From: a virus
Direction: 5' to 3' (one strand)
DNA length: 64,000 bases
Virus record (IMG/VR): IMGVR_UViG_3300022918_000011
Span: 1-64,000 of that record
In this document: positions 1 to 64,000 of the stretch, one piece after another
Layout of the letters: each line of letters starts with the position of its first letter
Numbering within the stretch: the stretch's first letter is position 1
Notes under the pieces: generated by a model
What the model was told of the DNA's origin: nothing
The model's database searches: none
What the model saw: the letters and a program-made list of their open reading frames with translations, nothing else
Program-made: the position numbers and the translations under genes

Positions 1-123
1 CCTGTACACGCCGAACGCTGCGAATCCCACTGACGCCAACGCCCACACCAAGCGCACGGCTGTGTTGCCCGTGGAGAAGGATAGGCAGGCGTATGCGAAG
101 GTGAATATTAGAAGGTAGGTCAC
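1..123 (-). CDS. Small membrane protein, partial (runs off left edge)
   Basis: Forty-one codons are visible and the frame is still open at base 1, so the C-terminus lies outside the window. The GTG start (123-121) overlaps the TGA stop of the upstream gene in a GTGA junction, which implies translational coupling. The visible part begins MTYLLIFTFAYACLSFSTG, a hydrophobic segment, then a short polar turn with Arg, then a second hydrophobic stretch. This looks like a two-helix membrane protein. It is the third member of a leftward chain of such genes. No family is recognised. Confidence 0.6.
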   Translation of the reverse strand, partial: MTYLLIFTFAYACLSFSTGNTAVRLVWALASVGFAAFGVYR

Positions 124-266
124 AGTCCGAAGCTCCTGTAGCTGAAGGTCGCGAGGATGAGCAGGACCATGGTGGAGAACACGGCCGCGATGCGGTGGAG
201 GCGAGCAGGGAAGAAGGCGCCCACGGTGAAGATGAGGGCGGCTGTGAGGAGGAGGGTGAGGGTCAC
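120..266 (-). CDS. Small two-helix membrane protein (48 aa)
   Basis: The GTG start sits inside the stop codon of the gene before it (GTGA), and its own stop overlaps the next start the same way. Longer readings of the frame upstream of this GTG would lie wholly inside the preceding gene, so the short start is preferred. The protein has a hydrophobic helix (about residues 2-18), a turn containing PARLHR, and a second helix (about 26-42). No family is recognised. Its layout resembles that of both flanking genes. Confidence 0.6.
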   Translation of the reverse strand: MTLTLLLTAALIFTVGAFFPARLHRIAAVFSTMVLLILATFSYRSFGL

Positions 267-472
267 GATGTTGACCTCGTCGACGACAGCATCTTCTGCC
301 CTGCCAGAGCCCAGGCATACGCCAAGACTGACAGTGAGGCACACGCCAGGCACGAGATTGCCCGGGTCGCTGGACTGTCGCTCATGGTGCAGATCACGAG
401 GGAGGCGAGGGTGGCTGCGAGGATCAGGTAGAAGATGAGGGTGAGGAGGAGGACTTGGGTTTGGGTGGGCAT
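263..472 (-). CDS. Small membrane protein (69 aa)
   Basis: This is the first visible gene of the leftward chain, starting at ATG 472-470 (MPTQTQVLLLTLIFYL). An AGGA about 11 bases upstream could serve as ribosome-binding site. It has one strong hydrophobic helix at residues 6-28 and a second at about 37-55. A longer frame to 583 has no better start and its added residues look non-coding. The G-rich plus strand here follows from Leu/Thr/Ile codons on the minus strand. Function is unknown. Confidence 0.6.
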   Translation of the reverse strand: MPTQTQVLLLTLIFYLILAATLASLVICTMSDSPATRAISCLACASLSVLAYAWALAGQKMLSSTRSTS

Positions 473-610
473 GAGGGTGAAGTCCTGTAGGTGCAGGGAA
501 TTGAGGGAGTGTATAGGGGAAAATCGAAAATGGAAAATTTTCTGGCGGGGACCAGGGCGTAGCACGCCACTGACGTGCTGCATAAAACAGGGGCGGGGGT
601 TAGTACCGTA

Positions 611-623
611 CCAGACGAACGGT
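611..623 (+). repeat. 13-base repeat CCAGACGAACGGT, copy 1
   Basis: The sequence CCAGACGAACGGT occurs identically here and at 4280-4292, both times inside one of the two long non-coding stretches. I did not notice a third copy. It could be a binding site for a phage protein or part of a promoter. Confidence 0.5.
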
Positions 624-744
624 CATACTTTTCCTACATCTTTCGCTTGCTCTTATACTTCTTATCCCTCATAGTTCACCCCATGCACTGACCACACGGT
701 CTAGCGCAAGGGCTCTAGCTTCACTGCCCGCCCAGCTTCTAGCT

Positions 745-822
745 TTGCCAGTGCCTCGGCTTTCACCTGCCATGCACCCTGTCTGCCGCTTCATTGGCAC
801 TGGCAAGCCCCGCTCTTTAACA
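745..822 (+). promoter_or_regulatory. boxB-like hairpin followed by boxA (antitermination-type site)
   Basis: The arms TTGCCAGTGCC (745-755) and GGCACTGGCAA (796-806) are perfect 11-base inverted repeats with a 40-base loop. Four bases later comes CGCTCTTTAACA (811-822). This matches the bacterial rrn boxA consensus TGCTCTTTAACA at 11 of 12 positions. In rrn leaders, boxA recruits NusB/S10 to make RNA polymerase termination-resistant, and a hairpin precedes it. The loop is longer than a classical boxB loop. A role in reading through the terminators of the rightward block is inference. Confidence 0.55.
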
Positions 823-1099
823 GTTAGTGATTGACATATGCGGATAGCCGCAAACCAGCACAGACCCGTATTCGGGCTGATGGGGAAGTGTTGCCGGTAG
901 ATAAGGGGCCATTGAGTACGCCATGCCTTTTGAAGCCGTCACCATGACCATGTGAGAACCAACCAACTAGAAAGCAGAACACGGTCTAGTCAACGGGATT
1001 GGGAAACTTAACCAGTATGCAGCTATCAGGCGGGACCACTTCCTAATGGGAACCACTCTCTAAGCCTAACGCCAATCAATCCTACTTTAATGAGTACCC

Positions 1100-1111
1100 C
1101 ACTCTTTAACA
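1100..1111 (+). promoter_or_regulatory. Second boxA-like element
   Basis: CACTCTTTAACA matches boxA at 10 of 12 positions (TGCTCTTTAACA) and lies in the same orientation as the copy at 811-822, 289 bases downstream. No obvious hairpin lies just upstream of this copy. Two such elements ahead of one transcription unit make chance less likely. Confidence 0.45.
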
Positions 1112-1225
1112 TAGCTAACTTAAACATCGAACGCTTAACCGCACGGTATATGCACATGCTCTACCTTAAACAGTTTCATCCCTGCATATAACCGACAACT
1201 AATAGCAATCGATAACAGAATATAC

Positions 1226-1248
1226 ACAGCCTCCTAAACCGAGGCTGT
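1226..1248 (+). terminator. Leader hairpin without U-run
   Basis: ACAGCCTC (1226-1233) and GAGGCTGT (1241-1248) form a perfect 8-bp stem with a 7-base loop. There is no downstream T-run, so it is not a standard intrinsic terminator. It could be an attenuator, a processing site or an RNA-stabilising element for the gene at 1341. Confidence 0.4.
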
Positions 1249-1340
1249 CACAACGGATTAGGATTAGCTTTAACAGTTGTTTGTAACAAGGCTACTAACA
1301 AGTACCCTTGCCCCAACTAACTGGAAATAGGAATAACATC

Positions 1341-2144
1341 ATGGCCGCTCTCACTCTCAACGTTCAAGGTAAAACCGTTAACGCTGCAATGATCAACGGC
1401 TTTGCCCGCCGTGTCGGTAGCCTCGACGACGTACTGTCTGTATGGGCTAACGCTGCTACCTTGCAAGTAGCTGTACATGGCAATCGCAACTGGATTGACC
1501 AACTGTTTAACATGCCTACCCTTCAGCTGAAGAACGGCGACTTGAACAAACTGGGCAAAGAAGTTCTTGCCTACATTCAAGCGCACTGCCCTCGGATTGT
1601 ATGGAATAAAGATAACCGCACCATCGGCCTAACCAAGCTGGTCAAAGAGTCCATCCTTGCTACTCACTTTGTAGCTGTCGGCGCTACTGAAGAAAGCGAG
1701 ACTGTCAGCCTGCATCGTAACAAGTTCTACCAGCTTCACGGTGACTTTGCCTTGACCTTCTCCGAGTTCAAGAACCTTGCCTCTGAGAAAGCCGAGCCTG
1801 AAGAGAAAGAAGTTAGCATGACTGCTAAAGCTTTCATTACCCAAGCAACTAAGGCTCTCGAATGCTTCAAGGCCGAACGTTTGGTTGGCACTCCGGATGA
1901 GTTGTTTGCCGCCGCCGCCCATGCCAAGGCCCTCTTTATGGCACTGGATGCAGCGCATACCAAGTCGATGGAAGCGAAGTTGGTAGCCATGCAAGAAAGC
2001 GGCGCCGGTCACACACTGGCGGACGAATTCGACACTGCCCGTATCGACATGTCCAACGGCACTATCAGCAACAAATCCCGTCAAGCCCCCGGTCCAGTGG
2101 GTCTGGCTGAAGCAATCGAAGCTAAGGCCGAGGTAGCGGCATGA
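1341..2144 (+). CDS. Hypothetical protein (267 aa), first gene of the rightward block
   Basis: I place the start at ATG 1341 (MAALTLNVQGK), 8-9 bases after an AGGA. A TTG in frame at 1308 has no ribosome-binding site. Codon use is somewhat more AT-rich than in the genes that follow. The protein is soluble with no signal peptide. Residues 1-130 look like an alpha/beta fold, and residues 150-267 are Ala/Glu-rich and probably helical. Its place directly behind the long leader suggests early, high expression. I do not recognise a family. Confidence 0.7.
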   Translation: MAALTLNVQGKTVNAAMINGFARRVGSLDDVLSVWANAATLQVAVHGNRNWIDQLFNMPTLQLKNGDLNKLGKEVLAYIQAHCPRIVWNKDNRTIGLTKLVKESILATHFVAVGATEESETVSLHRNKFYQLHGDFALTFSEFKNLASEKAEPEEKEVSMTAKAFITQATKALECFKAERLVGTPDELFAAAAHAKALFMALDAAHTKSMEAKLVAMQESGAGHTLADEFDTARIDMSNGTISNKSRQAPGPVGLAEAIEAKAEVAA

Positions 2145-2449
2145 TTGCCGCTTTGCTGGTAGTCGTTGCTTGCGCCGGGAACGGCGCATGTAACTCATAT
2201 GAGCCCCAGACGTGGTATGCGCCGACCGCCGAGGAACTGGAAACGTGCGCCACCATGGCCGATGATTTGATCCTGTTAGGAAAGCGGGCGTCCTGCCAAG
2301 TGGTGCCGATGGCCGAGGAGGAGGCTAAAAAGACTTCCTTTGCCACCCCGGAGAAAGCGCATCGAATCCGCTTCACTTATCAGGGTGATAAGCCCCGCAA
2401 CGTCGAAGCGGCAATCAGTTTCATCCTGCCAGCTGGGTACGTGTTTTGA
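2141..2449 (+). CDS. Small exported protein (102 aa)
   Basis: It starts in an ATGA overlap with the previous stop. The N-terminus MIAALLVVVACAGNGACNS is hydrophobic. VVAC (Cys11) could act as a lipobox, but the usual Lys/Arg at the very N-terminus is missing, so export is likely rather than certain. The rest is polar with three more Cys (two in the first 40 residues, one near 52), which could form disulfides in the periplasm. Function is unknown. Confidence 0.6.
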   Translation: MIAALLVVVACAGNGACNSYEPQTWYAPTAEELETCATMADDLILLGKRASCQVVPMAEEEAKKTSFATPEKAHRIRFTYQGDKPRNVEAAISFILPAGYVF

Positions 2450-2462
2450 TTCTTACTTACAT

Positions 2463-2484
2463 GAGGGCGGCCGCCGCCGCCCTC
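2463..2484 (+). terminator. Strong GC hairpin after the first two genes
   Basis: GAGGGCGG and CCGCCCTC form a perfect 8-bp stem with loop CCGCCG, 14 bases after the stop of the preceding gene. There is no T-run, so alone it may act only as a pause or 3'-end stabiliser. A complete terminator follows at 2589. Confidence 0.4.
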
Positions 2485-2588
2485 ACTTCCATAGCCCTAG
2501 TTTGCGCCGGCGTCCTTGACACCGTAGGTCGCTGCCTGGCGTCGACGGTCGTCTTCCTTTTCGCCTAACCCTTTGTTTTTCCCACCCC

Positions 2589-2619
2589 AGCCTCTGACCG
2601 AAAAGTCAGGGGCTTTTTT
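2589..2619 (+). terminator. Intrinsic terminator
   Basis: AGCCTCTGAC (2589-2598) pairs with GTCAGGGGCT (2605-2614) with one G-U pair and loop CGAAAA. It is followed by TTTTT. It would end the transcript of the two genes starting at 1341. Confidence 0.8.
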
Positions 2620-2666
2620 ACACGCGCGCGCCTGGCATCCGTGCCCAAGTTCCGTCCGATGCCTTC

Positions 2667-2752
2667 CAGAGGAAACCATCATGTAAACGAACCTGTAAGA
2701 GCCGACCAAAATTACTGGGACTTGGTCCCAAAGGAGAAATCCAATGCGCTGA
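2667..2752 (+). other. Two ribosome-binding sites followed by minimal ORFs (ATG-TAA and ATG-CGC-TGA)
   Basis: AGAGGA at 2668-2673 precedes ATG TAA at 2681-2686 by 7 bases. AAGGAG at 2731-2736 precedes ATG CGC TGA at 2744-2752 by 7 bases. Between them a 6-bp hairpin with a 3-base loop (2716-2730) ends right at the second AAGGAG. Both sites sit between two terminators. They may be remnants of deleted genes, start-stop regulatory elements, or part of a short RNA. No larger ORF explains the stretch 2620-2795. Confidence 0.4.
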
Positions 2753-2795
2753 ATTGACTCACGGGCAGATTCCCTAATGCGAGTCGCGCCTAAAC

Positions 2796-2819
2796 CGCCG
2801 GATTAATTCCGGCGTTTTT
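2796..2819 (+). terminator. Intrinsic terminator
   Basis: CGCCGGA (2796-2802), loop TTAAT and TCCGGCG (2808-2814) form a 7-bp stem followed by TTTTT. It lies 50 bases before the next gene. The next gene is therefore probably reached by antitermination or from a promoter I cannot see. Confidence 0.8.
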
Positions 2820-2871
2820 ATTATCTGCAAAAACCCTTATTTTTCAATGACATGACCCAAGGATAAGCATT

Positions 2872-3357
2872 ATGAACCCTATGACCAACATGACCCAGCT
2901 CGCCGCCCAAATCGCCGCCGAAGGTGCCGTTTACGACCACGCCGCCGACCTGCCTTTCCCCAACATTTACTGGGCCACGGTGTCCACGTTCGACGGGCAG
3001 GCGGTCAACACTTTCATCGCCGCCGACCATACCAATGCAGCCGTCGGCAAAGTGTCGAACTGGTGCGCAGCCAATCACAAGTTCCGGCCGCATCGCTCGA
3101 ACTCGGTTATCAAGCTGCGCCGCATGCTGCTCGGCGACGTGATCCACAACCCGGCCGCGTTCGACACCGTGTTTGCCGCTGCCATCGCCAACAACGAACA
3201 CGACAACATTGCCAAGCTGCGCATGCTGCCGTTGTGGATTGCCGACAAGGTTAAGGTGACGCCGGACAGGATCGATATGTCCTCCGCTGACGCCATCTGG
3301 CAGCGTGTGGCCAGCGATCTGGAGCGGTACAGCGCACCGGTACGGGTTTTGCGTTAA
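2872..3357 (+). CDS. Hypothetical protein (161 aa)
   Basis: The start ATG follows AAGGA with 6-base spacing. In-frame ATGs at codons 4 and 7 are less likely given that spacing. The protein is soluble, mixed alpha/beta, and has a basic centre (residues 65-85, rich in Arg/Lys/His) that could touch nucleic acid. It is the first gene after the 2796 terminator and is followed by two genes in the same direction. No family is recognised. Confidence 0.65.
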   Translation: MNPMTNMTQLAAQIAAEGAVYDHAADLPFPNIYWATVSTFDGQAVNTFIAADHTNAAVGKVSNWCAANHKFRPHRSNSVIKLRRMLLGDVIHNPAAFDTVFAAAIANNEHDNIAKLRMLPLWIADKVKVTPDRIDMSSADAIWQRVASDLERYSAPVRVLR

Positions 3358-3407
3358 ACGTCTCATACGTCGTCTCAGAAGCTTACATCAGCCAAGGAAT
3401 TAGAATT

Positions 3408-3845
3408 ATGGCCTTCCCCCTCTACACACGATCCCAGATCATCACAGCAGCCAACCACGTCCTCGACGTCACCGTGGCCCTGAGTCTGGACGTCACCGCG
3501 TTCCAAGACTCGTTCATGATCGACGTACTGGAGAACATCCGCGCACCGTCCTCGATCCCGGAAGTACAGGAGGCCATGGCAGCGGAGCTCACCGCCTACG
3601 CCGAAGGTCTGCGCGATTACATGCGGGTCACGCTCATCAAGCACCACTGCGAGTTCGTCTATCGCCACAACGGCAGCCTGTACAAGGTCGACGACGTGGT
3701 CCGGGCCTTGAGCACCGAGCAGATGATGCAGGCGACGGTGGCCTACGTCTGGACCGGGACCGACCTGGCGTTCACCCCGTGGTCAGCGCCGATTCCCAAT
3801 CATGCAGCGTCGAGACTGGCAGGATTGTCAGAGGTGGCAGCGTGA
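3408..3845 (+). CDS. Hypothetical protein (145 aa)
   Basis: It starts at ATG after an AAGGAATTAGAATT leader (AAGGA, spacing 9). It is predicted soluble and mostly helical, beginning MAFPLYTRSQIITAANHVL. It ends in a GTGA overlap with a small membrane protein gene, so the two are probably made together. No known domain is seen. Confidence 0.65.
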   Translation: MAFPLYTRSQIITAANHVLDVTVALSLDVTAFQDSFMIDVLENIRAPSSIPEVQEAMAAELTAYAEGLRDYMRVTLIKHHCEFVYRHNGSLYKVDDVVRALSTEQMMQATVAYVWTGTDLAFTPWSAPIPNHAASRLAGLSEVAA

Positions 3846-4048
3846 GCCTGGTCGTGGCCGTCTCTCAGGCCGTTGCTGACATCCTGGGCGTCAGCGTACC
3901 TACCGCTGCGTTAATCGCGCTGGTGGTGACTGTAGGGGCGGTGGGTGTGGTCATTACCGGCCTGGCAGCGGGTATGGAGGCGTGGTCAGCGTACCGGCTG
4001 CGCATGGCTCGACGTAAAGGTGGCTGTGCAGTCCGTATCCACAGATGA
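3842..4048 (+). CDS. Small membrane protein (68 aa)
   Basis: The GTG start overlaps the preceding TGA (GTGA). It begins MSLVVAVSQAVADILGVSV, then has a long glycine/valine-rich hydrophobic segment at about residues 21-44, and ends with a basic tail (RLRMARRKGG). This fits a single-pass or hairpin inner-membrane protein with a positively charged cytoplasmic end. A longer frame begins at ATG 3779, but that part lies inside the previous gene. Function is unknown. Confidence 0.6.
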   Translation: MSLVVAVSQAVADILGVSVPTAALIALVVTVGAVGVVITGLAAGMEAWSAYRLRMARRKGGCAVRIHR

Positions 4049-4762
4049 GGTGGGAGCAAGGTGCGGGTCGGCGGCCGGGGCGCGAGTTGCGAACCTCGGC
4101 AGCAGGCAACTTGAGGCTGTGAAAGAAAGGGATATCGGCAGCATAGATTAGAGGCTGAGTCAACACCTTTCTGTGCCTCTATCTATAACAGTAGTTTCTT
4201 TACCATTCTAAAGAAATATATAAAGAGGGTGGGTATAAGGGTGAGTCAGAAGTGGAATAAAAAGTAGGGTGTTTGAAATCCAGACGAACGGTAATCTGAA
4301 AAATTATTACTCTTCCCTATGCTCTGTATTTCAAACAGGGTCCTAATCAGCGTAAATCCCCCCGTCGCTGTTCCTTATCCTCCTCACCCTCCCCTCCCAC
4401 CAAACCCTCACCCTCACTGCCTCCCAACCCTTCCCCAACACCCTCATCTCCACCTTCCCCTTATACCACCCAAAAATCATACTTCAGGCCAATAGCGAAA
4501 AGTGCCAGTTCGTTATTATATACTCGCCTGTCATCGCGAAAAATTAGCTTATCCTCTGATACCTATCCCCCCCCACGAACGAGGATCCTCCACGAAGTCA
4601 TTTCTTGTACTCGAAAGCTATAAGTTATATTTTGCTAAAAATCTATACCTAATTACCGCGCCGCCGGAGGGTGCGCGATCAAAAAATGAGATTTTTTCAT
4701 TCAGATTTCCGGGTGCGTGTCAACACCCATGTAGCGAATAACCTTGAATACGGTGAAATAAA
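4049..4762. other. Non-coding region with a 116-base G-free tract
   Basis: About 710 bases contain no supported gene. From 4371 to 4486 the plus strand has a single G (at 4419), an extreme strand asymmetry. Upstream, TGTTTGAAAT (4270-4279) and ATTTCAAACA (4328-4337) form a 10-base inverted repeat around the second copy of the 13-base repeat. Downstream, 4490-4760 is AT-rich with several TATA-like stretches. This composition fits a promoter region or a replication origin, but neither is shown. Confidence 0.6.
4280..4292 (+). repeat. 13-base repeat CCAGACGAACGGT, copy 2
   Basis: This is identical to 611-623. Here it begins right at the inner edge of the left arm of a 10-base inverted repeat (4270-4279 and 4328-4337), so the two may form one composite site. 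Confidence 0.5.
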
Positions 4763-6397
4763 TTGAATCTGGAACTGCTGACCAAAGCTCAAACAGCTGC
4801 ATTACGGCCAACGACACCCGGACCCAAACCCAAGACCCGGAACACACGGCTGCTCAGCCGTTCAGCGCCTCTTAAAGGACCGTTCCAAGCGCTACCAGAT
4901 CCCAAGGGTCATGCCGCCCACAACACAAGGGAGCGTGAGCTGCCGTCGGCCTTGCTCAGGTTCACTGACCCTGTGCAGCGAGATGCCATCGCCGCCCAGC
5001 TGGCCATTGACCAAGCCGAGGAGTTGTTGGCTGCCCGGACGTGGCGCAACTGCCCAGTAGGTCCCGATCAGTTCGGCCCTCTGGACCGCACCGCTGCCAA
5101 AGGTGACCCAGCCTACCGCGACTTCATTAAGGCCGAGCAGCGTCGTCAGCCTGGCCGCTGCCTGATTGGTCCCTCATGCTTCAGCGATAAGGTGCTCGTC
5201 CAGTACGTCGAGCTGCTGGGGCCAGCGGCGTTGTCGCCAGAGGAGGACTTCTTCAGCCCTCCCGTGAGCCCCAGCGTGCTCCCCTACATACTGGGCGGCA
5301 TCACCTTGGCAAACGTCGACGCCCTGTGTGAGCGGGTATTCGTCAGCCTGGGTTTCGACCCGATAGACCCGGCGCTCAAGGGCAGAATGTTGTCCGACGT
5401 GCTCTGTGTCACAGGCTTCAGCCCCAAGGTGCAGCACACGTTCGTGCTTGCCGACGGGATACCGGCCGCCGAGTTCAACCGCTGGCCTGAAGAGAATGAC
5501 GAAGATTTCCTGCGCCGCATGAACGGGGTGCAACGGGGTGGCTTTGTCAGCGGCACCAACAACCTGCGCCATGACTGGTTGCGCCGTACCACTGAGCCAT
5601 TCGCAAGGCATCTGCTCGACTTCGGCGCCGCTTCTTGCACGCTGAGCTGGCGGATAGCCAAGGTGCGGCCGCTGGTCATTGCTGAGGCGCTGAGCGCTTT
5701 CAACCCGCAGAGCCTCTATATGGGGCGGCACAGCATCAAGGACATAATCGAGGTCGATTACCCGGCCTATGTAAACGACTCGGTTGTGTCGGACGAAGCG
5801 TTCTCCAACGCGGTGCGCCGGGTGTTCGAGGGCAGCTGGTTCGACTTGGATCTGGAAGCCAAGCGCGGGTCGATCGCTGCCGATCTGGAGATAGTTCTGG
5901 CGCGCGGGATCATCGGCAAGCTGTCATCGACAGGGCCGAGGTCGTCAGGTCCGGCGCCAAAAATTTCGGCACGTACACTGGTAGGTGCAGCTTTATTGAC
6001 CGGCATACCCGTCGGCAAGTGGGTGCGGTTCGGGATCGACGAGCTGGAACGCCGGGGTGAGTCATTCATCAACCTTCAGGTGTTGGAGGAAGTCATCGAG
6101 CTGATCCTGGATCTGGGCATGTACAACGAAGATCTGGGCGCGGCGGCGCGGTGTGTCGATGAGCTGAACGAGTTTGTAACGACGTTGCGGTTCATTGAAG
6201 AAGACGCAGCAGCTGAGCCGCGGGAACGCTGGAGCCGCAAGCTGCGGGCCGGAACTGATCTGCTCTGGTCACACAAGGGCAGCAATGGCTACTACATCAA
6301 CAGAATCCGGGAGAGCGCTGAGAATCAGGACGAGCTGATCCTGTACAGCAGCAAGCCGGACAGGAAGCTGCTCGGGGTCAAGCCCGGTGAGCTGTAA
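4763..6397 (+). CDS. Large hypothetical protein (544 aa)
   Basis: I accept a TTG start (MNLELLTKAQTAAL) because GGTGA lies 7 bases before it and no ATG/GTG is better placed. The first 60 residues are basic and proline-rich and look disordered. The remainder is globular, alternating helical segments, with no transmembrane helix and no motif I can name. It is the first gene after the long non-coding gap, so it may be an early gene of the second rightward group. Sequence alone gives no function. Confidence 0.65.
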   Translation: MNLELLTKAQTAALRPTTPGPKPKTRNTRLLSRSAPLKGPFQALPDPKGHAAHNTRERELPSALLRFTDPVQRDAIAAQLAIDQAEELLAARTWRNCPVGPDQFGPLDRTAAKGDPAYRDFIKAEQRRQPGRCLIGPSCFSDKVLVQYVELLGPAALSPEEDFFSPPVSPSVLPYILGGITLANVDALCERVFVSLGFDPIDPALKGRMLSDVLCVTGFSPKVQHTFVLADGIPAAEFNRWPEENDEDFLRRMNGVQRGGFVSGTNNLRHDWLRRTTEPFARHLLDFGAASCTLSWRIAKVRPLVIAEALSAFNPQSLYMGRHSIKDIIEVDYPAYVNDSVVSDEAFSNAVRRVFEGSWFDLDLEAKRGSIAADLEIVLARGIIGKLSSTGPRSSGPAPKISARTLVGAALLTGIPVGKWVRFGIDELERRGESFINLQVLEEVIELILDLGMYNEDLGAAARCVDELNEFVTTLRFIEEDAAAEPRERWSRKLRAGTDLLWSHKGSNGYYINRIRESAENQDELILYSSKPDRKLLGVKPGEL

Positions 6398-6418
6398 ACA
6401 AACTTATAAGGTGACGAT

Positions 6419-6988
6419 ATGAGAGCGCCATCGGATCGCCAGAAAGGGTTGAGCCTGGCAGAACAGATAGCACAGCAGGTGCCGGGTTATCAGCCTGTAG
6501 AGCTGGTGACCCGGCTGGAGATGCTGCTTCAGCTGTCCATTGAGTTGAGCCAGCGTCGGTGGCCTTATTACGCCGAGCATCCGGAGTTTGATCGAGAACA
6601 TCAGGCGGCCAACGGCGTCGACCAGATGTTCAAGATGGCCGGCTGCGACCCGCGCTTTCGGGCGGTGGGGCTTTTCTGGTACCGGCCACGACTGGTCTGG
6701 TACTTCGAGGGGCAGGTCAGTGACGGTGCGCTGGCGGCCTTTATCGGGCTGCCAACCAGCCCGCACCAGACAGCCTCTACACCGTTGCAGCGGTACCTGG
6801 GTATGAGCATTAAAGGCATCGGCCTGATGACCAAGGTGCATGGCTGGCTGTGCAAGGCCCGCCGGCTTGCCGGGGTGCCTGAAGTCAAGGACCTGCGCTA
6901 CACCACGACCTATCCGCATATGGCTCCGATTCCTTACACGGAGCCAGAATTCCCGGCAGCTGCCGACTCGCAAATTTATCAGGACTAG
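6419..6988 (+). CDS. Hypothetical protein (189 aa)
   Basis: The ATG follows AAGGTGA with 4-base spacing. The protein is helical at the N-terminus (residues 10-45), with a central Trp/Tyr-rich region (LFWYRPRLVWYFEG) and a Pro-rich C-terminus. There is no signal peptide or membrane helix. The gene ends 5 bases before the five-repeat protein gene, so they share a transcript. No family is recognised. Confidence 0.6.
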   Translation: MRAPSDRQKGLSLAEQIAQQVPGYQPVELVTRLEMLLQLSIELSQRRWPYYAEHPEFDREHQAANGVDQMFKMAGCDPRFRAVGLFWYRPRLVWYFEGQVSDGALAAFIGLPTSPHQTASTPLQRYLGMSIKGIGLMTKVHGWLCKARRLAGVPEVKDLRYTTTYPHMAPIPYTEPEFPAAADSQIYQD

Positions 6989-6993
6989 AACCC

Positions 6994-8031
6994 ATGAACC
7001 TAGAATCACACGCCGCGCTGTTAATGTCGGCAGGCTTCAGCTTCCACTCCTCGTATGTGCCTCGTGGTTTTTACTGGCGCTCGGGTGAAGTATTCAGCGA
7101 GTTGTTCGGCACGTTTGCCGAGAGCGTTAACGATGCGGCTAACGTCGGGCTTGAGAAGCCGAAAGAGCCTCAATCAGCCGCCGAGTTTCTGGCGCAGGAC
7201 TGGGTGGCAGAGCTCAGAGAGGCCGGCTACTACACCGCTGGACGCGGTTACCTCGGTGTGGGCCTGTTTAACGGTGACCAAGAACTGGGGTCGTTCAAGA
7301 CCCCGTTCGAGGCATGGGAGCATGCCCGGACACTGAACTCGGCCGGCCCGCGAGCCCTGACCGAGGACGAAGCCGCCAAGCGCAAAGAACTTGCCGACGT
7401 CGGCTACGGGGTGGTTTACGACACGGGTGGTACCTGCCAGGCGGCAAACGGCACCTACTGGCCAGCGCACTACGGCAAGGTGCTGGGCAGCAAGTCCTTC
7501 GATTACCCGGCGGATGCATGGCGGGAGATCTTCCGGATCCAAGCCCTCAGTTCATCCGAGCTGCAAGGCTTCCCGGCACCATCCCGGCTCAAGGTACTGG
7601 CTGATTCTCTGCGCACCGCGCTGGAAACCGCTACGACTTGCACCGCTGAGCTGGAAAGCGAACGACGGCAGGCCGGCTACAACGTTGTTCAGGTCTGCGG
7701 CGGGTGGGCTTGGGTGCATGAAGCCGACGGGGTAAGTTCAACGGACTATTTCATTGACGAGCCGCGTGCTTGGCTCGGTTCCGCTGAGTTCGAGCTAACC
7801 CCGAAGGAGTGTGAGGAGGAGCCTGAGCGCCCCTTCGAGCAGACCATCGAGTCCCTGAAAAAATTCGGGTACGTGGTCGTCGCGTGGAGCCCATCGGCCC
7901 GGGACAACACGATGTATTACTGGGTCAACAACAAGTTCAAGGCCCGCCAGACAGGTGAGAGCGATCTGGAGTCGCTGGCCTGGATCGAAGCCGCGAAGTT
8001 CAGCGAGTCGATCGACGGGGCAGACGAGTGA
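6994..8031 (+). CDS. Protein built of about five tandem ~50-70-residue repeats (345 aa)
   Basis: The chain consists of repeats that each begin with a short helix ending in -GY/GF, then a beta-rich part with Trp/Tyr, then a phenylalanine and a second helix with A/W. The repeat starts are LMSAGFSF (about residue 9), LREAGYYT (about 73), LADVGYGV (about 131), RRQAGYNV (about 225) and LKKFGYVV (about 285). The middle spacings are longer because of linkers. Repeat proteins of this sort often bind a partner through a repeated surface. The identity between repeats is low, so the duplication is old. The stop overlaps the next GTG start. Function is unknown. Confidence 0.65.
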   Translation: MNLESHAALLMSAGFSFHSSYVPRGFYWRSGEVFSELFGTFAESVNDAANVGLEKPKEPQSAAEFLAQDWVAELREAGYYTAGRGYLGVGLFNGDQELGSFKTPFEAWEHARTLNSAGPRALTEDEAAKRKELADVGYGVVYDTGGTCQAANGTYWPAHYGKVLGSKSFDYPADAWREIFRIQALSSSELQGFPAPSRLKVLADSLRTALETATTCTAELESERRQAGYNVVQVCGGWAWVHEADGVSSTDYFIDEPRAWLGSAEFELTPKECEEEPERPFEQTIESLKKFGYVVVAWSPSARDNTMYYWVNNKFKARQTGESDLESLAWIEAAKFSESIDGADE

Positions 8032-8177
8032 GCCTCGTCTGGTGGTCACTAGCCCTCTGGATCGCCTTCGTCCTCGTCGCGATCTTCTGTATCAACCGCT
8101 GGATCATCCAGCCCACCAAGCGCTCGCTGAACAAGGCGCTGAAGAAATTCTCGGGCGGCAATCGCCGCAAGGAGTAA
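8028..8177 (+). CDS. Small single-pass membrane protein (49 aa)
   Basis: A GTG start overlaps the previous TGA (GTGA). It encodes a hydrophobic helix at about residues 3-22 (WWSLALWIAFVLVAIFCI) followed by a strongly basic tail (KRSLNKALKKF and NRRKE). The layout predicts the N-terminus outside and the tail in the cytoplasm. The final codons contain AAGGAG, the ribosome-binding site of the next gene. Function is unknown. Confidence 0.6.
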   Translation: MSLVWWSLALWIAFVLVAIFCINRWIIQPTKRSLNKALKKFSGGNRRKE

Positions 8178-8180
8178 GTC

Positions 8181-8429
8181 ATGGCCGAACTTCTGTCCAT
8201 CAACACTTACGCAAGACGGGCATACACCAAGCGGTATGCCTTCCACCGGGTGCGGGTCAGTAAGACAGGTGACATTACCGGGCTGTGGGGCAAACGCCAC
8301 AGTGGGCAGGCCCTTGACCCGGTAAACCTCGGCAACATTGCAGACTGCCGAACCTCTCAAACTGACACAGGAATCCGGTTCTACCACAAGGATTTTCTGG
8401 TCTACACCTTCGCGCTACCGGGAGCATAA
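8181..8429 (+). CDS. Hypothetical protein (82 aa)
   Basis: The start ATG has an ideal AAGGAG with 6-base spacing. It is a small, basic, probably beta-rich protein (MAELLSINTYARRAYTKRY). No domain is recognised. Confidence 0.65.
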   Translation: MAELLSINTYARRAYTKRYAFHRVRVSKTGDITGLWGKRHSGQALDPVNLGNIADCRTSQTDTGIRFYHKDFLVYTFALPGA

Positions 8430-8434
8430 CCACC

Positions 8435-9094
8435 ATGAAAACCCCACTCTCCCGTGTCGCCCCGGCACTCGACCGGTTCGACAGCTACATGATCAAGCAG
8501 CCAAGCGAGGGTCGTGAGTACCGGCTGGCGGCGCTCCAGACCGCGCTGGAGCCGCTGCTTGACGAAGAAACGCTGATGTTCAGGGGCTACATGATGCAGC
8601 GCCTGCTCAAGGTGCTGGGGCTTGAGTCGGTGGCAGGTGGCAGCATCGAGTCACTGTGTCAGGCGATCGAGTCGCGGCACACGGACTTGGAGATACTGTT
8701 CAAGGAGGCTGCGGTCCAGCTTGAGGACGCCCAGAATCTTCTTCGTGAACTTCAGCAGGCAGGCGAATGGTACCCGTCGGCGCTTGAAATAGACGCTCAC
8801 CGGGATAACCCGGTGGACGGCGAGGAGCTGAAGCGCCGCGTAGACGCAGCGCTGTTGGGCCACCTGCCCAGCAGCCCCACCAACTCAGCCATGGAACGGG
8901 GCGTCGGCAAGCTCTACGAGTGCATCGGCTACCACCGGACATACTCACTGGTGGGCGTAGCCAAACCGGCCGGTGAGCTGCGCAGGATGGGTTCGCGGCT
9001 TGATGAATACACCGTCTACCGGGACACTGAAGACGGCCAGCTGTATGTCCGGTTCAAAGGGGACTTTGACCAACGAATGAAGGTGAAATCGTGA
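8435..9094 (+). CDS. Hypothetical protein with DUF1653-like C-terminus (219 aa)
   Basis: Residues 1-115 are helical and include a coiled-coil-like stretch (about 70-110). From about residue 160 the sequence (KLYECIGYHRT, VYRDTEDGQLYVRFKGDF) resembles the small beta-barrel DUF1653 found in phage and bacterial proteins, in which a request-type sentence of strands ends in a W/Y-V-R-P/F pattern. That assignment is tentative. The stop overlaps the GTG start of the next gene (GTGA). Confidence 0.6.
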   Translation: MKTPLSRVAPALDRFDSYMIKQPSEGREYRLAALQTALEPLLDEETLMFRGYMMQRLLKVLGLESVAGGSIESLCQAIESRHTDLEILFKEAAVQLEDAQNLLRELQQAGEWYPSALEIDAHRDNPVDGEELKRRVDAALLGHLPSSPTNSAMERGVGKLYECIGYHRTYSLVGVAKPAGELRRMGSRLDEYTVYRDTEDGQLYVRFKGDFDQRMKVKS

Positions 9095-9273
9095 ACCAAG
9101 CCATCGCGATCGCTTTCCTCATCTGCTGGGCAGCGGCAACCTGGTGGCTCTACCGTATCCATGAGTCATGGGTACAGGCTGCCATCCTCGGCATCGGCGT
9201 GGTAGCGGCCGGGTTCGCTGTCGGCGGGACATTGGTGCTACTCGCTGGGGTAGCGCTGGGAGTTATATCGTGA
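9091..9273 (+). CDS. Small two-helix membrane protein (60 aa)
   Basis: The gene starts with GTG in a GTGA overlap and ends in another. Two hydrophobic helices (about 3-21 and 28-57) are joined by a short loop with a His-Glu-Ser. It is very glycine- and alanine-rich in helix two. A role in the cell envelope is likely. Nothing more specific can be said. Confidence 0.6.
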   Translation: MNQAIAIAFLICWAAATWWLYRIHESWVQAAILGIGVVAAGFAVGGTLVLLAGVALGVIS

Positions 9274-9707
9274 GTCGAAAGCCTCTCTTCCACCAAAAGA
9301 ACGGCCTGACCCGCATCGCGCTTCTGGACTTCTACGTCCAGCGCTGCGGCTGGTGGGGCATCAAGTCGGTCGACCTGTTCCACGAGGAGAAAACCTTCCG
9401 GGTCCGGATCCGTGAGGTAAAGGTGCCGGACGTCGTCATCGGCGACTTCAAGCACCTGACGGCTGCCCGCTGGGCATGGGACGCAGCTGTCAAGGACGTG
9501 CATGGCAAGAGCATTGCCGAGGCCCAGTCAGACAGCCGCTTCAGCGTTCAGCAGGAGGCCAGCGGCCAGCGAGACCCGGTCTGGGTCGCCCGCAATTGCG
9601 GCAAGTGGATCGGCTGGTCGGGTACCGAGCAAGGTGCCTGGCTGCTTTGCTATCAAGAAAAATTTCAGTTGGAGATCCCCGAACATGCCAAAACCACTCA
9701 ATCTTGA
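9270..9707 (+). CDS. Hypothetical protein (145 aa)
   Basis: The GTG start overlaps the upstream TGA. A longer frame begins at 9168 but that part overlaps the membrane gene, so it is rejected. The protein is soluble, with Trp-rich patches (RCGWWGIKS, NCGKWIGWSG). The last 23 bases overlap the next gene, whose ATG lies inside this one. Confidence 0.6.
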   Translation: MSRKPLFHQKNGLTRIALLDFYVQRCGWWGIKSVDLFHEEKTFRVRIREVKVPDVVIGDFKHLTAARWAWDAAVKDVHGKSIAEAQSDSRFSVQQEASGQRDPVWVARNCGKWIGWSGTEQGAWLLCYQEKFQLEIPEHAKTTQS

Positions 9708-10452
9708 AGACCGCTACTGGGTGATCAAGAAGGCTGACCTCAGCCTGTGCCACCAGATGGACTTCGATGAACATCTGGAACGAGAGCAGATCCCCACCCG
9801 GGAATCTGTCGTCGTGGAGTCACACAAGCCGTTCTTTCAGCGGGTTGTGGCCATGGTGCTGGAGCAGCAGCAAACCTACAGCGACGACGAGCTGATCGCC
9901 ATCGCCCACCGCTACCATGAGTACCTGATGCGGCCTGGGACGCCGAAGGAAAGCGGGTACACGATCAACGCGATGCGGTATGCGCTGACTGAGCCCGCAG
10001 CAGACGGTATCAGCTGGACCAGCAGCCCTCCGATTGAAGATCCGATTGTCGCCTGGAAACCGGGCGTAGCAGTGTTGAAGTCCGGCAAGGTGCTGGTCTC
10101 GCCAGACGACATCAGCTGGTCAGCTGGGGTCTCTAAATCGGCACCTGCCGCACACGAGCTCTACAAGGACGGCGACGCTGACATCCCTGACGGCATCACC
10201 GACCGTAACGGGCAGGTAGTGCTGGACTGCTGCAAGAAGTGTGGGAAGGGTGAAGCTGAATTGGCTGAGCCTTGCCCGCCGCCTCTAGAAGTCGACCCAG
10301 CAGCCCTGCGCACCGTTATTTCAGCGTTGATCGGGCCGCCTCACTTCATCCGTGAGTTGCAGGCATGCGTGACCTTGCCGGGTGGCCCGATCAACAAACT
10401 CCGGGACCAGTACAACGCTTGGTTGGCAAGCCAGAAATCACCGGCTGACTAG
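9685..10452 (+). CDS. Hypothetical protein with CxxC motif (255 aa)
   Basis: The start ATG (MPKPLNLEDRYWVIKK) lies in the end of the preceding gene, 10 bases after GGAG. Near residue 187 is DCCKKCGKGEAELAEPC. This short Cys/Glu motif recurs in many phage hypothetical proteins and may bind a metal. The N-terminal 120 residues are charged and helical. A perfect 14-base inverted repeat straddles the stop codon. Function is unknown. Confidence 0.6.
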   Translation: MPKPLNLEDRYWVIKKADLSLCHQMDFDEHLEREQIPTRESVVVESHKPFFQRVVAMVLEQQQTYSDDELIAIAHRYHEYLMRPGTPKESGYTINAMRYALTEPAADGISWTSSPPIEDPIVAWKPGVAVLKSGKVLVSPDDISWSAGVSKSAPAAHELYKDGDADIPDGITDRNGQVVLDCCKKCGKGEAELAEPCPPPLEVDPAALRTVISALIGPPHFIRELQACVTLPGGPINKLRDQYNAWLASQKSPAD

Positions 10453-10480
10453 CGAAGTCTGTCTGACGGTGATTTCTGGC
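10430..10480 (+). terminator. Long inverted repeat across the stop codon
   Basis: GCCAGAAATCACCG (10430-10443) and CGGTGATTTCTGGC (10467-10480) are perfect 14-base inverted arms with a 23-base loop that contains the TAG stop. There is no T-run. It could end or stabilise the upstream mRNA. The next 100 bases lead into the operator array. Confidence 0.45.
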
Positions 10481-10577
10481 CGCCGCCGGCAGGCGACCTT
10501 GAAACCGCCCGCAAGGTAGACATAGATCATTAGAGAGCAGGAGTTCTCGAAGGCTCTAAACCGGGCCGCTTGAAGGT

Positions 10578-10660
10578 GGGGTGTGTTCATCTAGATGAAC
10601 ACACCCCTGTTCATCTGGATGAACACGGTACCTCTGAAAAATGAACACACCCGTGTTCAT
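10578..10660 (+). promoter_or_regulatory. Array of palindromic operators or iterons (half-site GTGTTCATCT)
   Basis: A perfect 30-base palindrome occupies 10578-10607, centred on ATCTAGAT. A second, near-perfect palindrome follows at 10608-10625 (TGTTCATC, TG, GATGAACA). A third pair of half-sites lies in the opposite arrangement at 10641-10660 (ATGAACAC, four bases, GTGTTCAT). That makes six half-sites in 83 bases. They lie about 100 bases before a RepL-like winged-helix gene and are the obvious candidate binding sites for it, as operators or replication iterons. Confidence 0.7.
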
Positions 10661-10720
10661 CTGCCTACCACTATCCGACAGCCGGGAGTGTGTAGACAAG
10701 GCTGGAAGTAGTGCTATGCC

Positions 10721-10755
10721 CTATAATTTGTTAGATAGCCCACAAATTATAGGAG
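10721..10755 (+). promoter_or_regulatory. Inverted repeat covering the ribosome-binding site of the RepL-like gene
   Basis: CTATAATTTG (10721-10730) and CAAATTATAG (10743-10752) are perfect 10-base arms with a 12-base spacer. The right arm runs into the Shine-Dalgarno AGGAG (10751-10755), so the folded RNA would partly mask it. The left arm contains TATAAT (10722-10727), which may instead be a -10 box, though I see no good -35. Either reading makes this a control point. Confidence 0.55.
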
Positions 10756-10761
10756 ATGGAC

Positions 10762-11220
10762 ATGTCAGCCGCCCCTCAACACGAACGCCGCACCGGGCCA
10801 AGAGGCTCATGGGTCCAGACCGAAAGGTCTGGCCACGAAGCGTGGGCATCGCTCACCCAGACAAGCCCCAAGGCAGCCCAGCTGTTGCACGTACTGGTTG
10901 CCCACATGGACGAACAAGGCGCCCTTGTCACAAGCCAGAAGGTGTTGGCCCAGCTGTGTGACGTCCATGTGATGACCATCCGCCGCGCCATCGACACGCT
11001 GACCAGTATGAACTTCATACAGACAGTTCGGGTCGGCGGTGAGCGGGGAGGCGCCCTGGCCTACATCGTGAACAGCCGAGTGGCCTGGGCTGACAAAAGA
11101 GAAAAAATTCGTTACGCAAAGTTCAGCGCGATGGTGCTGGTGTCCTCCACTGAACAGGAGGAGATCGACGGCGAGCCTCTGCTGCAACTGCTGCGCAAAG
11201 GACAACCTGAAATTCATTGA
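10762..11220 (+). CDS. RepL-like winged-helix DNA-binding protein (152 aa)
   Basis: I choose ATG 10762 (MSAAPQHERR), 6 bases after AGGAG, over ATG 10756, which directly touches it. Residues 30-105 carry a winged helix-turn-helix: a helix (SPKAAQLLHVLVAHM), a turn (DEQGALVTSQKVLAQLCDV), a recognition helix (TIRRAIDTLTSMNFI) and a wing (VRVGGERGGALAYIVN). This pattern resembles RepL-type plasmid and phage replication initiators and related transcription regulators. The palindromic array just upstream fits self-regulation or origin binding. Whether it acts in replication or transcription cannot be told from the sequence. Confidence 0.65.
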   Translation: MSAAPQHERRTGPRGSWVQTERSGHEAWASLTQTSPKAAQLLHVLVAHMDEQGALVTSQKVLAQLCDVHVMTIRRAIDTLTSMNFIQTVRVGGERGGALAYIVNSRVAWADKREKIRYAKFSAMVLVSSTEQEEIDGEPLLQLLRKGQPEIH

Positions 11221-11231
11221 GAGGTATCAGC

Positions 11232-11600
11232 ATGAAAGCGCACTTCGTTCGGTTCCTGTTCCCCGGCACCTTCGTCAGCGAGGAGGACTCCCAAGCCTTA
11301 TCAGCTTGGGATGTTGAGACCGCCAAGCGACTGGCCACCGTATACCTGCGTCGCCCTTTCGCCTTCGAGTTCACCACCCGTGAGCGCGCTGACGATGAGC
11401 TGGACAGCAAGGTCGTGGCCACGTCGCCGCGTTACTACATCGGCGGGGAGGTCAGGACAGCGGCGGAGATCGAAGCTGGTACCGACCCGCGCGAGGACAT
11501 CCTGCGCAGCAACGTTAAGAACAACGGGTACAAACGGATCATCTATACCTGCGGGCAACACTTTGCGCTGGAAGATGGCGCAGTGGTGTTGCCGGTATGA
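11232..11600 (+). CDS. Hypothetical protein (122 aa)
   Basis: ATG 11232 (MKAHFVRFLFPG) follows GAGAGG with 6-base spacing. A TTG at 11217 lies inside the previous gene and is rejected. The protein is soluble and alpha/beta. The C-terminus (YKRIIYTCGQHFALED) is hydrophobic with one Cys. The stop is in an ATGA overlap with the next gene. No family is recognised. Confidence 0.6.
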   Translation: MKAHFVRFLFPGTFVSEEDSQALSAWDVETAKRLATVYLRRPFAFEFTTRERADDELDSKVVATSPRYYIGGEVRTAAEIEAGTDPREDILRSNVKNNGYKRIIYTCGQHFALEDGAVVLPV

Positions 11601-11872
11601 ACAAACCACCCGTAAAACTCCAGATGGCATACGACACGATCGCCAAGATGGAAGGGCAGATCCAGCGCTACGAAGCGCTGCTCAACGAAGTCCTGAACGA
11701 GGTGCCCCATGGCTGGGGCGAGTCGTTCAGCCGCAGCGACCTTGCGAACGACATCCGCCTGGCCATCGGCAAGCAGAGCAACTACAGCGGGCAGGCTCAC
11801 TGCCCGCACTGCGGCATCTGCCACACCAGCGACGAGACATGCGTCGAAGCGCAAGCGCGGGTGGCAGCGTGA
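11597..11872 (+). CDS. Hypothetical Cys-rich protein (91 aa)
   Basis: It is coupled to the preceding gene by ATGA and to the next by GTGA. Residues 1-55 are helical (Glu/Lys/Leu-rich). Residues 69-82 carry CPHCGICHTSDETC, a probable zinc-binding knuckle. Function is unknown. Confidence 0.6.
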   Translation: MNKPPVKLQMAYDTIAKMEGQIQRYEALLNEVLNEVPHGWGESFSRSDLANDIRLAIGKQSNYSGQAHCPHCGICHTSDETCVEAQARVAA

Positions 11873-12066
11873 CCATCACCCCCGGCAAGGGCCTCAAGGG
11901 TCTGAACTGCAACGTCACCGCCTGTCAGGCGCCGGACAGTGCTCACCACTACAACACGACGATGCACGCCTGGTACTGCCGCCGGTGTGCTGAAGACATT
12001 CAATACTGGGCCAAGAAAAGCGGCTTCGAGCTGTTTGAAGGTCTGGAAGGAGTAAGACGTGACTGA
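11869..12066 (+). CDS. Small zinc-finger-like protein (65 aa)
   Basis: The GTG start overlaps TGA. Four cysteines are spaced as two pairs (NCNVTAC, then CRRC about 25 residues later) with His between them. This is a plausible zinc ribbon. A longer frame to 11311 is a shadow of the upstream genes. Its last 8 bases overlap the next gene. Confidence 0.55.
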   Translation: MTITPGKGLKGLNCNVTACQAPDSAHHYNTTMHAWYCRRCAEDIQYWAKKSGFELFEGLEGVRRD

Positions 12067-12673
12067 GAAAACTGAAGTTGGCGCGATGGTGCTGGTGCCC
12101 CTAGAGGCCAACCGGCAGATGATCGACGCTGCCCTGGCTATCTACGAAAAAGACGGCAGCTACGCTGAGATGTTTGAAGCCATGTGCAAAACCGCACCCT
12201 CTGAGCAGACACCAGAGGAGGGCGGGGAGTTCGATGACCAATCGGAGTCCGACAATTTGTTCTGCACCAAGCAACTGCTGGAGAGGGCAGCCAAGTGCAT
12301 GGGCGTCGAGCCTCACACCATCAGCTTCTTTGACGTGGTGGGGCATCTGGAAGCTCTCCAGATTCAGCTCAAGGCCAGCGAGGCGCAGCAAGGTGGACCA
12401 GTAGCCTGGGCCAACGAGAACGACCTCAAGCCTTCCCACGTTTTCATGGTGCAGGCAGGCTACCCAGCGTGCAAGTACCCGGACGGTGGCAAGGCGGTCG
12501 CCCTTTACCGTGGGCCTGTCATAACCGACACCTCAGACATCCACCGACTAGTGGGAAACGCCCTCGACCTGCACCTGGGTGACGACTCGCCTGACCCTAT
12601 CTCGAAGACAGCGTTCGCAGCGGTGGTAGAGCTGGTGGGCAGGGTCTTGAATTCGAAGAAGGAACCAAAATGA
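12059..12673 (+). CDS. Hypothetical protein (204 aa)
   Basis: GTG start with GGAG 6 bases upstream. The N-terminal part (residues 15-45) is helical and resembles a short segment common in phage accessory proteins. Residues 50-65 are acidic. The C-terminal half has two helices. No enzyme motif is visible. The stop is in an ATGA overlap with the membrane gene that follows. Confidence 0.6.
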   Translation: MTEKTEVGAMVLVPLEANRQMIDAALAIYEKDGSYAEMFEAMCKTAPSEQTPEEGGEFDDQSESDNLFCTKQLLERAAKCMGVEPHTISFFDVVGHLEALQIQLKASEAQQGGPVAWANENDLKPSHVFMVQAGYPACKYPDGGKAVALYRGPVITDTSDIHRLVGNALDLHLGDDSPDPISKTAFAAVVELVGRVLNSKKEPK

Positions 12674-12912
12674 CCATCCAATCCGTCATCGCCGGGTACC
12701 TGCTCGGCTGCCTGCTGTTCGCCCTCGTCACCTGCTACGAGATCCACTTGGCGGGTGCCGGAAAGCACCGCCGGGTGAGCATCGACAAGCACCGCAGCCT
12801 GATGAAGGACTTCAAAGACACCCCGGTGTCGGCCGCTCTCGCCTTTATTTTCGTGTGCCTGTCGTGGCCTTGGCTCTTGGTGCGCAGACTGCTGGGTGGG
12901 TCGAAGAAATGA
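12670..12912 (+). CDS. Small membrane protein (80 aa)
   Basis: Two hydrophobic helices lie at about residues 5-26 and 52-70. A basic loop between them (GKHRRVSIDKHRSLMKDFK) should face the cytoplasm. The end is basic (RRLLGGSKK). It is linked by ATGA overlaps on both sides, to an unknown gene and to a DUF7220-like gene, so three proteins are made as one unit. Function is unknown. Confidence 0.6.
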   Translation: MTIQSVIAGYLLGCLLFALVTCYEIHLAGAGKHRRVSIDKHRSLMKDFKDTPVSAALAFIFVCLSWPWLLVRRLLGGSKK

Positions 12913-13127
12913 CCCAATCCCGCCGCCAGTCCCTCCTCGAAACCGTCACCAACACCTTCGTCGGTACACTGGGCAGCCTGCTGATCACCTACGTGACCGT
13001 GAGCAACGTCGCCGACCCGTTGGTGGCGTCAGTTATCACGGTGGCAGGCTGCACAGTCTGGAGCCTGGTGCGTGGGTACTTTATCCGCCGGCGATTCAAC
13101 AGCATTCTTGCGGAGCAAAAATTATGA
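12909..13127 (+). CDS. DUF7220-like small membrane protein (72 aa)
   Basis: Start in an ATGA overlap. The N-terminus MTQSRRQSLLETVTNTFVG followed by two hydrophobic segments (about 17-38 and 39-58) and a basic tail matches the pattern of a phage membrane family (DUF7220: Met-Ser/Thr-Gln-Ser-Arg, then Ser-Leu-hydrophobic-Glu). The family has no known function. The assignment is by memory of the pattern. Confidence 0.6.
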   Translation: MTQSRRQSLLETVTNTFVGTLGSLLITYVTVSNVADPLVASVITVAGCTVWSLVRGYFIRRRFNSILAEQKL

Positions 13128-13534
13128 ACCCTGAACGCGTCGAGCTGATGATCACCATGCTCAAGGAAGTCGAGGCGGGCACATGGAAGCCCGCTGCAAT
13201 AGCAGCGGTTGACGACGTCAAAGCCGAGGACCTGCCAAACACCAAGGCGTGGTTCGACATGAGCACTTGGCTCAGCACCGACGGTGACCCGGCCACCTGC
13301 GGGTTCAACGCCTGTGCCATTGGCCATGCGTGCCTTGATCAGAGATTCATTGACCAAGGGCTGGAGATGAGCGGCGCCGAGCCAAGCTTCGGCGGCTACC
13401 ACGGCCCCTATGCGATCGGTGAGTTCTTCGGGATCGACGAACAGGTGGTGTTCGACCTGTTCATCCCGGACGACGGCTCGCAGGTAACCGCTGCCGAGGT
13501 CCGTGAAAGCCTCGAAAAATTGCTTAACTCTTAA
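13124..13534 (+). CDS. Phage protein with CGxxACAIGHAC motif (136 aa)
   Basis: The start is in an ATGA overlap; the much longer upstream frame is a shadow. Residues 40-70 read FDMSTWL, then CGFNACAIGHAC. That pattern recurs in a phage family whose members share F-x-M-x-x-W, a Cys/His cluster and a later EFFGI...LF helix; here that is residues 100-115 (EFFGIDEQVVFDLF). The Cys/His cluster could bind a metal. The biochemical role is unknown. Confidence 0.6.
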   Translation: MNPERVELMITMLKEVEAGTWKPAAIAAVDDVKAEDLPNTKAWFDMSTWLSTDGDPATCGFNACAIGHACLDQRFIDQGLEMSGAEPSFGGYHGPYAIGEFFGIDEQVVFDLFIPDDGSQVTAAEVRESLEKLLNS

Positions 13535-13559
13535 CTAAGTCATTGAAAGGAATAGAAAA

Positions 13560-14456
13560 TTGGAAACTAAAAAAGAGCTAGTTATGCTCGGCGTGCCTGG
13601 TGTGTTGACCCAAGTTCGCGTCGAGTCGATGGATGCCAAGGGCCTGTGGAAAAAGCAGAAGTGGCTGAGTACACGCCGCACCAAGACTGTCGACGGTGAA
13701 AAAATTCTCCTGGAAGTTGCAGTCCGCTTCGACGACCAGTGTGGCAACCGTCACAACACCTTCGCCATCACCGCGTCAGGCTGGTACGACCACTTCAAGT
13801 CACGGGACATCGACTTCGGCGGTTGCTGCCACGAATTGATCGCCAAGGTGTTCCCTGAGCTGGCCCCGCTGATCAAGTGGCACTTGGTGGACACAGGCAG
13901 CCCGATGCATTACGTGGCCAACACGGTGTATCACGCCTCGAACCTGTACAACGGCAAGGCGAAGGGTGAGCCGAACGCTTGGGAGAATCGGATCAAGTTC
14001 GATAACTTCCCCATCGGGCTGGACTTGCCGACGTCCTTCATCACCTGGCTGGTGCAGCAGCACAAAGCCGGAGCGCCGCTGATCATCAAGTCGGTGCCGT
14101 ATGTGAAGCGCTCGGACAGCGAGCGTGACTACGACCCGCAGTTCACCTTCGACGGTTGGGACAAGACATGGGGCGGCGCGCCGTTCAAGTCGTTGCAACA
14201 CGCCACCGAGGTCCGTGAGGCATTGATGGAACACAAGTGGGAAGTGGTTAGCGAGGTCACAGGCTGGTCACCGGGCAAGGAACGCAACCTCGACGCTGCC
14301 CGCTCCACCGCCTGCTGGCCAGAAGCGACAGACGAGCAGCTGATGTTGCCCGCTGCCGAACTGACAGCGTTGCTGGAGGCGCGGTTGCCATCCCTGCAGG
14401 AAGACTTCAAGGCAGCGGTGGTTGGGGCAGGTCTGGAATGGGCGCCGACGGTATGA
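13560..14456 (+). CDS. Hypothetical protein (298 aa)
   Basis: I accept the TTG start at 13560 (METKKELVMLGVPG) because AAGGA lies 10-11 bases before it. ATG 13584 is an alternative with a poorer site. The protein has a beta-rich N-terminal half with His/Cys (DFGGCCHELIAK near 85) and a helical C-terminus. A conserved-looking GSPMHYVANTVYHAS near residue 118 contains two His. The stop overlaps the next ATG. Function is unknown. Confidence 0.6.
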   Translation: METKKELVMLGVPGVLTQVRVESMDAKGLWKKQKWLSTRRTKTVDGEKILLEVAVRFDDQCGNRHNTFAITASGWYDHFKSRDIDFGGCCHELIAKVFPELAPLIKWHLVDTGSPMHYVANTVYHASNLYNGKAKGEPNAWENRIKFDNFPIGLDLPTSFITWLVQQHKAGAPLIIKSVPYVKRSDSERDYDPQFTFDGWDKTWGGAPFKSLQHATEVREALMEHKWEVVSEVTGWSPGKERNLDAARSTACWPEATDEQLMLPAAELTALLEARLPSLQEDFKAAVVGAGLEWAPTV

Positions 14457-14725
14457 GCGGCGGCAGGCCAAAGGGGACCTTCGGTACCCACGTTGGAAGC
14501 CGAAAATACCAGATGGACGCGCTTGAAGTGGGTGAGTTTGTTCTCTTCCCCGGCGAGCCGGGGCAGCCGGCGTCTAAACTGCAAGCTTCCATAGGCTCGT
14601 CCTACCGGGGCGGCCAGAACATGAGTAACCAAGGACTGGAACAGTCTAGCGGGTTCCTCGTGTTTGAAGGCGAGCTGCCACGCCCGGTAGTGAAGGTCAC
14701 CAGAATTTCGGAGCCAAAGGCATGA
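14453..14725 (+). CDS. Hypothetical basic protein (90 aa)
   Basis: Start in an ATGA overlap; the ATG at 14438 lies further inside the previous gene. The sequence MDALEVGEFVLFPG, followed by a helix and a terminal strand (VKVTRISEP), resembles small phage DNA-binding-type proteins that place Leu-x-Val-Gly-Glu before a helical segment. This is only a resemblance. It is coupled to the next gene by ATGA. Confidence 0.5.
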   Translation: MSGGRPKGTFGTHVGSRKYQMDALEVGEFVLFPGEPGQPASKLQASIGSSYRGGQNMSNQGLEQSSGFLVFEGELPRPVVKVTRISEPKA

Positions 14726-15177
14726 AAGACATCCTCATCGTCGACCAGGCCAGGCTGATCAGCCCTGAACTGCTGAAACACCTGAACGAGGGCATGGACG
14801 GCACGGTGCGCAAAGTGTGCGTCATCGGCAGCCCAGCCCAGCTGCCACCCATCCGTGACTGCATCGACATAGCCCCAATGGACCAGTCCCACCACGCCCC
14901 GCCGAGCCGGGGCCTCACCGCACCGTGGATCGGCGGCAACAAGCTTCCCGTCGAACTGGACGGTAATCTGGAGCAGCTGTTGTTGCGCGGCGGCGTCCTG
15001 CGAGAAGTCGTCACGCCGGGTATGTTCATAGGTTATCCGGACGTCGAGATTGTCCCGGCAAAGTCCTCCGAACCCGGGACGCTGACCACAGAGTTGCAGC
15101 GGGGGTCTGATCGACACAACGCTGCCGTAGCCAAACGTGAACGCCGCGCGGCGAAGCTGCGCAAGGAGTCAAAGTGA
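14722..15177 (+). CDS. Stand-alone fragment of a superfamily 1 (RecD/Dda-like) helicase core (151 aa)
   Basis: Residues 1-45 read DILIVDQARLISPELLKHL, then VCVIGSPAQLPPI. In SF1B helicases the same order is Walker B (hhhhDE) and motif III (G-D-x-x-Q-L-P-P). Here Walker B is DQ rather than DE, motif III is GSPAQLPPI, and no Walker A or other helicase motif exists before or after. The piece therefore cannot hydrolyse ATP by itself. The phage has a complete Dda-like helicase at 32700. The C-terminus is highly basic (KRERRAAKLRKESK). It may be a remnant or a repurposed domain. The intact frame and coupled junctions on both sides argue that it is expressed. Confidence 0.6.
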   Translation: MKDILIVDQARLISPELLKHLNEGMDGTVRKVCVIGSPAQLPPIRDCIDIAPMDQSHHAPPSRGLTAPWIGGNKLPVELDGNLEQLLLRGGVLREVVTPGMFIGYPDVEIVPAKSSEPGTLTTELQRGSDRHNAAVAKRERRAAKLRKESK

Positions 15178-15914
15178 GCACATGGCCAGACCACTGCCAC
15201 CTGTGCAACGCAAAGGTGGTGGTATTCAGTCCCACAAGCAAGAAGATCACCCATTCCCGCAACTGCACATGGCGCGACAACGAGTCTTGGCGCGGCCCGA
15301 AGCCGGTGAAGTTCAAGTTCAAACCCGGAGATGCGGTGATCGCATACGCCGGAACCGCCGTACAGCGCAAAGGCGTGGTCAGCTCGGTAACGCCTGAAGG
15401 GCAGTATTGGGTTGGGTATGGCTATGGTTGTGCGCTGTGTGATGAAACCGAGTTGACGGAGGTGCAGGCCATGAAGTTCAAACCCGAGCAACGTGTCTGG
15501 ATCCACAACGCTGACAATCCTCGCGTACCTGGTGTCGTAAAGGTGCTCTCCGGCAAGGTCGGGATGTTCGACATCTACAGCGTCGAAGTCGCCGGGACTC
15601 AGCACACCATGGCATTCAAGGAATGCGAACTGACCCGGCGCGGTACCGTTGAACGCATCGGCGGGCTCGCAAAAGTCCGAGAGGGTATAGCGGAAGCTCA
15701 GCTGCAAGCCGAGCTGGACGCAGAAGACTGGAGTGGCAGCCTTGGCGTACCGGATGACGAGCTGACGCCAGTTCAGCTACAACAGCGCTTCGACACCGAG
15801 GACGGCTGGGGCAACCACCCGCGCTTCGATATGGCGGATTGGCGCCACGAAGTGCTATCCGGATACACCCGCCTGGGTTACTGGGAGTGGGTGTCCTTCA
15901 AACTGAACGAGTAA
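15174..15914 (+). CDS. Hypothetical protein with two SH3/KOW-like repeats (246 aa)
   Basis: GTG start in a GTGA overlap. Residues 7-30 hold CHLC and a later His/Cys that look like a zinc knuckle. Two beta-barrel-like segments follow, both starting with the same phrase: FKFKPGDAVIAYAG (about 42) and MKFKPEQRVWIHNA (about 100). The C-terminus ends in DWRHEVLSGYTRLGYWEWV, a short motif (D-W-x-x-E-V-x-x-G-x-T-x-L-G-Y-W-x-W-V) seen at the ends of many phage proteins. The function is unknown. Confidence 0.6.
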   Translation: MSTWPDHCHLCNAKVVVFSPTSKKITHSRNCTWRDNESWRGPKPVKFKFKPGDAVIAYAGTAVQRKGVVSSVTPEGQYWVGYGYGCALCDETELTEVQAMKFKPEQRVWIHNADNPRVPGVVKVLSGKVGMFDIYSVEVAGTQHTMAFKECELTRRGTVERIGGLAKVREGIAEAQLQAELDAEDWSGSLGVPDDELTPVQLQQRFDTEDGWGNHPRFDMADWRHEVLSGYTRLGYWEWVSFKLNE

Positions 15915-15928
15915 CACCGGAGAAATTT

Positions 15929-16585
15929 ATGGGCTGCGATATCCACTGCTTCAAGGAAAAGAAAAAGAACGGCGTTTGGGTTACAGCTGATGTCTGGGAA
16001 GACAAGTACGCGGACGGTAAGAGCGTTCCGTATGAGACACGGTTCACCGGGCGTAACTACCAGTTGTTCGGAGTGCTGGCGGGGGTCCGTAAGGAAACCT
16101 CGGTAACGGTAGAGGCGCGAGGCATGCCGGCGGACGCCTGCAGCGAAGTCAAGCATGCTGCGGAATCCTGGGGATGTGATGGTCACACTCACAGCTGGCT
16201 GACTTTGGCAGAGCTGAAACTGCTTGCTCTCTACGTAAAGACTGGATCTATTTTACAGGGATTGGGGCAACAGCCAGTAATTGGGGAGGCCGGTACTGCG
16301 CTTGCACCAATAGGCCCACAGCTAACCGGCTCGGTGGTTTCTCCTATCAGTGGAATGATGGCTGCGACCCAGTGGGAAAAGCTTAGAGAGAGCATTGAAT
16401 CTGGAGCGCCTGACTGGGATCTGCTCTACCCCTACTGCGCGTCGACTAACAGCCCAGACTACGTTCGGTTCAGCGTTCAGGTGCCGCTGGACTACACAGT
16501 GGGCGAAGATCTGCAGCGGATTATATCGGGATTCGAGGAGGTAGACGGTGAAGACCAGCGACTGGTGTTCTTCTTCGATAACTAG
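15929..16585 (+). CDS. MGCDIH-family phage protein (218 aa)
   Basis: The protein begins MGCDIHCFKEKKKNGVW, continues with RNYQLFGVLAGVR and SWGCDGHTHSWLTLAEL, and ends RLVFFFDN. These phrases in this order define a widespread phage and bacterial family of unknown function. The conserved Cys, Asp and His at the N-terminus (C3, D4, H6) and the later DGHTHS suggest a metal site. The start ATG has GGAGAA 6-8 bases upstream; the longer frame is a shadow of the preceding gene. Confidence 0.7.
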   Translation: MGCDIHCFKEKKKNGVWVTADVWEDKYADGKSVPYETRFTGRNYQLFGVLAGVRKETSVTVEARGMPADACSEVKHAAESWGCDGHTHSWLTLAELKLLALYVKTGSILQGLGQQPVIGEAGTALAPIGPQLTGSVVSPISGMMAATQWEKLRESIESGAPDWDLLYPYCASTNSPDYVRFSVQVPLDYTVGEDLQRIISGFEEVDGEDQRLVFFFDN

Positions 16586-16594
16586 GGGACAGCC

Positions 16595-16810
16595 ATGACC
16601 ACCACCACCCAAGACTCCTTCCACGCCATGCAGGGCCACGTCGCCGACGGCGTCAAAATCCACATGAACAACGGCGACGTGGCCACCCTGCGCGCCGTAC
16701 TCAAAGGCTGGCAGTTGTTCGTCAACGGCAAGCCTCACCTGCTGGCAACCAACTCGGCTCATGTTGTGAGCTGCATCGTGTTCAGCTATCCGGGAGACAT
16801 CGGGCCATGA
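16595..16810 (+). CDS. Hypothetical protein (71 aa)
   Basis: ATG start with AGGGGA 4-5 bases upstream. It is small, beta-rich, with a hydrophilic first 20 residues. The stop overlaps the next start (ATGA). No family is seen. Confidence 0.6.
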   Translation: MTTTTQDSFHAMQGHVADGVKIHMNNGDVATLRAVLKGWQLFVNGKPHLLATNSAHVVSCIVFSYPGDIGP

Positions 16811-17094
16811 GTATCATCGACAAAATCGAGTACAGCGTCTGCGAAGACTGCCTGACGCACGTTGCCTACGGCCCCAGCGACAACACCTCGGCAGAGGCCG
16901 ATGCCCAAGTCGAGCTGCAGATGCGAATTGAGTTGGACGGCAAGAAAGGCCACTTCGTGACTGGCGTTGAACCCACCGAGGATGACCCAGAAGGCTACGG
17001 GCACGACGAGTTCAGCAGCCAAGAATGCGAGTTGTGCCGCAGCGGGTTGGCCGGTTCTCGGCATGGCGTGACTCTACTGCTTGAAGGTGAGTAG
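16807..17094 (+). CDS. Zinc-binding-like phage protein (95 aa)
   Basis: Two Cys pairs are visible: CEDC at residues 12-15 and CELC near 77, the second followed by RSGLAGSRHGVTLL. The ending C-x-x-C-x-x-x-L-x-G-x-R-H is a phrase found in phage proteins of unknown function and is probably a zinc ribbon. The centre is acidic. Coupled by ATGA to the gene before it. Confidence 0.6.
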   Translation: MSIIDKIEYSVCEDCLTHVAYGPSDNTSAEADAQVELQMRIELDGKKGHFVTGVEPTEDDPEGYGHDEFSSQECELCRSGLAGSRHGVTLLLEGE

Positions 17095-17096
17095 AC

Positions 17097-17360
17097 ATGA
17101 AAATCAAGGTGATCAGAGGTCCAATCACCAGCATCCTCTGGGTTCGTGGTGACCTGATCACCTACTCAACTCCAGCCCTCTGGGATCACGTAGGACGAAG
17201 CTTCGAGGAGGTCCGAAAGGAACTGAGGCTCAAGAATTACCGCGTGGTGGAAGACGAACAGAAGCCCACGCTGCCAAGCCGCCGCTACCGCGACGGCCTG
17301 ATGTTATTAGCAACCCTTCTGCCGGAGTTGCCGGCGAGAAGAACTGAAAAGACGGAGTAA
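17097..17360 (+). CDS. Hypothetical protein (87 aa)
   Basis: ATG start with AAGGTGA 6 bases upstream. It is small and basic, with an initial beta segment (MKIKVIRGPITSILWVRGD) and a C-terminal helix. Two bases separate it from the preceding stop. No known domain. Confidence 0.6.
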   Translation: MKIKVIRGPITSILWVRGDLITYSTPALWDHVGRSFEEVRKELRLKNYRVVEDEQKPTLPSRRYRDGLMLLATLLPELPARRTEKTE

Positions 17361-17364
17361 CACC

Positions 17365-18033
17365 ATGCTCGATACCTGCAAAATCATGAACTCCCTGCCT
17401 GGCGCTATTGACGTCACGCTGACAAAAGGCATGGCGTACACCGTGACCTACATGTGTCACGCCCGACTCTTCGATGTCGAGGCTGGCACAGACATTCACT
17501 GGGCAGACGCCAAGTTCCCGGTCCTTATCCACCGGCAGAACCCGGGCATGGTACAGCTGCACATGTACCACGGCCGGGACCGCGCCGACGAGAACCTGGA
17601 TGACTGGGGTTTCGACGGACCCTGCCTGACCGGGGCGCTGGCGGTCATCGAAGAAAAACAGCTGACGATGTACCACGCCGACGGCAGCTCGACGGTGTTG
17701 GCCATCGACGGTGATCTGCTGGCGTGGGACGGCAAGTTCTACGGCGACTTCAGCATTGACCGCCTGGGCGACGACGGAAAGGTAGAGGTCACTAACTTCC
17801 TGTCTAAGCGTGACGGTGAACAGCCTCTGGATCTGGACACGCTGACGCGGCGTCTGGCGGCCGGGAAGCCGCTGAACACGGCGCAGGCCAAGCGGGCTGG
17901 CGAGATGCTGGCAGCGCTGGCGTTGGTCCAAACCGAACTGGACGGCACCGAGTGGTCAGCTGAAACCTGCGGCAACATCGCTGGCTACCTTGACGCTGCT
18001 GGTCTGGTCGTGAAGGAGTTGAACAATGCCTAA
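17365..18033 (+). CDS. Hypothetical protein (222 aa)
   Basis: ATG start with GGAG 6 bases upstream. Residues 1-140 look like a beta-sandwich (alternating hydrophobic strands, acidic loops). Residues 150-222 are helical. There is no signal peptide. The stop lies inside the start region of the next gene (8-base overlap). Confidence 0.6.
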   Translation: MLDTCKIMNSLPGAIDVTLTKGMAYTVTYMCHARLFDVEAGTDIHWADAKFPVLIHRQNPGMVQLHMYHGRDRADENLDDWGFDGPCLTGALAVIEEKQLTMYHADGSSTVLAIDGDLLAWDGKFYGDFSIDRLGDDGKVEVTNFLSKRDGEQPLDLDTLTRRLAAGKPLNTAQAKRAGEMLAALALVQTELDGTEWSAETCGNIAGYLDAAGLVVKELNNA

Positions 18034-18229
18034 ATATCGAGTTTTTCTCGATGCCACGCTCGACATGAGTCGCGGCATCGACATAGAAGCCGAGTCTCCA
18101 GAGGCTGCCGAGGCAGCTGCGCTGGAGAAGATCCGGGCTTCAATCTACGAGCAGGAGATTGACCAGTGGAATTTCTCTGCTCATTACGTTAGCGAAGTCG
18201 AAGTGAGCGAGGTGACCCTTGACGATTAA
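18026..18229 (+). CDS. Hypothetical protein (67 aa)
   Basis: It begins MPKYRVFLDATLDMSRGIDI, followed by an Ala/Glu-rich helix and a terminal strand. This beta-alpha-beta plan with EAESPEAAEAAALEKI in the centre resembles small phage proteins that carry a V-x-A-x-s-x-e-e-A helix. AAGGAG lies just upstream in the previous gene. Function is unknown. Confidence 0.6.
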   Translation: MPKYRVFLDATLDMSRGIDIEAESPEAAEAAALEKIRASIYEQEIDQWNFSAHYVSEVEVSEVTLDD

Positions 18230-18578
18230 ACCAGTCACAACCGGCACCCTGATCCACGGCACGCAGCGTCGGCAGGACTTGATCCCCAAGTTCTGCGCAA
18301 CGCTGCTGGAGCTGGATCAGGAACGCGCCGAGCAGTGCTTCCGGCAGTTCTTCCACGACGTCGGCAAGGACAACCCGCTGATGAAACTGTGGGACTGCGC
18401 CGCTGGCCGGATTGCCTGGCCAGACGATGACGATCCGGTCTGGGACGACCAAGAGCTGTTCTTCTTTCAACTGAACCTGACCGATGATCTGGATGTGGTG
18501 TCACCGGAGGGTTACAGCTTCGGTACTCACCCCGGTGATGGGTCTGATTACGGGTGGTGGCCAAATGACGATGAGTAA
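18219..18578 (+). CDS. Phage family protein with GxHPGDGSDYGWW motif (119 aa)
   Basis: The start is a TTG (MTIKPVTTG) 11 bases inside the previous gene with GAGGTGA upstream. TGTLIHGTQRRQDLIPKF near the N-terminus and FGTHPGDGSDYGWWP at the C-terminus are hallmark phrases of a phage family of unknown function. The centre is acidic. No catalytic site has been assigned to the family as far as I know. Confidence 0.65.
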   Translation: MTIKPVTTGTLIHGTQRRQDLIPKFCATLLELDQERAEQCFRQFFHDVGKDNPLMKLWDCAAGRIAWPDDDDPVWDDQELFFFQLNLTDDLDVVSPEGYSFGTHPGDGSDYGWWPNDDE

Positions 18579-18876
18579 CTGGCTCGCAAGTGCAAACCTG
18601 AAAGCCGAGCGCTCCTGGGTAGAGCACATGGCCCTCTGCGTATACCCCCGGCACACGAAGATGGAAACCATCATCGTCGACGGCTGGGGTCACGGGTTCT
18701 ACCCAGAGCAGACGCTGCATGAGTGCGTTGCCAGCGGGTTCAGCATGTGCATCGCTGAGCCGGCTATCAAGCGTATCTGGGCAGCGTGGGATGCAGAGTA
18801 CCGAGCGACGTGTGAACAGCACGGCGGTCCCTGCGAGGTGCAGGGTTTCGTTTCTCAGTTCAGAACCGACGGGTGA
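18565..18876 (+). CDS. Hypothetical protein (103 aa)
   Basis: Two in-frame ATGs (18565 and 18571) lie near GGTGG at 18556-18560; I give the first. The frame further upstream overlaps the preceding gene and is not used. The protein has several Cys and His (MALCVYPRHTK, CVASGFSMCIAEP), a Trp-rich centre, and no membrane segment. Function is unknown. Confidence 0.6.
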   Translation: MTMSNWLASANLKAERSWVEHMALCVYPRHTKMETIIVDGWGHGFYPEQTLHECVASGFSMCIAEPAIKRIWAAWDAEYRATCEQHGGPCEVQGFVSQFRTDG

Positions 18877-18880
18877 GCTG

Positions 18881-19120
18881 ATGAATCCATTTGATCCTAA
18901 ACCGTTTCCAGACGTTGTCGACTCTCTGGATCATGACGCCTTCTACCTGATCCACGGGTCCACCGTGGAAGAAGACACCGAATGCTGGCGTACAGCTTGG
19001 TGGGACAACGACGATAACTTGTTCTTCGACGCCAGTGGTAACGAGGTCGTCGAGGAAAACCTGCTGGTGGTGTTGTTCGTACTGCCGAGGATTGACACGG
19101 ATGAAGAAGCTCCAAGTTAA
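18881..19120 (+). CDS. Acidic hypothetical protein (79 aa)
   Basis: ATG start with GGTGAGCTG just upstream. Asp/Glu-rich throughout (DSLDHDAFYLIHG, VEEDTECW, WWDNDDNLFFDASG). Twenty bases at its 3' end overlap the next gene. Small acidic phage proteins sometimes mimic DNA or bind host enzymes, but nothing here proves that. Confidence 0.6.
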   Translation: MNPFDPKPFPDVVDSLDHDAFYLIHGSTVEEDTECWRTAWWDNDDNLFFDASGNEVVEENLLVVLFVLPRIDTDEEAPS

Positions 19121-19310
19121 AGCCGGCGACACATGGGCCTGGGTGTTCTGCCGGTTCGCCGGACCAGAACGTCACGGCGAACTGATCACCACCGAGGACA
19201 AGTCCAAGGCGCTGCCCAGCGCCTCAGTCTGGGCAGACGATGACTTGGCCTGGGCCAAGAAGACGTGGCCGGAGCGAGAGTTCCGGCTGGGGCAAATGCT
19301 GGACAACTAA
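19101..19310 (+). CDS. Hypothetical protein (69 aa)
   Basis: The ATG (MKKLQVKAGDTWAWVFCRF) lies inside the previous gene. GAGG occurs 10-15 bases upstream. The protein is Trp-rich and mixed in charge, with a C-terminal helix. No family is recognised. Confidence 0.55.
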   Translation: MKKLQVKAGDTWAWVFCRFAGPERHGELITTEDKSKALPSASVWADDDLAWAKKTWPEREFRLGQMLDN

Positions 19311-19341
19311 ACGATAACCTTTCTCATATGGGAATTTGAAG

Positions 19342-20220
19342 ATGCGAAAAATTTTACTTGCGGTTTCCCTGGCGATGTTCGCCTCTGCAGCGTTCGCCGT
19401 GCCGGACTTGCGCTTCTGTACAGGAGGCGAGGGTGGGTTCTACGAAGGGTTGGGTACCAGCATCGGTAACGCCATCGTCAAGCAAGACGGCGGCGTCCTG
19501 AAGGTCCTGAACACCGGCGGCAGCGTTGAGAACGCCGAGCGCCTGAAGGACGGCACCTGTGACATCGCGGTCATCCAGAACGACGCGGTCATCAGCCTGC
19601 CCATGCCTGCGGACCTGAAGGTCAGCGACGCTCATGTCGAGGTCGTCTACTGGCTGCACGGCAAGGCCGGGGTCGATGACTTCGGCAAGATGGAAAAGGA
19701 CAGCGTCGCTGCCAAGTATGCTTTCGCAGCGGTGTCCGGCTCCGGCGCACTGGTGACGGTGCGTAACTGGATCAAGACCGACAAGGACTATGAAGGTGCC
19801 CGCATCGTCGAGTTCGATGATTGGTACAGCGCTGCCGAAGCGGTTGCCCAAGGCTATGTCAGTAAAGCAGGTGTGCGGATTGAAATCGCCGGCATGCTTT
19901 ACATCGGCCGAGCCGGAAAAATCCCGTCTGACATCACCGCTGACTTCGGTAAGCAGATCCTGATAGGCGAAGTGAATGATGACTCATTCGAGAACGCCAA
20001 AGACGCCAACAACAACCCGCTGTACACCCACTGCGAGGTGGACAAAGAAAGCCGCAGCGGCCTGGACACATCGACCACCGGCAAGCCGGACACCTACTGC
20101 TTGCGAGCCCAGATCGTATTCAACAATGAATACCTGAAGGGCCTCGCACCTGGTGATGTGAAGAAAGTTCGCCAGTCGGTGGACAAAGGCATCAACAGCA
20201 TCGTGAAAGTCGTTCGCTAA
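19342..20220 (+). CDS. Exported TAXI-type (TRAP) solute-binding protein (292 aa)
   Basis: The N-terminus MRKILLAVSLAMFASAAFA is a clear signal peptide with cleavage expected after Ala19. The mature part begins with FCTGGEGGFYEGLGTSIGNA, then VLNTGGSVENAERLKDGTCD and IAVIQNDA. TAXI-family periplasmic receptors show the same G-G-x-G-G-x-Y, STGGSVENL and D-h-A-h-x-Q-N-D phrases in this order. These proteins normally feed a TRAP transporter. No transporter gene is nearby. ATG 19342 is chosen over TTG 19336, with GGGA 11 bases upstream. Codon use matches its neighbours, so it is not a recent arrival. A periplasmic ligand- or host-binding role is inferred. Confidence 0.7.
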   Translation: MRKILLAVSLAMFASAAFAVPDLRFCTGGEGGFYEGLGTSIGNAIVKQDGGVLKVLNTGGSVENAERLKDGTCDIAVIQNDAVISLPMPADLKVSDAHVEVVYWLHGKAGVDDFGKMEKDSVAAKYAFAAVSGSGALVTVRNWIKTDKDYEGARIVEFDDWYSAAEAVAQGYVSKAGVRIEIAGMLYIGRAGKIPSDITADFGKQILIGEVNDDSFENAKDANNNPLYTHCEVDKESRSGLDTSTTGKPDTYCLRAQIVFNNEYLKGLAPGDVKKVRQSVDKGINSIVKVVR

Positions 20221-20236
20221 CACAGCGCACTGAACG

Positions 20237-20260
20237 CTGCCGTCTGGATCCAGACGGCAG
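20237..20260 (+). terminator. Perfect palindromic hairpin after the TAXI gene
   Basis: The 24 bases are a perfect palindrome (arms CTGCCGTCTGGA and its complement), 17 bases after the stop. There is no T-run, so it may be a weak or Rho-assisted end, or a binding site. Confidence 0.45.
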
Positions 20261-20312
20261 TCAGTTGAGTCCGTTGACAACCACAGAGCTTAGCGCTCAC
20301 AGGAGAAACGAT

Positions 20313-20912
20313 ATGGGAACCCCGCACCGCGTTGAACAGGTTGAGATCTTCCACTTCGATCAGCTTTCGGATGGAGCCAAGGAGAAAGCCCGGGAGTGGT
20401 GGCGCAGGCTTGAGCAAAGCGACATGGCATGGGCAGCGGAGCGCCGCGACACGATGGACGCCTTCGCCAAGGAGTTCAACGTCACGTTCCCCAGGTGGGA
20501 GTATGACCAGTGGACATCGAGTGTCGAGACCAGTTGTAGCCGGGTGGATGACGCCATCCGGGATCTGGAGGGGCCGCGTCTCATGGCGTACCTCTGGAAC
20601 AACCACAAGGGCATCTTGTACACCCCGAAGGTGTACGAGGTAGACAAGAAGAAGCGCCGTAGCCGCGTGATCCTTGAAGAAACCAGCTGCCCGTTCACCG
20701 GTTACTGCATGGACGATGACATCCTGCAGCCGATCCGGGACTTCATGAAGAAACCGGTCGGGTTCAAGTTCGACACGCTGATGGATGCCTGCGGTGACGC
20801 TTGGGGCAAGTCAGCGCAAGAAGACTTGGCCTGGATCATGGCCGATGAGCAGGTGGACGAGACAATCATGGCCAACGAGTACGAATTCACAGTGGAAGGG
20901 GAGCGTGTATGA
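20313..20912 (+). CDS. Phage protein with FDQLSDGAKEKAREWW motif (199 aa)
   Basis: ATG 20313 follows AGGAG with 7-base spacing and is preferred over a TTG at 20265. The N-terminal phrase (about residues 13-28) belongs to a large phage family that is sometimes labelled as a toxin-antitoxin stability protein, without experimental basis that I know of. The rest is helical with several Trp. It is coupled by ATGA to the next gene. Real function unknown. Confidence 0.65.
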   Translation: MGTPHRVEQVEIFHFDQLSDGAKEKAREWWRRLEQSDMAWAAERRDTMDAFAKEFNVTFPRWEYDQWTSSVETSCSRVDDAIRDLEGPRLMAYLWNNHKGILYTPKVYEVDKKKRRSRVILEETSCPFTGYCMDDDILQPIRDFMKKPVGFKFDTLMDACGDAWGKSAQEDLAWIMADEQVDETIMANEYEFTVEGERV

Positions 20913-21376
20913 ACGAAGTCACCCTCTCCGTCGTCCTGCGCTACTCCAGCGCCGCGGCGTTCGCACCGGCCATTGATCGGGTCCAGCAGATCCTGGACGC
21001 TGCCATCGCAACCGAGCTGCTAAACTTTCCTGATTACCAGAACGAGTGTCAGGGTGCCAAGGTGTACGGCGCCCCGCTGTATCTGTGCTACCTGCCGGAC
21101 ATCATCACCGTCAAGGGTGATTACATCACCCGGCACGGTAACAAGGTCAGCATCGACACCATCAAGCCGCCCGGTACCAACACCGGTACCGAGTACAGGG
21201 CCGTAGGCCGCGTCTGGCGGCTTTTCCGGGGCAAGATGCGCCCACGCATGCCCAACATGTGGCATGTCAGCGGACGCTGCGACGGCTCACGAGAGAGCGG
21301 CAAGGACATCGTCGGGCCGTGGCCTGGTGATGACGTGATGGCCCCGCCGAAAGACGGGGCAAAGTGGTTACCATGA
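20909..21376 (+). CDS. Hypothetical protein (155 aa)
   Basis: ATGA overlap with the preceding gene. A helical N-terminal third is followed by a beta-rich centre (YLPDIITVKGDYITRHG) and a basic C-terminal part rich in Arg and Gly. No known motif. The 150 bases after it hold an operator-like palindrome. Confidence 0.6.
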   Translation: MNEVTLSVVLRYSSAAAFAPAIDRVQQILDAAIATELLNFPDYQNECQGAKVYGAPLYLCYLPDIITVKGDYITRHGNKVSIDTIKPPGTNTGTEYRAVGRVWRLFRGKMRPRMPNMWHVSGRCDGSRESGKDIVGPWPGDDVMAPPKDGAKWLP

Positions 21377-21475
21377 GTTAGTCGAAACTTCCCGGCGACG
21401 GTCGGGTTGTCTGCAGGGCTCGGCCTACCTGCACTGAGGTGACAGGCCAACCACACGCTGGACCAAGCAGTGAGG

Positions 21476-21493
21476 CGTTAATCTAGATTAACG
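21476..21493 (+). promoter_or_regulatory. 18-base perfect palindrome (operator-like)
   Basis: CGTTAATCTAGATTAACG lies 37 bases before the next gene in a 153-base gap. Its core TTAATCTAGATTAA differs by only one symmetrical base from TTCATCTAGATGAA in the large palindrome at 10578-10607. The same or a related protein may bind both. Confidence 0.5.
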
Positions 21494-21529
21494 GCAGCAA
21501 AGCAGTAGCCGAAGCAGAGGCTATTAAAA

Positions 21530-22129
21530 ATGAAGCAGTTAGACTTGGCAGTTATATTAACCGACATCGAGAATGCCAGTGGCAAGGTCGAAGATGTAGC
21601 AACCGGGATCATCCAGTTCATCAGGGAGAACGACGTCAAGGACATCGACCACCTCAACGAGGTGTTGGCCGATGCTTTTGCCAAGAAGAACTGGAGTCAA
21701 CGGCAAGGCCGGCCACCTGCAGGATCGACCGAGGTCGCCGCGCCGCGCGCCGTGAAGCTGTATGTCTCCACGCTGCGCACCGGGTACCGTTATGGGTTCG
21801 ATGTGCAGTCGTTCGAGACCATGCGGGCACTGCGGGATGCAGTGGCCACTGAAACAGAAGCGCGTCGACCTTCACCGGCGTCTCAGGTTCGCCTGGCTGC
21901 GCTGAAGGGTGTAAAGCTGACCTCAGAGTCAGAATTTAACGGAGCAGTTTGGCACGATGGCCCGTTGTTGTTCATCCGGCTGCCGGATGAGCGCAAGGAA
22001 GCGCTGGAAACAGCCATCCAGAAGGTCATCAACAAGTTCATGAAAGAACTTCCGAAGGTTGAGGATGAGCCGGAGGAGGAGCAGTATCAGGAAGAAGGCG
22101 AGGGGGAGGAAATGCAAGAAGCCTCCTAA
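21530..22129 (+). CDS. Hypothetical protein with acidic tail (199 aa)
   Basis: ATG start with AGAGG 9 bases upstream. The N-terminus (residues 1-55) is helical, the middle has a basic linker, and the last 30 residues are almost entirely Glu/Asp/Gln. The tail could mediate protein contacts. It has its own likely regulatory palindrome upstream and a hairpin downstream, so it may be a separate transcription unit. Confidence 0.6.
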   Translation: MKQLDLAVILTDIENASGKVEDVATGIIQFIRENDVKDIDHLNEVLADAFAKKNWSQRQGRPPAGSTEVAAPRAVKLYVSTLRTGYRYGFDVQSFETMRALRDAVATETEARRPSPASQVRLAALKGVKLTSESEFNGAVWHDGPLLFIRLPDERKEALETAIQKVINKFMKELPKVEDEPEEEQYQEEGEGEEMQEAS

Positions 22130-22132
22130 AGT

Positions 22133-22172
22133 ATTATCCGGATAATAGTTACGCCCTGCGGGGCGTAACTAT
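22133..22172 (+). terminator. Palindrome plus 12-bp hairpin
   Basis: ATTATCCGGATAAT (22133-22146) is a perfect palindrome. Overlapping its end, ATAGTTACGCCC (22145-22156) and GGGCGTAACTAT (22161-22172) form a perfect 12-bp stem with loop TGCG. No T-run follows. The stem probably ends or stabilises the preceding mRNA. The palindrome could be a separate protein site. Confidence 0.55.
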
Positions 22173-22185
22173 CTGAGAGGCTGGG

Positions 22186-22587
22186 ATGAAAGCAGTAACC
22201 CTGTTGTTTGCCGTGCTGCTGTGCGCTGGATGTGTCGAGAAACGCCCGACCCCGCCGCCAGAAATATTCAAGCTTGGGTTGAACGGGTTCTACTGCCCAA
22301 CCCAACATCTGATCTTCGCCCAGGCGTACATGTTCGCCATCCTCCATCGACCCCAGATCATGGAAGGCTGCACCACTGAAGGTGCGGGCAACTTTGTCAC
22401 GCTGATCTCCGAGCGCCGCGACGGCGTGGCAGCTGAGGTTGAGCTGAACGGACGCCGCGTCTGGGTGCTGGACGTGCAGCTGGAGACCACCGTAACCCCG
22501 CCGCCATCCGCCGCAGTGGTACCGCTCAAGGTACCGACTCTGCTGGTGCCTAAAGACGGGCTGCCACAGCATAAGGAGTACCTATGA
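22186..22587 (+). CDS. Lipoprotein (133 aa)
   Basis: MKAVTLLFAVLLCAGC is a lipoprotein signal with lipobox LCAGC-type ending at Cys16. The mature part is short, has a Pro-rich start, and mixes strands and Cys residues. After lipidation it would be anchored to the inner or outer membrane. In phages such early lipoproteins can block superinfection, but that is a guess. ATGA overlap with the next gene. Confidence 0.65.
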   Translation: MKAVTLLFAVLLCAGCVEKRPTPPPEIFKLGLNGFYCPTQHLIFAQAYMFAILHRPQIMEGCTTEGAGNFVTLISERRDGVAAEVELNGRRVWVLDVQLETTVTPPPSAAVVPLKVPTLLVPKDGLPQHKEYL

Positions 22588-22769
22588 ACGAGCGGGCTGA
22601 GCTGGAGAGGTTCAAGCAGGCGTTTGTTCATGCGGACTTGACGCTGGCAGATACACTGATCCCGGTCGCGACCTTCAAACACCTGACGACCCAGCTGTTG
22701 TGGCTGGGCTGGCAGGCAGCGCTGACCTTCCGGGAAGGCCGCCTGGACGACGACGGCATCCCGCTCTAA
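22584..22769 (+). CDS. Hypothetical protein (61 aa)
   Basis: It begins MNERAELERFKQAFVHADL, helical, and ends LLWLGWQAALTFREG. This ending (W-x-x-W-x-A-A-hydrophobic) resembles a short motif at the C-terminus of many phage accessory proteins. Coupled to the lipoprotein gene by ATGA. Confidence 0.6.
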   Translation: MNERAELERFKQAFVHADLTLADTLIPVATFKHLTTQLLWLGWQAALTFREGRLDDDGIPL

Positions 22770-22840
22770 ACGCAACACATTCCCATCCACCAAAACCAAA
22801 ATCCGAAAAATTTCTTTTCGGGTTCTCAGGAGTCACGCCT

Positions 22841-23017
22841 ATGCGATTCTTCGTCGATGACGAACGCCGCCTGGTACGCACCCATGACAGTGTCGGCGGT
22901 TACCCCTTCAGCTCTTACAACTGGCGAGAGGTCACGCCGGAAGAGTACGACGCCTTCAGAAAAGTGACGGCGTCGATGAAGCCCAAAGAACTGCGCAAGT
23001 TGCGGGGGTTCGCATGA
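22841..23017 (+). CDS. Small hypothetical protein (58 aa)
   Basis: ATG 22841 follows AGGAG with 8-base spacing. The 71-base gap before it contains CCGAAAAATTTCTTTTCGG, a weak hairpin. The protein is basic and polar. Stop in an ATGA overlap. No family. Confidence 0.6.
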   Translation: MRFFVDDERRLVRTHDSVGGYPFSSYNWREVTPEEYDAFRKVTASMKPKELRKLRGFA

Positions 23018-23199
23018 CCGACACCCCTCGCTCCACCGGCCGGATCAAACGCTTGGCCCGTCGGTACCGTAAAGAACATCCCGAGGCGAGTTGGACAGAA
23101 TGTCTGAACGCCGTGTCCCAGCAGTTCGGCTGGGCTGACTACAAGGCAGCGTTCAAAACGCTGCCAGAGAAAGACCCGGAGGTCAGCGATGGAAATTAA
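23014..23199 (+). CDS. Small basic protein (61 aa)
   Basis: ATGA-coupled. The first 25 residues are strongly basic (TGRIKRLARRYRKEHPE), then a helix (ASWTECLNAVSQQFG). The plan fits a small nucleic-acid-binding protein, though no fold is recognised. The last 11 bases overlap the next gene. Confidence 0.6.
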   Translation: MTDTPRSTGRIKRLARRYRKEHPEASWTECLNAVSQQFGWADYKAAFKTLPEKDPEVSDGN

Positions 23200-23590
23200 C
23201 ATCACCAAATTCTTCAACACGGCAGCTGTCCGGGAGTTCTCCGGGTCGATAGCCGAGCGTGGCGAGAACGCCGGCAAGGAAACGTGGGCCAACGCCTGCG
23301 AGGAGGCAGCGGACGAACCGCTGCTCACCACGCCGGAGCAGCTGCAAGCCATGCGTGACCACGTCAAAGGCTTCGGTTCCTGGAGCGACGAGGAGATCGC
23401 AGGGTGGACCGACGTTGAGGTCAATGCACTGTTCATCCAGATGATCGCTGGCGACATCCGTGAGGTGCCGGACATGACCCCGCAGACTTGGGACTGGGAC
23501 CTGTACGAGGAGATGTCGCAGGAAGGCATCATCGGCAGTGAGGTGTTCAAGGGTGACGACGGCGAAATTTATTACCACTTAGGAAACTGA
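23189..23590 (+). CDS. Phage family protein with WSDEEIxxW / NALFIQMIAGDIRE motif (133 aa)
   Basis: Residues 60-95 carry SWSDEEIAGWTDVEVNALFI followed by QMIAGDIREV. This phrase (E-x-N-A-L-x-x-Q-x-I-A-G-x-h-R-E) is common to a family in many phages of Pseudomonas and relatives and has no known function. The protein is acidic. ATG start inside the end of the preceding gene. Confidence 0.65.
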   Translation: MEINITKFFNTAAVREFSGSIAERGENAGKETWANACEEAADEPLLTTPEQLQAMRDHVKGFGSWSDEEIAGWTDVEVNALFIQMIAGDIREVPDMTPQTWDWDLYEEMSQEGIIGSEVFKGDDGEIYYHLGN

Positions 23591-23592
23591 CC

Positions 23593-23784
23593 ATGGCTGA
23601 GAAAATCACCATCGTCATCGAGACCGGCAACGCTGCGTTCGATGACAGTCCGGCTACTGAAGTAGGCCGGATCCTCAAGGACTTGGCAGACAAGTTCCAA
23701 TACAGCGGTGTGGTGATAGGCACGCTGCGTGATATCAACGGTAACCGGGTTGGTACCGTGAACATTGAGCAGGTGCCCGAATGA
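23593..23784 (+). CDS. Small hypothetical protein (63 aa)
   Basis: It begins MAEKITIVIETGNAAFDD and continues with a helix (VGRILKDLADKF) and two strands (GVVIGTLRDINGNRVGTV). This compact alpha/beta plan recurs in phage proteins that end with D-x-N-G-N-x-V-G. Two bases separate it from the previous stop, and the next gene overlaps by ATGA. Confidence 0.6.
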   Translation: MAEKITIVIETGNAAFDDSPATEVGRILKDLADKFQYSGVVIGTLRDINGNRVGTVNIEQVPE

Positions 23785-24248
23785 AACTCGTCCAACGCAT
23801 CACCTTTGAAACAACCTTCGAAGTCCCGGACAACGTGGACTACAAGCAGCTGGTCAAGAACCGCATGGCTGCGCTCGATGACTTCGAGACTGAGCTGGGA
23901 GACAACAAGGCCCTGCGCCCTGCTGGCTCCGTCGGCGCCGACGTCACCATGAGCGTGAACCTCAAGACGGACGTCGAACTGCTGACCATGCCGGCGCTGA
24001 GCACGGCGCACATCAGCTACGAGGCTGACAGCTGGTTGGGCGAGTGGGGCAGCTCATGCCACGCTCTGGTAATGGCCGACGGAGACGCCGGTTACTTCGT
24101 CCGGGTTCTCACAGACCACGCTGATATAGAGTTGGTACCGCAGTCCATCCGCGAGGTCGCTGCCTGGGCCAACAACTGCGGCCACCACTGGTTCCGGCTG
24201 GACCGAGACGCCCCGCGCGTTGACGGCCTAACCGCTTACGACTGGTGA
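23781..24248 (+). CDS. DUF5983-like protein (155 aa)
   Basis: The C-terminal half, starting at ALSTAHISYEADSWL (about residue 75) and running through YFVRVL to WFRLDRDAPRVDGLTAYDW, matches the layout of DUF5983: a conserved L-S-T-A-H-h-T/S start, a hydrophobic strand, and a W-h-x-L-D-R-D-x-P ending. The N-terminal part is a separate small domain. Function of DUF5983 is not known. Confidence 0.65.
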   Translation: MKLVQRITFETTFEVPDNVDYKQLVKNRMAALDDFETELGDNKALRPAGSVGADVTMSVNLKTDVELLTMPALSTAHISYEADSWLGEWGSSCHALVMADGDAGYFVRVLTDHADIELVPQSIREVAAWANNCGHHWFRLDRDAPRVDGLTAYDW

Positions 24249-24252
24249 TCCC

Positions 24253-24582
24253 ATGATGAAGCGAATGACGGTCACCTTCTCGACGGTGATCGAGGCTGAG
24301 AACTGGTCAGGGCATGACCGGCGAGAGTTCAACGTTGAGTTCGACAGCACCAAGACCCTCACGGGTGTGGACCTGATGAGGCTCAACGACCTGATGGAGT
24401 ACGCCCACTCCATCAACAAACTCCAAGGCTTCGACATCGCCTACACGGTAGGCAAGATGATCGAACAGGATCTGTCCCGCCCAGCTGAAACCTTCACAGC
24501 CTGTCAACAGGATCTGGATGACCTCGACCTGCTGTCGTGGAAGCTGGAAGTGAAGGTCCGTTACGCGAGGCTACCAACGTGA
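24253..24582 (+). CDS. Hypothetical protein (109 aa)
   Basis: Two adjacent ATGs (24253 and 24256) are possible. The protein has a beta-hairpin N-terminus and a helical centre, and is charged and soluble. Stop in a GTGA overlap with the next gene. No family. Confidence 0.6.
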   Translation: MMKRMTVTFSTVIEAENWSGHDRREFNVEFDSTKTLTGVDLMRLNDLMEYAHSINKLQGFDIAYTVGKMIEQDLSRPAETFTACQQDLDDLDLLSWKLEVKVRYARLPT

Positions 24583-25199
24583 AGATCAAAGTCACCGAGT
24601 ACCACATCAGGGAGTTCACTATCGAGCTCCCTGATTGCTTCACCACCTACGACAAGGTGGACAAGCACACCGAGCGCCAGCGTCTCAAGTACGACGGCCC
24701 GGTGCAGGAATCAGTAAGCCAGATCGAATGGAGTCATGTTCTGGAGACCAACCGGGACGTGGCCAAGACCTTGGCTCTGTTCAAGCCGACGTTCCAGCAC
24801 ATCCCGTTCAACTTCAGCGGGTACGAGCGGGAGTGTTGGCTGCTGTACATCACTGACTGCCTCCCGGCGGGCGGCGCCTGGCTGAACTACCGGACCTGGC
24901 TCAACACCGGAGCGTTCGAGCATCACCCTGACCGGGTGGCAGAATGCTTCGAAGACGGTGACAGTGAGCGTATCTACGTTCACTTCCGGGTTGCCCCGGA
25001 GGGCGATGTGGTTGCGCTGTGGGGTGAACCTGACCGCAGGGGGCTCATCAGCAGCTATCAGCACGTCGGCCAGCACGGTGACGCATCGCCTGAACTGGTC
25101 GCTGACTGGCGGGTGGCTACGGCAGCCGAGAAGGCTGACCTGTTCAAAGAATTGGAAGGTCGCGGTTACGTGATCGTGGATAAGGAACCGAAAGCATGA
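24579..25199 (+). CDS. Hypothetical protein (206 aa)
   Basis: GTG start in a GTGA overlap (MKIKVTEYHIREFTIELP). Residues 1-60 resemble the small beta-rich domain of the two genes before it in style. The centre is Trp/Tyr-rich (YERECWLLYITDCL). It ends with GRGYVIVDKEPKA. No catalytic motif is seen. ATGA-coupled to the next gene. Confidence 0.6.
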   Translation: MKIKVTEYHIREFTIELPDCFTTYDKVDKHTERQRLKYDGPVQESVSQIEWSHVLETNRDVAKTLALFKPTFQHIPFNFSGYERECWLLYITDCLPAGGAWLNYRTWLNTGAFEHHPDRVAECFEDGDSERIYVHFRVAPEGDVVALWGEPDRRGLISSYQHVGQHGDASPELVADWRVATAAEKADLFKELEGRGYVIVDKEPKA

Positions 25200-25519
25200 T
25201 TTTCGACACCGGAAACACCAGCGACAAAGCCGACGTAGGCATGCTGATTTTCAGCATCACCACTTACCTGCGGGATAACCATGGTGTCGGCTGCCAGATC
25301 GTCGACACCATGCGGGTTGCCGAGGAGGCAGCGTACTGGTTGCACGAGCTGGTTCTGGTAGATGACAGCTGGGACGGCGTCGTCTGGTACGAATATCTGG
25401 AAAGCGCCAGCAAAGGATCTCTTGCACAAACGCTTTCCGGCTGTGTAGATTGCGAGGCTATCCCTGTACCTGCTGCGGTACGGCTCTGGCTTAAAATCAA
25501 CGAGATCCAAATGAAATGA
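25196..25519 (+). CDS. Hypothetical protein (107 aa)
   Basis: ATGA-coupled on both sides. Mostly helical and acidic, with four Cys (two near residue 80: GCVDC). There is no signal peptide. Function unknown. Confidence 0.6.
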   Translation: MIFDTGNTSDKADVGMLIFSITTYLRDNHGVGCQIVDTMRVAEEAAYWLHELVLVDDSWDGVVWYEYLESASKGSLAQTLSGCVDCEAIPVPAAVRLWLKINEIQMK

Positions 25520-25761
25520 TTCACGTTATCTGTCGCAACGGGCAGCTTGAAATTCTCAAGCGTGAGGCGGTAAGCAGGCGTCGACGGTGGGACATCAGGG
25601 TTACATACGACACACCACTCGGTGAGCAGGTGATCCACATCAAGCCTGACAACAAATGCCGACTGCCTCAGTTAGCCAAGATAGTGTCAGACGCCATCCA
25701 CGAAGACATACGCCTTACCGGCACCGTAAATAACATTGCCTGGGAAGCCAAGGGCAGATAA
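25516..25761 (+). CDS. Hypothetical basic protein (81 aa)
   Basis: ATGA-coupled to the previous gene. Contains a basic stretch (KREAVSRRRRWDIRVTY) and a C-terminal helix. It lies directly before the DNA methyltransferase gene, 10 bases away, and could be an accessory to it, but nothing in its sequence shows that. Confidence 0.55.
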   Translation: MIHVICRNGQLEILKREAVSRRRRWDIRVTYDTPLGEQVIHIKPDNKCRLPQLAKIVSDAIHEDIRLTGTVNNIAWEAKGR

Positions 25762-25771
25762 GGAGTTGCAC

Positions 25772-27730
25772 ATGCAGCAGTCGTCTCCGTACCACTATCC
25801 AGAACCCGCCAACTACCGCTGGAAAGGCGGCTTGATCATCGACAACTTCGCAGGCGGTGGCGGTGCCAGCACCGGCATCTCTCAGGCCATCGGCCGCAGC
25901 CCCGACATCGCGGTCAATCACAACGTTGAAGCGTTGATGATGCACGAAGAGAACCACCCTACCACCCGCCATTACAACGAGTCTGTGTGGGACATCGACA
26001 TCCGCAAGGCTACCGGCGGTGCGCCGGTGTTGATGGGTTGGTTCAGCCCAGATTGCACCCACTTCTCCGTCGCCAAAGGCGGCAAGCCGGTGAAGAAGGC
26101 CATCCGTGGCTTGGCCTGGATCGTCAAGAAGTGGTACGGGCAGAGCGACATGGCCATCCTGAAGATGGAAAACGTCGTCGAGTTCATGACGTGGGGTCCA
26201 CTGATTGCCAAGCGCTGCAAGGTGACCAAGCGCGTCATCAAGCTGGTGCCGGACGGCAAGGACAAGAAGGGCGAGGACAAATTCAAAGAGGTGGTCTGCG
26301 AGCCAGGCGAGTACGTTGCCTACCGCGATCAGGCTCTGGTACCGGACAAGAAGCGCGCCGGCAAAACCTTCCGCCAGTTCGTCAAACAGATGCGCGAAGC
26401 CGGTTACGCAGTCGAGTGGACTGTCAAAGGTATGGTAGCCAGCGACTTCGGCGATCCAACCACCCGCAAACGCTTCTTCCTGATGGCCCGTAAGGACGGG
26501 CTGCCAATCACCTGGCCTGCAGCTACCCATGGCAGCCCGAGGCTGGTGGCTGCCAACCCGGGCAAGTTGCAGCCGTGGAAGACGGCCGGCGACAACCTGG
26601 ACTGGTCCATCCCATGCCCATCGATCTTCAATCGCAAGAAGCCGTTGGCTGACAACACGCTGCGCCGCATCTTCAAGGGCATCGAGAAGTTCGTCATCGG
26701 CGCCGGCGACAACGCCTTCCTCGTGAAGACGAACCACGGTGGCAACGAGTTCCGTGGCCAGTCAGCTGACGAGCCGCTGCAAACCATCACCAGCAAGTTG
26801 GGTACCGGGGTGGCAGCTGTGTCGCTCACCAAGTTCAACGAGAACAGCATCGGCCAAGCCGCTGACCAGCCGCTGGACACTGTGATGGCGGGTGCTACAC
26901 GGTTCGGCGCCGTACAGGCTGAGCTGCAGGTCGTGAAGGATCTGGATCAAGCCATGCATGCAGGCTTCATCGCCACCATCGATCACACCTCCAACAAAAA
27001 CCCGGCCACCGGCATGGACGAGCCGATTCCAACGGTGACATCCAAGGCGCGGCACATCCACGTTGCAGCGCTGCTCAAGCATTACACCGGTGTCGTGGGC
27101 CAGACTCTGGACAAGCCGCTGCCAACCATCACGGCAACCGATCACAATTCTGTGCTTGAGGTGACGGCGATGCATGTTCAGCGTGACTTCGGCGCCAGCA
27201 TCGGCAGCCGGTTGTGCGAACCGCTCGGCGCTATCACGGCGGGTGGCGGTGGCCATGCAGCCATCATCGCTTCGTCTCTGGTGAAGCTGAAGGGCAGCTG
27301 CAACCACGGCCAGGCGTTGGACCGGCCGATCGATACCATCGCTGCCCAAGGCAACCACTACGCAGCGGTGCAGACCTTCCTTGAGGAACAGTCGTTCCTT
27401 GTGAAGTTCTACGGCACCGGCGGCGCGGTGACTTGCGAGGCCCCACTGGACACAATCACCTCGAAGGGGCGGTTCGGTCTGGTCACCATCCAAGGCATTG
27501 ATTATCAGATCGTCGACATCGGCATGCGAATGCTGGAGCCGCACGAGCTGTTCAGCTGCCAAGGGTTCCCGGCCGACTACCGCCACGAGGTGGTGATGGG
27601 CAAGAAACTTCCGAAGCATGCACAGGTTCGCATGGTTGGCAACTCGGTACCTCCGGGGCTGGCCAGGGCGTTGGTGCAGGCGAACATCCCCAAGTGGGCA
27701 CTCGAACGTAAACAGGCAGCAGTAGCATGA
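25772..27730 (+). CDS. Cytosine-C5 DNA methyltransferase with repeat-built insert (652 aa)
   Basis: It transfers a methyl group from AdoMet to cytosine C5 in DNA and probably protects phage DNA from restriction. Motif I (DNFAGGGGASTG, residues 24-35) binds AdoMet. Motif IV is SPDCTHFS (about 92-99), a variant of the usual PCQ-FS, with the catalytic Cys. ENV (about 133) is motif VI, DFGDPTTRKRFF (about 225-236) is motif VIII, and ELFSCQGFP and VGNSVPPGLARAL are motifs IX and X. Between VIII and IX, where the target-recognition domain belongs, about seven ~32-35-residue repeats carry the phrase x-x-x-P-L-x-T-I-T-S/A. ATG 25772 follows AGGAG. Confidence 0.9.
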   Translation: MQQSSPYHYPEPANYRWKGGLIIDNFAGGGGASTGISQAIGRSPDIAVNHNVEALMMHEENHPTTRHYNESVWDIDIRKATGGAPVLMGWFSPDCTHFSVAKGGKPVKKAIRGLAWIVKKWYGQSDMAILKMENVVEFMTWGPLIAKRCKVTKRVIKLVPDGKDKKGEDKFKEVVCEPGEYVAYRDQALVPDKKRAGKTFRQFVKQMREAGYAVEWTVKGMVASDFGDPTTRKRFFLMARKDGLPITWPAATHGSPRLVAANPGKLQPWKTAGDNLDWSIPCPSIFNRKKPLADNTLRRIFKGIEKFVIGAGDNAFLVKTNHGGNEFRGQSADEPLQTITSKLGTGVAAVSLTKFNENSIGQAADQPLDTVMAGATRFGAVQAELQVVKDLDQAMHAGFIATIDHTSNKNPATGMDEPIPTVTSKARHIHVAALLKHYTGVVGQTLDKPLPTITATDHNSVLEVTAMHVQRDFGASIGSRLCEPLGAITAGGGGHAAIIASSLVKLKGSCNHGQALDRPIDTIAAQGNHYAAVQTFLEEQSFLVKFYGTGGAVTCEAPLDTITSKGRFGLVTIQGIDYQIVDIGMRMLEPHELFSCQGFPADYRHEVVMGKKLPKHAQVRMVGNSVPPGLARALVQANIPKWALERKQAAVA

Positions 27731-28098
27731 CCAAGCCTATGAGCAAACTCCCGTCCATGCCCTTGATCAACCCCAAGGGCAAGAACAAGCCTCGCAAACC
27801 CCGCGTACCAAAGCCTGTGTGGACCGTCACCGCCGACTACTGTGACGGTGCCCTGACCGGCTACAACATGGCCTTTGAATCCGAGCGCACCGCGCGCATC
27901 ACCGCTGACTGGCTGCACTCCTCCAGCGGTACGATGAACGTCAAGATCGAAGGCCCAGGCTACAAGGGTCAGATCCACGACGCTACCGAGGCTGACCGCG
28001 AGGTTGGCTACGCGCTGGCAGAAATCCTTGAGCACCGCGCTGTAGGCCCGGTTGCGAAGTACCTCATCAACGAATGGATGGACAGCAAGGCGTGGTAA
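27727..28098 (+). CDS. Hypothetical protein (123 aa)
   Basis: ATGA overlap with the methyltransferase. The first 32 residues are Pro/Lys-rich and probably disordered. The rest has helical segments with aromatic residues. Co-transcription with the methyltransferase is certain from spacing; a functional link is not. Confidence 0.6.
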   Translation: MTKPMSKLPSMPLINPKGKNKPRKPRVPKPVWTVTADYCDGALTGYNMAFESERTARITADWLHSSSGTMNVKIEGPGYKGQIHDATEADREVGYALAEILEHRAVGPVAKYLINEWMDSKAW

Positions 28099-28114
28099 CG
28101 CGCCGGGAGCTCAC

Positions 28115-28648
28115 ATGATCCTGTCAGAAAAATCGCTGCGCCCCTGGGCTTTGCCGGAAGGCTCCAAGTGTTGCGTGTGTGGTGCCGAGAACGACTCTCG
28201 GTTCTACTACGACCCGCCGGCGCGAAAGTTCTACTGCAGCAGCCACACGTTGCTGGAAGATCTGGACCCGCTGAACAAGCGCAACGCCAGCATGTTGTTC
28301 GGCTGCCCGGTCAGCCGACTGACCGTGTTCCCCGAGCTGGAGAACATCCGCGACCTGCTGGTGCCGATCACGGCGCCCAAGCGGGGCGAGCCGAACTTCT
28401 ACTGCCGCAGCGATATGTTCCCCAACCTGCGGGTCATGCCGACGCCGGCGTTGACAGCCTGGGTGTACAACAACATGTTGTATCCCCGGCTGACGCCGGA
28501 CAAATACTTCTTCGACCTGCACATCCGTGAGTACGGCGGTGTGGATCTGGCGTGGTTGTCCCTCCGGTACCAAGAAATTCTCGGCACTCGCTACCTCGCG
28601 GTGGTGACCCGAGCCAACGTTGAAAAGATCTTTGGAGCAGTAAAATGA
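28115..28648 (+). CDS. Hypothetical zinc-finger-type protein (177 aa)
   Basis: ATG 28115 follows GGGAG with 5-base spacing; the longer upstream frame is a shadow. Near residue 20 is CCVCG and about 20 residues later YCSSH, together a plausible zinc site (C-x-x-C ... C-x-x-H). The remainder is helical with a hydrophobic centre. No transcription or repair family fits well. Confidence 0.6.
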   Translation: MILSEKSLRPWALPEGSKCCVCGAENDSRFYYDPPARKFYCSSHTLLEDLDPLNKRNASMLFGCPVSRLTVFPELENIRDLLVPITAPKRGEPNFYCRSDMFPNLRVMPTPALTAWVYNNMLYPRLTPDKYFFDLHIREYGGVDLAWLSLRYQEILGTRYLAVVTRANVEKIFGAVK

Positions 28649-29076
28649 CAGACGTAGTTCAGGTCCGCACGAAGGACGGTATCAAAGAAATCCCTTGCCT
28701 GGGTCGCTGGAAGAAGACCATTGACGGCGAAGAGTTTGAGTTCGCTCTGCATGTCGCGCCGACCAAACTCGTCGGGCAGCGCCCGCTGTTGTTCAGCGAA
28801 GTGTCCACCGGGCACAGCGCCCAGATCGCGGTACGTCACCCGTCAATCCACTCGCTGCTGACCGAAGCCCACCTGCGCCAAGGTCATGAGCACTACTGCA
28901 CCGCGCGAAAAGTGAACCGCGCGGCAGCAGCTGCGCTGCACAACGGCATCAAGTCTATGGACGGCGAGTCGTTCCGCGCAGCTGTGGGTGTTGCGCTGAT
29001 GGCCATCGCCAACAAGGAACGCGCTAATGTCCTTGAGAACGGTGCCAAGCCCGCAGTTGTAGAGGAGAAGGTCTGA
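28645..29076 (+). CDS. Hypothetical protein (143 aa)
   Basis: ATGA-coupled. A beta-rich N-terminus (residues 1-55) precedes a helical part with several His (HPSIHSLLTEAHLRQGHEHY). The stop base is shared with the next ATG (TGATG). Unknown family. Confidence 0.6.
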   Translation: MTDVVQVRTKDGIKEIPCLGRWKKTIDGEEFEFALHVAPTKLVGQRPLLFSEVSTGHSAQIAVRHPSIHSLLTEAHLRQGHEHYCTARKVNRAAAAALHNGIKSMDGESFRAAVGVALMAIANKERANVLENGAKPAVVEEKV

Positions 29077-29387
29077 TGCAGGTCATCTTCAACGGTCAGA
29101 TCCTGAGCCAGGCACACCTCGACCTGCTGGTCCCGCTGCTCAACGAAGGCATGAGCGAGAAGAAACTTCGCAAGTGCATGGGGGAGGTCTTCGAAGCTGC
29201 GGGCATCCCGGTGCCGCAGCTGAAGATCGGCGACCTGGTGCATTGGCAGGGACTGGAGGAGCGCATGGACAAGGGCGTGATCCTCGGCATCGAGAGCCGC
29301 GGCGACAAGCTGCGTGTTCAATCCAAACAGCGTGGCCGTGCGGTCACAATCGGTCAGCGCGATGCGCGGGTGGTGGCAGATGCCTAA
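29076..29387 (+). CDS. Hypothetical protein with SH3-like C-terminus (103 aa)
   Basis: TGATG junction with the gene before. Residues 1-45 are helical. Residues 50-100 (LKIGDLVHWQG ... KGVILGIESRGDKLRVQSK) have the strand pattern of a small SH3/KOW-like barrel, which often contacts nucleic acid. Eight bases overlap the next gene. Confidence 0.6.
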   Translation: MQVIFNGQILSQAHLDLLVPLLNEGMSEKKLRKCMGEVFEAAGIPVPQLKIGDLVHWQGLEERMDKGVILGIESRGDKLRVQSKQRGRAVTIGQRDARVVADA

Positions 29388-29709
29388 GTCGGTTATTACC
29401 AGCATCACCTTCTCCTCGGCACCGGCGCGGCGCAAGCCGCAAGCCGGCGACCTGAAGACCCTGAAGAGGGACGGCAAGACCTACATCCGGCAGCAACAAC
29501 GCTGCTACCACGGCCCAGGCCGCGGCGCCATGGTGGTCAGCAACGGCCGCCCGGTATGGGAGTGGGTTGAACAGGGCAGCTCGCAAGACCGTGTCGCTGT
29601 TTACGCGAAGCAGCTGGCCTGCCCACACGAAACGTGGCTGGGTCACAGCGGTACCGGCCGGATCTTCTGTGCAGCCTGCAACAAGGAGCGCACCGATGCT
29701 GAAGCTTGA
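29380..29709 (+). CDS. Hypothetical zinc-binding-type protein (109 aa)
   Basis: ATG inside the previous gene (MPKSVITSITFSS). The middle reads YIRQQQRCYHGPGRGAMVV, then NGRPVWEWV, a phrase found in phage proteins of unknown function. The end contains CPHETW and, 15 residues on, FCAACNKE, a likely zinc knuckle. Overlaps the next gene by 14 bases. Confidence 0.6.
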   Translation: MPKSVITSITFSSAPARRKPQAGDLKTLKRDGKTYIRQQQRCYHGPGRGAMVVSNGRPVWEWVEQGSSQDRVAVYAKQLACPHETWLGHSGTGRIFCAACNKERTDAEA

Positions 29710-30100
29710 GCAAGTAAAAGCCCTCGTCGCCGAGGGCGTCGGGGTCTTCCGGATCCTTAGCACCTATCCGGTGCGGGAGCAGGACGGGGTTCTCCGCTGG
29801 GGCCACCTCGACGACAAGGTGTTGACCGATGTCGACACCAAGTATTTCCGAGAGGCGGATTACGAGGTGGCAGCCGCTACCAATAACCCCCCTGCACTCT
29901 TCCGCAGCGTAGGCGACCCCCGCATGTTCGCTAACGGTTGCTACGTGGTGAAGTTCGGAGGCAAAGGCATCTGGACTACCTACGTCATCGTTCGCTACGC
30001 CCATCCCATCGACGCAGGTCAAGCCACTGAGATGGCCATCGATCACCTGGTTCAGGCCGGGTGGACCGAAGTCGAAGCCCAACCACTGCTCGTTATCTGA
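29696..30100 (+). CDS. Hypothetical protein (134 aa)
   Basis: ATG inside the previous gene with AAGGAG about 7 bases upstream (MLKLEQVKALVAEG). The N-terminus is helical; the remainder is mixed. No signal peptide. No family. Confidence 0.6.
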   Translation: MLKLEQVKALVAEGVGVFRILSTYPVREQDGVLRWGHLDDKVLTDVDTKYFREADYEVAAATNNPPALFRSVGDPRMFANGCYVVKFGGKGIWTTYVIVRYAHPIDAGQATEMAIDHLVQAGWTEVEAQPLLVI

Positions 30101-30108
30101 GGTGAATC

Positions 30109-30495
30109 ATGACCACGCTTTCCAGCCTCATCGGCATCATCGGCAACGACAAGATCAAATTCCAGACGCTGGACGCCAGCATCTCTGGGTTCAATAACCC
30201 CAGGAGCGGCGGCTCGCGCATCACTTTTGATACTGAAAGCCCCTGCGGTGTGGGACCTGGCATGACGCCCCGCACCGAAAGTATGGGCCTGATCCTCTGG
30301 CTGGACCGGGAGGAGGTGGCGAGGATCAACGCGCTGCCTCGTGGAGACGAGCTCGGGGCGCACGTCGACGAGCTGCGAACCCTGCGCGCTGCCTTACAGG
30401 ACTGTATCAAGGCCGGTGCATCGATCCCGCTGCTCAGCGTTAGCCAGATGCAAGACCATCTGGATAGCCTGGACGTGTTCTTCGAGGACGAATGA
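30109..30495 (+). CDS. Hypothetical protein (128 aa)
   Basis: ATG with GAGGTGA 5 bases upstream. The first half has strands and Gly/Ser loops, the second half a helix with acidic end (LDSLDVFFEDE). ATGA overlap with the next gene. Unknown. Confidence 0.6.
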   Translation: MTTLSSLIGIIGNDKIKFQTLDASISGFNNPRSGGSRITFDTESPCGVGPGMTPRTESMGLILWLDREEVARINALPRGDELGAHVDELRTLRAALQDCIKAGASIPLLSVSQMQDHLDSLDVFFEDE

Positions 30496-30677
30496 TGGCG
30501 ACAGTCAAGAAGCTGCGCCGTATGGACGGCGGATGGCGGGTGCATTGGCTGACAGCAACGGGCTGGGTGTTGGGCAAAAAGCTCGCCACCCGGCAGCTGG
30601 CCACTGATTACGCCAAGACGTACATGCGCCGAAGCGCTGAGTTCGAGGACTTCAAGGTCCTCCCCGCAGAAAGGTAG
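30492..30677 (+). CDS. Small basic protein (61 aa)
   Basis: The start has two tandem ATGs. The sequence (KKLRRMDGGWRVHWLTATG) shows two short strands followed by a helix. Length and charge would suit a nucleic-acid-binding peptide, but there is no direct evidence. ATGA-coupled. Confidence 0.6.
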   Translation: MMATVKKLRRMDGGWRVHWLTATGWVLGKKLATRQLATDYAKTYMRRSAEFEDFKVLPAER

Positions 30678-30682
30678 TTGCC

Positions 30683-31081
30683 GTGGACATCACAGCGTTG
30701 ATACAGGCTGCACACCCGGAGATGTCCGGGCCGCTGGACGACCTGCTGGACAGGAAACAGAGGCTCGCGATGGACAAGGTCAAGGTTCAGTTCGCAGCAG
30801 ACCAGATGGTAACGCTGCAGCAACTGATCCGCCTGGCAAAGCAGGACGACCTGCCCTCGTTGAAACTGAGCGAGGCAGCGTTGGCTATGCTGATGGAGAA
30901 GTTGACCATCCGCTGCCGCGCTGACGCCATCGAGCAGATCAGCCGGAACATGGGCCGTCCGCTGAGTCTGGTACCGCACTTCGTATGGGCGGTTGACCTG
31001 CACTTCTACCCCAAGCGGGTAGCGGTGCCGAGGTCGCCGAAAGCAATCACCAACATTCGAAAGGACATTCAAAGTGCCTGA
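30683..31081 (+). CDS. Hypothetical helical protein (132 aa)
   Basis: GTG start (MDITALIQAAHPEMSGP), 5 bases after the previous stop, with AAGG about 12 bases upstream. Almost entirely helical. Eight bases at the end overlap the polymerase-fragment gene. It precedes that gene with no gap, so they are co-expressed. No family. Confidence 0.55.
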   Translation: MDITALIQAAHPEMSGPLDDLLDRKQRLAMDKVKVQFAADQMVTLQQLIRLAKQDDLPSLKLSEAALAMLMEKLTIRCRADAIEQISRNMGRPLSLVPHFVWAVDLHFYPKRVAVPRSPKAITNIRKDIQSA

Positions 31082-31514
31082 TGATAAAGACAACAAGACG
31101 CCAACCGGTCGCATTACCGATCCGCGCGCTGCGTTCGCTCTGCCGTATGGCAAGAGCCTGAACGGCATCGGCAAGGTCTATGTAAACGCGGACTTCTCCG
31201 CGATTGAGGAGCGTATCGCGGAGGGACTGATGGGTGCAGCCGCTGGCAGCAACCTGCTGGACCCCTACAAGATCATCGCAGCGGTGACCCACATCGTCAT
31301 GTACAGCGAGGTGACCAAAGAGCAGCGTCAGTGGGCCAAGAGTTACTTCTACCTGAACTTGTACTCCACGGAAGGCTTCAGCCTGCCGCCGCGCGTCCAA
31401 CTGTTCGCCATCTACACGACCGAGGAGATCGTGCAGATTCAAATCGATACGAAGTGGCCAGGCACCCTGGACCTCTACGATCACATCGCCAACTTTTACA
31501 AGCCGAAGGTATAA
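31074..31514 (+). CDS. Stand-alone fragment resembling family A DNA polymerase palm/fingers (146 aa)
   Basis: From residue 35 the sequence reads VYVNADFSAIEERIAEGLMG, then a DPYKIIAAV and SEVTKEQRQWAKSYFYLNLY. In family A phage polymerases, motif A is hhxADxSxIExR and is followed by DPY-x-x-h-A, then EVT-K-x-x-R-Q-x-x-K and the fingers helix. Here the Lys of the fingers helix is kept, but the Phe/Tyr-Gly ending is changed to LYSTEG, and neither motif C nor an exonuclease is present. It differs clearly from the full polymerase at 42664. GTG start. It is probably not an active polymerase. It may be a remnant or a repurposed piece. Confidence 0.6.
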   Translation: MPDDKDNKTPTGRITDPRAAFALPYGKSLNGIGKVYVNADFSAIEERIAEGLMGAAAGSNLLDPYKIIAAVTHIVMYSEVTKEQRQWAKSYFYLNLYSTEGFSLPPRVQLFAIYTTEEIVQIQIDTKWPGTLDLYDHIANFYKPKV

Positions 31515-31516
31515 CC

Positions 31517-32293
31517 ATGCAGTTGAACAAGAAGCTCAAAGAAGAAATCATCCTCAAGCTGGTCGGCAAGGCCACCAAGAAGCACGCTCAGGCCATGAGT
31601 AAGGCAGCGGCATCGCTGAACCTGCTGTGGCGCCAGGCGGTGATCAAGCACGCCCAGCAAGCCATCCCGGAGCTGCCGCAGGAACGGTGGGCAGACTTGA
31701 TCCAGTCGCAGACCTTCAAGGGTTTCGGCAGCCTGTCTGTGAGCACGGTAGCGCCCGCGCCACTGAAGGGTCAGGACAACCGCACGGTCACCAACGACAT
31801 TGGCGACGCTGGTCGGCGCATCCAGTGGGAGCGGGCCGCCACTGAGAAGTATCAGTCGATCAAGGTCACGATGGCTGACAACGGTTGGAGCGGGTTCTTC
31901 AGCGTGTGCGGCGTTATGTGCCGGGACCATTTCCTGAACGTCGGCTGGCCGCTGCCCTTCCATGACCTGCCTGCGTTTAGCTGGATGTCGGTAGTCGACC
32001 TCACCGGCAAGTCTACAGGTCCGGCAGCGGCCTGGTCTCTGGACACCGCACCGCTGGCAGAACAGGCAAACGCCCTGACCGCCAAGTTCCAGAAGGTGCT
32101 GGTGGAAGCCGCCGAGTTCTACGACTCCCTGCAGATCATCATGGCGTCGATCAACACCGATACCCAGTTGATCGATCAGTTCCCCGAGGCTGCCAAGTTC
32201 CTGCCGGAGCAAGCGCCGAAACGCAATCAGCTAGCACCTACTGAACTGATTGCCAAAGCCCGCCAGATGCTTGAGACAGGCATCCCTAACTGA
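31517..32293 (+). CDS. Hypothetical protein, weak similarity to Nmad5-type domains (258 aa)
   Basis: ATG 31517 (MQLNKKLKEEIILKLVGKA), 2 bases after the previous stop. The basic helical N-terminus followed by A/E-rich helices and a central beta part resembles a domain predicted to be associated with phage nucleotide modification (Nmad5), but this rests on the N-terminal pattern only. Residues 110-180 are Trp/Phe-rich (WSGFFSVCGVMC). No catalytic residues can be named. Confidence 0.5.
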   Translation: MQLNKKLKEEIILKLVGKATKKHAQAMSKAAASLNLLWRQAVIKHAQQAIPELPQERWADLIQSQTFKGFGSLSVSTVAPAPLKGQDNRTVTNDIGDAGRRIQWERAATEKYQSIKVTMADNGWSGFFSVCGVMCRDHFLNVGWPLPFHDLPAFSWMSVVDLTGKSTGPAAAWSLDTAPLAEQANALTAKFQKVLVEAAEFYDSLQIIMASINTDTQLIDQFPEAAKFLPEQAPKRNQLAPTELIAKARQMLETGIPN

Positions 32294-32303
32294 GTAGTAC
32301 CCA

Positions 32304-32621
32304 ATGCAAAAGCTACGAGCCCAACTGCGACTCATCTCCACCGAAAGGGGTGACTACGGTACACCCGAGGATCGAGGGCTGTTCATCGACAACTTCGTTG
32401 ACGCCCTCGAAGAACTGCTCACGCCAAGAGCCATCGCCACGTTCACTGCGGACGAGATCCGCCATGTGCTGCTGGCCTACGCTCAGGAGAACCTGAACTC
32501 ACCCACCCCGATCACCATCGAACAGAGCATCATGTCCCGGTTCGCTGTCTTGTTCTTCAACAGCCCGCGTCGCGAGGTTGTCCTGCCGTTGCCACCGAGC
32601 AACGTTGTAAGCCTGCATTAA
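32304..32621 (+). CDS. Hypothetical protein (105 aa)
   Basis: ATG start with a weak site (GAGTAG). Helical (residues 20-90) with a Pro-rich end. It is the last gene before a promoter-like gap. No family. Confidence 0.55.
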   Translation: MQKLRAQLRLISTERGDYGTPEDRGLFIDNFVDALEELLTPRAIATFTADEIRHVLLAYAQENLNSPTPITIEQSIMSRFAVLFFNSPRREVVLPLPPSNVVSLH

Positions 32622-32630
32622 CACTTCCGC

Positions 32631-32666
32631 TTGACCGCATGGCGGCCACCCCATAGGATGGCCGCC
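32631..32666 (+). promoter_or_regulatory. Candidate sigma70 promoter overlapped by a hairpin
   Basis: TTGACC (32631-32636), 17 bases, then TAGGAT (32654-32659) is a fair sigma70 match. A perfect 8-bp hairpin, GGCGGCCA (32641-32648) and TGGCCGCC (32659-32666), overlaps it. The same DNA could thus act as the end of the upstream mRNA and as start of the helicase mRNA. AT-rich TGTATAAACTGTATAAC follows, and could supply another -10. Confidence 0.4.
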
Positions 32667-32699
32667 TGTATAAACTGTATAACATTATAAGGTGACCAC

Positions 32700-34037
32700 A
32701 TGGGACTCAATGTTGGTCAACAGGCAGCTGTTGACGAAACTCTGCATGAGATCTTTGAAGGTGAGTACAGCCCGAACCAAGGGCATACGATCATCGGCGA
32801 AGGCGGTACTGGCAAGACGTTTTGTGTGACAGAGATCGCTCGTGTGGTGATCGAGGCAGGGCACAGCGTGCTGTTCGCAGCGCCCACCCACAAAGCCCTC
32901 AAGCAAATTCAGCGGTCGTGCCGTGAGAACGGTTTGATCAGCAACAACATCGGCTTCGCCACCATCTACAGCGCCCTGGGCCTGGGGATGATGCCGGCGG
33001 ATGAAGACAAGTTCATCACCCCGTTCAAGGAAAGCATCATCGGGAACTACGACGTTCTGGTCGTGGACGAGATCTCGATGATGCCCAAGCTGCTAGTCGA
33101 ACGTTACCTGCTGCCAGAGCTGGAGCAAACCGGCACCTACCCGCTGTTCATGGGTGACGACATGCAGCTGCCGCCGGTCAAGGAAGCAAAGGCTGTGGCC
33201 TTTGACCTGTTCAAGACCTCGGAGCTGACAGAGAACCAGCGGCAGCTGACCAACGAGGACGGCACGCCGAACGGCATCCTGCAGCTGGCCCGCGCCATCC
33301 GCCCTTGCATCAAGGAGAAGCGCGTCTTCCGGTTCGACTTCACCGTCGAGAACAACGTGACGTGCGTGAAGGACAAGGACTTCCTGTCCACCATCCTCGA
33401 CCACTTCACCCTCGACACCGATCTGGAACAGACCCGGGTACTTGCCTGGCGCAACTTCCGGGTCGATGACCTGAACCGCGCGATCCGCAAGAAGGTGTAC
33501 GGCCCCGACGCCGCTCGCTTTGAGATCGGCGAGCGGGTCATCACCGGCGGCTCGATCAAGGACGCGAACGACGAGGTCGTGTTGACCAGTGCCGAAGAGT
33601 GCATCGTCATGGCCGAGCGTGAAAGCCAGCTGGTCTACCGCGCCACGAACGAGCCGTGGAAGACCCGCCTGCTGACGCTGCGCCCGTGCTACGCCGGACA
33701 GAAGCAAGTCTTCGCCCATGTGCTGCACGAGGACGAAAAGGAACGCTACAACAACGTGATGGGCAAGCTGAAGAAGAAAGCGCTGGATGCCGTGGGCAAT
33801 GAGCGCGGCCTTTACTGGCGCCGGTTCCACGAGTTCCGCGATGCGTTCGCTGACATCCGCTACTGTTTCTGCATGACCACTCACCTCGCGCAGGGCAGCA
33901 CTTACGACACGGTGTTCGTCGATGTGAAGGACATTCTCGAGAACCCGCAGCCGATGGAGCGGCGCAAGCTGATCTACGTTGGCTTCAGCCGGCCTCGCAA
34001 GGAGCTGGTTATCAACAAAACTAGCTTCATCGCTTGA
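32700..34037 (+). CDS. Dda/RecD-like superfamily 1B DNA helicase (445 aa)
   Basis: An ATP-driven 5'-3' DNA helicase is predicted. Walker A (GEGGTGKT) lies near residue 35, motif Ia follows (FAAPTHKAL), then Walker B (VVDEISMM) near 122 and motif III (GDDMQLPPV) near 152. A C-terminal UvrD-C2-type part ends with TTHLAQGSTYDTVFVDV and YVGFSRPRKELVI. Length matches T4 Dda (439 residues). The start has AAGGTGA 6 bases upstream. It opens the replication module. Confidence 0.85.
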   Translation: MGLNVGQQAAVDETLHEIFEGEYSPNQGHTIIGEGGTGKTFCVTEIARVVIEAGHSVLFAAPTHKALKQIQRSCRENGLISNNIGFATIYSALGLGMMPADEDKFITPFKESIIGNYDVLVVDEISMMPKLLVERYLLPELEQTGTYPLFMGDDMQLPPVKEAKAVAFDLFKTSELTENQRQLTNEDGTPNGILQLARAIRPCIKEKRVFRFDFTVENNVTCVKDKDFLSTILDHFTLDTDLEQTRVLAWRNFRVDDLNRAIRKKVYGPDAARFEIGERVITGGSIKDANDEVVLTSAEECIVMAERESQLVYRATNEPWKTRLLTLRPCYAGQKQVFAHVLHEDEKERYNNVMGKLKKKALDAVGNERGLYWRRFHEFRDAFADIRYCFCMTTHLAQGSTYDTVFVDVKDILENPQPMERRKLIYVGFSRPRKELVINKTSFIA

Positions 34038-34074
34038 TCGTTGTATGCTGTGATCATTCTCACTGACTTTACAC

Positions 34075-34091
34075 AGGCGCCTCTGGCGCCT
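34075..34091 (+). terminator. Hairpin between helicase and next gene
   Basis: AGGCGCC, loop TCT, GGCGCCT is a 7-bp stem in the 83-base gap. It is followed by CAAAAG, no T-run. Weak terminator or processing site at best. Confidence 0.4.
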
Positions 34092-34120
34092 CAAAAGTCG
34101 TGCCAAGCCAGGAGTAACAA

Positions 34121-34366
34121 ATGGAACTCGCCAAGCCAGAAGACACGCCGTCTCCTATGCAGATTGACTACGCGCTGATCGCTCGTAAATACAACACTGC
34201 GGAGCAAGGCGGCTCGGTAAAGATGAAGAAGGTGTACAACATCACCTTGTTCAAGAAGGCCCTATCGCGCCGGGGAGTCCGAGAGAGCATCGACTTTCAG
34301 GCATTCAACCAAGACGGTTTCACCTACGTCAAACGGATCTCCGCGCTGCGCATGACTGAGGTGTAG
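34121..34366 (+). CDS. Hypothetical protein (81 aa)
   Basis: ATG with AGGAG 6-7 bases upstream. Small, basic, begins MELAKPEDTPSPM, later a helix with KKALSRRGVRESIDF. Located between the helicase and the primase genes, so a role in replication is possible but unproven. Confidence 0.6.
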   Translation: MELAKPEDTPSPMQIDYALIARKYNTAEQGGSVKMKKVYNITLFKKALSRRGVRESIDFQAFNQDGFTYVKRISALRMTEV

Positions 34367-34368
34367 GT

Positions 34369-37230
34369 ATGATTTCTTACCTTCAGTTTAAGCCCGACAA
34401 GTCGGACAGGTGGAAGCCCTACACCGATGAGCAGCTGGCTAACAACAAGCTGCCATCGGCCCCGACCTTCCAAACCGTGCTGACGCTGGACCAGGACCCT
34501 GAAGCGCTGGCTGAGCAGGGCATCGACCCGGCCCAGACGGTCAAGTACCTGGGTCCAATGTATCTGGACTTCGACGATGCTAACGACATCGACCGAGTGC
34601 TGGATGAAGTGCGCGCTGTACTGGATTTTCTGATCCACAAGCTGGACATCCCGGAACACTACATCAACTGCTGGTTGTCCGGCGGCAAGGGTGTGCATAT
34701 CACCATTGCTCAGGAACTGTTTGGCGTTAAGTCAGCCACAAAGTTCCTCCCGCTGATCTACCGCGAGATCATGCTGACCATTCAGGAAGGCGCTGGCCTG
34801 CCGCGTGACAGCTCTATCGACGACAGCGTGTACAGCCTCGGCCGTGGCCGGATGTGGCGCTGCGAAGGCATACCTCGGCCAGGCAAGGGCACCTACAAGG
34901 TGGCCACCAGCCCGGACGAGCTGGCCCACATGGACGGCGAGCAGTACCAGATCTTGGTAGCTGCTGCCCGCCCAAACCTGCAGGTCAAGACACCAGGCAA
35001 AGAGATGGTGTCGATGAAGGCCGCGGAGCTGTTCAAGAAGGCCAAGGTCACCGCTGCCAAGCGTGTGCGGGCCATGTCCGAAGCCGTCACCATCCCCAAA
35101 GAAGCACTGCGTCTCTGGGAAGGCGTGCCTGGCTGCATCGAACTGCTGATCACCGAGGGTGATCAGGCTGGGTCCAACTGGAATCAGGCAGCCATGCAGC
35201 TGGCCTCCTACATCGCTGCTCGTTACGAGCGGTCTGAGGAAGCCGAGTACACAACTGACCTGATCGATCCCTTCGTCAAGAATGTCCAGAGCAGCAGCCG
35301 CAGCAGTGAGGCCGAGCGCCGCAAGCACGTCAAGGAACAGCTGAACCGGACCTTCCGGGGCAACTTCAAGCTGTCACCTGGTGCAATCATCGCGGTCATC
35401 GGCGGCAAGTGTGGCAACTGCCCCATCTGCCGCGCTGACATTGCCAGTGGCGACACGGAGCAGAGCGAAGACGGCGACGGGAAGTTTCACCACGCCACCA
35501 AGATCGCCTGGGATGCAGACGGTTACTGGAAAGTGGGTGAGACAGGCCGCCGACAGCTGACAGCGTTCACCTTCTGGGCCACCTGCGAAGTCTTCCAGGC
35601 TACCGAGGGCAACCGCGAAGGGCCGCGTCTTGAGCTGCAGGGCTTCATCATCGACGACGCTGGACACAAGTTCGAAGAGAACATCAGCGAGAACGCCTGG
35701 GGTTCCAAGAAGGAGTTTCTGGCAGCGTTCAAGGGGCTGGGCGAGGCGCAGACATACTGCGGTGACGCGGATCTGCAGTACCTGCTCAAGGCAATCATGT
35801 ACTTCTCTCGGCATGCAGCCGAGGACAAGGAGTTAGATAAAATGACCCGCAGCACTACCTGTGGGGTCGTTCTGGACCAGAAGGGTGGCAAGATCGTCCC
35901 TCACTACATCGAGGCAGACGGTGCTATTACCAACGTCGGGCGCAGCCATTACAAGTTCGACGGCCAGCCTGACCAGTCTCCTGACCTGCTCAGTATCCAG
36001 ACCCCTGTTGCAAACGACACCGAGCTGGAAGTGGCGATCACATCGCTCTGCCAGATCAACGAGCCGGTCGCCGTGGCGCTGACCATGGGTTGGATGGTGG
36101 CCTGCCACTATCGCCAGCACATTCAGTTCGAGGAGCCGCAGTTTCCGCTGCTCAACCTCAACGGTAACGCTGGCAGCGGCAAGACCTCGATGGCCGTGCT
36201 GATGTGCATGCTCAACGGGATTGATTACGGCAAGGTGCCGTACATGAACGTCGAGGTGGGCACCATGTGGCCACTGATCCGCTACATCACCTCGACCACC
36301 ACCATCCCCCGGCTGGTGGAAGAGGTCAACCCGCTGACCTGCGGCAACAACTACGCCCGTGTCGTCGGCTTGTTCAAGGCTTCATGGAACAAGGCGCCGG
36401 TGTCCCGCGGCATGCTACGAGACCGAGAGATGTCGGTCAACGATGACCGGGTCCAGGCCCCCATCGTCTTCACCAGCGAGCAAACGTCGACCAGCCCAGC
36501 CATCCGTGACCGGACAGTTGAAGTGACGCTCAAGGGTAAGACCCGCACCAACCCCAAGTACAAAGAGCATTACCAGAAGGCCATGGCCAGACGGCAGTCT
36601 CTGCTCGGGTTGGCCAAGGCGCTGCTGACGGTGTCGATGCACACTCACCCGAAGAAGCTGATGGAGATCTTCCGCAGCAAGGACAAGCTGATCAAGGAAC
36701 AGATCGCCGATCGGCCCCGCTGGAGCTACCAGACCTGCCTGACAGGGCTGCACATGCTGGCCCACACCATGCGGGAGTTCAAGATCAAGGGTGTCGAGGA
36801 AGTCGAGAAGCTGGAAGCGGCACTGGTCGCCTACCTGGGCGGCGTTGTTGTCGACGAGAGCCGCAGCAAGTCAGCGTCTGAAGTCGGCAAGGTGTTGGAA
36901 GTGCTCAACACGCTGGCTGATGACACCGCTGAGCCTCGCGATGCGTTGGTGGCTGGCAAGCATTACTGGCTGCAGGGTGACAGCCTGTACCTGGTAGCGC
37001 AGTCCTGCCATCCAAACTACCTGCGGTATATGCGCAGCATCGGTGAGCCGGCGGTCATTCGCCAGCTGGACCAGCTGACGAGGCTGCTCAGTGGTGAGGT
37101 CTACCATGTCCGCACCGAGCCGCACCCAGCCAAGAAGGCCGAAGTATTCGTTATCAGCCTGGAAAAGGCTGCCGAGTACGGGGCCTACCTCAACAACTTT
37201 AAAGAAAGCGATTTCGACGGGAGAGAGTGA
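34369..37230 (+). CDS. Primase-polymerase (AEP type) fused to a helicase (953 aa)
   Basis: It should synthesise primers and unwind the fork. The N-terminal 200 residues show the archaeo-eukaryotic primase motifs: YLDFDD (about residue 65-70, metal-binding Asp pair), SGGKGVH (about 104-110) and SIDDSVYSLGRGRMWR (about 147-162). A possible zinc site, CGNCPIC, lies near residue 347. The C-terminal half has Walker A (GNAGSGKT, about 602-609), then RLVEEVNP (about 650) as a probable Walker B, and the fold of a ring-type helicase. The start lies 2 bases after the previous stop. No DnaG or DnaB homologue is visible elsewhere in the window. Confidence 0.8.
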   Translation: MISYLQFKPDKSDRWKPYTDEQLANNKLPSAPTFQTVLTLDQDPEALAEQGIDPAQTVKYLGPMYLDFDDANDIDRVLDEVRAVLDFLIHKLDIPEHYINCWLSGGKGVHITIAQELFGVKSATKFLPLIYREIMLTIQEGAGLPRDSSIDDSVYSLGRGRMWRCEGIPRPGKGTYKVATSPDELAHMDGEQYQILVAAARPNLQVKTPGKEMVSMKAAELFKKAKVTAAKRVRAMSEAVTIPKEALRLWEGVPGCIELLITEGDQAGSNWNQAAMQLASYIAARYERSEEAEYTTDLIDPFVKNVQSSSRSSEAERRKHVKEQLNRTFRGNFKLSPGAIIAVIGGKCGNCPICRADIASGDTEQSEDGDGKFHHATKIAWDADGYWKVGETGRRQLTAFTFWATCEVFQATEGNREGPRLELQGFIIDDAGHKFEENISENAWGSKKEFLAAFKGLGEAQTYCGDADLQYLLKAIMYFSRHAAEDKELDKMTRSTTCGVVLDQKGGKIVPHYIEADGAITNVGRSHYKFDGQPDQSPDLLSIQTPVANDTELEVAITSLCQINEPVAVALTMGWMVACHYRQHIQFEEPQFPLLNLNGNAGSGKTSMAVLMCMLNGIDYGKVPYMNVEVGTMWPLIRYITSTTTIPRLVEEVNPLTCGNNYARVVGLFKASWNKAPVSRGMLRDREMSVNDDRVQAPIVFTSEQTSTSPAIRDRTVEVTLKGKTRTNPKYKEHYQKAMARRQSLLGLAKALLTVSMHTHPKKLMEIFRSKDKLIKEQIADRPRWSYQTCLTGLHMLAHTMREFKIKGVEEVEKLEAALVAYLGGVVVDESRSKSASEVGKVLEVLNTLADDTAEPRDALVAGKHYWLQGDSLYLVAQSCHPNYLRYMRSIGEPAVIRQLDQLTRLLSGEVYHVRTEPHPAKKAEVFVISLEKAAEYGAYLNNFKESDFDGRE

Positions 37231-37469
37231 TGCAAGTTGACATGACAGAGGTGTGCGCTGACCCCGTGGACCGAGCCAGCCTGGAGGAGCAGCGCAACCT
37301 GCAGCTCAACATCCAGGCAGCGTTGGCCAAGACGGTCAAGGCCCTGCCCTACATCGGGCAGTGCTACAACTGTGACGAACTCCTCCCGCCAGGCAACCGG
37401 TTCTGCGATGCAGACTGCCGGGACGATCACCAGAAGCGTGAACGCAGCCGATCAGTGCGAGGGGTGTAG
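37230..37469 (+). CDS. Small zinc-ribbon protein (79 aa)
   Basis: TGATG junction with the primase gene. YIGQCYNCDELLPPGNRFC, followed by DADCRDDHQKRER, gives four Cys (C-x-x-C ... C-x-x-x-C) in a pattern typical of a small phage and bacterial zinc-ribbon family (DUF2116-like). Its partner is unknown. A tail of Lys/Arg suggests DNA contact. Confidence 0.65.
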   Translation: MQVDMTEVCADPVDRASLEEQRNLQLNIQAALAKTVKALPYIGQCYNCDELLPPGNRFCDADCRDDHQKRERSRSVRGV

Positions 37470-37471
37470 TC

Positions 37472-39151
37472 ATGGCTACGGCCAAACTGAGTGACCTAAT
37501 GCTGTCGGTCGGGGTGCTTGATGCACCCGAGTGGTTCGACCAGATCGGGCTGCCTTTCTGGCCGATGCCACACCAGCTGGACATGGTGAAGACCTACCCC
37601 CGCAACATGCGCTTCCTCGATGCCGGCGAACCCGGCATCGGCAAGACGTTTCCAGCGCAGATCCACGCCATCTTGATGGCAGCGTTGGGAAACAAGGTGG
37701 TGTTCACCATGCCGCCCAAGCTGATCCTTCAGTTTTACCGGGAGTTCTTCGCGTTCTTCGAGGGCATCGGGTCGAAGCTGAAGATCTGCCATATGGATGT
37801 GGGGGCCAAGGGCAAGCAGGACTTGATGGCTGACTGGGAAGCCAATGGCTGGCCAGACATCCTGATCGTCAGCTACGGCACCTTCAGGCTGCTGAACGAC
37901 CTGCACAGCGGGAAGAACATCGGCATGAACATGTGGAAGCTGCGCAAGAAGGACAGCATCGGCGCTCCGGACGAGTTCTCGACGCCGTACTTCGACGCAG
38001 ATGGCAACCCTGTCTCTCCCAAGTCGCAGCCCTACACCAAGGACGGACGCCGGATCGGCAAGGACGGCAAGGCGCCCAACCCGTACAAGCTGCTGCTGAT
38101 GCGGCGCGGTTACCATGTGATGTTCTTCGACGAGGCTCACGCCCTGTGCGGGATGGATTCCATCCTGTCCAAGTCGGTGGCTGACATGTCCGAGGACCTG
38201 GGTGATGAGGTGGCCATCTACCTCATGACCGGAACGCCCATCCCGACCCACCTGCATGACGTCTACGGCATCATCAGGCTGATCAACCCTAAAGCGTACC
38301 AAGGCAAGGCGTCGTTCCTGCGCCAGCACTGCATCACCACGGAGTTCAACGTTCAGACGAATACGCCAGGCAAGACGCGGCGGATCAGCAGCATCGTCGA
38401 CTACGTGGACACGGACAAGATCTACAACTCGCTCTGGCTCAACGCAAGTCGAGTGCAGAAGCGCGACGTGATCACCATCCCTGACCCGGTCATCAGCGAG
38501 GTGCCGGTGAAACTGACCGGGCCACACCGCAAGTTGTATCGGGACATCATCAAGAATCGGTTCGCCATTCTGGGTGACAGTGTTTTGGCGCCGGATAACC
38601 AGTCGCAGCTGCGGCACATGGCGCTGCAGCTGATCAGCTGCCCAGAGCACTACGGCTTTGTCGGGGTGAACGAGGTGGCTGTTGCAGCGGGTGAGTTGGT
38701 GGACAGCATTCGGCCCGCGCCGGATCGCAAGCTGATCATCTTCGCCTACTACAAGTCAGCCATGGAATCGCTGCAGAAACAGTTCGCCAGCTACAAACCG
38801 GCGGTGGTGTATGGCGCCACCAACGACAGCCAGGCAGAGATCGACAGGTTCAGCCAGGACCCGAACAGCTGCGTGCTGATCATCAACTGGATTTCTGGTG
38901 GCGCGGGCCTAAACTTGCAGATGGCCAACTACATCATGTTTTACGAATGCCCAACGTCTCCCAAGGACGCCAAGCAGGCCATCGCCCGGGCCGACAGGAA
39001 GGGCCAGCAGAAGATCGTCAACGTGTACTTCCTCCGGGTTCTGGACACGCTGTCGGATAAGAATTTCAAGGCTCTGCTCAAGAACGAGGCGAGCAATAAC
39101 CGCGCGATCCGAGACAAACATGACCTGCTGCACGAGCTCATGATTGCCTGA
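37472..39151 (+). CDS. SNF2-type superfamily 2 helicase (559 aa)
   Basis: Predicted ATP-dependent DNA translocase. Q-type region MPHQLDMVKT, Walker A GEPGIGKT (about residue 50), then DEAH (about 219; FFDEAHALCG), motif III LMTGTPIPTH, and motifs V/VI ISGGAGLNLQ and AIARADRKGQQ near residues 470-515. SNF2 helicases of this size occur in many phages beside the polymerase and help restart or remodel forks. ATG start 2 bases after the previous stop. Confidence 0.85.
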   Translation: MATAKLSDLMLSVGVLDAPEWFDQIGLPFWPMPHQLDMVKTYPRNMRFLDAGEPGIGKTFPAQIHAILMAALGNKVVFTMPPKLILQFYREFFAFFEGIGSKLKICHMDVGAKGKQDLMADWEANGWPDILIVSYGTFRLLNDLHSGKNIGMNMWKLRKKDSIGAPDEFSTPYFDADGNPVSPKSQPYTKDGRRIGKDGKAPNPYKLLLMRRGYHVMFFDEAHALCGMDSILSKSVADMSEDLGDEVAIYLMTGTPIPTHLHDVYGIIRLINPKAYQGKASFLRQHCITTEFNVQTNTPGKTRRISSIVDYVDTDKIYNSLWLNASRVQKRDVITIPDPVISEVPVKLTGPHRKLYRDIIKNRFAILGDSVLAPDNQSQLRHMALQLISCPEHYGFVGVNEVAVAAGELVDSIRPAPDRKLIIFAYYKSAMESLQKQFASYKPAVVYGATNDSQAEIDRFSQDPNSCVLIINWISGGAGLNLQMANYIMFYECPTSPKDAKQAIARADRKGQQKIVNVYFLRVLDTLSDKNFKALLKNEASNNRAIRDKHDLLHELMIA

Positions 39152-39166
39152 CGGTGTTTCATGTTG

Positions 39167-39195
39167 TTGACAGTGTGTTAAGTCGTAGATACAGT
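39167..39195 (+). promoter_or_regulatory. Sigma70-type promoter
   Basis: TTGACA (39167-39172), a 17-base spacer and TACAGT (39190-39195) match the sigma70 consensus at 10 of 12 positions. The 137-base gap ends at the gene for an abundant-looking protein. This is the best promoter match I noticed in the window. Confidence 0.65.
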
Positions 39196-39288
39196 TGCTC
39201 CAGTTCCAAACCTGCACCCCGGATAACACGGTGGGTGCCGATGAATCCCCAAAATTATTTCCAACCCAATCTGAATGAGATAACTATC

Positions 39289-40233
39289 ATGGCACTTCGC
39301 AAACCTTCAGTTACAGACGCAGTAAAAACCTCCACCGCAGCTGTGGTTGAGAAAGAGCCAGTGGTCAAGGCAGTGGAAACCAAGGCAGTTGAAACTGCAA
39401 AGGTCGACACCGCTGAAGTGAAAGACGATGCGCCGCTGGAAGGCGAGCTGGTCAATGACGCAGCCGACGCCGCCGCTGATGATGCAGCTGAGCCGGAAGT
39501 TGAAACCCCGGAAGTAGAAACCGAAGTTGTTGACGCTGAAGCCCAACCGGAAGCGGTCGCTGAAGCACTGGTTGAGTCTGCTGAATCGGGCAAGGCTGTT
39601 GCGGTGAAGCAGGAAAATACTGCGGTAGTCGCAAGCCCCAACGCGGTTCGCGGTGCGCTGGCACAGTTCAGCGAAGACCTGGCCAGCCAGGGCTATGAAG
39701 GCATGCAGCTAACCGGTATGTCGTTCGACCGTGTGAAGCTGCACGAGAATGACTTCAAGCTGGGCAGCGATGAGATCAGCCTGGGTCAGACTCTGGATGT
39801 TCAGATCATGTCGACCCGCCCTCTGTACATCGTGCGTCAGCACGACGGCAGCGGCGCTGAGATCTTCTACAGCTACGACAAGAACGGTCTACTGAACACC
39901 GATGGCTCCAGCGCCCAGGAAACTCTGGACAACTGGAAAGAAGACGGCTACGGCGTTGAAGGTTCCCCGCTGAACATCAAGGAATACAGCGAGGCCATGG
40001 CGCAAATCGTCGGTCGAGACGACGAGCACGAGGGCCTGATGGTCATGCTGTCGATCCCGCCAGCTTCCCGTAACCGCCTGGCTGGTGCGTTCGCTGTTGG
40101 TAGACAGCGTCTGAAGGTTGACCCGTCGAACCTGATCGTCCGCTGCAAGGTGGGCAACAAGATCGGCTCCGGCGAAGAAGCCTTCCGCCCTTGGGTGTTC
40201 ACTGCCCACCGTGTCGCGGAAGCCGCTGAGTAA
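39289..40233 (+). CDS. Putative ssDNA-binding or replication accessory protein (314 aa)
   Basis: Residues 1-100 are low-complexity, made of Ala, Val, Glu, Asp and Lys, and must be disordered and acidic. Residues 110-310 are a folded beta-rich domain. I do not recognise a classical OB-fold motif. The gene has its own promoter and terminator and sits between helicase and polymerase genes, which is where phage single-strand-binding proteins often lie. An in-frame ATG at 39241 would add 16 residues. The function is an inference from position. Confidence 0.5.
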   Translation: MALRKPSVTDAVKTSTAAVVEKEPVVKAVETKAVETAKVDTAEVKDDAPLEGELVNDAADAAADDAAEPEVETPEVETEVVDAEAQPEAVAEALVESAESGKAVAVKQENTAVVASPNAVRGALAQFSEDLASQGYEGMQLTGMSFDRVKLHENDFKLGSDEISLGQTLDVQIMSTRPLYIVRQHDGSGAEIFYSYDKNGLLNTDGSSAQETLDNWKEDGYGVEGSPLNIKEYSEAMAQIVGRDDEHEGLMVMLSIPPASRNRLAGAFAVGRQRLKVDPSNLIVRCKVGNKIGSGEEAFRPWVFTAHRVAEAAE

Positions 40234-40252
40234 TCAGCTGCTCTGAAGTGCG

Positions 40253-40281
40253 AACCCCGACTAGAAATAGTCGGGGTTTTT
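40253..40281 (+). terminator. Intrinsic terminator
   Basis: AACCCCGACT (40253-40262) and AGTCGGGGTT (40269-40278) form a 10-bp stem with loop AGAAAT, followed by TTTTT-like (TTTTTAA). It ends the single-gene unit started at 39167. Confidence 0.85.
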
Positions 40282-40310
40282 AATACCTAAAATTCCTTGG
40301 AAATCAAAGC

Positions 40311-40880
40311 ATGACCACTAAATTGACCGCTGAGCAGCTGCAGAAAATCACTGAAACCCCGTTCGACGTTATGGTCGACACGCTCGCCAAACCCGGCCAA
40401 GCGATCAAGGATACCCTGTCGTTCATCAAGTTCCTGAACCTGCTGCAGATCTGCACCAAGGTGATTGACAAGGGCAACGAGCTGGACACCATCAAGAAGG
40501 CCGTCATCTACAACAAGGACGCCACGGCACTGCCGCAGTTCTTCCTGCCGAGCAGCCAGAAGCTGGCCGAAGCACACGACAGCCTGACACCTGAGCAGCT
40601 GCATCTGCTGCACATGGCGGTTGGCCTGGCCGGTGAAGCTGGCGAGATGCTGGAGCAGGTAGTGCGCCACATCCTCGGCGAGGCGCTGGACGAAGAGAAC
40701 GTTGTGGAAGAAGCCGGCGATGCCACCTTCTACGTCGTGGGCCTGCTTAACGGCGTGAAGAAGTCCCTGGGTGAAGCGCTGCAGGCCAACAAGTTGAAGC
40801 TGCTCGGCAAGCGTTACGCCTCCGGTGCATACAGCGACCAGCAAGCACAGGACCGGGCTGACAAACCCGCCGGCCAATGA
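40311..40880 (+). CDS. MazG-like nucleotide pyrophosphohydrolase (189 aa)
   Basis: The second half carries AVGLAGEAGEMLEQVVRHIL (about residues 103-122) and EENVVEEAGDATFYVVGLL (about 128-146). The E-x-x-E and E-x-x-D pairs are the magnesium-binding residues of all-alpha NTP pyrophosphohydrolases. The last part, NKLKLLGKRYASGAYSDQQA, is a usual MazG-family ending. Residues 1-95 are an additional helical domain. Such enzymes adjust nucleotide pools or remove alarmones in infected cells. Gene follows its own terminator; ATGA coupled downstream. Confidence 0.8.
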   Translation: MTTKLTAEQLQKITETPFDVMVDTLAKPGQAIKDTLSFIKFLNLLQICTKVIDKGNELDTIKKAVIYNKDATALPQFFLPSSQKLAEAHDSLTPEQLHLLHMAVGLAGEAGEMLEQVVRHILGEALDEENVVEEAGDATFYVVGLLNGVKKSLGEALQANKLKLLGKRYASGAYSDQQAQDRADKPAGQ

Positions 40881-41140
40881 ACGAGTTCAACAGGCGCAAG
40901 GATGATCACCACGGGATCAAGAAGTTATTGCTCCTGGTCGTCTGCTTGTTGATCGGCAGCATCCTGGCTGCCGCCCTGATCGTCTGGGTTTACACAGAAG
41001 TCGATCGGGCACGGTGCGAGGCCAACGGTGACGAGACCGGCCGCGACACCCGTTACACCTTCCTCGTCGGCTGCATGGTCAAGCTTCCAGCTGGGAAATG
41101 GTTTCCACGGGAAGAAGTCCGGCAGATTCAGCGCAACTAA
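40877..41140 (+). CDS. Small membrane protein (87 aa)
   Basis: ATGA overlap with the MazG-like gene. Basic N-terminus (NRRKDDHHGIKK), one membrane helix (residues 17-39), then a polar domain with two Cys (about residues 48 and 66) that would lie in the periplasm. Followed by a strong terminator. Unknown function. Confidence 0.6.
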   Translation: MNEFNRRKDDHHGIKKLLLLVVCLLIGSILAAALIVWVYTEVDRARCEANGDETGRDTRYTFLVGCMVKLPAGKWFPREEVRQIQRN

Positions 41141-41146
41141 ATTTAT

Positions 41147-41170
41147 GACCCGGCTTCGGCCGGGTCTTTT
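41147..41170 (+). terminator. Intrinsic terminator
   Basis: GACCCGGC, loop TTCG, GCCGGGTC, then TTTT. The 8-bp stem with UUCG-type tetraloop makes this a strong site. Confidence 0.85.
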
Positions 41171-41186
41171 GTTCTAAGGAATTGGC

Positions 41187-41822
41187 ATGAAAGCAGAACT
41201 CGTAGATTTTATGGGCACCGACCTGACAGTGGTTAACGCTGCCCGGGTGTCAATGGCCAAGCATAAAGACGTTCTCGACGCTGGCGATGAGAAGCTGATC
41301 AGCTACCTGGCCTCGCATGGTCACTGGACCCCAGCGTCCCACCCGATGATCCAGATGCGCGAAACGGTACCGATCTTTGTGGCGCGGCAGCGGTTCAAGC
41401 ACATGGTCGGGTTCACCTACAACGAAGTGTCCAGGCGCTATGTTGACGACACCCCTGAGTTCTACGTTCCCGACGTGTGGCGCAGCCGCCCGGACGGTAG
41501 CATCAAGCAAGGCAGCGCTGGAGCCCACCCCCGCAGTCACATGTGGTCAGCGGCTTACGACCTGTTCATCGACCAGTGTGTTGAGCTGTACGAGGGCATG
41601 ATCGCTGACGGCGTGGCGCCAGAGCAGGCCCGCATGGTCTTGCCTCAGTCGATGCTGACCAGCTACTACGTCACAGGCAGCCTGTTTGCATGGGCTCGTG
41701 CGTACAAGCAGCGGGTCGATGCTCACGCCCAGCACGAGATTCAAGTGCTCGGGCACCAGTGGGGCGAGATCCTGAAACCGTTGTTCCCTGTCAGCTGGGC
41801 AGCGTTTGCGGAGGCAGCATGA
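41187..41822 (+). CDS. thyX: Flavin-dependent thymidylate synthase ThyX (211 aa)
   Basis: It makes dTMP from dUMP with FAD and methylene-tetrahydrofolate. Near residue 65, PIFVARQRFKHMVGFTYNEV is followed by SRRYVDDTPEFYVPD. This is the ThyX signature region; the usual R-H-R is K-H-M here, a change in the direction seen in phage ThyX proteins. QARMVLPQSMLTSYYVTGS and the His/Gln-rich helix at 180-190 complete the fold. ATG with AAGGA 7-8 bases upstream, right after a terminator. ATGA overlap with the exonuclease gene downstream. Confidence 0.9.
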   Translation: MKAELVDFMGTDLTVVNAARVSMAKHKDVLDAGDEKLISYLASHGHWTPASHPMIQMRETVPIFVARQRFKHMVGFTYNEVSRRYVDDTPEFYVPDVWRSRPDGSIKQGSAGAHPRSHMWSAAYDLFIDQCVELYEGMIADGVAPEQARMVLPQSMLTSYYVTGSLFAWARAYKQRVDAHAQHEIQVLGHQWGEILKPLFPVSWAAFAEAA

Positions 41823-42382
41823 TCAAGCACGGCATCTCAATCGATCTCGAAACCCTTGGCCTGCACAACGACGCGCCGATCTTTGCCATTGGCGCCTGCC
41901 GGTTCAACTATGACGGCAGCGATTGGGGAATTGGCCAAGGCCAGTATTTCTCCATGGAAGTGAACCCGGAGGGCCAAGGCCACCCGCAGGTCAGCAACCT
42001 GTTCTTCTGGCTGCAGAACGACACCCGACAGCTGTTCGCCAGCCAGTATGCTGACCCACTGGACGGCGTACTTCTGAAGCTGAACGAGTGGTTCGCTGAC
42101 TTCGAAGGCAACATCTGGATCCGCGGCAATAAGGATTCGGTATGGCTGGAGTCGGCGTATGCCAGGCACCCAGGCATCAAACCACCGTTCCGCTACAACC
42201 AGTTCCGTGAGGTCCGCACGCTGATCGACTTCGCTCAGCAGGTGGTGCCGCATGACGAGCGGCTGAACCGAGGGTTCACGCTGCCCGAACGCTGGGAGCA
42301 GGAACACGAGGCTCTGGACGACGCGCGGTACCAAGCCCGCTGCATCCAGGCTGTGTACAAAGCCTTCCCGATCAAGGAGTAA
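41819..42382 (+). CDS. DEDD-type 3'-5' exonuclease (Rv2179c-like, 187 aa)
   Basis: SIDLETLGLHNDAPIFAIGA at residues 7-26 is the first DEDD motif (D-x-E). D at about residue 95 (WFADFEGNIWIRGNKD region) and the end HEALDDARYQARCI (His/Asp pair, about residue 166) complete the set. This layout matches the Rv2179c/DUF5051-like exonucleases found in many phages, which act on RNA or DNA ends. ATGA-coupled to thyX. Confidence 0.75.
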   Translation: MIKHGISIDLETLGLHNDAPIFAIGACRFNYDGSDWGIGQGQYFSMEVNPEGQGHPQVSNLFFWLQNDTRQLFASQYADPLDGVLLKLNEWFADFEGNIWIRGNKDSVWLESAYARHPGIKPPFRYNQFREVRTLIDFAQQVVPHDERLNRGFTLPERWEQEHEALDDARYQARCIQAVYKAFPIKE

Positions 42383-42386
42383 CTAC

Positions 42387-42659
42387 ATGCGTCCATTGAA
42401 ATTCACCCTCGACGGCGGACTGAACACGCTGACCTTGAAAGGTCGTTTGCACGGCCGTGGCCACCTCGCGTTCCAGCGTCGCAAACTGACTTACTGGTCC
42501 ACCGTGGTGGAGCGCGAGGAAGAGAGCACCTACATTCTCTTTGTCGCTGCAACCGGCGAAGAACTACCGGCTGGCTACAACGTTGAGTACCTGGGTACCG
42601 CGATGAGCACTGCCGAAGACATCGTGCTCCACCTGTACCGTCTGGACCCAAAGGAGTAA
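42387..42659 (+). CDS. DUF7352-like small protein (90 aa)
   Basis: The second half (YILFVAATGEELPAGYNVEY, then LGTAMSTAEDIVLHLYRL) has the strand order and G-T-G/E-h-x-x-G phrase of a small phage domain (DUF7352). Function unknown. It lies directly before the polymerase gene. Confidence 0.55.
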   Translation: MRPLKFTLDGGLNTLTLKGRLHGRGHLAFQRRKLTYWSTVVEREEESTYILFVAATGEELPAGYNVEYLGTAMSTAEDIVLHLYRLDPKE

Positions 42660-42663
42660 CCCC

Positions 42664-45600
42664 ATGCATTACCACATCCTCGACTTCAAAGCGGTCGCCA
42701 AGCACTCGTACTACGGTGCCAGCGACCCTGAAGCAATCCATTGTGAAGTGAAGGACCGCCGCTTTGCCCATTGGCAGGTCGGCGCCGCTGGGCTGCTCAG
42801 CCGTTACTTCCAGGCCGTACTGGATGCCGGGGATAGCCCTCGACAGCTGCTGGTTGCCCACGACATGGGCCAAGAGTTCCGCCAAGGCATCTTCCCAGAC
42901 TACAAGGGGCAGAAGTCCAAGAAGACCGAGAACAAAAGCCCGGTCGAGATGGAACAGATCGAGGGCCTGTACAACTGGTCGAAGCAGTTCTTCACCGCCG
43001 TCGGCGCCACGCAGATCGGCGTCAAGGGCGTCGAAGCGGATGACGTGATTGCCTGGGTTGCCCAGAAAGTTACGGCAGCGGGCGGTACGCTAACCATCTA
43101 CACCGTCGACTTCGACTTGGCAGCGTTGGCCTCAGACGCTGTCAGCATTGTCACCCCCAAGGGCGTATTCCACGGCGACGACGGTGTCTTCGATCTGGAA
43201 AGCGACAACGACCTGAACGGGTTCCCGTACCACCTGGCCAGCTTCTGCAAATCCATCCTCGGTGATGCCTCCGACAACTACGGCGGCGTGAAGGGGATGG
43301 GCAAGGTTGCCCTGCGCAACATGCAGAAGGCTTTCGGCGATGACGGCCTGCTGGAACTGCAGAAGGTCGTGGACACCGGCAACACCGACATCCTCAACGA
43401 GGTGATCGCTGACACTGGCAGCAAGGAACTGAAGAAGCTGCTGGAAAACTTCACCGACTGGAAGCTGGGCTGGCGCCTGGCACAGCTGCGGCCTGAGTTG
43501 TGCTGGAAACCCCGCAAGAACAAGCTGGTCAAGCCCATCGTCTACAAGCGCGTGCCGAACCCAGGCAAGCTGCTTGAGCTGCTGACCGAGATCGACCACC
43601 AAGACCGCTGGGACGACACGTTCGCTGAACTGATGCCCAACCCGTTCGCTGTTGATGCAGCGAACTGGGGCGAGATGCGTGAAGCAATCCTCAGCGAGCT
43701 CACCGCCGGTGACCTGATGGCCTTCGACTATGAGTCCTCTGACAAAGAGCCAATCCGGGAATTCCGGATGGCTTCTGGTGCCGGTGAGGACTTTGTCGAT
43801 ACGCTCAGCCAGGAGCTGGCTGGTGCATCGTTCCAGTTCGGCAAGCATCTGGAGAACGTCATCTACATCCCGCTGGATCACCGCGACGCGATGAACCTGA
43901 ACCGGGAAGTGGTGCTGGAGATCCTGAAGCACGCCAAGGCCAAGGGCATCCGCCGGGTGGCACACAACGCCTTCTTCGAGGGTGTGGTGACCTACACCAA
44001 CCTCGGCGAGTGGCTGACCGACGTGGAAGATACCCGGATCATGCAGCGGTTCTTTGACGAGAACAGCAGCGCTGGTCTGAAGTCCATGTCAGCTGACTAT
44101 CTGGGCTTCGATCAGGTCTCGTTCAAGGAGACGTTGGCGAAGGGCTCCATCCGGGAGGGTGGCGCCACGATGATGTGCGAGCTGACCCTGGACGAGGTGT
44201 TCACCTACGGTACCGACGACAGCTTGGTAACCGGCCATCTGGCTGACCTGATGCAGCTGCAACTGATCCTTGATGGGCAGTGGCTGTTCTATCAGGAATA
44301 CGCGGTGAAGCCGACTGAGGTCCTGCAGCGTGCCTACGTTGAAGGCGTGAAGATGAACTGGGCTCTGCAGAAACGTCTGCACCAGCGAGATCTGAAGGCC
44401 ATTGAGGAAGGCATGATCGAACTGCGGGCCATCCTGAAGAAGAACGTCACCGGCAACCAGACGGCAGGCGCTGCCTCGCTCATCGCTGCCGAGAAGGACT
44501 ACGTCTACAAGTCAGCGCTGAAAAAGTACGACGACAAGGAAATGGCGTCAACCAAGCTCCACGAATGGAAGCGCGCGGTCGAAGCAGCTTGCCAGTACAC
44601 ACCGTACCGCGAAGAACTGGTCATGCCGGCCTTCGCTTTCACGGCCAAGCAGGTATCGGCGGCTGCCAAGGCCGTTGGGCTGCCAGAGCTGGAGAAGTTG
44701 AACTACAAAGCCTGGGCTGACTACATGGTGCAGGTCGGCGCCGAGGGTTTCGAGGAAGACTGGGGGCTCACAGAGCCGCAGCTGGAACTCGTCAAGACGG
44801 TGGCCAAGGCCATGGAGTTGGGCTGCATCAGCATCTCCAACATGCGCAAGCTGGTGGAAGCTGAGCAGGAACAAGGGCAGGAGGCTGCCGACGGCGGCCC
44901 TACCGAGAAGGCTCAACGGCTTGAAGCTGCTGAAGCCTACTGGGATGTGCTGGGCGAGGCTATCCAACGCATGGCGGGTGTCGAGGCTCGGACAGTTGCC
45001 TTCGGTGACCCACTGAACGTTGGCAGCCCGGTGCAGATGCAGCGTCTGCTGTACTGCAAGATCGGGGTGCCGGTGCGGTTGTTCGGGAAGATCAGCAAAG
45101 GGCGTCTGCAACTGGGCATCCGGGTCGCTGGTCCATCCACGGATGAGAAAGCAGTCGAGACGGCACTGGCCAACGACATCACAGCGGATGGCTGGGAGCG
45201 CGAAGCTCTGGCCGTGCTGCTCAAGGTCAAGTCAGCGACGACCCGATGCAGCCTGTACCACGACAAGTGGCCACTGTGGCTGCACCGCGATGGCAAGGTC
45301 CACCCTTACGTCACCGATTACGGTACCGACACCGGCCGGCCAACAGCCAGCTCGATGAACGTGCTGCAGGTGTCGAAGAAGGACAAGATCATGCGGTCCT
45401 GCTTCATCCCGCCGAGTCAGGACTACGTTTGTGTGGCCATCGACTTCAACGGCCAAGAGATCCGGTTGATGGCGAACCTTGCCAACGACCCGGTGCTGCT
45501 GTCGGTGTACGAGCCAGGCAACGAGAAGGATCTGCACAGCATGACCGGTGCGGGTATCGCGAAGCTCTCCTACGATCAGTTCACACTGATCCGGGAAGAT

Positions 45601-46350
45601 GTGAAGCACCCCGACAACAAGAAGATCAAAAACATCCGGGACAAGAAGGCCAAGCCTTTGAACTTCGGTATGGCCTACGGCGCTGGTCCAGGCACGCTGG
45701 CTCGCAACATGGTTGCCCCGGTCGAGGAAGCGAAGCAGCTCCTCGAAGACACCATGAACCTCTACTACCGGATTCGTCCGTGGCAGGAAGAGAGTGCTGC
45801 GTTCATGGACAAGCATGGCTACACGCTGACGGCCTACGGCAACAAGCGTCACGCCAGCAACGACCTGTTCTCCACTGACAAGGGCAAGGTGTCCCGTCAG
45901 CATCGTCAGGGTACCAACTTCGAGATCCAGGGCTCGGCAGCTGACATGCTGCGGATCGCACTGACCAACGTGTCGAAGTCCGGGATGATGGATCGGCTGC
46001 GGTTTGTTTTCTTCGCACCGATCTATGACGAAGTGGTTTCGTGGGTCCACAAGGACGACGTCTACGACTACTGCCTGGAGATGGGCGCAATCCTTGAAGC
46101 CACCACACCTCCTGGCCACATTGTTCGGCAGGTGCCGGAGTATTCAATCGGTTGCGACTGGGGTAACGTACATGAACTGGGCCGCGACATCAGCCCAGAG
46201 AACGTGGCCAAGTACGTCAAGCTCTCGCTGGAAGACAGCAAGCCAATCTGGGCAGAGGATGTGCTTGAGCCTTTCGATCCTATCCTGAAACGTGTTCTGG
46301 TCGAGTTGGCCGAGGACGAGGAGGCTGAAGTTGAAGTCATGCCTTACTGA
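42664..46350 (+). CDS. polA: Family A DNA polymerase with 5' nuclease and 3'-5' exonuclease domains (1228 aa)
   Basis: The N-terminal ~330 residues are a FEN-type 5' nuclease: DYKGQK, GVEADDVIAWV, TVDFDLAAL and GDASDNYGGVKGMGKVAL, including the helix-hairpin-helix. Next comes a DEDD-type proofreading domain (DYES about 355-358, VAHNAFFEG near 436, YGTDDSLVTGH near 518). The polymerase part has motif A AIDFNGQEIRL (about 926), the fingers helix KAKPLNFGMAYGAG (about 994) and motif C IYDEVVSW (about 1118), where Tyr replaces the usual His. At 1228 residues it is longer than E. coli Pol I (928) because of inserted segments around residues 560-760. This is the phage replicase. Confidence 0.92.
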   Translation: MHYHILDFKAVAKHSYYGASDPEAIHCEVKDRRFAHWQVGAAGLLSRYFQAVLDAGDSPRQLLVAHDMGQEFRQGIFPDYKGQKSKKTENKSPVEMEQIEGLYNWSKQFFTAVGATQIGVKGVEADDVIAWVAQKVTAAGGTLTIYTVDFDLAALASDAVSIVTPKGVFHGDDGVFDLESDNDLNGFPYHLASFCKSILGDASDNYGGVKGMGKVALRNMQKAFGDDGLLELQKVVDTGNTDILNEVIADTGSKELKKLLENFTDWKLGWRLAQLRPELCWKPRKNKLVKPIVYKRVPNPGKLLELLTEIDHQDRWDDTFAELMPNPFAVDAANWGEMREAILSELTAGDLMAFDYESSDKEPIREFRMASGAGEDFVDTLSQELAGASFQFGKHLENVIYIPLDHRDAMNLNREVVLEILKHAKAKGIRRVAHNAFFEGVVTYTNLGEWLTDVEDTRIMQRFFDENSSAGLKSMSADYLGFDQVSFKETLAKGSIREGGATMMCELTLDEVFTYGTDDSLVTGHLADLMQLQLILDGQWLFYQEYAVKPTEVLQRAYVEGVKMNWALQKRLHQRDLKAIEEGMIELRAILKKNVTGNQTAGAASLIAAEKDYVYKSALKKYDDKEMASTKLHEWKRAVEAACQYTPYREELVMPAFAFTAKQVSAAAKAVGLPELEKLNYKAWADYMVQVGAEGFEEDWGLTEPQLELVKTVAKAMELGCISISNMRKLVEAEQEQGQEAADGGPTEKAQRLEAAEAYWDVLGEAIQRMAGVEARTVAFGDPLNVGSPVQMQRLLYCKIGVPVRLFGKISKGRLQLGIRVAGPSTDEKAVETALANDITADGWEREALAVLLKVKSATTRCSLYHDKWPLWLHRDGKVHPYVTDYGTDTGRPTASSMNVLQVSKKDKIMRSCFIPPSQDYVCVAIDFNGQEIRLMANLANDPVLLSVYEPGNEKDLHSMTGAGIAKLSYDQFTLIREDVKHPDNKKIKNIRDKKAKPLNFGMAYGAGPGTLARNMVAPVEEAKQLLEDTMNLYYRIRPWQEESAAFMDKHGYTLTAYGNKRHASNDLFSTDKGKVSRQHRQGTNFEIQGSAADMLRIALTNVSKSGMMDRLRFVFFAPIYDEVVSWVHKDDVYDYCLEMGAILEATTPPGHIVRQVPEYSIGCDWGNVHELGRDISPENVAKYVKLSLEDSKPIWAEDVLEPFDPILKRVLVELAEDEEAEVEVMPY

Positions 46351-46718
46351 TGTTTGATTGGATGGGCGTCAAGTTCCCGATCAGCGAGAAGGACAGGAAG
46401 CAGATGATGGAAGACGGTGGGCCGGCAGACGCCGACCTGCCAAGCTTTCCTCCTCCTTACCAGAATCGTGGTGAGGAGGAGATCTCAACGCTGACCAAGG
46501 AACTGAACGTCACAGCTGCCAGTCTGGAGAAGGCGCTGGAAATGGTCCGGGAACTGGAGACTCATCTGGTCCGGATCAGAACCCAGCGCAACCTGTACAA
46601 ACGCGGCGTCGAGCAGCTGCATATGGACTGGCCAGCGATCTACAAGCGGTACTTCACCGAACAAGGCGAGCAAGACCAACTCAATGGGGTGCCAACCAAG
46701 GCGCCCCGCAGGAAATAA
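46350..46718 (+). CDS. Coiled-coil protein (122 aa)
   Basis: TGATG junction with the polymerase gene. Residues 45-90 form a likely coiled coil (EEISTLTKELNVTAASLEKA). The ends are polar and basic. It could be a polymerase accessory by position only. Confidence 0.6.
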   Translation: MFDWMGVKFPISEKDRKQMMEDGGPADADLPSFPPPYQNRGEEEISTLTKELNVTAASLEKALEMVRELETHLVRIRTQRNLYKRGVEQLHMDWPAIYKRYFTEQGEQDQLNGVPTKAPRRK

Positions 46719-46729
46719 GGAAGCAGTCG

Positions 46730-47488
46730 ATGTTTAACGCTAAGAGCATTACGGTATTCGCCCACGACTACGAGACAACTGGGGTTCAAACCCAGACCCT
46801 CGGTGTTGTGCAGGCAGCGCTGTGTTTTGCAACGGTACATCAGGACGGCACGTATGTGATCGTCGAGAAGGACGTGCAGAACTTGAACCCGGGCATGCCG
46901 ATCGAGCCTGGTGCGATGGCCATCCACGGCCTGTCAGACTTCGACGTCGCGGACTGCCCACCTTGGCAGCCGTACCTTGAAGAACAGATGGCCACGGTCA
47001 ACGAGTTCGGCGCCGACGCTGTCCTGTCGTTCAACGGCAACCGCTTCGACAACAAGATCGCCATGCGTTGCGGCTGGGTGCCAACCCCGTCCATCGACCT
47101 GTTCAAGTTTGCTTCGATCCAGAAGAAAAACAAACTCTGGGAGAAGGCGAACCTCGGTTACAGCCACGAGATGGTCACCGGCCGCAAGCTGGAGAAGGCT
47201 CACAACGCCTTCGCTGACATCGTCGGCACCCTCGATATGCTGGAAGGCATGATCAAGCTGTCCGGCGTTGCCAACCTTGATGAGTTCATGGCCCTGATCC
47301 AGGGTGATGACGGCACCCCTGAGATGAAGATCAACTGGGGGAAACATGCCGGCAAGAAGCTCAAGCACCTGCCCATCTCTTACCTAGAATGGCTGCTGAG
47401 CCCAGGCTGTGAGATCTCTCACAGCGTTGAGTTCCAGGGGGCGATTACCGCAGCGCTGGGTATGCCAGTCGCACCCGGTGCCCGATGA
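46730..47488 (+). CDS. DnaQ-like 3'-5' exonuclease with DUF3820-type C-terminus (252 aa)
   Basis: FAHDYETTGVQTQTLGVVQAA at residues 6-26 is the first DEDD motif (D-x-E-T-T-G). SFNGNRFDNKI (about 100) contains the second Asp, and AHNAFADIVGTLDML (about 160) the final His/Asp. The C-terminal 45 residues (MKINWGKHAGKKLKHLPISY, then LEWLLS) match the DUF3820 motif often attached to phage exonucleases. The polymerase has its own proofreading domain, so this enzyme probably acts in repair or in degrading host or recombination ends. AAGGA 8 bases before the ATG. Confidence 0.8.
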   Translation: MFNAKSITVFAHDYETTGVQTQTLGVVQAALCFATVHQDGTYVIVEKDVQNLNPGMPIEPGAMAIHGLSDFDVADCPPWQPYLEEQMATVNEFGADAVLSFNGNRFDNKIAMRCGWVPTPSIDLFKFASIQKKNKLWEKANLGYSHEMVTGRKLEKAHNAFADIVGTLDMLEGMIKLSGVANLDEFMALIQGDDGTPEMKINWGKHAGKKLKHLPISYLEWLLSPGCEISHSVEFQGAITAALGMPVAPGAR

Positions 47489-48087
47489 TCCTGCTGGGCA
47501 TTGCGGGTCTGGCCCGCAGCGGTAAGGACACGGCCGCAAACCATTTGGCTGAAGTCCTGCGCCTTGAGCGTTACGCCTTCGCCGAGCCACTGAAGACCAT
47601 GCTCAAGTCGGTGTTCGGCGATCACTTCCATGTCGGCGACCGCAGCGGTATCTGCCCAGAGGCTGGGATCAGCTATCGACTGCTGATGCAGACGCTGGGT
47701 ACCGAGTGGGGCCGCGAGCAGGTCAACCCACAGCTGTGGGTGAATCTGGTGGATCGTCACTGGAACGAGGTGCAATATCAAGCCAAGTTCGCTGACACTT
47801 ACCGCCGTGCGTTCGAGACAGACCCACCGAATGGCATGATCCTCAGCGACGTGCGCTTCGACTCCGAAGCCAAGTGGATCAAGGACAACGGTGGGTTCAT
47901 CATCCACATTTCCCGCCCCGAAACCGAACGATCCGGCGCACCGCGAGAAGGTTCGCATGCCAGCGAGGACGGTATCACCCTGTCCTACGCTGACGTCTGC
48001 TTGATCAACGATGGAGACATCGAGGATCTGAAGATCCAGCTGACGGCAGCGTACTCGATCATGCGGAACCGCAAACATGGCAGCTGA
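47485..48087 (+). CDS. Deoxynucleoside monophosphate kinase (200 aa)
   Basis: It phosphorylates dNMPs for DNA synthesis. GIAGLARSGKDTAANHLAE at residues 5-23 is the phosphate-binding loop (G-x-x-x-x-G-K-D-T/S) of phage dNMP kinases. FAEPLKTMLKSVFG and LMQTLGTEWGREQVNP follow in the expected order, and LSDVRFDSEAKWIKDNGG is the third typical block. T4 gp1 has 241 residues. ATGA-coupled to the exonuclease gene. Eleven bases overlap the next gene. Confidence 0.85.
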   Translation: MILLGIAGLARSGKDTAANHLAEVLRLERYAFAEPLKTMLKSVFGDHFHVGDRSGICPEAGISYRLLMQTLGTEWGREQVNPQLWVNLVDRHWNEVQYQAKFADTYRRAFETDPPNGMILSDVRFDSEAKWIKDNGGFIIHISRPETERSGAPREGSHASEDGITLSYADVCLINDGDIEDLKIQLTAAYSIMRNRKHGS

Positions 48088-48601
48088 CATCGGCAAGGTA
48101 TTTGAGAAGGAAATCCGAAAGGTCTTCGTCATCCTCAAAGACCAACGCCATGTTGCCTGGCACCGGCTGCTGGATACCGGTGCCGCTGGCAACACCGTCG
48201 GCGAGCAGCCCAGCGATTTCCTGCTGGGCCTGCCACCAGGCTGCACCAACCTGCTCGACAACCAGCGGCTCATGCTGCTGGAGGTCAAGGCCAGCGAGAA
48301 GCACCACACACTTGGCAAGGCGATGATGACGCCGAGTCAGCGTGGTGCAATCGCCCGGTACCGGCAGATGCTCAACATCCCCTACGTCATCCTGTTCTGG
48401 GACACGCAGGACGGGGTGATCCAGATGTGGGATGGCGCTGCCATCCTCGGCGAGAAGAACATCAACAAGCGAGACATGCTCGCACAGTGGTCCGATTGCG
48501 GTGTCATATCAAAACTGCGTCACGAAGTTGTGGCTAAGTATCTGATTGAATACTTCCAAATCCCTGCAGGTGCAGCTACATTGGCTGCCGCTCTGCGATA
48601 A
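48077..48601 (+). CDS. Holliday-junction-resolvase-like PD-(D/E)XK nuclease (174 aa)
   Basis: PSDFLLGLPPGC (about residue 45) and LMLLEVKASEKHHTL (about residue 70) give the D ... E-x-K catalytic core. MTPSQRGAIARYRQMLNIPY and VILFWDTQDG follow as in RecU/VRR-NUC-type phage resolvases. It probably cuts branched recombination or replication intermediates before packaging. ATG in an 11-base overlap with the kinase gene. Confidence 0.7.
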   Translation: MAADIGKVFEKEIRKVFVILKDQRHVAWHRLLDTGAAGNTVGEQPSDFLLGLPPGCTNLLDNQRLMLLEVKASEKHHTLGKAMMTPSQRGAIARYRQMLNIPYVILFWDTQDGVIQMWDGAAILGEKNINKRDMLAQWSDCGVISKLRHEVVAKYLIEYFQIPAGAATLAAALR

Positions 48602-48616
48602 ATCGAGATGTAGTAT

Positions 48617-49777
48617 ATGAAAATTCTCTTTTCCACCACGCTCTACAAGAACCACTCCGGCAAAGTCGGCTACTGGGCTGTCGAAGCCCTGGCTGAAGAC
48701 CGCGAGCCGTCAGCTGACAATCCCGCACCGGCAACCGCTGCCCTGCGTATGTCCTACGCCAAGACACTCGGCGGTAAAGAAGCCATGTCGATGGACCCGG
48801 TCAAAGGCAAGAACATCGGCCGAGCCAACCAGACGTCGCCGAGCGAGCAGGCGATTGCCGAGGCCAAGGCCCGTGCAGCCAAGCAGATCCTCAAGGGCTA
48901 CGTCGAAACCATCGAGGACGCAGCGGTGAAGTCGACCAACGCCCTCGGCAAGAAGAAGCCGATGCTCGCTGTCGACATCGACAAGATCAAGCCTGAAGTT
49001 CTGGAAGCTGCTATCGAGGCTGGTCGAGCATTCGTGCAGCCCAAACTTGATGGCCACCGCTGCATGAACGACCAAGGCATCTACAGCCGGGGTGGCAAGG
49101 ACCACAACGTGGCCCACGTCACCGAAGCGCTTCACGCCACTGGCCTGATCGATCTGCCGCTCGACGGTGAGCTGTATGTTCACGGCCTGACCTTGCAGAA
49201 GATCGGCAGCCTGATCACCAAGCACCAGGAAGACTCGCTGAAGCTGGTCTACTGCGTGTACGACCTCGTGACTGAAGACCCGTTCCTGGAGCGTTACAAA
49301 GCGCTGTCCAACGCGGTGCTGAACAACCCACACCCTGCCATTCAGCTGGTACCGCTGGTCAAGGTGACCAGCATGAAGCAGGCGCTTGAGCAGACAGCGC
49401 ACTGGGTAGCGTTGGGCTACGAAGGCGGCATCTTCCGCATCAGCGAGGCTGGCTACGAGGACGATGCACGGTCCAAACAGCTGGGCAAACTGAAAGACTT
49501 CACGGATCTAGAAGTGACCGTTACTGGCTACAGCCTGGGCACCCCGAAGATGCACAACGGTGAACAGCTGGAGCAGCCGATCCTTGAATACAAGACTGAC
49601 GACGGCAAGGTCGGCAAGGTCACCGTGATGGGTGACATGCACGAGAAGCACGCCGAGTACCTGGAACTGGCAGCGGGCAAGAACATCGGCCGCCGCCTGA
49701 CCATCGAGCACTTCGGCCTCACCAACAAGGGCGTCCCGAACATCGCGACCGCCAAGTGCTGGCACAACCCGCTATGA
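48617..49777 (+). CDS. ATP-dependent DNA ligase (386 aa)
   Basis: Motif I is QPKLDGHRC (active-site Lys near residue 142), followed by YSRGG (III region), LDGELYV (IIIa), YEGGIFRISE (IV) and KQLGKLKDF (V). These fix AMP to the enzyme and seal nicks. A 130-residue N-terminal extension before motif I is longer than in T7 ligase (359 aa in total). ATG with a poor upstream site. ATGA overlap with the small membrane gene after it. Confidence 0.9.
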   Translation: MKILFSTTLYKNHSGKVGYWAVEALAEDREPSADNPAPATAALRMSYAKTLGGKEAMSMDPVKGKNIGRANQTSPSEQAIAEAKARAAKQILKGYVETIEDAAVKSTNALGKKKPMLAVDIDKIKPEVLEAAIEAGRAFVQPKLDGHRCMNDQGIYSRGGKDHNVAHVTEALHATGLIDLPLDGELYVHGLTLQKIGSLITKHQEDSLKLVYCVYDLVTEDPFLERYKALSNAVLNNPHPAIQLVPLVKVTSMKQALEQTAHWVALGYEGGIFRISEAGYEDDARSKQLGKLKDFTDLEVTVTGYSLGTPKMHNGEQLEQPILEYKTDDGKVGKVTVMGDMHEKHAEYLELAAGKNIGRRLTIEHFGLTNKGVPNIATAKCWHNPL

Positions 49778-49971
49778 GCTATCTCAACTGGCTGAAGATG
49801 CTGCCAAAGGGCAGCAGCGCGCTGGCATACCTCAAGGTGCTGGCCCGACTGCTGATAATCGATCTGGTCAAGACTGTAGACCGGGTGTGGGCAGCGATGG
49901 GCTGGGGCTTCGGCCTGGCCTTCGGTGCCACCCTGTTCTGGTCCCTGCTGAACCACCTCTCTCCTACGTAG
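49774..49971 (+). CDS. Small membrane protein (65 aa)
   Basis: ATGA overlap with ligase. Basic amphipathic first half (residues 1-38), then a hydrophobic helix (about 42-60, WGFGLAFGATLFWSLL). A GGCGGC-AAA-GCCGCC hairpin begins at its stop codon. Unknown function. Confidence 0.6.
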   Translation: MSYLNWLKMLPKGSSALAYLKVLARLLIIDLVKTVDRVWAAMGWGFGLAFGATLFWSLLNHLSPT

Positions 49972-49996
49972 GCGGCAAAGCCGCCAAGGATAACCA

Positions 49997-50113
49997 ATGA
50001 AACACGCATCCAAGGCGGCGTGGACCGCGCTGGCAGTGTTCCTACTCGCTGCCAGCGCCTGCCCTATCGTCATCGCCCTGTTCCTGTCTATCAAGAAGGC
50101 TCTCACCGCATGA
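49997..50113 (+). CDS. Very small membrane peptide (38 aa)
   Basis: ATG with AAGGA 6 bases upstream encodes MKHASKAAWTALAVFLLAAS followed by a hydrophobic stretch and KKALTA. The whole is one membrane helix with a basic end at both sides. The stop overlaps the SbcD-like start (ATGA), which supports translation. Confidence 0.6.
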   Translation: MKHASKAAWTALAVFLLAASACPIVIALFLSIKKALTA

Positions 50114-51183
50114 AAAACCTGACTATCTTCACCGACCCGCACCTCGGGACCAAGCGCGCAGCTCACACCACCCGTGAATCGTCTGCACGTCTGCAAGAGC
50201 AGCTGTACTTCCAAGCCCAGGCCATCGTCGAGACGGCAACCAACCCGGTCCTGTGCAACGGCGACCTGTTCGACAAAGCTTTCAACCCGGAATCTGTCCT
50301 CGTTCAAGGCTACAACGTGGCGTCCAAGTGCTGGATGACAGTCGCTGGCAACCACGACATGACCAACCGTGAAGGCACGGTGACTTCGCTGGATGCGCTG
50401 AAAGAGATGGGCGTGCCGGTGTGTGCAGCGCCGAACCTGACCGACCCGTACTGGGACAATCACGAGTCTATCTACATCGTCCCGCACCATGCCTCACAGG
50501 CCGTGTTTGAAACAGCTATGCACGATGCGGCGCGGCATGCGACGGAGACCCGCGATGGGTTGGCGTCCTATATCTTCCTGCACTGTAACTACCAGTTCGG
50601 GTTTGCCTGCGAAGACAACACGCTGAACCTCAGCCCTGAAATGACTGACATGTTGTGCGAAGCGTTCGACTATGTGTTCATCGGCCACGAGCACAACCCG
50701 AACACTTACATGGACGGCAAGGTGGTGATCCTCGGCAACACCCACCCGACTTCCTTCAGCGACATCAGCGACAAGTTCATCTACCACCTGGAGCTGGACA
50801 CCGCGGTCCTCACCGCCGAATGCGTATGGGCCAAGGGCGACCACTACCTGGAGCTCAAGCTTGGCCAGGCCATTCCGGATCTCTCCGGCATCCACTTCAT
50901 CGACGTCAAGGGTGTCGAGGCGGTCAGCGAGGCGTCGGTAGTCAGCCAGTACATTCAGGAAGTGTGGAAGGCCGCCGAATATGTTTCGGCCGTGTCTGAA
51001 ACTGAAAAGTATTGCGACCTACTCGCCGTGCGCAACAGCGTGCAGCTCAAGGATGCTCTGGCCGGCATCGACGATGAAGTCTCGGTCAAGGTCGAGGATC
51101 TGCGCAGCCGTATCGCTGCCGACCTGACAGGCAGCGACCTGGAGCCGCTGTATCGGGAGTTGCTTGCGGAGGTGGAAGCATGA
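50110..51183 (+). CDS. sbcD: SbcD/Mre11-like nuclease subunit (357 aa)
   Basis: The metallophosphoesterase motifs are in order: DPHLG (residues 9-13), CNGDLFD (about 49-55), AGNHD (about 80), HCNYQ (about 158) and GHEHNP (about 193-198). With its SbcC partner it processes DNA ends and hairpins in recombination-dependent replication, as T4 gp47 does. E. coli SbcD has 400 residues. Three small genes separate it from the sbcC-like gene. Confidence 0.88.
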   Translation: MKNLTIFTDPHLGTKRAAHTTRESSARLQEQLYFQAQAIVETATNPVLCNGDLFDKAFNPESVLVQGYNVASKCWMTVAGNHDMTNREGTVTSLDALKEMGVPVCAAPNLTDPYWDNHESIYIVPHHASQAVFETAMHDAARHATETRDGLASYIFLHCNYQFGFACEDNTLNLSPEMTDMLCEAFDYVFIGHEHNPNTYMDGKVVILGNTHPTSFSDISDKFIYHLELDTAVLTAECVWAKGDHYLELKLGQAIPDLSGIHFIDVKGVEAVSEASVVSQYIQEVWKAAEYVSAVSETEKYCDLLAVRNSVQLKDALAGIDDEVSVKVEDLRSRIAADLTGSDLEPLYRELLAEVEA

Positions 51184-51509
51184 AACAGAATATCTCGATC
51201 GGTCAGAAAGTCCTGATCACTACCCACAACTGGTTCATCGCGCCCAACGGTAACCAGTACATGGCGGCCTACGGCACGGTGAAAGCAGTGCTAGATTCTC
51301 AACAGACCCTGGGGGTGAAAACCAACGCTCGCTCCACCAACTGGTACGTCGAGGTGGGCAACATGACCATCGCGGGCTGCCAGATCTTTTACGCGGTGCA
51401 GGCCAGCGACTGCAATCTGGGGGACGTGGAGTCCTTTGAAGTGAAGGACGGTCAGGTGCTGAAGTTCAAGGTTCCATCGAAGATCTACAACGCTGATGGG
51501 GTGTACTGA
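51180..51509 (+). CDS. Hypothetical protein between SbcD and SbcC (109 aa)
   Basis: ATGA-coupled to the nuclease gene. Beta-rich with several strands and two Cys. No recognised domain. Position suggests a possible accessory of the SbcCD complex. Confidence 0.6.
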   Translation: MKQNISIGQKVLITTHNWFIAPNGNQYMAAYGTVKAVLDSQQTLGVKTNARSTNWYVEVGNMTIAGCQIFYAVQASDCNLGDVESFEVKDGQVLKFKVPSKIYNADGVY

Positions 51510-51742
51510 TGACCGGCCCAATGACTCTTGAGTCCTGGCAAATGGTAGCCCGCCTGCTAGTGCAGCGACTGGGTGGCGACGTGGTAATCAGCCACGAAGA
51601 AATACGCCAGCTGGTGGAAGCCGGCAAAGACCAACGCGCCATCATCGTGGTAACCAACGAGCCAGAAGGTCTTCAGTGCAAACTGATCACCACCGAGGCG
51701 GCCATGAAGATAATCAAGAAGGCAGGAGGGTCGCTACATTGA
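51509..51742 (+). CDS. Hypothetical protein (77 aa)
   Basis: TGATG junction (one shared base). Mostly helical (residues 5-45) with a beta pair in the centre. TTGA overlap with the next gene. No family. Confidence 0.6.
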   Translation: MTGPMTLESWQMVARLLVQRLGGDVVISHEEIRQLVEAGKDQRAIIVVTNEPEGLQCKLITTEAAMKIIKKAGGSLH

Positions 51743-52026
51743 GAATAGAACCCTCCCGCGAACGGTTATTCGACATCGTAGATCGCCGTATCTTCAAGAA
51801 CCGGTCAGTTGGTCTGTCAACCACGGTCAATCATGGCTCATCGATGGGCAAGAGCGAGGCGATCTTCAACGCCTTCGCTTCCTGCGGCAAGACAGAAACC
51901 AACATGCTCTGGTTGCACGAACGCCTGGCCGAGTGGGACTGGGACCCCAACTGGGTACCGACCACGTCCCGCCTCGCAAACTCCATCCGCTGGGCCAATC
52001 GCTCCCACCTGCGGAACCAAATTTAA
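51739..52026 (+). CDS. Hypothetical protein (95 aa)
   Basis: I accept a TTG start in a TTGA overlap (MRIEPSRERLFDIVDRRI); GGAGG lies about 10 bases upstream. Polar and basic, with Trp-rich centre (LWLHERLAEWDWDPNW). The upstream extension of this frame overlaps the previous gene and is rejected. Function unknown. Confidence 0.5.
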   Translation: MRIEPSRERLFDIVDRRIFKNRSVGLSTTVNHGSSMGKSEAIFNAFASCGKTETNMLWLHERLAEWDWDPNWVPTTSRLANSIRWANRSHLRNQI

Positions 52027-52035
52027 GGAATCACC

Positions 52036-54282
52036 ATGCGCCTACTCAGCATCTCCACCGAGAACTTCAAGCGTCTCGGCACGTTCAAGTGCAACTTCAC
52101 CACCGGCCTGAACATCATCGCCGGCGAGAATGCCCGTGGCAAATCATCGCTCTTGCAAGCCATTCAGGCGGCGTTCTTCGGTGCCAGCACCATCGCCGGC
52201 AAGGTCGAGAACGTTCCCACCTGGGGCCAGAAGGACTTTCTGATCGAGCTGGACTTCGCGGCCAAGGGTGACACCTACATGGTGTCCCGCAAGAAGGCCA
52301 CGGCCAAACTGTGGCGCATCAAGGCTGAAGGCAACGAGTTGGTGGCCAACGGCAACACCCCGGTCACCGCAGCCATCGAGGAGATGTTCGGCCTGGCAGC
52401 GAAGGATTACAGCTTGTTCTGGCAGTCCAAGCAGGGCGAGTCAGCTGGCATCCTGACCTTCGGTGCCGCCGCGTTGAACCGCAAGGTGGAGGAGTTCGCC
52501 GGCGTGGATCTGATCGACAAGGTTCAGGCCAAAGCCCAGACCAAATCCACTCAGCTGACCGCTTCGGCCGACGCCAAGGCCGTTGCTGAGGAAGTCATGA
52601 CTGCTGCTGAGCAGGCCCGTGACGAAGCCAGTGCAGCGATGGACGTTGCCCAGGCAGCGATGGACGCAGCGACCACCGCGGTTGAAGCGCTGAAGCCGTT
52701 CAACTGGCCAATACTGGTTGATTCCGAGAAGCTGCGCGATGCCCAGCGTGAAGCTGAGCGTCTGTGGAACAAGGTAGAGGCCGCTGACAAGGCGCTGGTG
52801 GCCGCTCAGGCAGCGTTGGCCGCTGCCCAGAAGAACGCTGAGGGTCTGGCGAAGCAGGACGGTGAAGCGCTTCAGGCTTCGCTGGACAAGGCCAAGGCCA
52901 CTGGTACCCAGCTGGCTGCGGATCTCGAAGCGCTGCGTGACCAAAAGGTTAGCCATCAGCGCGCCGCCGATGACCTGGCCCGCGCCACAACTGCTGTCGA
53001 GCACGCTGCTGAAAGCTTGGAGAAGGTCTCGGCCGGCTTCGATTACGCTACCGTCACAGCGATGGAGGCCACGCTGGAGGAAGTTGTCGTCGTCGCTGAC
53101 AACGCCAAGGCCGCCGCCCTCGCCGCTGGCGTCAAGCTGATCGGCCTCAAGGAACTGGCTGCCGGTGCAGAGTGCCCAACCTGTGGTCACGTCAAAGCGG
53201 ACCACGACCCAGCCAAACTGGCCGCCGAAGTAGAGGCTGCTCAGGCAGACCACATCCGGCTGAAGGAGGCTCAGGCCGCCGCAGAAGCGAGCGTTAAGTC
53301 TGCTCGCACCGGGCTGGTGTCTGTTCAGGGTCGGGTAGCTGACATCGAGATGGCGAAGAAACAACTCGCTGTTGTCGAGCTGACCCGTGACAACGCGGCA
53401 ATCGTGCTCAAGGGTACTGCAGCGGTCGACGACAGCGCGGTCAATGATCTCAACACCTCAGTTGAGGCCGCGCGCAACGAGTACGCTGAAATCAACTCCA
53501 AGCTCAAAGGCGTGGTCGAGAACAATCAGCGGTGGCAGCGTGCGATCGACGCAGTGCGCAGCGCTGAACCTGCTGTGGTCTCGGCGCAGGCGTTGGTCGT
53601 TGAGCTCAACGCTCAGTGGGAAGAACTGCCAGAGCCGCCTACCGATGAGGAAGTGGCCCAGGCTACAGCCGCCGAGCGCGCCAAGGTCTCTGCCCATGCC
53701 GCATGGCAGGCGCAGCGTACCGAGTTGACCACCGCTGTCACCACCGCGAATCAGTCCTGTGTCTACGCCGAGCAGCATCTGGCTCGCACCTCGGACCACG
53801 TTCGGGATCTGTTCCTGCGCAACGAGCAGGCTCAGGGGGACGCTGACAAGGCTCAGAAGTACAGCCGCCTGGTGCGGTTCCTGCGTGACAAGCGTCAAGC
53901 GTACCTGCAGGACGTCTGGACCACGGTGTTGGCCATGGCCAGCAAACTGGTCAACGAGGCCACTGCCGGTGAGATCACCCGCGTCACCAATGACGACGGT
54001 GAGTTCATGTTCGAGGAGGCCGGTGTGCTGGCTCCGGTGTCTGGCAGCGCCTCTGGTGCGCAGAAGGCAGCCATCGGCGTCTCGCTGCGTATTGCCCTGG
54101 CACGCTGCCTGTACGGCAGTGAGAGCCCGCTGATCTTCGACGAGCCGACCGCTGAGTGCAGCGAACGCAACGCCAGTGGTCTGGCTGCTACGCTGGCCAC
54201 CTGTGCAGCGCAGGTTCTGCTGATCACACACCGTGAGAACGATCAGGGTCTCGCTGAACACATCATCAACGTAGGGGAATGA
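52036..54282 (+). CDS. sbcC: SbcC/Rad50-like ATPase (748 aa)
   Basis: Walker A GENARGKSS is at residues 31-39. Two long Ala/Glu-rich coiled-coil arms (about 160-360 and 400-620) flank a zinc hook CPTCGH (about residue 379). The C-terminus has a signature-like VSGSASGAQKAAIGVSLRI and Walker B PLIFDEPTAECS (about 698). Rad50/SbcC proteins drive the SbcD nuclease and tether DNA ends. E. coli SbcC has 1048 residues and T4 gp46 560, so this one is intermediate. ATG follows AAGGA. Confidence 0.9.
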   Translation: MRLLSISTENFKRLGTFKCNFTTGLNIIAGENARGKSSLLQAIQAAFFGASTIAGKVENVPTWGQKDFLIELDFAAKGDTYMVSRKKATAKLWRIKAEGNELVANGNTPVTAAIEEMFGLAAKDYSLFWQSKQGESAGILTFGAAALNRKVEEFAGVDLIDKVQAKAQTKSTQLTASADAKAVAEEVMTAAEQARDEASAAMDVAQAAMDAATTAVEALKPFNWPILVDSEKLRDAQREAERLWNKVEAADKALVAAQAALAAAQKNAEGLAKQDGEALQASLDKAKATGTQLAADLEALRDQKVSHQRAADDLARATTAVEHAAESLEKVSAGFDYATVTAMEATLEEVVVVADNAKAAALAAGVKLIGLKELAAGAECPTCGHVKADHDPAKLAAEVEAAQADHIRLKEAQAAAEASVKSARTGLVSVQGRVADIEMAKKQLAVVELTRDNAAIVLKGTAAVDDSAVNDLNTSVEAARNEYAEINSKLKGVVENNQRWQRAIDAVRSAEPAVVSAQALVVELNAQWEELPEPPTDEEVAQATAAERAKVSAHAAWQAQRTELTTAVTTANQSCVYAEQHLARTSDHVRDLFLRNEQAQGDADKAQKYSRLVRFLRDKRQAYLQDVWTTVLAMASKLVNEATAGEITRVTNDDGEFMFEEAGVLAPVSGSASGAQKAAIGVSLRIALARCLYGSESPLIFDEPTAECSERNASGLAATLATCAAQVLLITHRENDQGLAEHIINVGE

Positions 54283-54283
54283 T

Positions 54284-54457
54284 ATGACCGTTGACCAATA
54301 CCGCAGCCATTACGCCACACACAGCAAAGAAGAACTGGTTGAGGCAGTGGTTAGGCTTCACGTTATTAACGAAGCCCAGGCTAAAAGGCTGCAATCATCT
54401 ACCGGAACTGAAGACACTACGCCTCGCAACCTACAGCGTCCCACGGGAGAGTCATGA
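54284..54457 (+). CDS. Small hypothetical protein (57 aa)
   Basis: ATG one base after the SbcC stop, with AGGGGA 3-8 bases upstream. It encodes MTVDQYRSHYATHSKEELVE and a further helical part, polar throughout. A frame of 57 codons with an ideal position is likely real. Unknown function. Confidence 0.55.
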   Translation: MTVDQYRSHYATHSKEELVEAVVRLHVINEAQAKRLQSSTGTEDTTPRNLQRPTGES

Positions 54458-54458
54458 G

Positions 54459-54692
54459 ATGCGAATCCGTCACGTCTTCCGGCAGGTGAAGCTCAGCGCC
54501 ACCAAGTGCGGGGCCTGTTCGGTCTGCGGGAAGTCCGCTACCCGCAGCCATACCGAGTTCGAGACGCTGAACCCGTTCAACACCAACCCTGACGGCAGCG
54601 TGAAGGACGCCAACGACATCCGTGAATCGCTCCAGCCCAAGCTCGCTGCCTGGAAGCTGCTGCCACTGACGCATGCTCGATGCGAGTCCTGA
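54459..54692 (+). CDS. Zinc-finger-type phage protein (77 aa)
   Basis: ATG one base after the previous stop. CGACSVCGKSATRSHTEFET at residues 18-37 is a C-x-x-C pair of a kind seen in small phage proteins, with a later His and Cys near the C-terminus. Overlaps the next gene by 13 bases. Confidence 0.6.
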   Translation: MRIRHVFRQVKLSATKCGACSVCGKSATRSHTEFETLNPFNTNPDGSVKDANDIRESLQPKLAAWKLLPLTHARCES

Positions 54693-54972
54693 ATCGACAC
54701 AGCCACGGCGTCCCTACCGGCGCCGTGTACGTCGGTCGGCCAGGCATCTGGGGCAACCCGTTCGAGATCGGCAAGGGCGGCGTGAAGAACAGGACCAGGC
54801 CATCGCGATGCACAGGGAGTGGCTGCTCGGGCAGCCACACCTTATGGCCAAACTTGTTCAGCTCCGCGGCAAAGATCTGGTCTGCTCCTGCGCACCACTG
54901 GCCTGCCACGCTGATACCCTGATGGAACTGGCCAACCCCGGCTACGATAAATCAACCCACATACCGTTTTGA
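54680..54972 (+). pseudogene. DUF4326 protein, split by a -1 frameshift
   Basis: The frame from ATG 54680 gives the N-terminal DUF4326 block (HGVPTGAVYVGRPGIWGNPF, then EIGKGG). The next expected block, REEQDQAIAMHREWLLGQP, then LRGKDLVCSCAPLACHADTL, is found in the -1 frame, which runs to 54972. The switch point is near 54775-54785 (AAGGGCGGCGTGAAGAA). Adding one C after GGCGG would restore a single frame. No slippery heptamer is visible, so a one-base deletion or a sequencing error is more likely than programmed frameshifting. DUF4326 is common in phages and of unknown role. Confidence 0.7.
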
Positions 54973-54982
54973 GGTAGTACCC

Positions 54983-55246
54983 ATGGAAATCACAATCAGT
55001 TCCCAACTCGGCACACAAATCAGCACGCTGCAAAATCTTCAGCAGCGTGCCAGCGACCTCAACGAGCTGTCAGAGTCGCTGAAAAGAGACGCGGCTCCGA
55101 AGTTTCTCGGCCGCGACATGCTCAATGTAGGTGTTGATCCTGCTGAGCTCCGCGAGCTGGCCGAGAAGACGCTGCAGCGTGAACTGGCAGCGTTCAAGAC
55201 CCAGCTGAACGACATGGGTATCAACCACGACCTGGAGATCGGCTGA
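54983..55246 (+). CDS. Small helical protein, first of a duplicated pair (87 aa)
   Basis: ATG with GAGG 8 bases upstream. The protein is helical, LQNLQQRASDLNELSESLKR, ending in ELAEKTLQRELAAFKTQLND. It has the same length as the next protein and lines up with it along its whole length, most clearly in the last 35 residues. The stop shares a base with the next ATG. Confidence 0.6.
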   Translation: MEITISSQLGTQISTLQNLQQRASDLNELSESLKRDAAPKFLGRDMLNVGVDPAELRELAEKTLQRELAAFKTQLNDMGINHDLEIG

Positions 55247-55509
55247 TGCCTACCGACATCAAGGACTTCAGCGTCAACGCGCGGATCGTTCAGCTGCAGG
55301 ACGTGGCTGAGCGGGTTTTAAGGCTGCGGGCTCTCAAAGAGGCAATGGGAAGCGACGGTTGTGTCGGTGACATCATGTACGCGCTGGGTCAGCTGCAGAT
55401 GTGTGACGCGGATGTAGACGCGCTGGCCCGCGCCACTCTGGACCGCTGCCTGGCCAGCCTAAACCAAGACCTGGCAGCGTTGGGTGTGACGTGTGAGGTG
55501 ACGGGATGA
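55246..55509 (+). CDS. Small helical protein, second of a duplicated pair (87 aa)
   Basis: TGATG junction with its paralogue. LQDVAERVLRLRALKEAMGS and ALARATLDRCLASLNQDLAA correspond to the two helices of the previous protein. Both have Gly-Met/Val-x-x-x near the end. The pair could form a heterodimer. Function unknown. Confidence 0.6.
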   Translation: MPTDIKDFSVNARIVQLQDVAERVLRLRALKEAMGSDGCVGDIMYALGQLQMCDADVDALARATLDRCLASLNQDLAALGVTCEVTG

Positions 55510-55772
55510 ACTCTCAAGCCTATGAGTGGATCACCCTGGAGCGGCAGCTGCCGCCGACGGAGTGTCCGCTGGTGATCTTGGTGCCGGCGGGCACAGAGTA
55601 CCCTTGGCTGCCTGGTTTAACCGCCACATCTGAGGTCGATCAGGTCCTTACCGTGCAGCGTAAGGACCACGTCGACAACAAGGAAAGCGACATCACCTAC
55701 TGGCTGTTGGACGACAAGCGTCGGCTTACAGAGATGAATGTGGTAGGCCGCATGCCTTGGTCGTACCCCTAG
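55506..55772 (+). CDS. DUF551-like protein (88 aa)
   Basis: ATGA-coupled. EWITLERQLPPTECPLVILV near the N-terminus and a YWLL-containing part near residue 65 resemble DUF551, a short phage domain with W-I-x-h-x-x-x-x-P and a later Trp. Function unknown. It is the last rightward gene. Confidence 0.55.
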   Translation: MNSQAYEWITLERQLPPTECPLVILVPAGTEYPWLPGLTATSEVDQVLTVQRKDHVDNKESDITYWLLDDKRRLTEMNVVGRMPWSYP

Positions 55773-55780
55773 AAAGTAAA

Positions 55781-55802
55781 ACGGCGCCCTACTGGGCGCC
55801 GT
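55781..55802. terminator. Bidirectional intrinsic terminator between convergent blocks
   Basis: ACGGCGCCC (55781-55789), loop TACT and GGGCGCCGT (55794-55802) form a 9-bp stem. Plus strand A-run (AAAA) before it becomes a T-run for leftward transcripts, so it acts best on the leftward lysis genes. The stop codon of the leftward holin gene lies in its loop. Confidence 0.85.
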
Positions 55803-56148
55803 CATCCGGCGGTGGCGCCGGAGGCTGCTGTTGCAACGCAGTCCTGAGCAAGTTCGGCAGCGCCGACTTGGCCCAAGTCGTTACAATTTCAAAGCCCTTC
55901 AATCCTGTTGCTCCGACCAAGAGCAGCACGGCATCTCGGTTCCCCCAGTCTGTCGGGATGAACCCACCGAATAAAACCCCCAAGTAAAACCCAATCACCA
56001 CCGTAGCGAAGATCATGAACACGGTCACCTTGTTACCCGGGTGCCTGGCTACCTGGTACAGGTAACCCACCAGAGCTGCGAAAGCCCCCAGTGTCCCGGA
56101 GTATGCGTAGGCTTGGAGCTTATCCAGCAGCTCAGTCGGAAGATTCAC
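55789..56148 (-). CDS. Putative holin (119 aa)
   Basis: Three hydrophobic helices (about residues 17-34, 41-62 and 73-93) and a short polar Pro/Gln-rich C-terminus fit a class I-type holin that opens the inner membrane for the lysozyme. It is the last gene of the leftward lysis cassette. Start ATG at 56148, 17 bases inside the previous gene. The function is judged from topology and context. Confidence 0.65.
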   Translation of the reverse strand: MNLPTELLDKLQAYAYSGTLGAFAALVGYLYQVARHPGNKVTVFMIFATVVIGFYLGVLFGGFIPTDWGNRDAVLLLVGATGLKGFEIVTTWAKSALPNLLRTALQQQPPAPPPDDGAQ

Positions 56149-56476
56149 TTAGCTTTCCTTGCGCAGGCACCGAGTCCTTGGCAATGATGTCGATCATCAT
56201 CCAGTACACAATGCAGTTCCCGACGATAAACAGCTGGAACATGCGCAGGGAGAGGTACGTCTTGCCGTACACAACCAAAGCATAGACATTCGAGGCGAGG
56301 AACATGCCGATGACAACCGCAGCGATCAACAACACCGCTGCCAGTTTGTTGCGTCTGTCCTCTGACGCCTCGACCTGTATCAGCTTCCAGCTGCGGTACA
56401 GTTTGATCAGCACAGCTAGATAGATTGCGAACGGCGCCATGTCAACTATGAAGTCAATGATCTTTGGGGTAATCAT
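56132..56476 (-). CDS. Second holin-like membrane protein (114 aa)
   Basis: Three helices (about 13-30, 45-70 and 79-99), with a basic loop after the first (RSWKLIQVEASEDRRNK). It could be an antiholin or an alternative holin. It overlaps the next gene by 17 bases, so the two are coupled. AGGT lies 8 bases upstream of the ATG. Confidence 0.6.
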   Translation of the reverse strand: MITPKIIDFIVDMAPFAIYLAVLIKLYRSWKLIQVEASEDRRNKLAAVLLIAAVVIGMFLASNVYALVVYGKTYLSLRMFQLFIVGNCIVYWMMIDIIAKDSVPAQGKLSESSD

Positions 56477-56478
56477 GT

Positions 56479-56610
56479 TCAGTTACCTGGCCCACTGATC
56501 AGCGAGCTATAGATGGTCGAGGAGGGCGTGCCCTCATGTTGACCTACTAATGCCAATTTCAGTTCGCGCTGCGATGCATCCATGTGACAGGTATCTCGAT
56601 TACTTACCAT
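56479..56610 (-). CDS. Very small protein in the lysis cassette (43 aa)
   Basis: An ATG directly after the stop of the o-spanin gene opens a 43-codon frame (MVSNRDTCHMDASQRELKLA ...) that ends two bases before the next start. It fills the only gap in the cassette exactly. It is polar, not hydrophobic. No strong ribosome-binding site is seen, so translation would depend on reinitiation. Confidence 0.45.
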   Translation of the reverse strand: MVSNRDTCHMDASQRELKLALVGQHEGTPSSTIYSSLISGPGN

Positions 56611-56928
56611 CTATTTGGCACCAGAAGGTTTTGTCGCCCAAACACGCCAGGCATCGTCGCGAGTCTTGAGCGTTCTCAGAATGATTTTTAACTGATCCAC
56701 GCCAGCCTTGTCCAGCGCCACGGCGCCGTTAGGGTCGTTGGTCAGCATGAACTTTGGGAGGTCCAGCGGGGCGTACTTACGCATCAGCTCAGCCGGTGGC
56801 TTTCGCTCGATGTAGACCGGGACTTTCGTCTCGTAGGGAATTCGCAGTGGCGCGGCCGGCGCTGGGCAGACGACGGGTTTAACCGCGCAGCCAGTGAGTA
56901 GCAACATCACGAGTAGGGATGCTTTCAT
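56611..56928 (-). CDS. Outer-membrane spanin lipoprotein (Rz1-like, 105 aa)
   Basis: MKASLLVMLLLTGC is a lipoprotein signal with lipobox LTGC (Cys14). A Pro-rich stretch (CPAPAAPLRIPYETKVPV) follows, typical of o-spanins. It starts in an ATGA overlap with the inner-membrane spanin gene. Together they would fuse inner and outer membranes in the last step of lysis. Confidence 0.75.
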   Translation of the reverse strand: MKASLLVMLLLTGCAVKPVVCPAPAAPLRIPYETKVPVYIERKPPAELMRKYAPLDLPKFMLTNDPNGAVALDKAGVDQLKIILRTLKTRDDAWRVWATKPSGAK

Positions 56929-57359
56929 TGGAATAGGTTCTGCAGCCAGGCGTTGGTCAGTGCCGGGGTAGCTGCCAGCTCCCTGTCGGCAGCGATCAGG
57001 CGAGGCAGCGTGGCCATGGCCTGTTCCGCTTTCTCGTTGCGGTCTACGTCTCGCTTCAGCTGCTCAAGGGCATGGTCAGCTATGCCCTGATTCAGTTGCT
57101 GGATCTGCCCGAGGCAGCCAGAGACCTCGATGTCCCTGGCCTGGATCTTGCTCTCCTTCTCCTCGATGGTCTTGTCCTTCATTTTCAGCGTGGACTCTGC
57201 ATTGCGCAGGTTGGACTGAGCCAGGTCGCGCTCTCCCATCGTCACACTCAGCAGGATACCCATCGAGAACGTGATCAGTAGTAGCATGATCATCACCCAG
57301 CGGCTCACGCCGGCTAGCGAGACGCCGGTCTTGAAGAAACCAAAAATGGTCTTGAACAT
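56925..57359 (-). CDS. Inner-membrane spanin (Rz-like, 144 aa)
   Basis: One N-terminal transmembrane helix (residues 21-41, WVMIMLLLITFSMGILLSV) and a periplasmic coiled coil (about 45-110) are the layout of Rz-type i-spanins. The o-spanin gene follows with a 4-base overlap, as in separated spanin pairs. Confidence 0.75.
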   Translation of the reverse strand: MFKTIFGFFKTGVSLAGVSRWVMIMLLLITFSMGILLSVTMGERDLAQSNLRNAESTLKMKDKTIEEKESKIQARDIEVSGCLGQIQQLNQGIADHALEQLKRDVDRNEKAEQAMATLPRLIAADRELAATPALTNAWLQNLFQ

Positions 57360-57367
57360 AGCAAAAT

Positions 57368-57385
57368 CCCCGCGTGATTGCGGGG
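57368..57385 (-). terminator. Short hairpin with T-run before the spanin gene
   Basis: Read leftward, CCCCGC, loop AATCAC, GCGGGG is followed by ATTTTG. This is a 6-bp intrinsic-terminator-like element between lysozyme and spanins. It could lower spanin expression relative to the lysozyme. Confidence 0.5.
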
Positions 57386-57435
57386 AGTATATGCTGCGAT
57401 GCGGCAGCGGGCCATCACTTATAACCGGCTGTTCG

Positions 57436-58083
57436 TCAGCTGGTGAGAACCTTCAACGCTTTGGCATACAGCGCGGCACGTTCCTCTGCATGTAGAGGGA
57501 TCTTGTCCTCGTCGCCGGTGTTGATCTTGCCGCCGATCTGGGTGATCTTCCCGGCGTCTGCCAGCGCGTTCAGCTTGTTGGTTTTCCAGTACCAGGCCGA
57601 CGACATCAGCCCAGGTCCAGGCTGCTCCAGCTGCTCAGGGTGGTTCACCAGATCGTAGCCCAGCGCCTTGCCGGCAGCCTCGTAGTTGGCGCGGCCGGTG
57701 ATGCCGATAGGCCCGCGCGCGATGAAGCGGATACCGTCATTCGGCTCGGTGTTGCCCAGCTTCTTTTTGCCCCAGGCCCCGCCGTACAGCAGGTTGCCGA
57801 TGTCAGCCTGCAGGGCAGGGCGCACTGCGGTTCTGCCTACCCGCTCGGCATCGATCTTCGAGATCCGATCTCGCTTGAACGTGGCCAGCAGCCCTTCGAC
57901 GCTGTAGTTCATGCTCTCTTTCATCTTGGTAAACTGGCCTGACTCATGCCCGGTCTGCGCGAGGAACGCTGCCATACGCGCTGGCGTGTTGATCTCGGCC
58001 CACTTCATCGCCTCGTTCAACGGGTTCAGATAGAGCAGCGGTGCCTTGGGCAGGATCAGTGTCAGCTGGCGTACTGTGAGCAT
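57436..58083 (-). CDS. GH19-type lysozyme (endolysin, 215 aa)
   Basis: It cuts the peptidoglycan sugar chain. FLAQTGHESGQF (Glu47, probable catalytic acid) and FIARGPIGITGRANY, then NPEQ-like HPEQLEQPGPG, are the GH19 chitinase/lysozyme landmarks. The usual R-G-R-G-P-I-Q-L-T-G-R is here I-A-R-G-P-I-G-I-T-G-R. No signal peptide is present, so it depends on a holin for export. It lies between the papain-like peptidase and the spanins. Confidence 0.85.
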   Translation of the reverse strand: MLTVRQLTLILPKAPLLYLNPLNEAMKWAEINTPARMAAFLAQTGHESGQFTKMKESMNYSVEGLLATFKRDRISKIDAERVGRTAVRPALQADIGNLLYGGAWGKKKLGNTEPNDGIRFIARGPIGITGRANYEAAGKALGYDLVNHPEQLEQPGPGLMSSAWYWKTNKLNALADAGKITQIGGKINTGDEDKIPLHAEERAALYAKALKVLTS

Positions 58084-58093
58084 GGGTGTGACC

Positions 58094-58552
58094 TCAAACT
58101 AATTCAGGAGGGACGATCGGCTGGTAGCCAAGCATGTACTGGCACTGTACAGACAACGTACCAGGTGAATAGATCGATGGGTTCGGCAGTCCCAGGGCAC
58201 TGGCGCACCATTCACTGCAGAACTGGGAGTGCTCGTCGACCCGGCCACGGTTGAACAGCTGGCTGCCGATCATGGAGAACCAGCCGTAGGTGTTGGCGTC
58301 CGTCATCTCGAAGTACGCGCGGATGCGATCAGGGTTTGCCTGCGGCAGATCGATCACGTCCCAGTTGTCTGGATCCAGATCGATCTCCTCCGGCACCCGC
58401 TTGGACCTGACGCCCTTGTCCATGATCGAGGACGAGTACGCCAGGCCGTCGACGACCAGCTCGCAGTGACTGTAGATGGACCCGCTCCAGAGGCAGATGA
58501 AACGGCTGCCAATGCGGCTATCGTTCTTGCGTAGAGCGAGTCTCACAGTCAT
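58094..58552 (-). CDS. Permuted papain-like (NlpC/P60-related) cysteine peptidase (152 aa)
   Basis: GSIYSHCELVVDG (His about residue 29) precedes FCSEWCASALGLP (Cys about residue 111-115). In circularly permuted papain-fold peptidases of the YiiX/YaeF type, the His comes first and the Cys later, which fits. Such proteins cleave peptide bonds in peptidoglycan; in phages they occur in tail tips or as lysis enzymes. Position between tail and lysis genes fits either. Its start overlaps the upstream gene by 4 bases. Confidence 0.7.
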   Translation of the reverse strand: MTVRLALRKNDSRIGSRFICLWSGSIYSHCELVVDGLAYSSSIMDKGVRSKRVPEEIDLDPDNWDVIDLPQANPDRIRAYFEMTDANTYGWFSMIGSQLFNRGRVDEHSQFCSEWCASALGLPNPSIYSPGTLSVQCQYMLGYQPIVPPELV

Positions 58553-58854
58553 AGGGGAATTTCCACCGGGTCAATTGGAGCGTCGATGATCTCAGCTGCC
58601 CGACCTTCTGCCAACAGGCCCGAGGCTTCAAGGGCCTCCAGGTTTGTGCGCAGCTTCTCAGTTCCGAGATCGATGAACGTGGCAGCATCTACCAGGTTGA
58701 GGTAGCGCCGTACTGTGGCAGCTGGTTTGGTGGCACCGATGCTGGCGATGTCGATGTTGATGGCTTCCTCGTCGGTGAACCGGGAGAGGAACGCCAGCTT
58801 GGTGATGCGCGTGCCAGGCTGGGCGACGGGTTGATCTACTTCGACGATGGGCAT
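58549..58854 (-). CDS. Hypothetical tail-region protein (101 aa)
   Basis: MPIVEVDQPVAQPGTRITKL, then FLSRFTDEEAINIDIASIG. This F-x-x-R-F-T/S-x-x-E phrase and helix occur in small phage proteins encoded behind tail-fibre genes, often called tail assembly or chaperone proteins. Start shares one base with the stop of the propeller protein gene. No membrane segment. Confidence 0.55.
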   Translation of the reverse strand: MPIVEVDQPVAQPGTRITKLAFLSRFTDEEAINIDIASIGATKPAATVRRYLNLVDAATFIDLGTEKLRTNLEALEASGLLAEGRAAEIIDAPIDPVEIPL

Positions 58855-59969
58855 TATTTGATCCTCATGTACTTGATAGCCATATTGGAGCCGCCCAGGT
58901 ATTCACCTGCTGGCAACCCAATTGAGTGGGTTGAGATGTAGATGGCACCCGTGGTACCGCCGCTGCTACCTTTTAGGGAGAGCAGTGCTTTGTTAGAGAA
59001 CAAAAACATCAGGCCACCCGGTGCTATTTGCGAACCCGGTGTAGCCACCCAGTTAAGCCCGTCTTTTGACACCCCCACTGTAGTGCCGGTACTGCTATAT
59101 ACAAAGTAGCCGTCACCAAAACTAACAGACAATAGCTCAAACGAAGTTTTTGATGCACCTACAGTCCATACCAAGCCGTCAGGCGAGGTGTAAATTATAC
59201 CGCCTGCCCCCACAGCAACAAACAGACCTAACCCATACACCACTGAGTTTAACGTACCTAGTGTGGGATGGGTCGCACGTAGCGTCCATGCAATGCCGTC
59301 TGGCGAAGAATAGACAACGCCGGCCGATGCTACAGCGACAAACATACCCGCACCATAGGCCAAGCTCTTTGGCGCCGCGGTGGCGAACGACACACTGGCA
59401 CTAAGAGTCCAGGTTATACCGTCAGTAGACGTCATGGATCGGCTACCGTCAGCGACTGCTACAAACTTACCACTAGCGTAAACTAAGCCTATCCAGATGG
59501 TACTGAGTACGGACGTCCTCATTGTCCACGTTATGCCGTCAGGAGAAGTGGCAATGGTTCCGGCGGTACCCACCGCCACAAACAACCCTGCCCCATAGGC
59601 TAGGCCGTTGATGTTGTTGCCACCAAACAGCGCGCTTATGTCAATTGTGGTGAAAGTTAAGCCGTCGGTCGACCTCGAAATTCTACCGGTCGCGTGCCCG
59701 ATAAGCAGGATGCCGTTCGCGTACACGGCACAGTTAGCGGAGTACATGTTGGGCGTGACCTTAGGGCCGGCCCAATAGTCCAAAAACACGTCGAACTTGG
59801 AGAACGCCTCCGGGTAATTGGCTTGCTCATCCGTCATAAGAGAGCCAGACCGTAAGTAATATCGACCTTCAGTCTCTATAAGACTTGGTCCAGCTGTTGG
59901 AAACCAAGCGGTAGCGCCAATGGGTTTACCGCCGCCCCCGCCAAGCATGGACTTCAGATCACTAGCCAT
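58854..59969 (-). CDS. Beta-propeller tail protein, probable receptor-binding protein B (371 aa)
   Basis: At least five repeats of the type YGxGxFVAVGxxG, I-x-x-S-x-D-G-I-x-W-T run from about residue 75 to 320 (SPDGITWT, STDGITWT, SSPDGIAWT, TSPDGLVWT, SKDGLNW). S-x-D-G-x-x-W blades are typical of BNR/sialidase-type propellers in phage tail proteins. The N-terminus begins with a Gly-rich MASDLKSMLGGGGG and YYLRSGSLMTDEQANYP, shared with the next protein. The end is IKYMRIK. It probably binds the host surface. Confidence 0.7.
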   Translation of the reverse strand: MASDLKSMLGGGGGKPIGATAWFPTAGPSLIETEGRYYLRSGSLMTDEQANYPEAFSKFDVFLDYWAGPKVTPNMYSANCAVYANGILLIGHATGRISRSTDGLTFTTIDISALFGGNNINGLAYGAGLFVAVGTAGTIATSPDGITWTMRTSVLSTIWIGLVYASGKFVAVADGSRSMTSTDGITWTLSASVSFATAAPKSLAYGAGMFVAVASAGVVYSSPDGIAWTLRATHPTLGTLNSVVYGLGLFVAVGAGGIIYTSPDGLVWTVGASKTSFELLSVSFGDGYFVYSSTGTTVGVSKDGLNWVATPGSQIAPGGLMFLFSNKALLSLKGSSGGTTGAIYISTHSIGLPAGEYLGGSNMAIKYMRIK

Positions 59970-61093
59970 TACTTGACCCTCATGTAAAGTTGAGAAGTGG
60001 CGACTGGCAGACCGACGTAACGGTCGTAGGTCATCGTCAGGACAGCGGCTAACCCCGATGGGCCTGTAACCAACAGCCTTGTCCCATCAGTGCAGATGCT
60101 GGTTATCGAGCCGGTTAATCCGGCAAGGGTCAGCTTGGTGTAATTTATGAAGTCATTAGAGGCCAGTATCACGCCCTGGTCACCAGCCACAATGGCAAGA
60201 CCCTCGTACAAGAAGCCGGTTCTTAGAAGTTCGTTAGCGGCCAGCGCGGGGGTTATCGTGCGCGCTGTTGCGGTAGTGCTATCATTACCCGCTGATAAAA
60301 CCCCGACGTTTGTGTTACCGATAAAGGTAAACGATGGATTACTGGTGTAGAGAATAGTGTTTATCACCGTGCCAGCGGAGAATGATCCCAGCGAGGTCCA
60401 GCTCGCGCCGTCGGTACTGTAAAGGTTGTTGGCCTGGCTGCTGTAGTAGCTGTAGGAAACGATACCAGCGTAGGCGTTAAGCGCGGATACGTTAGCCACA
60501 CCAGTTTGCACTTGTTGCCAAGTAAGACCGGCGTCGAAGCTTCTGTAAACAATTGTTGCAGTAGCGATCATGAACACAGACCACAACGGAACAAACGTAA
60601 CCCGCGTGGCGGCAATCGTAGCTGACGTGATTGCAGTCCACGTAATACCGTCCGCGCTGCGGTAGACGTTGATGCCGTTCACGGCAACAAAGACACTCAT
60701 AGCGAAAGTGATATCGAACCCCATCCCGCTATTACCAATGCTGGTGCGCTTAACCCACGTCAAGCCGTCCGCTGACGTGTAAGAAAACCCGTCATTGCCA
60801 AGCCCTACAAAGGTACCGTTACCGTAGGCGCATTTAACCAGGGAGACAGTGCCTAGTCCGTTCTGAGCGCCGGTTAACTTTGTCCAAGCAATGTTATCGG
60901 CCCTGCGCACCCCCTTTACCATGTATTTTGCGTACACGTCGGGGTAGTTGGCTTCCTCGTTCTTTAGCTGGAAACCTGACTTAAGGAACGTCATACCATC
61001 CATTTCGATCAGCGACTCTCGCTGATTACCCATATAGATACACTCACCCAGCTCAACCCCACCACCCCCCAACTGCGAAGAAAGACTGAACAT
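59969..61093 (-). CDS. Beta-propeller tail protein, probable receptor-binding protein A (374 aa)
   Basis: A paralogue of the downstream protein: Gly-rich start (SLSSQLGGGGVELG), then TFLKSGFQLKNEEANYP, and a C-terminal SQLYMRVK. Blades contain TSADGLTWVK, RSADGITWTAI, DAGLTWQQV and STDGASWTSLG. Length and plan match closely, but sequence has diverged, so the two may recognise different surfaces. Start ATG at 61093, one base before the previous stop. Confidence 0.7.
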   Translation of the reverse strand: MFSLSSQLGGGGVELGECIYMGNQRESLIEMDGMTFLKSGFQLKNEEANYPDVYAKYMVKGVRRADNIAWTKLTGAQNGLGTVSLVKCAYGNGTFVGLGNDGFSYTSADGLTWVKRTSIGNSGMGFDITFAMSVFVAVNGINVYRSADGITWTAITSATIAATRVTFVPLWSVFMIATATIVYRSFDAGLTWQQVQTGVANVSALNAYAGIVSYSYYSSQANNLYSTDGASWTSLGSFSAGTVINTILYTSNPSFTFIGNTNVGVLSAGNDSTTATARTITPALAANELLRTGFLYEGLAIVAGDQGVILASNDFINYTKLTLAGLTGSITSICTDGTRLLVTGPSGLAAVLTMTYDRYVGLPVATSQLYMRVK

Positions 61094-61795
61094 TTAGACC
61101 TCCCAGTCCGTGCCGTTGAAGATGAATGTGATGTTGGCGTCAAGGTTGTAGCTGACCGAGGTGTCGCTTTTCTTCGGACCCTTGATCAGCGCGCCATCTG
61201 TGGTCTGGATGATCGGTGTGACCAGCAGCGACTTGGAGAACTCAACCGTGGCACCGACGGCCAAGCCCGCCTTCAGTGGCAGCGATACCGTGGTCACCGT
61301 GGTACCCAGCCAGTACGAATGCCCGACGATAGCTCTGAACGCGCCCGTCTGGGTTGCGTCCATTGTGACGATGGTTCCCCACTCGACGGCAGTACCGGCA
61401 GCGTTCACCACCAGAGGGCGGCCCGCCTTACCTACCAGGCTAGGCAGTCCAGCAGCGCTACCGATGGCGGCTGCCACTGCTTCAGCTGCCTCCTTGTACG
61501 CTTTGGCAGCGTCCCGGTAGCCCTGCGTGGTCGTCACGGCCTGCGCGGCTGCGTCTGCCGATGCCAACGCTGCCGTTGCTGCCTGGCCTGCGGTCAGCGC
61601 GTACGCAGCGCACACAGCGATCGCTGCAATGATCCAGGTCACCGCCTGGTTGATCTGCACGCCCAACGGCGGCAGCGCTGCGAGGAACGGGTCAGCCAAC
61701 AGGTTGAACGCTGTCTTGCCGTCTTTACGCTGGGGTGCTGGCGGTACTACCGACACCACCGGCGTTGTGGGAAGCACTGGGATCGTAACCGCCAT
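61094..61795 (-). CDS. Tail protein with membrane-like segment (233 aa)
   Basis: ATG 61795 has AAGGAG 9 bases upstream; a frame extension to 61837 overlaps the upstream gene and has no such site. Residues 1-45 are Pro/Val-rich. A hydrophobic Ala-rich stretch (about 52-90) and an Ala/Glu coil (about 90-125) precede a beta-rich C-terminal domain (about 135-233). This plan resembles phage tail-fibre-associated proteins. Exact role unknown. Confidence 0.6.
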   Translation of the reverse strand: MAVTIPVLPTTPVVSVVPPAPQRKDGKTAFNLLADPFLAALPPLGVQINQAVTWIIAAIAVCAAYALTAGQAATAALASADAAAQAVTTTQGYRDAAKAYKEAAEAVAAAIGSAAGLPSLVGKAGRPLVVNAAGTAVEWGTIVTMDATQTGAFRAIVGHSYWLGTTVTTVSLPLKAGLAVGATVEFSKSLLVTPIIQTTDGALIKGPKKSDTSVSYNLDANITFIFNGTDWEV

Positions 61796-61796
61796 A

Positions 61797-62711
61797 TCAA
61801 ACCACTCCTTCAATTCTGAGGTTATATGACGACTCAATAGGTCCGTCGATAGTTACCGTGAAGTCCTTATAGTAACCGTAAATGATTGTGGATTCGTAGC
61901 CATCATAGCCAATCCACACGCATGTGATCGCACGCAGCTTGGCGAGCTTCTTCTGGACCCGGCTGATGTCAGCTGTATCCAGGTCACAATCGAAGTCACC
62001 GAACTTGGAGAACCCTCGCTCTACCATGCTGGTGACGCCGAACTCGTCGGTGTCCTTCTTGGTGTAATCGAGGATGCCGATGGAAGACCCGTAGCACGCG
62101 ACGCCGATGTCCTCGATGTCACCAAGCGAGACAGAGCCGACCTCAGCGTTCGCCCCAACCCCAGCCGTTACCACGATCCGGATGTTCGCGCCCGGGTACG
62201 GAGGCAGGTTGCTGATGATGAAGTCGGACTTGTTCGCGAACGGCGCGAAGAAGTAGCTGTACCAGTCGAAGACCTCATCGTTGGGGTCAGACATGGTCTC
62301 GATGTGTGTGTAGACGATGCCGTCCGTGGGGTCTTCTACTGTGACCTTCACAGTGGTGGCAGCCACGTTGAACATGGCCACCGACGTCACCGCGGTGCCT
62401 GGCGTCAACAGGACTTCAATCGAGGTTGGGTTCGACGTGATGGTCTGCACCATGTCGTCGAACATCCGCCACCGGTTAGTTGCCCCGATAAGCAGCCACT
62501 TGGTTGCCGCCGACACGCCCGTCTCCGGGTTCACGTCGGTGGTCGCCGTCATGGCCAGCATCGCCTTGTAGACCTTGTGGTTGTAGATCACCTGGTCGCC
62601 GATGGCGCGGATGGCCGGCACCGTCCACACAGGGAAGTCGGTTTCAGCCACGTTGCTGGAGACGAGCATCCCGTAGGTATACTCGACTGGTTCAATAACC
62701 TGCATTGCCAT
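61797..62711 (-). CDS. Tail-tip or minor tail protein (304 aa)
   Basis: ATG 62711 overlaps the TAA of the tape-measure gene by one base (TAATG), with AGAGGA upstream. Residues 30-60 (VWTVPAIRAIGDQVIYNHKV) are like the short carbohydrate-binding motif found in minor tail proteins (A-x-G-D-Q-V-x-Y-x-x-K-V-Y-x-A). The rest is beta-rich, ending in a strand-rich domain. Directly downstream of the tape measure, it is a candidate for the distal tail complex. Confidence 0.65.
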   Translation of the reverse strand: MAMQVIEPVEYTYGMLVSSNVAETDFPVWTVPAIRAIGDQVIYNHKVYKAMLAMTATTDVNPETGVSAATKWLLIGATNRWRMFDDMVQTITSNPTSIEVLLTPGTAVTSVAMFNVAATTVKVTVEDPTDGIVYTHIETMSDPNDEVFDWYSYFFAPFANKSDFIISNLPPYPGANIRIVVTAGVGANAEVGSVSLGDIEDIGVACYGSSIGILDYTKKDTDEFGVTSMVERGFSKFGDFDCDLDTADISRVQKKLAKLRAITCVWIGYDGYESTIIYGYYKDFTVTIDGPIESSYNLRIEGVV

Positions 62712-64000
62712 TATAACGATTCCTCTGGAATGCCGGTCTGATCCCACCGTGGCAGGGTGTCAGTGTTGGTCGCGGTACGCGAAGTCCATTTGGCGATAGA
62801 TTTCAGAGCTTGTTTGATCTCCGCGATGTCACCTTCCATCGTGTCGACTCGGCCGCTACCGCTGCCCCCGCCGGAGATAGAAGCCCGCACGCCCAGCACA
62901 CCGCCGATGTTGGTCAGCGGCATGATCGCTTCCGGACCAGACTCGGCCATCAGCGATTCGTCGAAGTGCGTAGGAGTGCGGACTACACCGCTGCCCATGA
63001 ACGCGCCACCGGTTGCGTACTTCTTGCCGCCGGCTTCCACACTGCCAGCGATGGCAGCTGCCACCTGGGCTGCGCTCATGGCACCCGAAGCGATCTGGCC
63101 AGTCCAGAAGGCCAAGCCCGCAGCATCTGCACCTCGGCCGAGCGACGCCTGGTAGGCAGCCTCCACCGAGCTGTTCAGGTAGTTGGAGCCTGCCGAGCCG
63201 TCGGTGCCGCCGTTACCACTTGCCGAGCCGGCGATTGCACCGGGTAGCTTGTCGTAAGCCAGCCCGTTGTTCAGGGCGTCTGTCCACGCTGCCTGGCCTG
63301 CCGCGTCTGCGTCCCGGCCGAGCACCGCTTGATAGACGCTGTTCACCAGTGTGGCGTTGTTCAGTGAAGTGTTGGCAGCCGCCGAGTTCGAAGATGCCAG
63401 GATCGCCGCGACGACCGCTTGGTTCATGCGGTCAACAGCGTCCTTGACCGTCAGGACCGTGGTGTCCACGCCGTTCAGCGCGTCCATCTGGGCCTGCGCG
63501 TAATCGATCTGCGCGTCGAAGGCTTTCATCTGCAGGTCGTAGGTGTCTTCAGCTGCTTTGAGCTGATCCTTCAACGACTGCAGGGTCTTCTCGGCGGTGG
63601 TCAGCTGCGCGCCGTTGGTAAGGCTAAGCTCCTCGACGACGTTTGCTGTGGTGCCTTGGGCAAACAGGAAGTCGACCAGCGAGCTATACGTGTCAGTGGT
63701 GTTGGCAGCGACCGCGTCGAGAGCGTCTTCCAGACCTTTGAAGTCTGCCAGGCTGCCGCCGGAGCGAGATGTCTTCAGCGCAGACTGCAGAACATCCTGC
63801 GCCTGGCCATAAGTGACCCGCCCGGTGACGTCCATCGAGTTGCGCAGCGTCTTCAGCGCGTTGGCCAGTGAGTTCGAGACGCTGGTCAAGTCAGAGATCG
63901 AGGTGCCGATCGTGTCGACCATGTCGTTAACCGACGTGGTCATCGCGGTGTAGGCTTCGGTCACCGAGTTGCGCTGTGCTTCAACCGCGCGGCCAACAGC
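62711..64000 (-). CDS. Tape-measure protein, C-terminal part (430+ aa visible)
   Basis: The frame is open to the right edge, so the N-terminus is missing. Residues YATGGAFMGSGVVRTPTHFD, then MAESGPEAIMPL, are the hallmark near the C-terminus of lambda-type tape-measure proteins. Before them lie a helical, Ala/Gln-rich part and two DUF4214-type repeats (VYQAVLGRDADAAGQAAWTD and AYQASLGRGADAAGLAFWTG). The tape measure sets tail length and takes part in DNA entry. The end has a coiled coil (DTMEGDIAEIKQALKSIAKW). Confidence 0.85.
   Translation of the reverse strand, partial: AVGRAVEAQRNSVTEAYTAMTTSVNDMVDTIGTSISDLTSVSNSLANALKTLRNSMDVTGRVTYGQAQDVLQSALKTSRSGGSLADFKGLEDALDAVAANTTDTYSSLVDFLFAQGTTANVVEELSLTNGAQLTTAEKTLQSLKDQLKAAEDTYDLQMKAFDAQIDYAQAQMDALNGVDTTVLTVKDAVDRMNQAVVAAILASSNSAAANTSLNNATLVNSVYQAVLGRDADAAGQAAWTDALNNGLAYDKLPGAIAGSASGNGGTDGSAGSNYLNSSVEAAYQASLGRGADAAGLAFWTGQIASGAMSAAQVAAAIAGSVEAGGKKYATGGAFMGSGVVRTPTHFDESLMAESGPEAIMPLTNIGGVLGVRASISGGGSGSGRVDTMEGDIAEIKQALKSIAKWTSRTATNTDTLPRWDQTGIPEESL

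Follow-up and report, generated by a model that had tools for sequence, protein, structure and literature searches.

A plasmid-type replication module, probably used as an origin, in a lytic-type Pseudomonas phage

The locus and its phage

The stretch of DNA analysed here (the window, 64,000 nucleotides) comprises bases 1-64000 of an 82,688-base (82.7 kb) virus contig, which carries early and replication genes on the plus strand and structural genes on the minus strand. The contig encodes its own polymerase, primase, helicases and ligase, as well as phage structural and packaging genes, including a terminase and a major head protein. The polymerase displays 59-63% identity to its counterparts in Pseudomonas phages UAntarctica, Lana and PMBT3, and the major head protein 64-65% identity to those of Pseudomonas phages of the same lineage; judged by these proteins, the contig belongs to the Lana/PMBT3/UAntarctica phage lineage. 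The locus under study contains the following elements:

10423-10501, plus strand: conserved hairpin, with arms at 10430-10449 and 10461-10480
10447-10463: loop core of the hairpin, GACTAGCGAAGTCTGTC, followed by GGCCGCCGCCGGCAGGCGAC
10524-10534, plus strand: box A, AGATCATTAGA
10578-10607, no strand assigned: perfect 30-bp palindrome GGGGTGTGTTCATCTAGATGAACACACCCC with two half-sites, a candidate Rep-binding site
10608-10626, no strand assigned: second, near-perfect palindrome TGTTCATCTGGATGAACAC with two half-sites
10641-10662, no strand assigned: third half-site pair ATGAACACACCCGTGTTCATCT, with the paired stretch at 10641-10660
10720-10753, plus strand: 12-bp inverted repeat, with arms at 10720-10731 and 10742-10753 and a 10-nt loop
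10722-10727: TATAAT, within the inverted repeat
10728-10745: operator motif TTGTTAGATAGCCCACAA, within the inverted repeat
10751-10755, plus strand: ribosome-binding site AGGAG, predicted from the sequence
10762-11220, plus strand: rep, 152 aa from ATG 10762, an HTH_36 winged-helix initiator gene without the C-terminal tail

ORF callers place the start of rep at ATG 10756; we consider ATG 10762 (MSAAPQ...) likelier, because AGGAG directly abuts ATG 10756. HTH_36 is the sole Pfam model above its cut-off (E 1.9e-6; 28 bits, with a cut-off of 25). Neither RepL (PF05732, from Firmicutes plasmids) nor Rep_3 (PF01051) was among the Pfam matches with E up to 1, and the name RepL is used here after the annotation of relatives. 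A tblastn search with the protein retrieved 226 plasmid records, the best, Pseudomonas pAd12 and pPL2, at 65% identity, and the homology to HTH_36 initiators spans most of the protein length. In a 2,671-bp Citrobacter plasmid, the rep homologue is the only annotated gene and therefore very likely the initiator. Thus, the HTH_36 match and the RepL-annotated relatives bear out a preliminary description of this DNA, which had proposed a RepL-like winged-helix gene, and the initiators of Pseudomonas plasmids agree with the link to replication in a pseudomonad that it had suggested. In viral contigs, a single-sequence query found no relative, whereas an alignment query yielded 28 loci.

A layout common to plasmids and the phage

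Six GTTCA-type half-sites, starting at 10583, 10593, 10608, 10618, 10641 and 10653, precede rep; both their number and the 30-base perfect palindrome at 10578-10607 had been noted before and were confirmed. GTTCATC occurs 5 times within 85 bp, compared to 2 in the densest 85 bp across 60 Markov shuffles of the contig. Box A and the hairpin, by contrast, had been overlooked. Exact matches to GATCATNAGA turned up in 20 of 32 regions upstream of rep, compared to 14 of 600 random windows, a background that may itself include real sites, and AGATCATNAGA occurs twice in the 82.7-kb contig (0.15 expected).

The elements follow an order common to plasmids and the phage, namely, the hairpin, an AGATCATnAGA box, G-flanked inverted half-sites, a promoter operator and rep. 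All three of the parts for which we scanned are present in the window (box A at 10524-10534, half-sites at 10578-10662 and operator at 10728-10745), and so are box A and the upstream hairpin taken as a pair, which most Pseudomonas members possess (a feature recognized in this study, used as a criterion of our own). We regard the identification of a plasmid replication module as firm and close to certain. The HTH_36 initiator family has been described in Paracoccus plasmids, the published REP modules of which carry upstream iteron-like direct repeats, overlapped in pMOS2 by inverted repeats (PMC3832669); iteron-like repeats, as in HTH_36 (RepL-annotated) REP modules, also lie upstream of rep in the window. 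Homologous initiators with inverted and direct repeats just upstream are found in pAES7, pMARC3, pMOS2, pSx-Qyy and Acidiphilium cryptum plasmids (PMC3832669), and with upstream repeats in the RepL- or HTH-annotated Pseudomonas plasmids pAd12, pPL2, Rsu2 and pJUPA4018. By description, pKL1 of Escherichia coli and pAES1 also combine an HTH_36 initiator with an upstream origin, inverted repeats and several Rep sites, but belong to a separate subclass, pKL1 being placed in the sister subclass to the Paracoccus-type initiators (PMC3832669). Whereas box A is shared between the window and many HTH_36 plasmids, and the hairpin and the promoter operator with most Pseudomonas plasmids, the window differs from HTH_36 plasmids in its lytic-type phage carrier, the missing tail, a short hairpin loop and partition genes that were not found.

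The replicon also occurs in contigs of approximately 80-85 kb (L026, L028 and L032) that encode rep, ParA and a terminase and are probable Pseudomonas phage-plasmids. In L026, the first palindrome likewise lies 53 nt after box A, forming a unit of the same kind. The terminase match is interrupted by stop codons in L026 and L028.

Consistent with the earlier assignment of the array to rep, this layout is common to plasmid relatives, and half-site and predicted recognition helix change together. All 5 proteins with a VMTIRR or IMTIRR helix (those of the window, L024, L025, pAd12 and L026; group pattern C-x-V-S/H-V/I-M-T-I-R-R) are associated with GTTCA half-sites, whereas A-T-T/I-K-R proteins are associated with GCTCA or GGTCA and RRTVQR proteins, in 2 of 3 cases, with CGTCA. 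Because the two change together between clades, the rep protein probably binds the array, although the match is a correlation within a phylogeny, which fits binding by this protein but does not prove it.

Of the inverted repeat previously described over AGGAG, the presence stands, but it is 12 rather than 10 bp long and covers 3 of the 5 bases of the ribosome-binding site. The repeat contains TTGnnnGATAnCnnnCAA; most of the related Pseudomonas plasmids have this operator in the rep promoter region, with TTGnnnGATATCnnnCAA in one to four copies, and TTGNNNGATANCNNNCAA is present just once in the entire contig (0.05 expected). Given this shared motif and its rarity, our first reading of the repeat is a promoter operator. 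The RNA may also fold across the ribosome site (z = -3.1 for the RNA fold around 10720-10753), but the region before rep in the nearest relative, L024, is by its sequence without such a hairpin at the ribosome site. A two-layer switch with such a hairpin, as proposed earlier, is therefore unsupported, and the promoter operator was preferred to the hairpin as the main control. Promoter and terminator scans returned nothing.

The upstream hairpin

The loop core of the hairpin lies approximately 70-85 nt before box A, and the DNA fold has a z of -5.4. A covariance model scores the window hairpin at 68.8 bits (E 1e-13), the window being among the 13 sequences from which the model was built. The stem sequence varies between relatives while pairing is kept: in these 13 sequences, 93.7% of cells are paired, compared to 24-48% when the partner is slid, and both members have changed in 13 pairs (44 cells of this sort versus 13 in shuffles). 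Similarly, 93.0% of cells are paired in 25 distinct sequences found with the model, with 81 both-side changes versus 24, although an alignment collected in this way leans towards structure. G.U cells far outnumber A.C cells (62 versus 4), and it is therefore the rep-sense strand that folds. The loop holds a GCGAAGC-like mini-hairpin; d(GCGAAGC) forms an unusually stable DNA hairpin. The loop core also contains the stop codon (10450-10452) of the upstream gene 9502-10452, so that the module is tightly joined to this gene.

The model matches upstream of rep in all examined Pseudomonas-type loci with enough sequence, except L012, L029, L030 and L031. In six whole Pseudomonas genomes, the hairpin lies at rep and a second, weaker copy is present in 2, in one of them on the same contig in the opposite orientation. 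Across 199 Pseudomonas genomes, hairpin scores reached 48 bits in 6, precisely those that encode a near-full-length rep. A seventh, weak match (31.7 bits) is located in genome G182 (C12:466297-466385), where no rep was detected. L008 and G050 each have one copy per strand, and L026 has two in tandem.

An Rfam search with the hairpin found nothing above threshold; two matches to microRNA families in a permissive scan fell far below the cut-offs and were rejected. A search with the exact short-form pattern gave no hit, and the loop pattern had four hits in viral contigs outside known rep loci (L111 and L113-L115), in three of which the model found nothing and in the fourth, L115, a match of 18 bits (E 0.25). 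As far as we could find, the hairpin is new and has no earlier description.

Single-strand initiation signals are conserved folds of a single strand near an origin, as the hairpin appears to be with respect to the putative origin here, and our preferred reading is that of a priming signal of this kind, with an RNA element as the alternative. The single-strand initiation signals ssiA and ssiB of RSF1010 are likewise structured elements near a plasmid origin, but differ from the hairpin in sequence and structure, and priming by the hairpin is putative. A covarying hairpin absent from Rfam is thus a candidate for how RepL-type Pseudomonas plasmids begin strand synthesis and a possible typing marker for these plasmids; clinical plasmids also belong to this replicon family, one of which takes its name from a VIM carbapenemase.

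Possible roles of the module in the phage

A plasmid-type replicon would be no surprise in a temperate phage that persists as a plasmid. A remodelled replicon in a phage with a virulent described relative raises the question whether plasmid origins are borrowed for replication or to fight plasmids. With a probability of roughly 60%, a figure that takes in the origin role too, we favour a complete plasmid replication module in a lytic-type Pseudomonas phage, used as an origin during infection. The module (hairpin 10423-10501, box A, array, operator and rep) would have been acquired from the pool of plasmids and phage-plasmids. The winged-helix protein would bind the array, probably as dimers, and open or mark the origin, and would repress its own promoter via the operator, which overlaps both the -10 box and the ribosome site, while the hairpin, folded on the rep-sense strand, would be the priming start for one strand. 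In the phage, the module would most likely provide an early or auxiliary origin, the phage helicase, primase and polymerase standing in for the role of the lost C-terminal tail in plasmids. We rank this role above interference with plasmids, and the latter above plasmid-like lysogeny.

The tail is also a point against the origin role, since nearly all plasmid relatives keep it and rep, in which it is missing, may not start replication. A tail of the QLPxGxG..PPxQ..PDLP type, our own criterion, is present in most family members and missing in the rep proteins of the window and L024. Among 28 proteins, the pattern was likewise missing from L029 and L031, whose long tails are of other kinds, and from L021, in which the motif lies further inside. 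The protein closest to that of the window is that of L024 (73-78% identity), and the two form a supported clade (100/98). The dN/dS between them is approximately 0.15, with dS near saturation, suggesting that rep is under purifying selection. L024 lies in a 75-kb, N4-like phage contig (IMGVR_UViG_3300048848_000007), the RIIA-like protein of which shares 38-56% identity with its counterparts in the N4-like Pseudomonas phages Arace01, Zuri and Littlefix. Around this locus, its gene order is that of Arace01 (dCTP deaminase, a variable stretch, ThyX and RIIA); the tail-less rep, with a reduced array, sits between dCTP deaminase and ThyX. No further tail-less relatives were found in viral contigs, so that there are two phage cases, one per lineage.

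These two cases are what chiefly speaks for interference, in which the Rep sites and the shortened Rep would compete with or block resident plasmids or phage-plasmids sharing GTTCA-type sites, which would supposedly release replication factors of the host or do away with defences encoded on plasmids. Array and recognition helix are kept while the tail is lost in two phages that belong to different lineages but whose proteins form one supported clade; rep appears to be held by purifying selection; and the same half-site is present in possible targets, plasmids pAd12 and pPL2 and phage-plasmid L026. There is also a precedent in another plasmid family, that of pIGRK, where a shortened Rep opposes the full-length one, though with its N-terminus cut (PMC6854812). 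However, a decoy needs neither the hairpin nor box A, both of which are kept, and the cases are only two; we consider this role unlikely, if worth weighing. Slightly less probable again is the broader proposal that at least two lytic-type Pseudomonas phage lineages share a tail-less initiator clade, array and hairpin retained, and use it against resident plasmids or phage-plasmids through competition (incompatibility), rather than or besides their own replication, the hairpin being a single-strand initiation signal of a class not described before.

Lysogenic maintenance as a plasmid between infections, as in KS14, has precedents: KS14 is kept as a plasmid prophage (PMC3091744), ORF44 of its relative FLC5 (PMC7815583) is a distant homologue of rep (37% identity), and the phage-plasmid contigs combine rep with ParA. 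However, box A and a comparable array are absent upstream of ORF44. Whereas KS14 encodes ParA, searches for ParA, ParB and a tyrosine integrase found none in the contig, which may be short by a few kb; ParA was not found in the L024 contig either. Furthermore, PMBT3, another member of the lineage, has been described as virulent and as lacking integrase, repressor and antirepressor genes (PMC8421299), and the rep tail is missing. We thus judge such maintenance improbable, and the switch between lytic growth and a quiet state once envisaged for this locus gains no support.

That proposal of a switch implies a plain autoregulated transcription factor, with the array as operator only and neighbouring early genes under its control. 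Palindromic operators do adjoin the gene of a small winged-helix protein, and searches of solved structures and by fold (model mean pLDDT 70) returned only generic winged-helix proteins. Yet the family members are plasmid initiators, and the entire plasmid origin layout is kept, including the hairpin and box A, which makes this reading marginally less credible than plasmid-like lysogeny.

Searches for rep in 25 records of the lineage, some of them fragments, found it in none (a positive control worked on a subset), nothing comparable to the array was seen in the syntenic region of three relatives, and a nucleotide search with 9500-12100 gave no match in phages. Lana, PMBT3 and UAntarctica thus share the lineage but not the module, which is therefore dispensable there. 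A chimeric assembly joining a plasmid fragment to a phage, to which the 0/25 might point, is very improbable, since genes on either side of the module match one phage lineage, the protein and array are unlike those of every plasmid seen, and a tail-less sister lies in another phage contig.

Elsewhere in the window, a gene at 19336-20220 encodes an NMT1-like periplasmic-binding protein, an odd phage cargo, the start of which resembles a signal peptide and which is 67% identical to its counterpart in the relative G028. Small early genes at 12855-13127 and 23781-24248 match DUF7220 and DUF5983.
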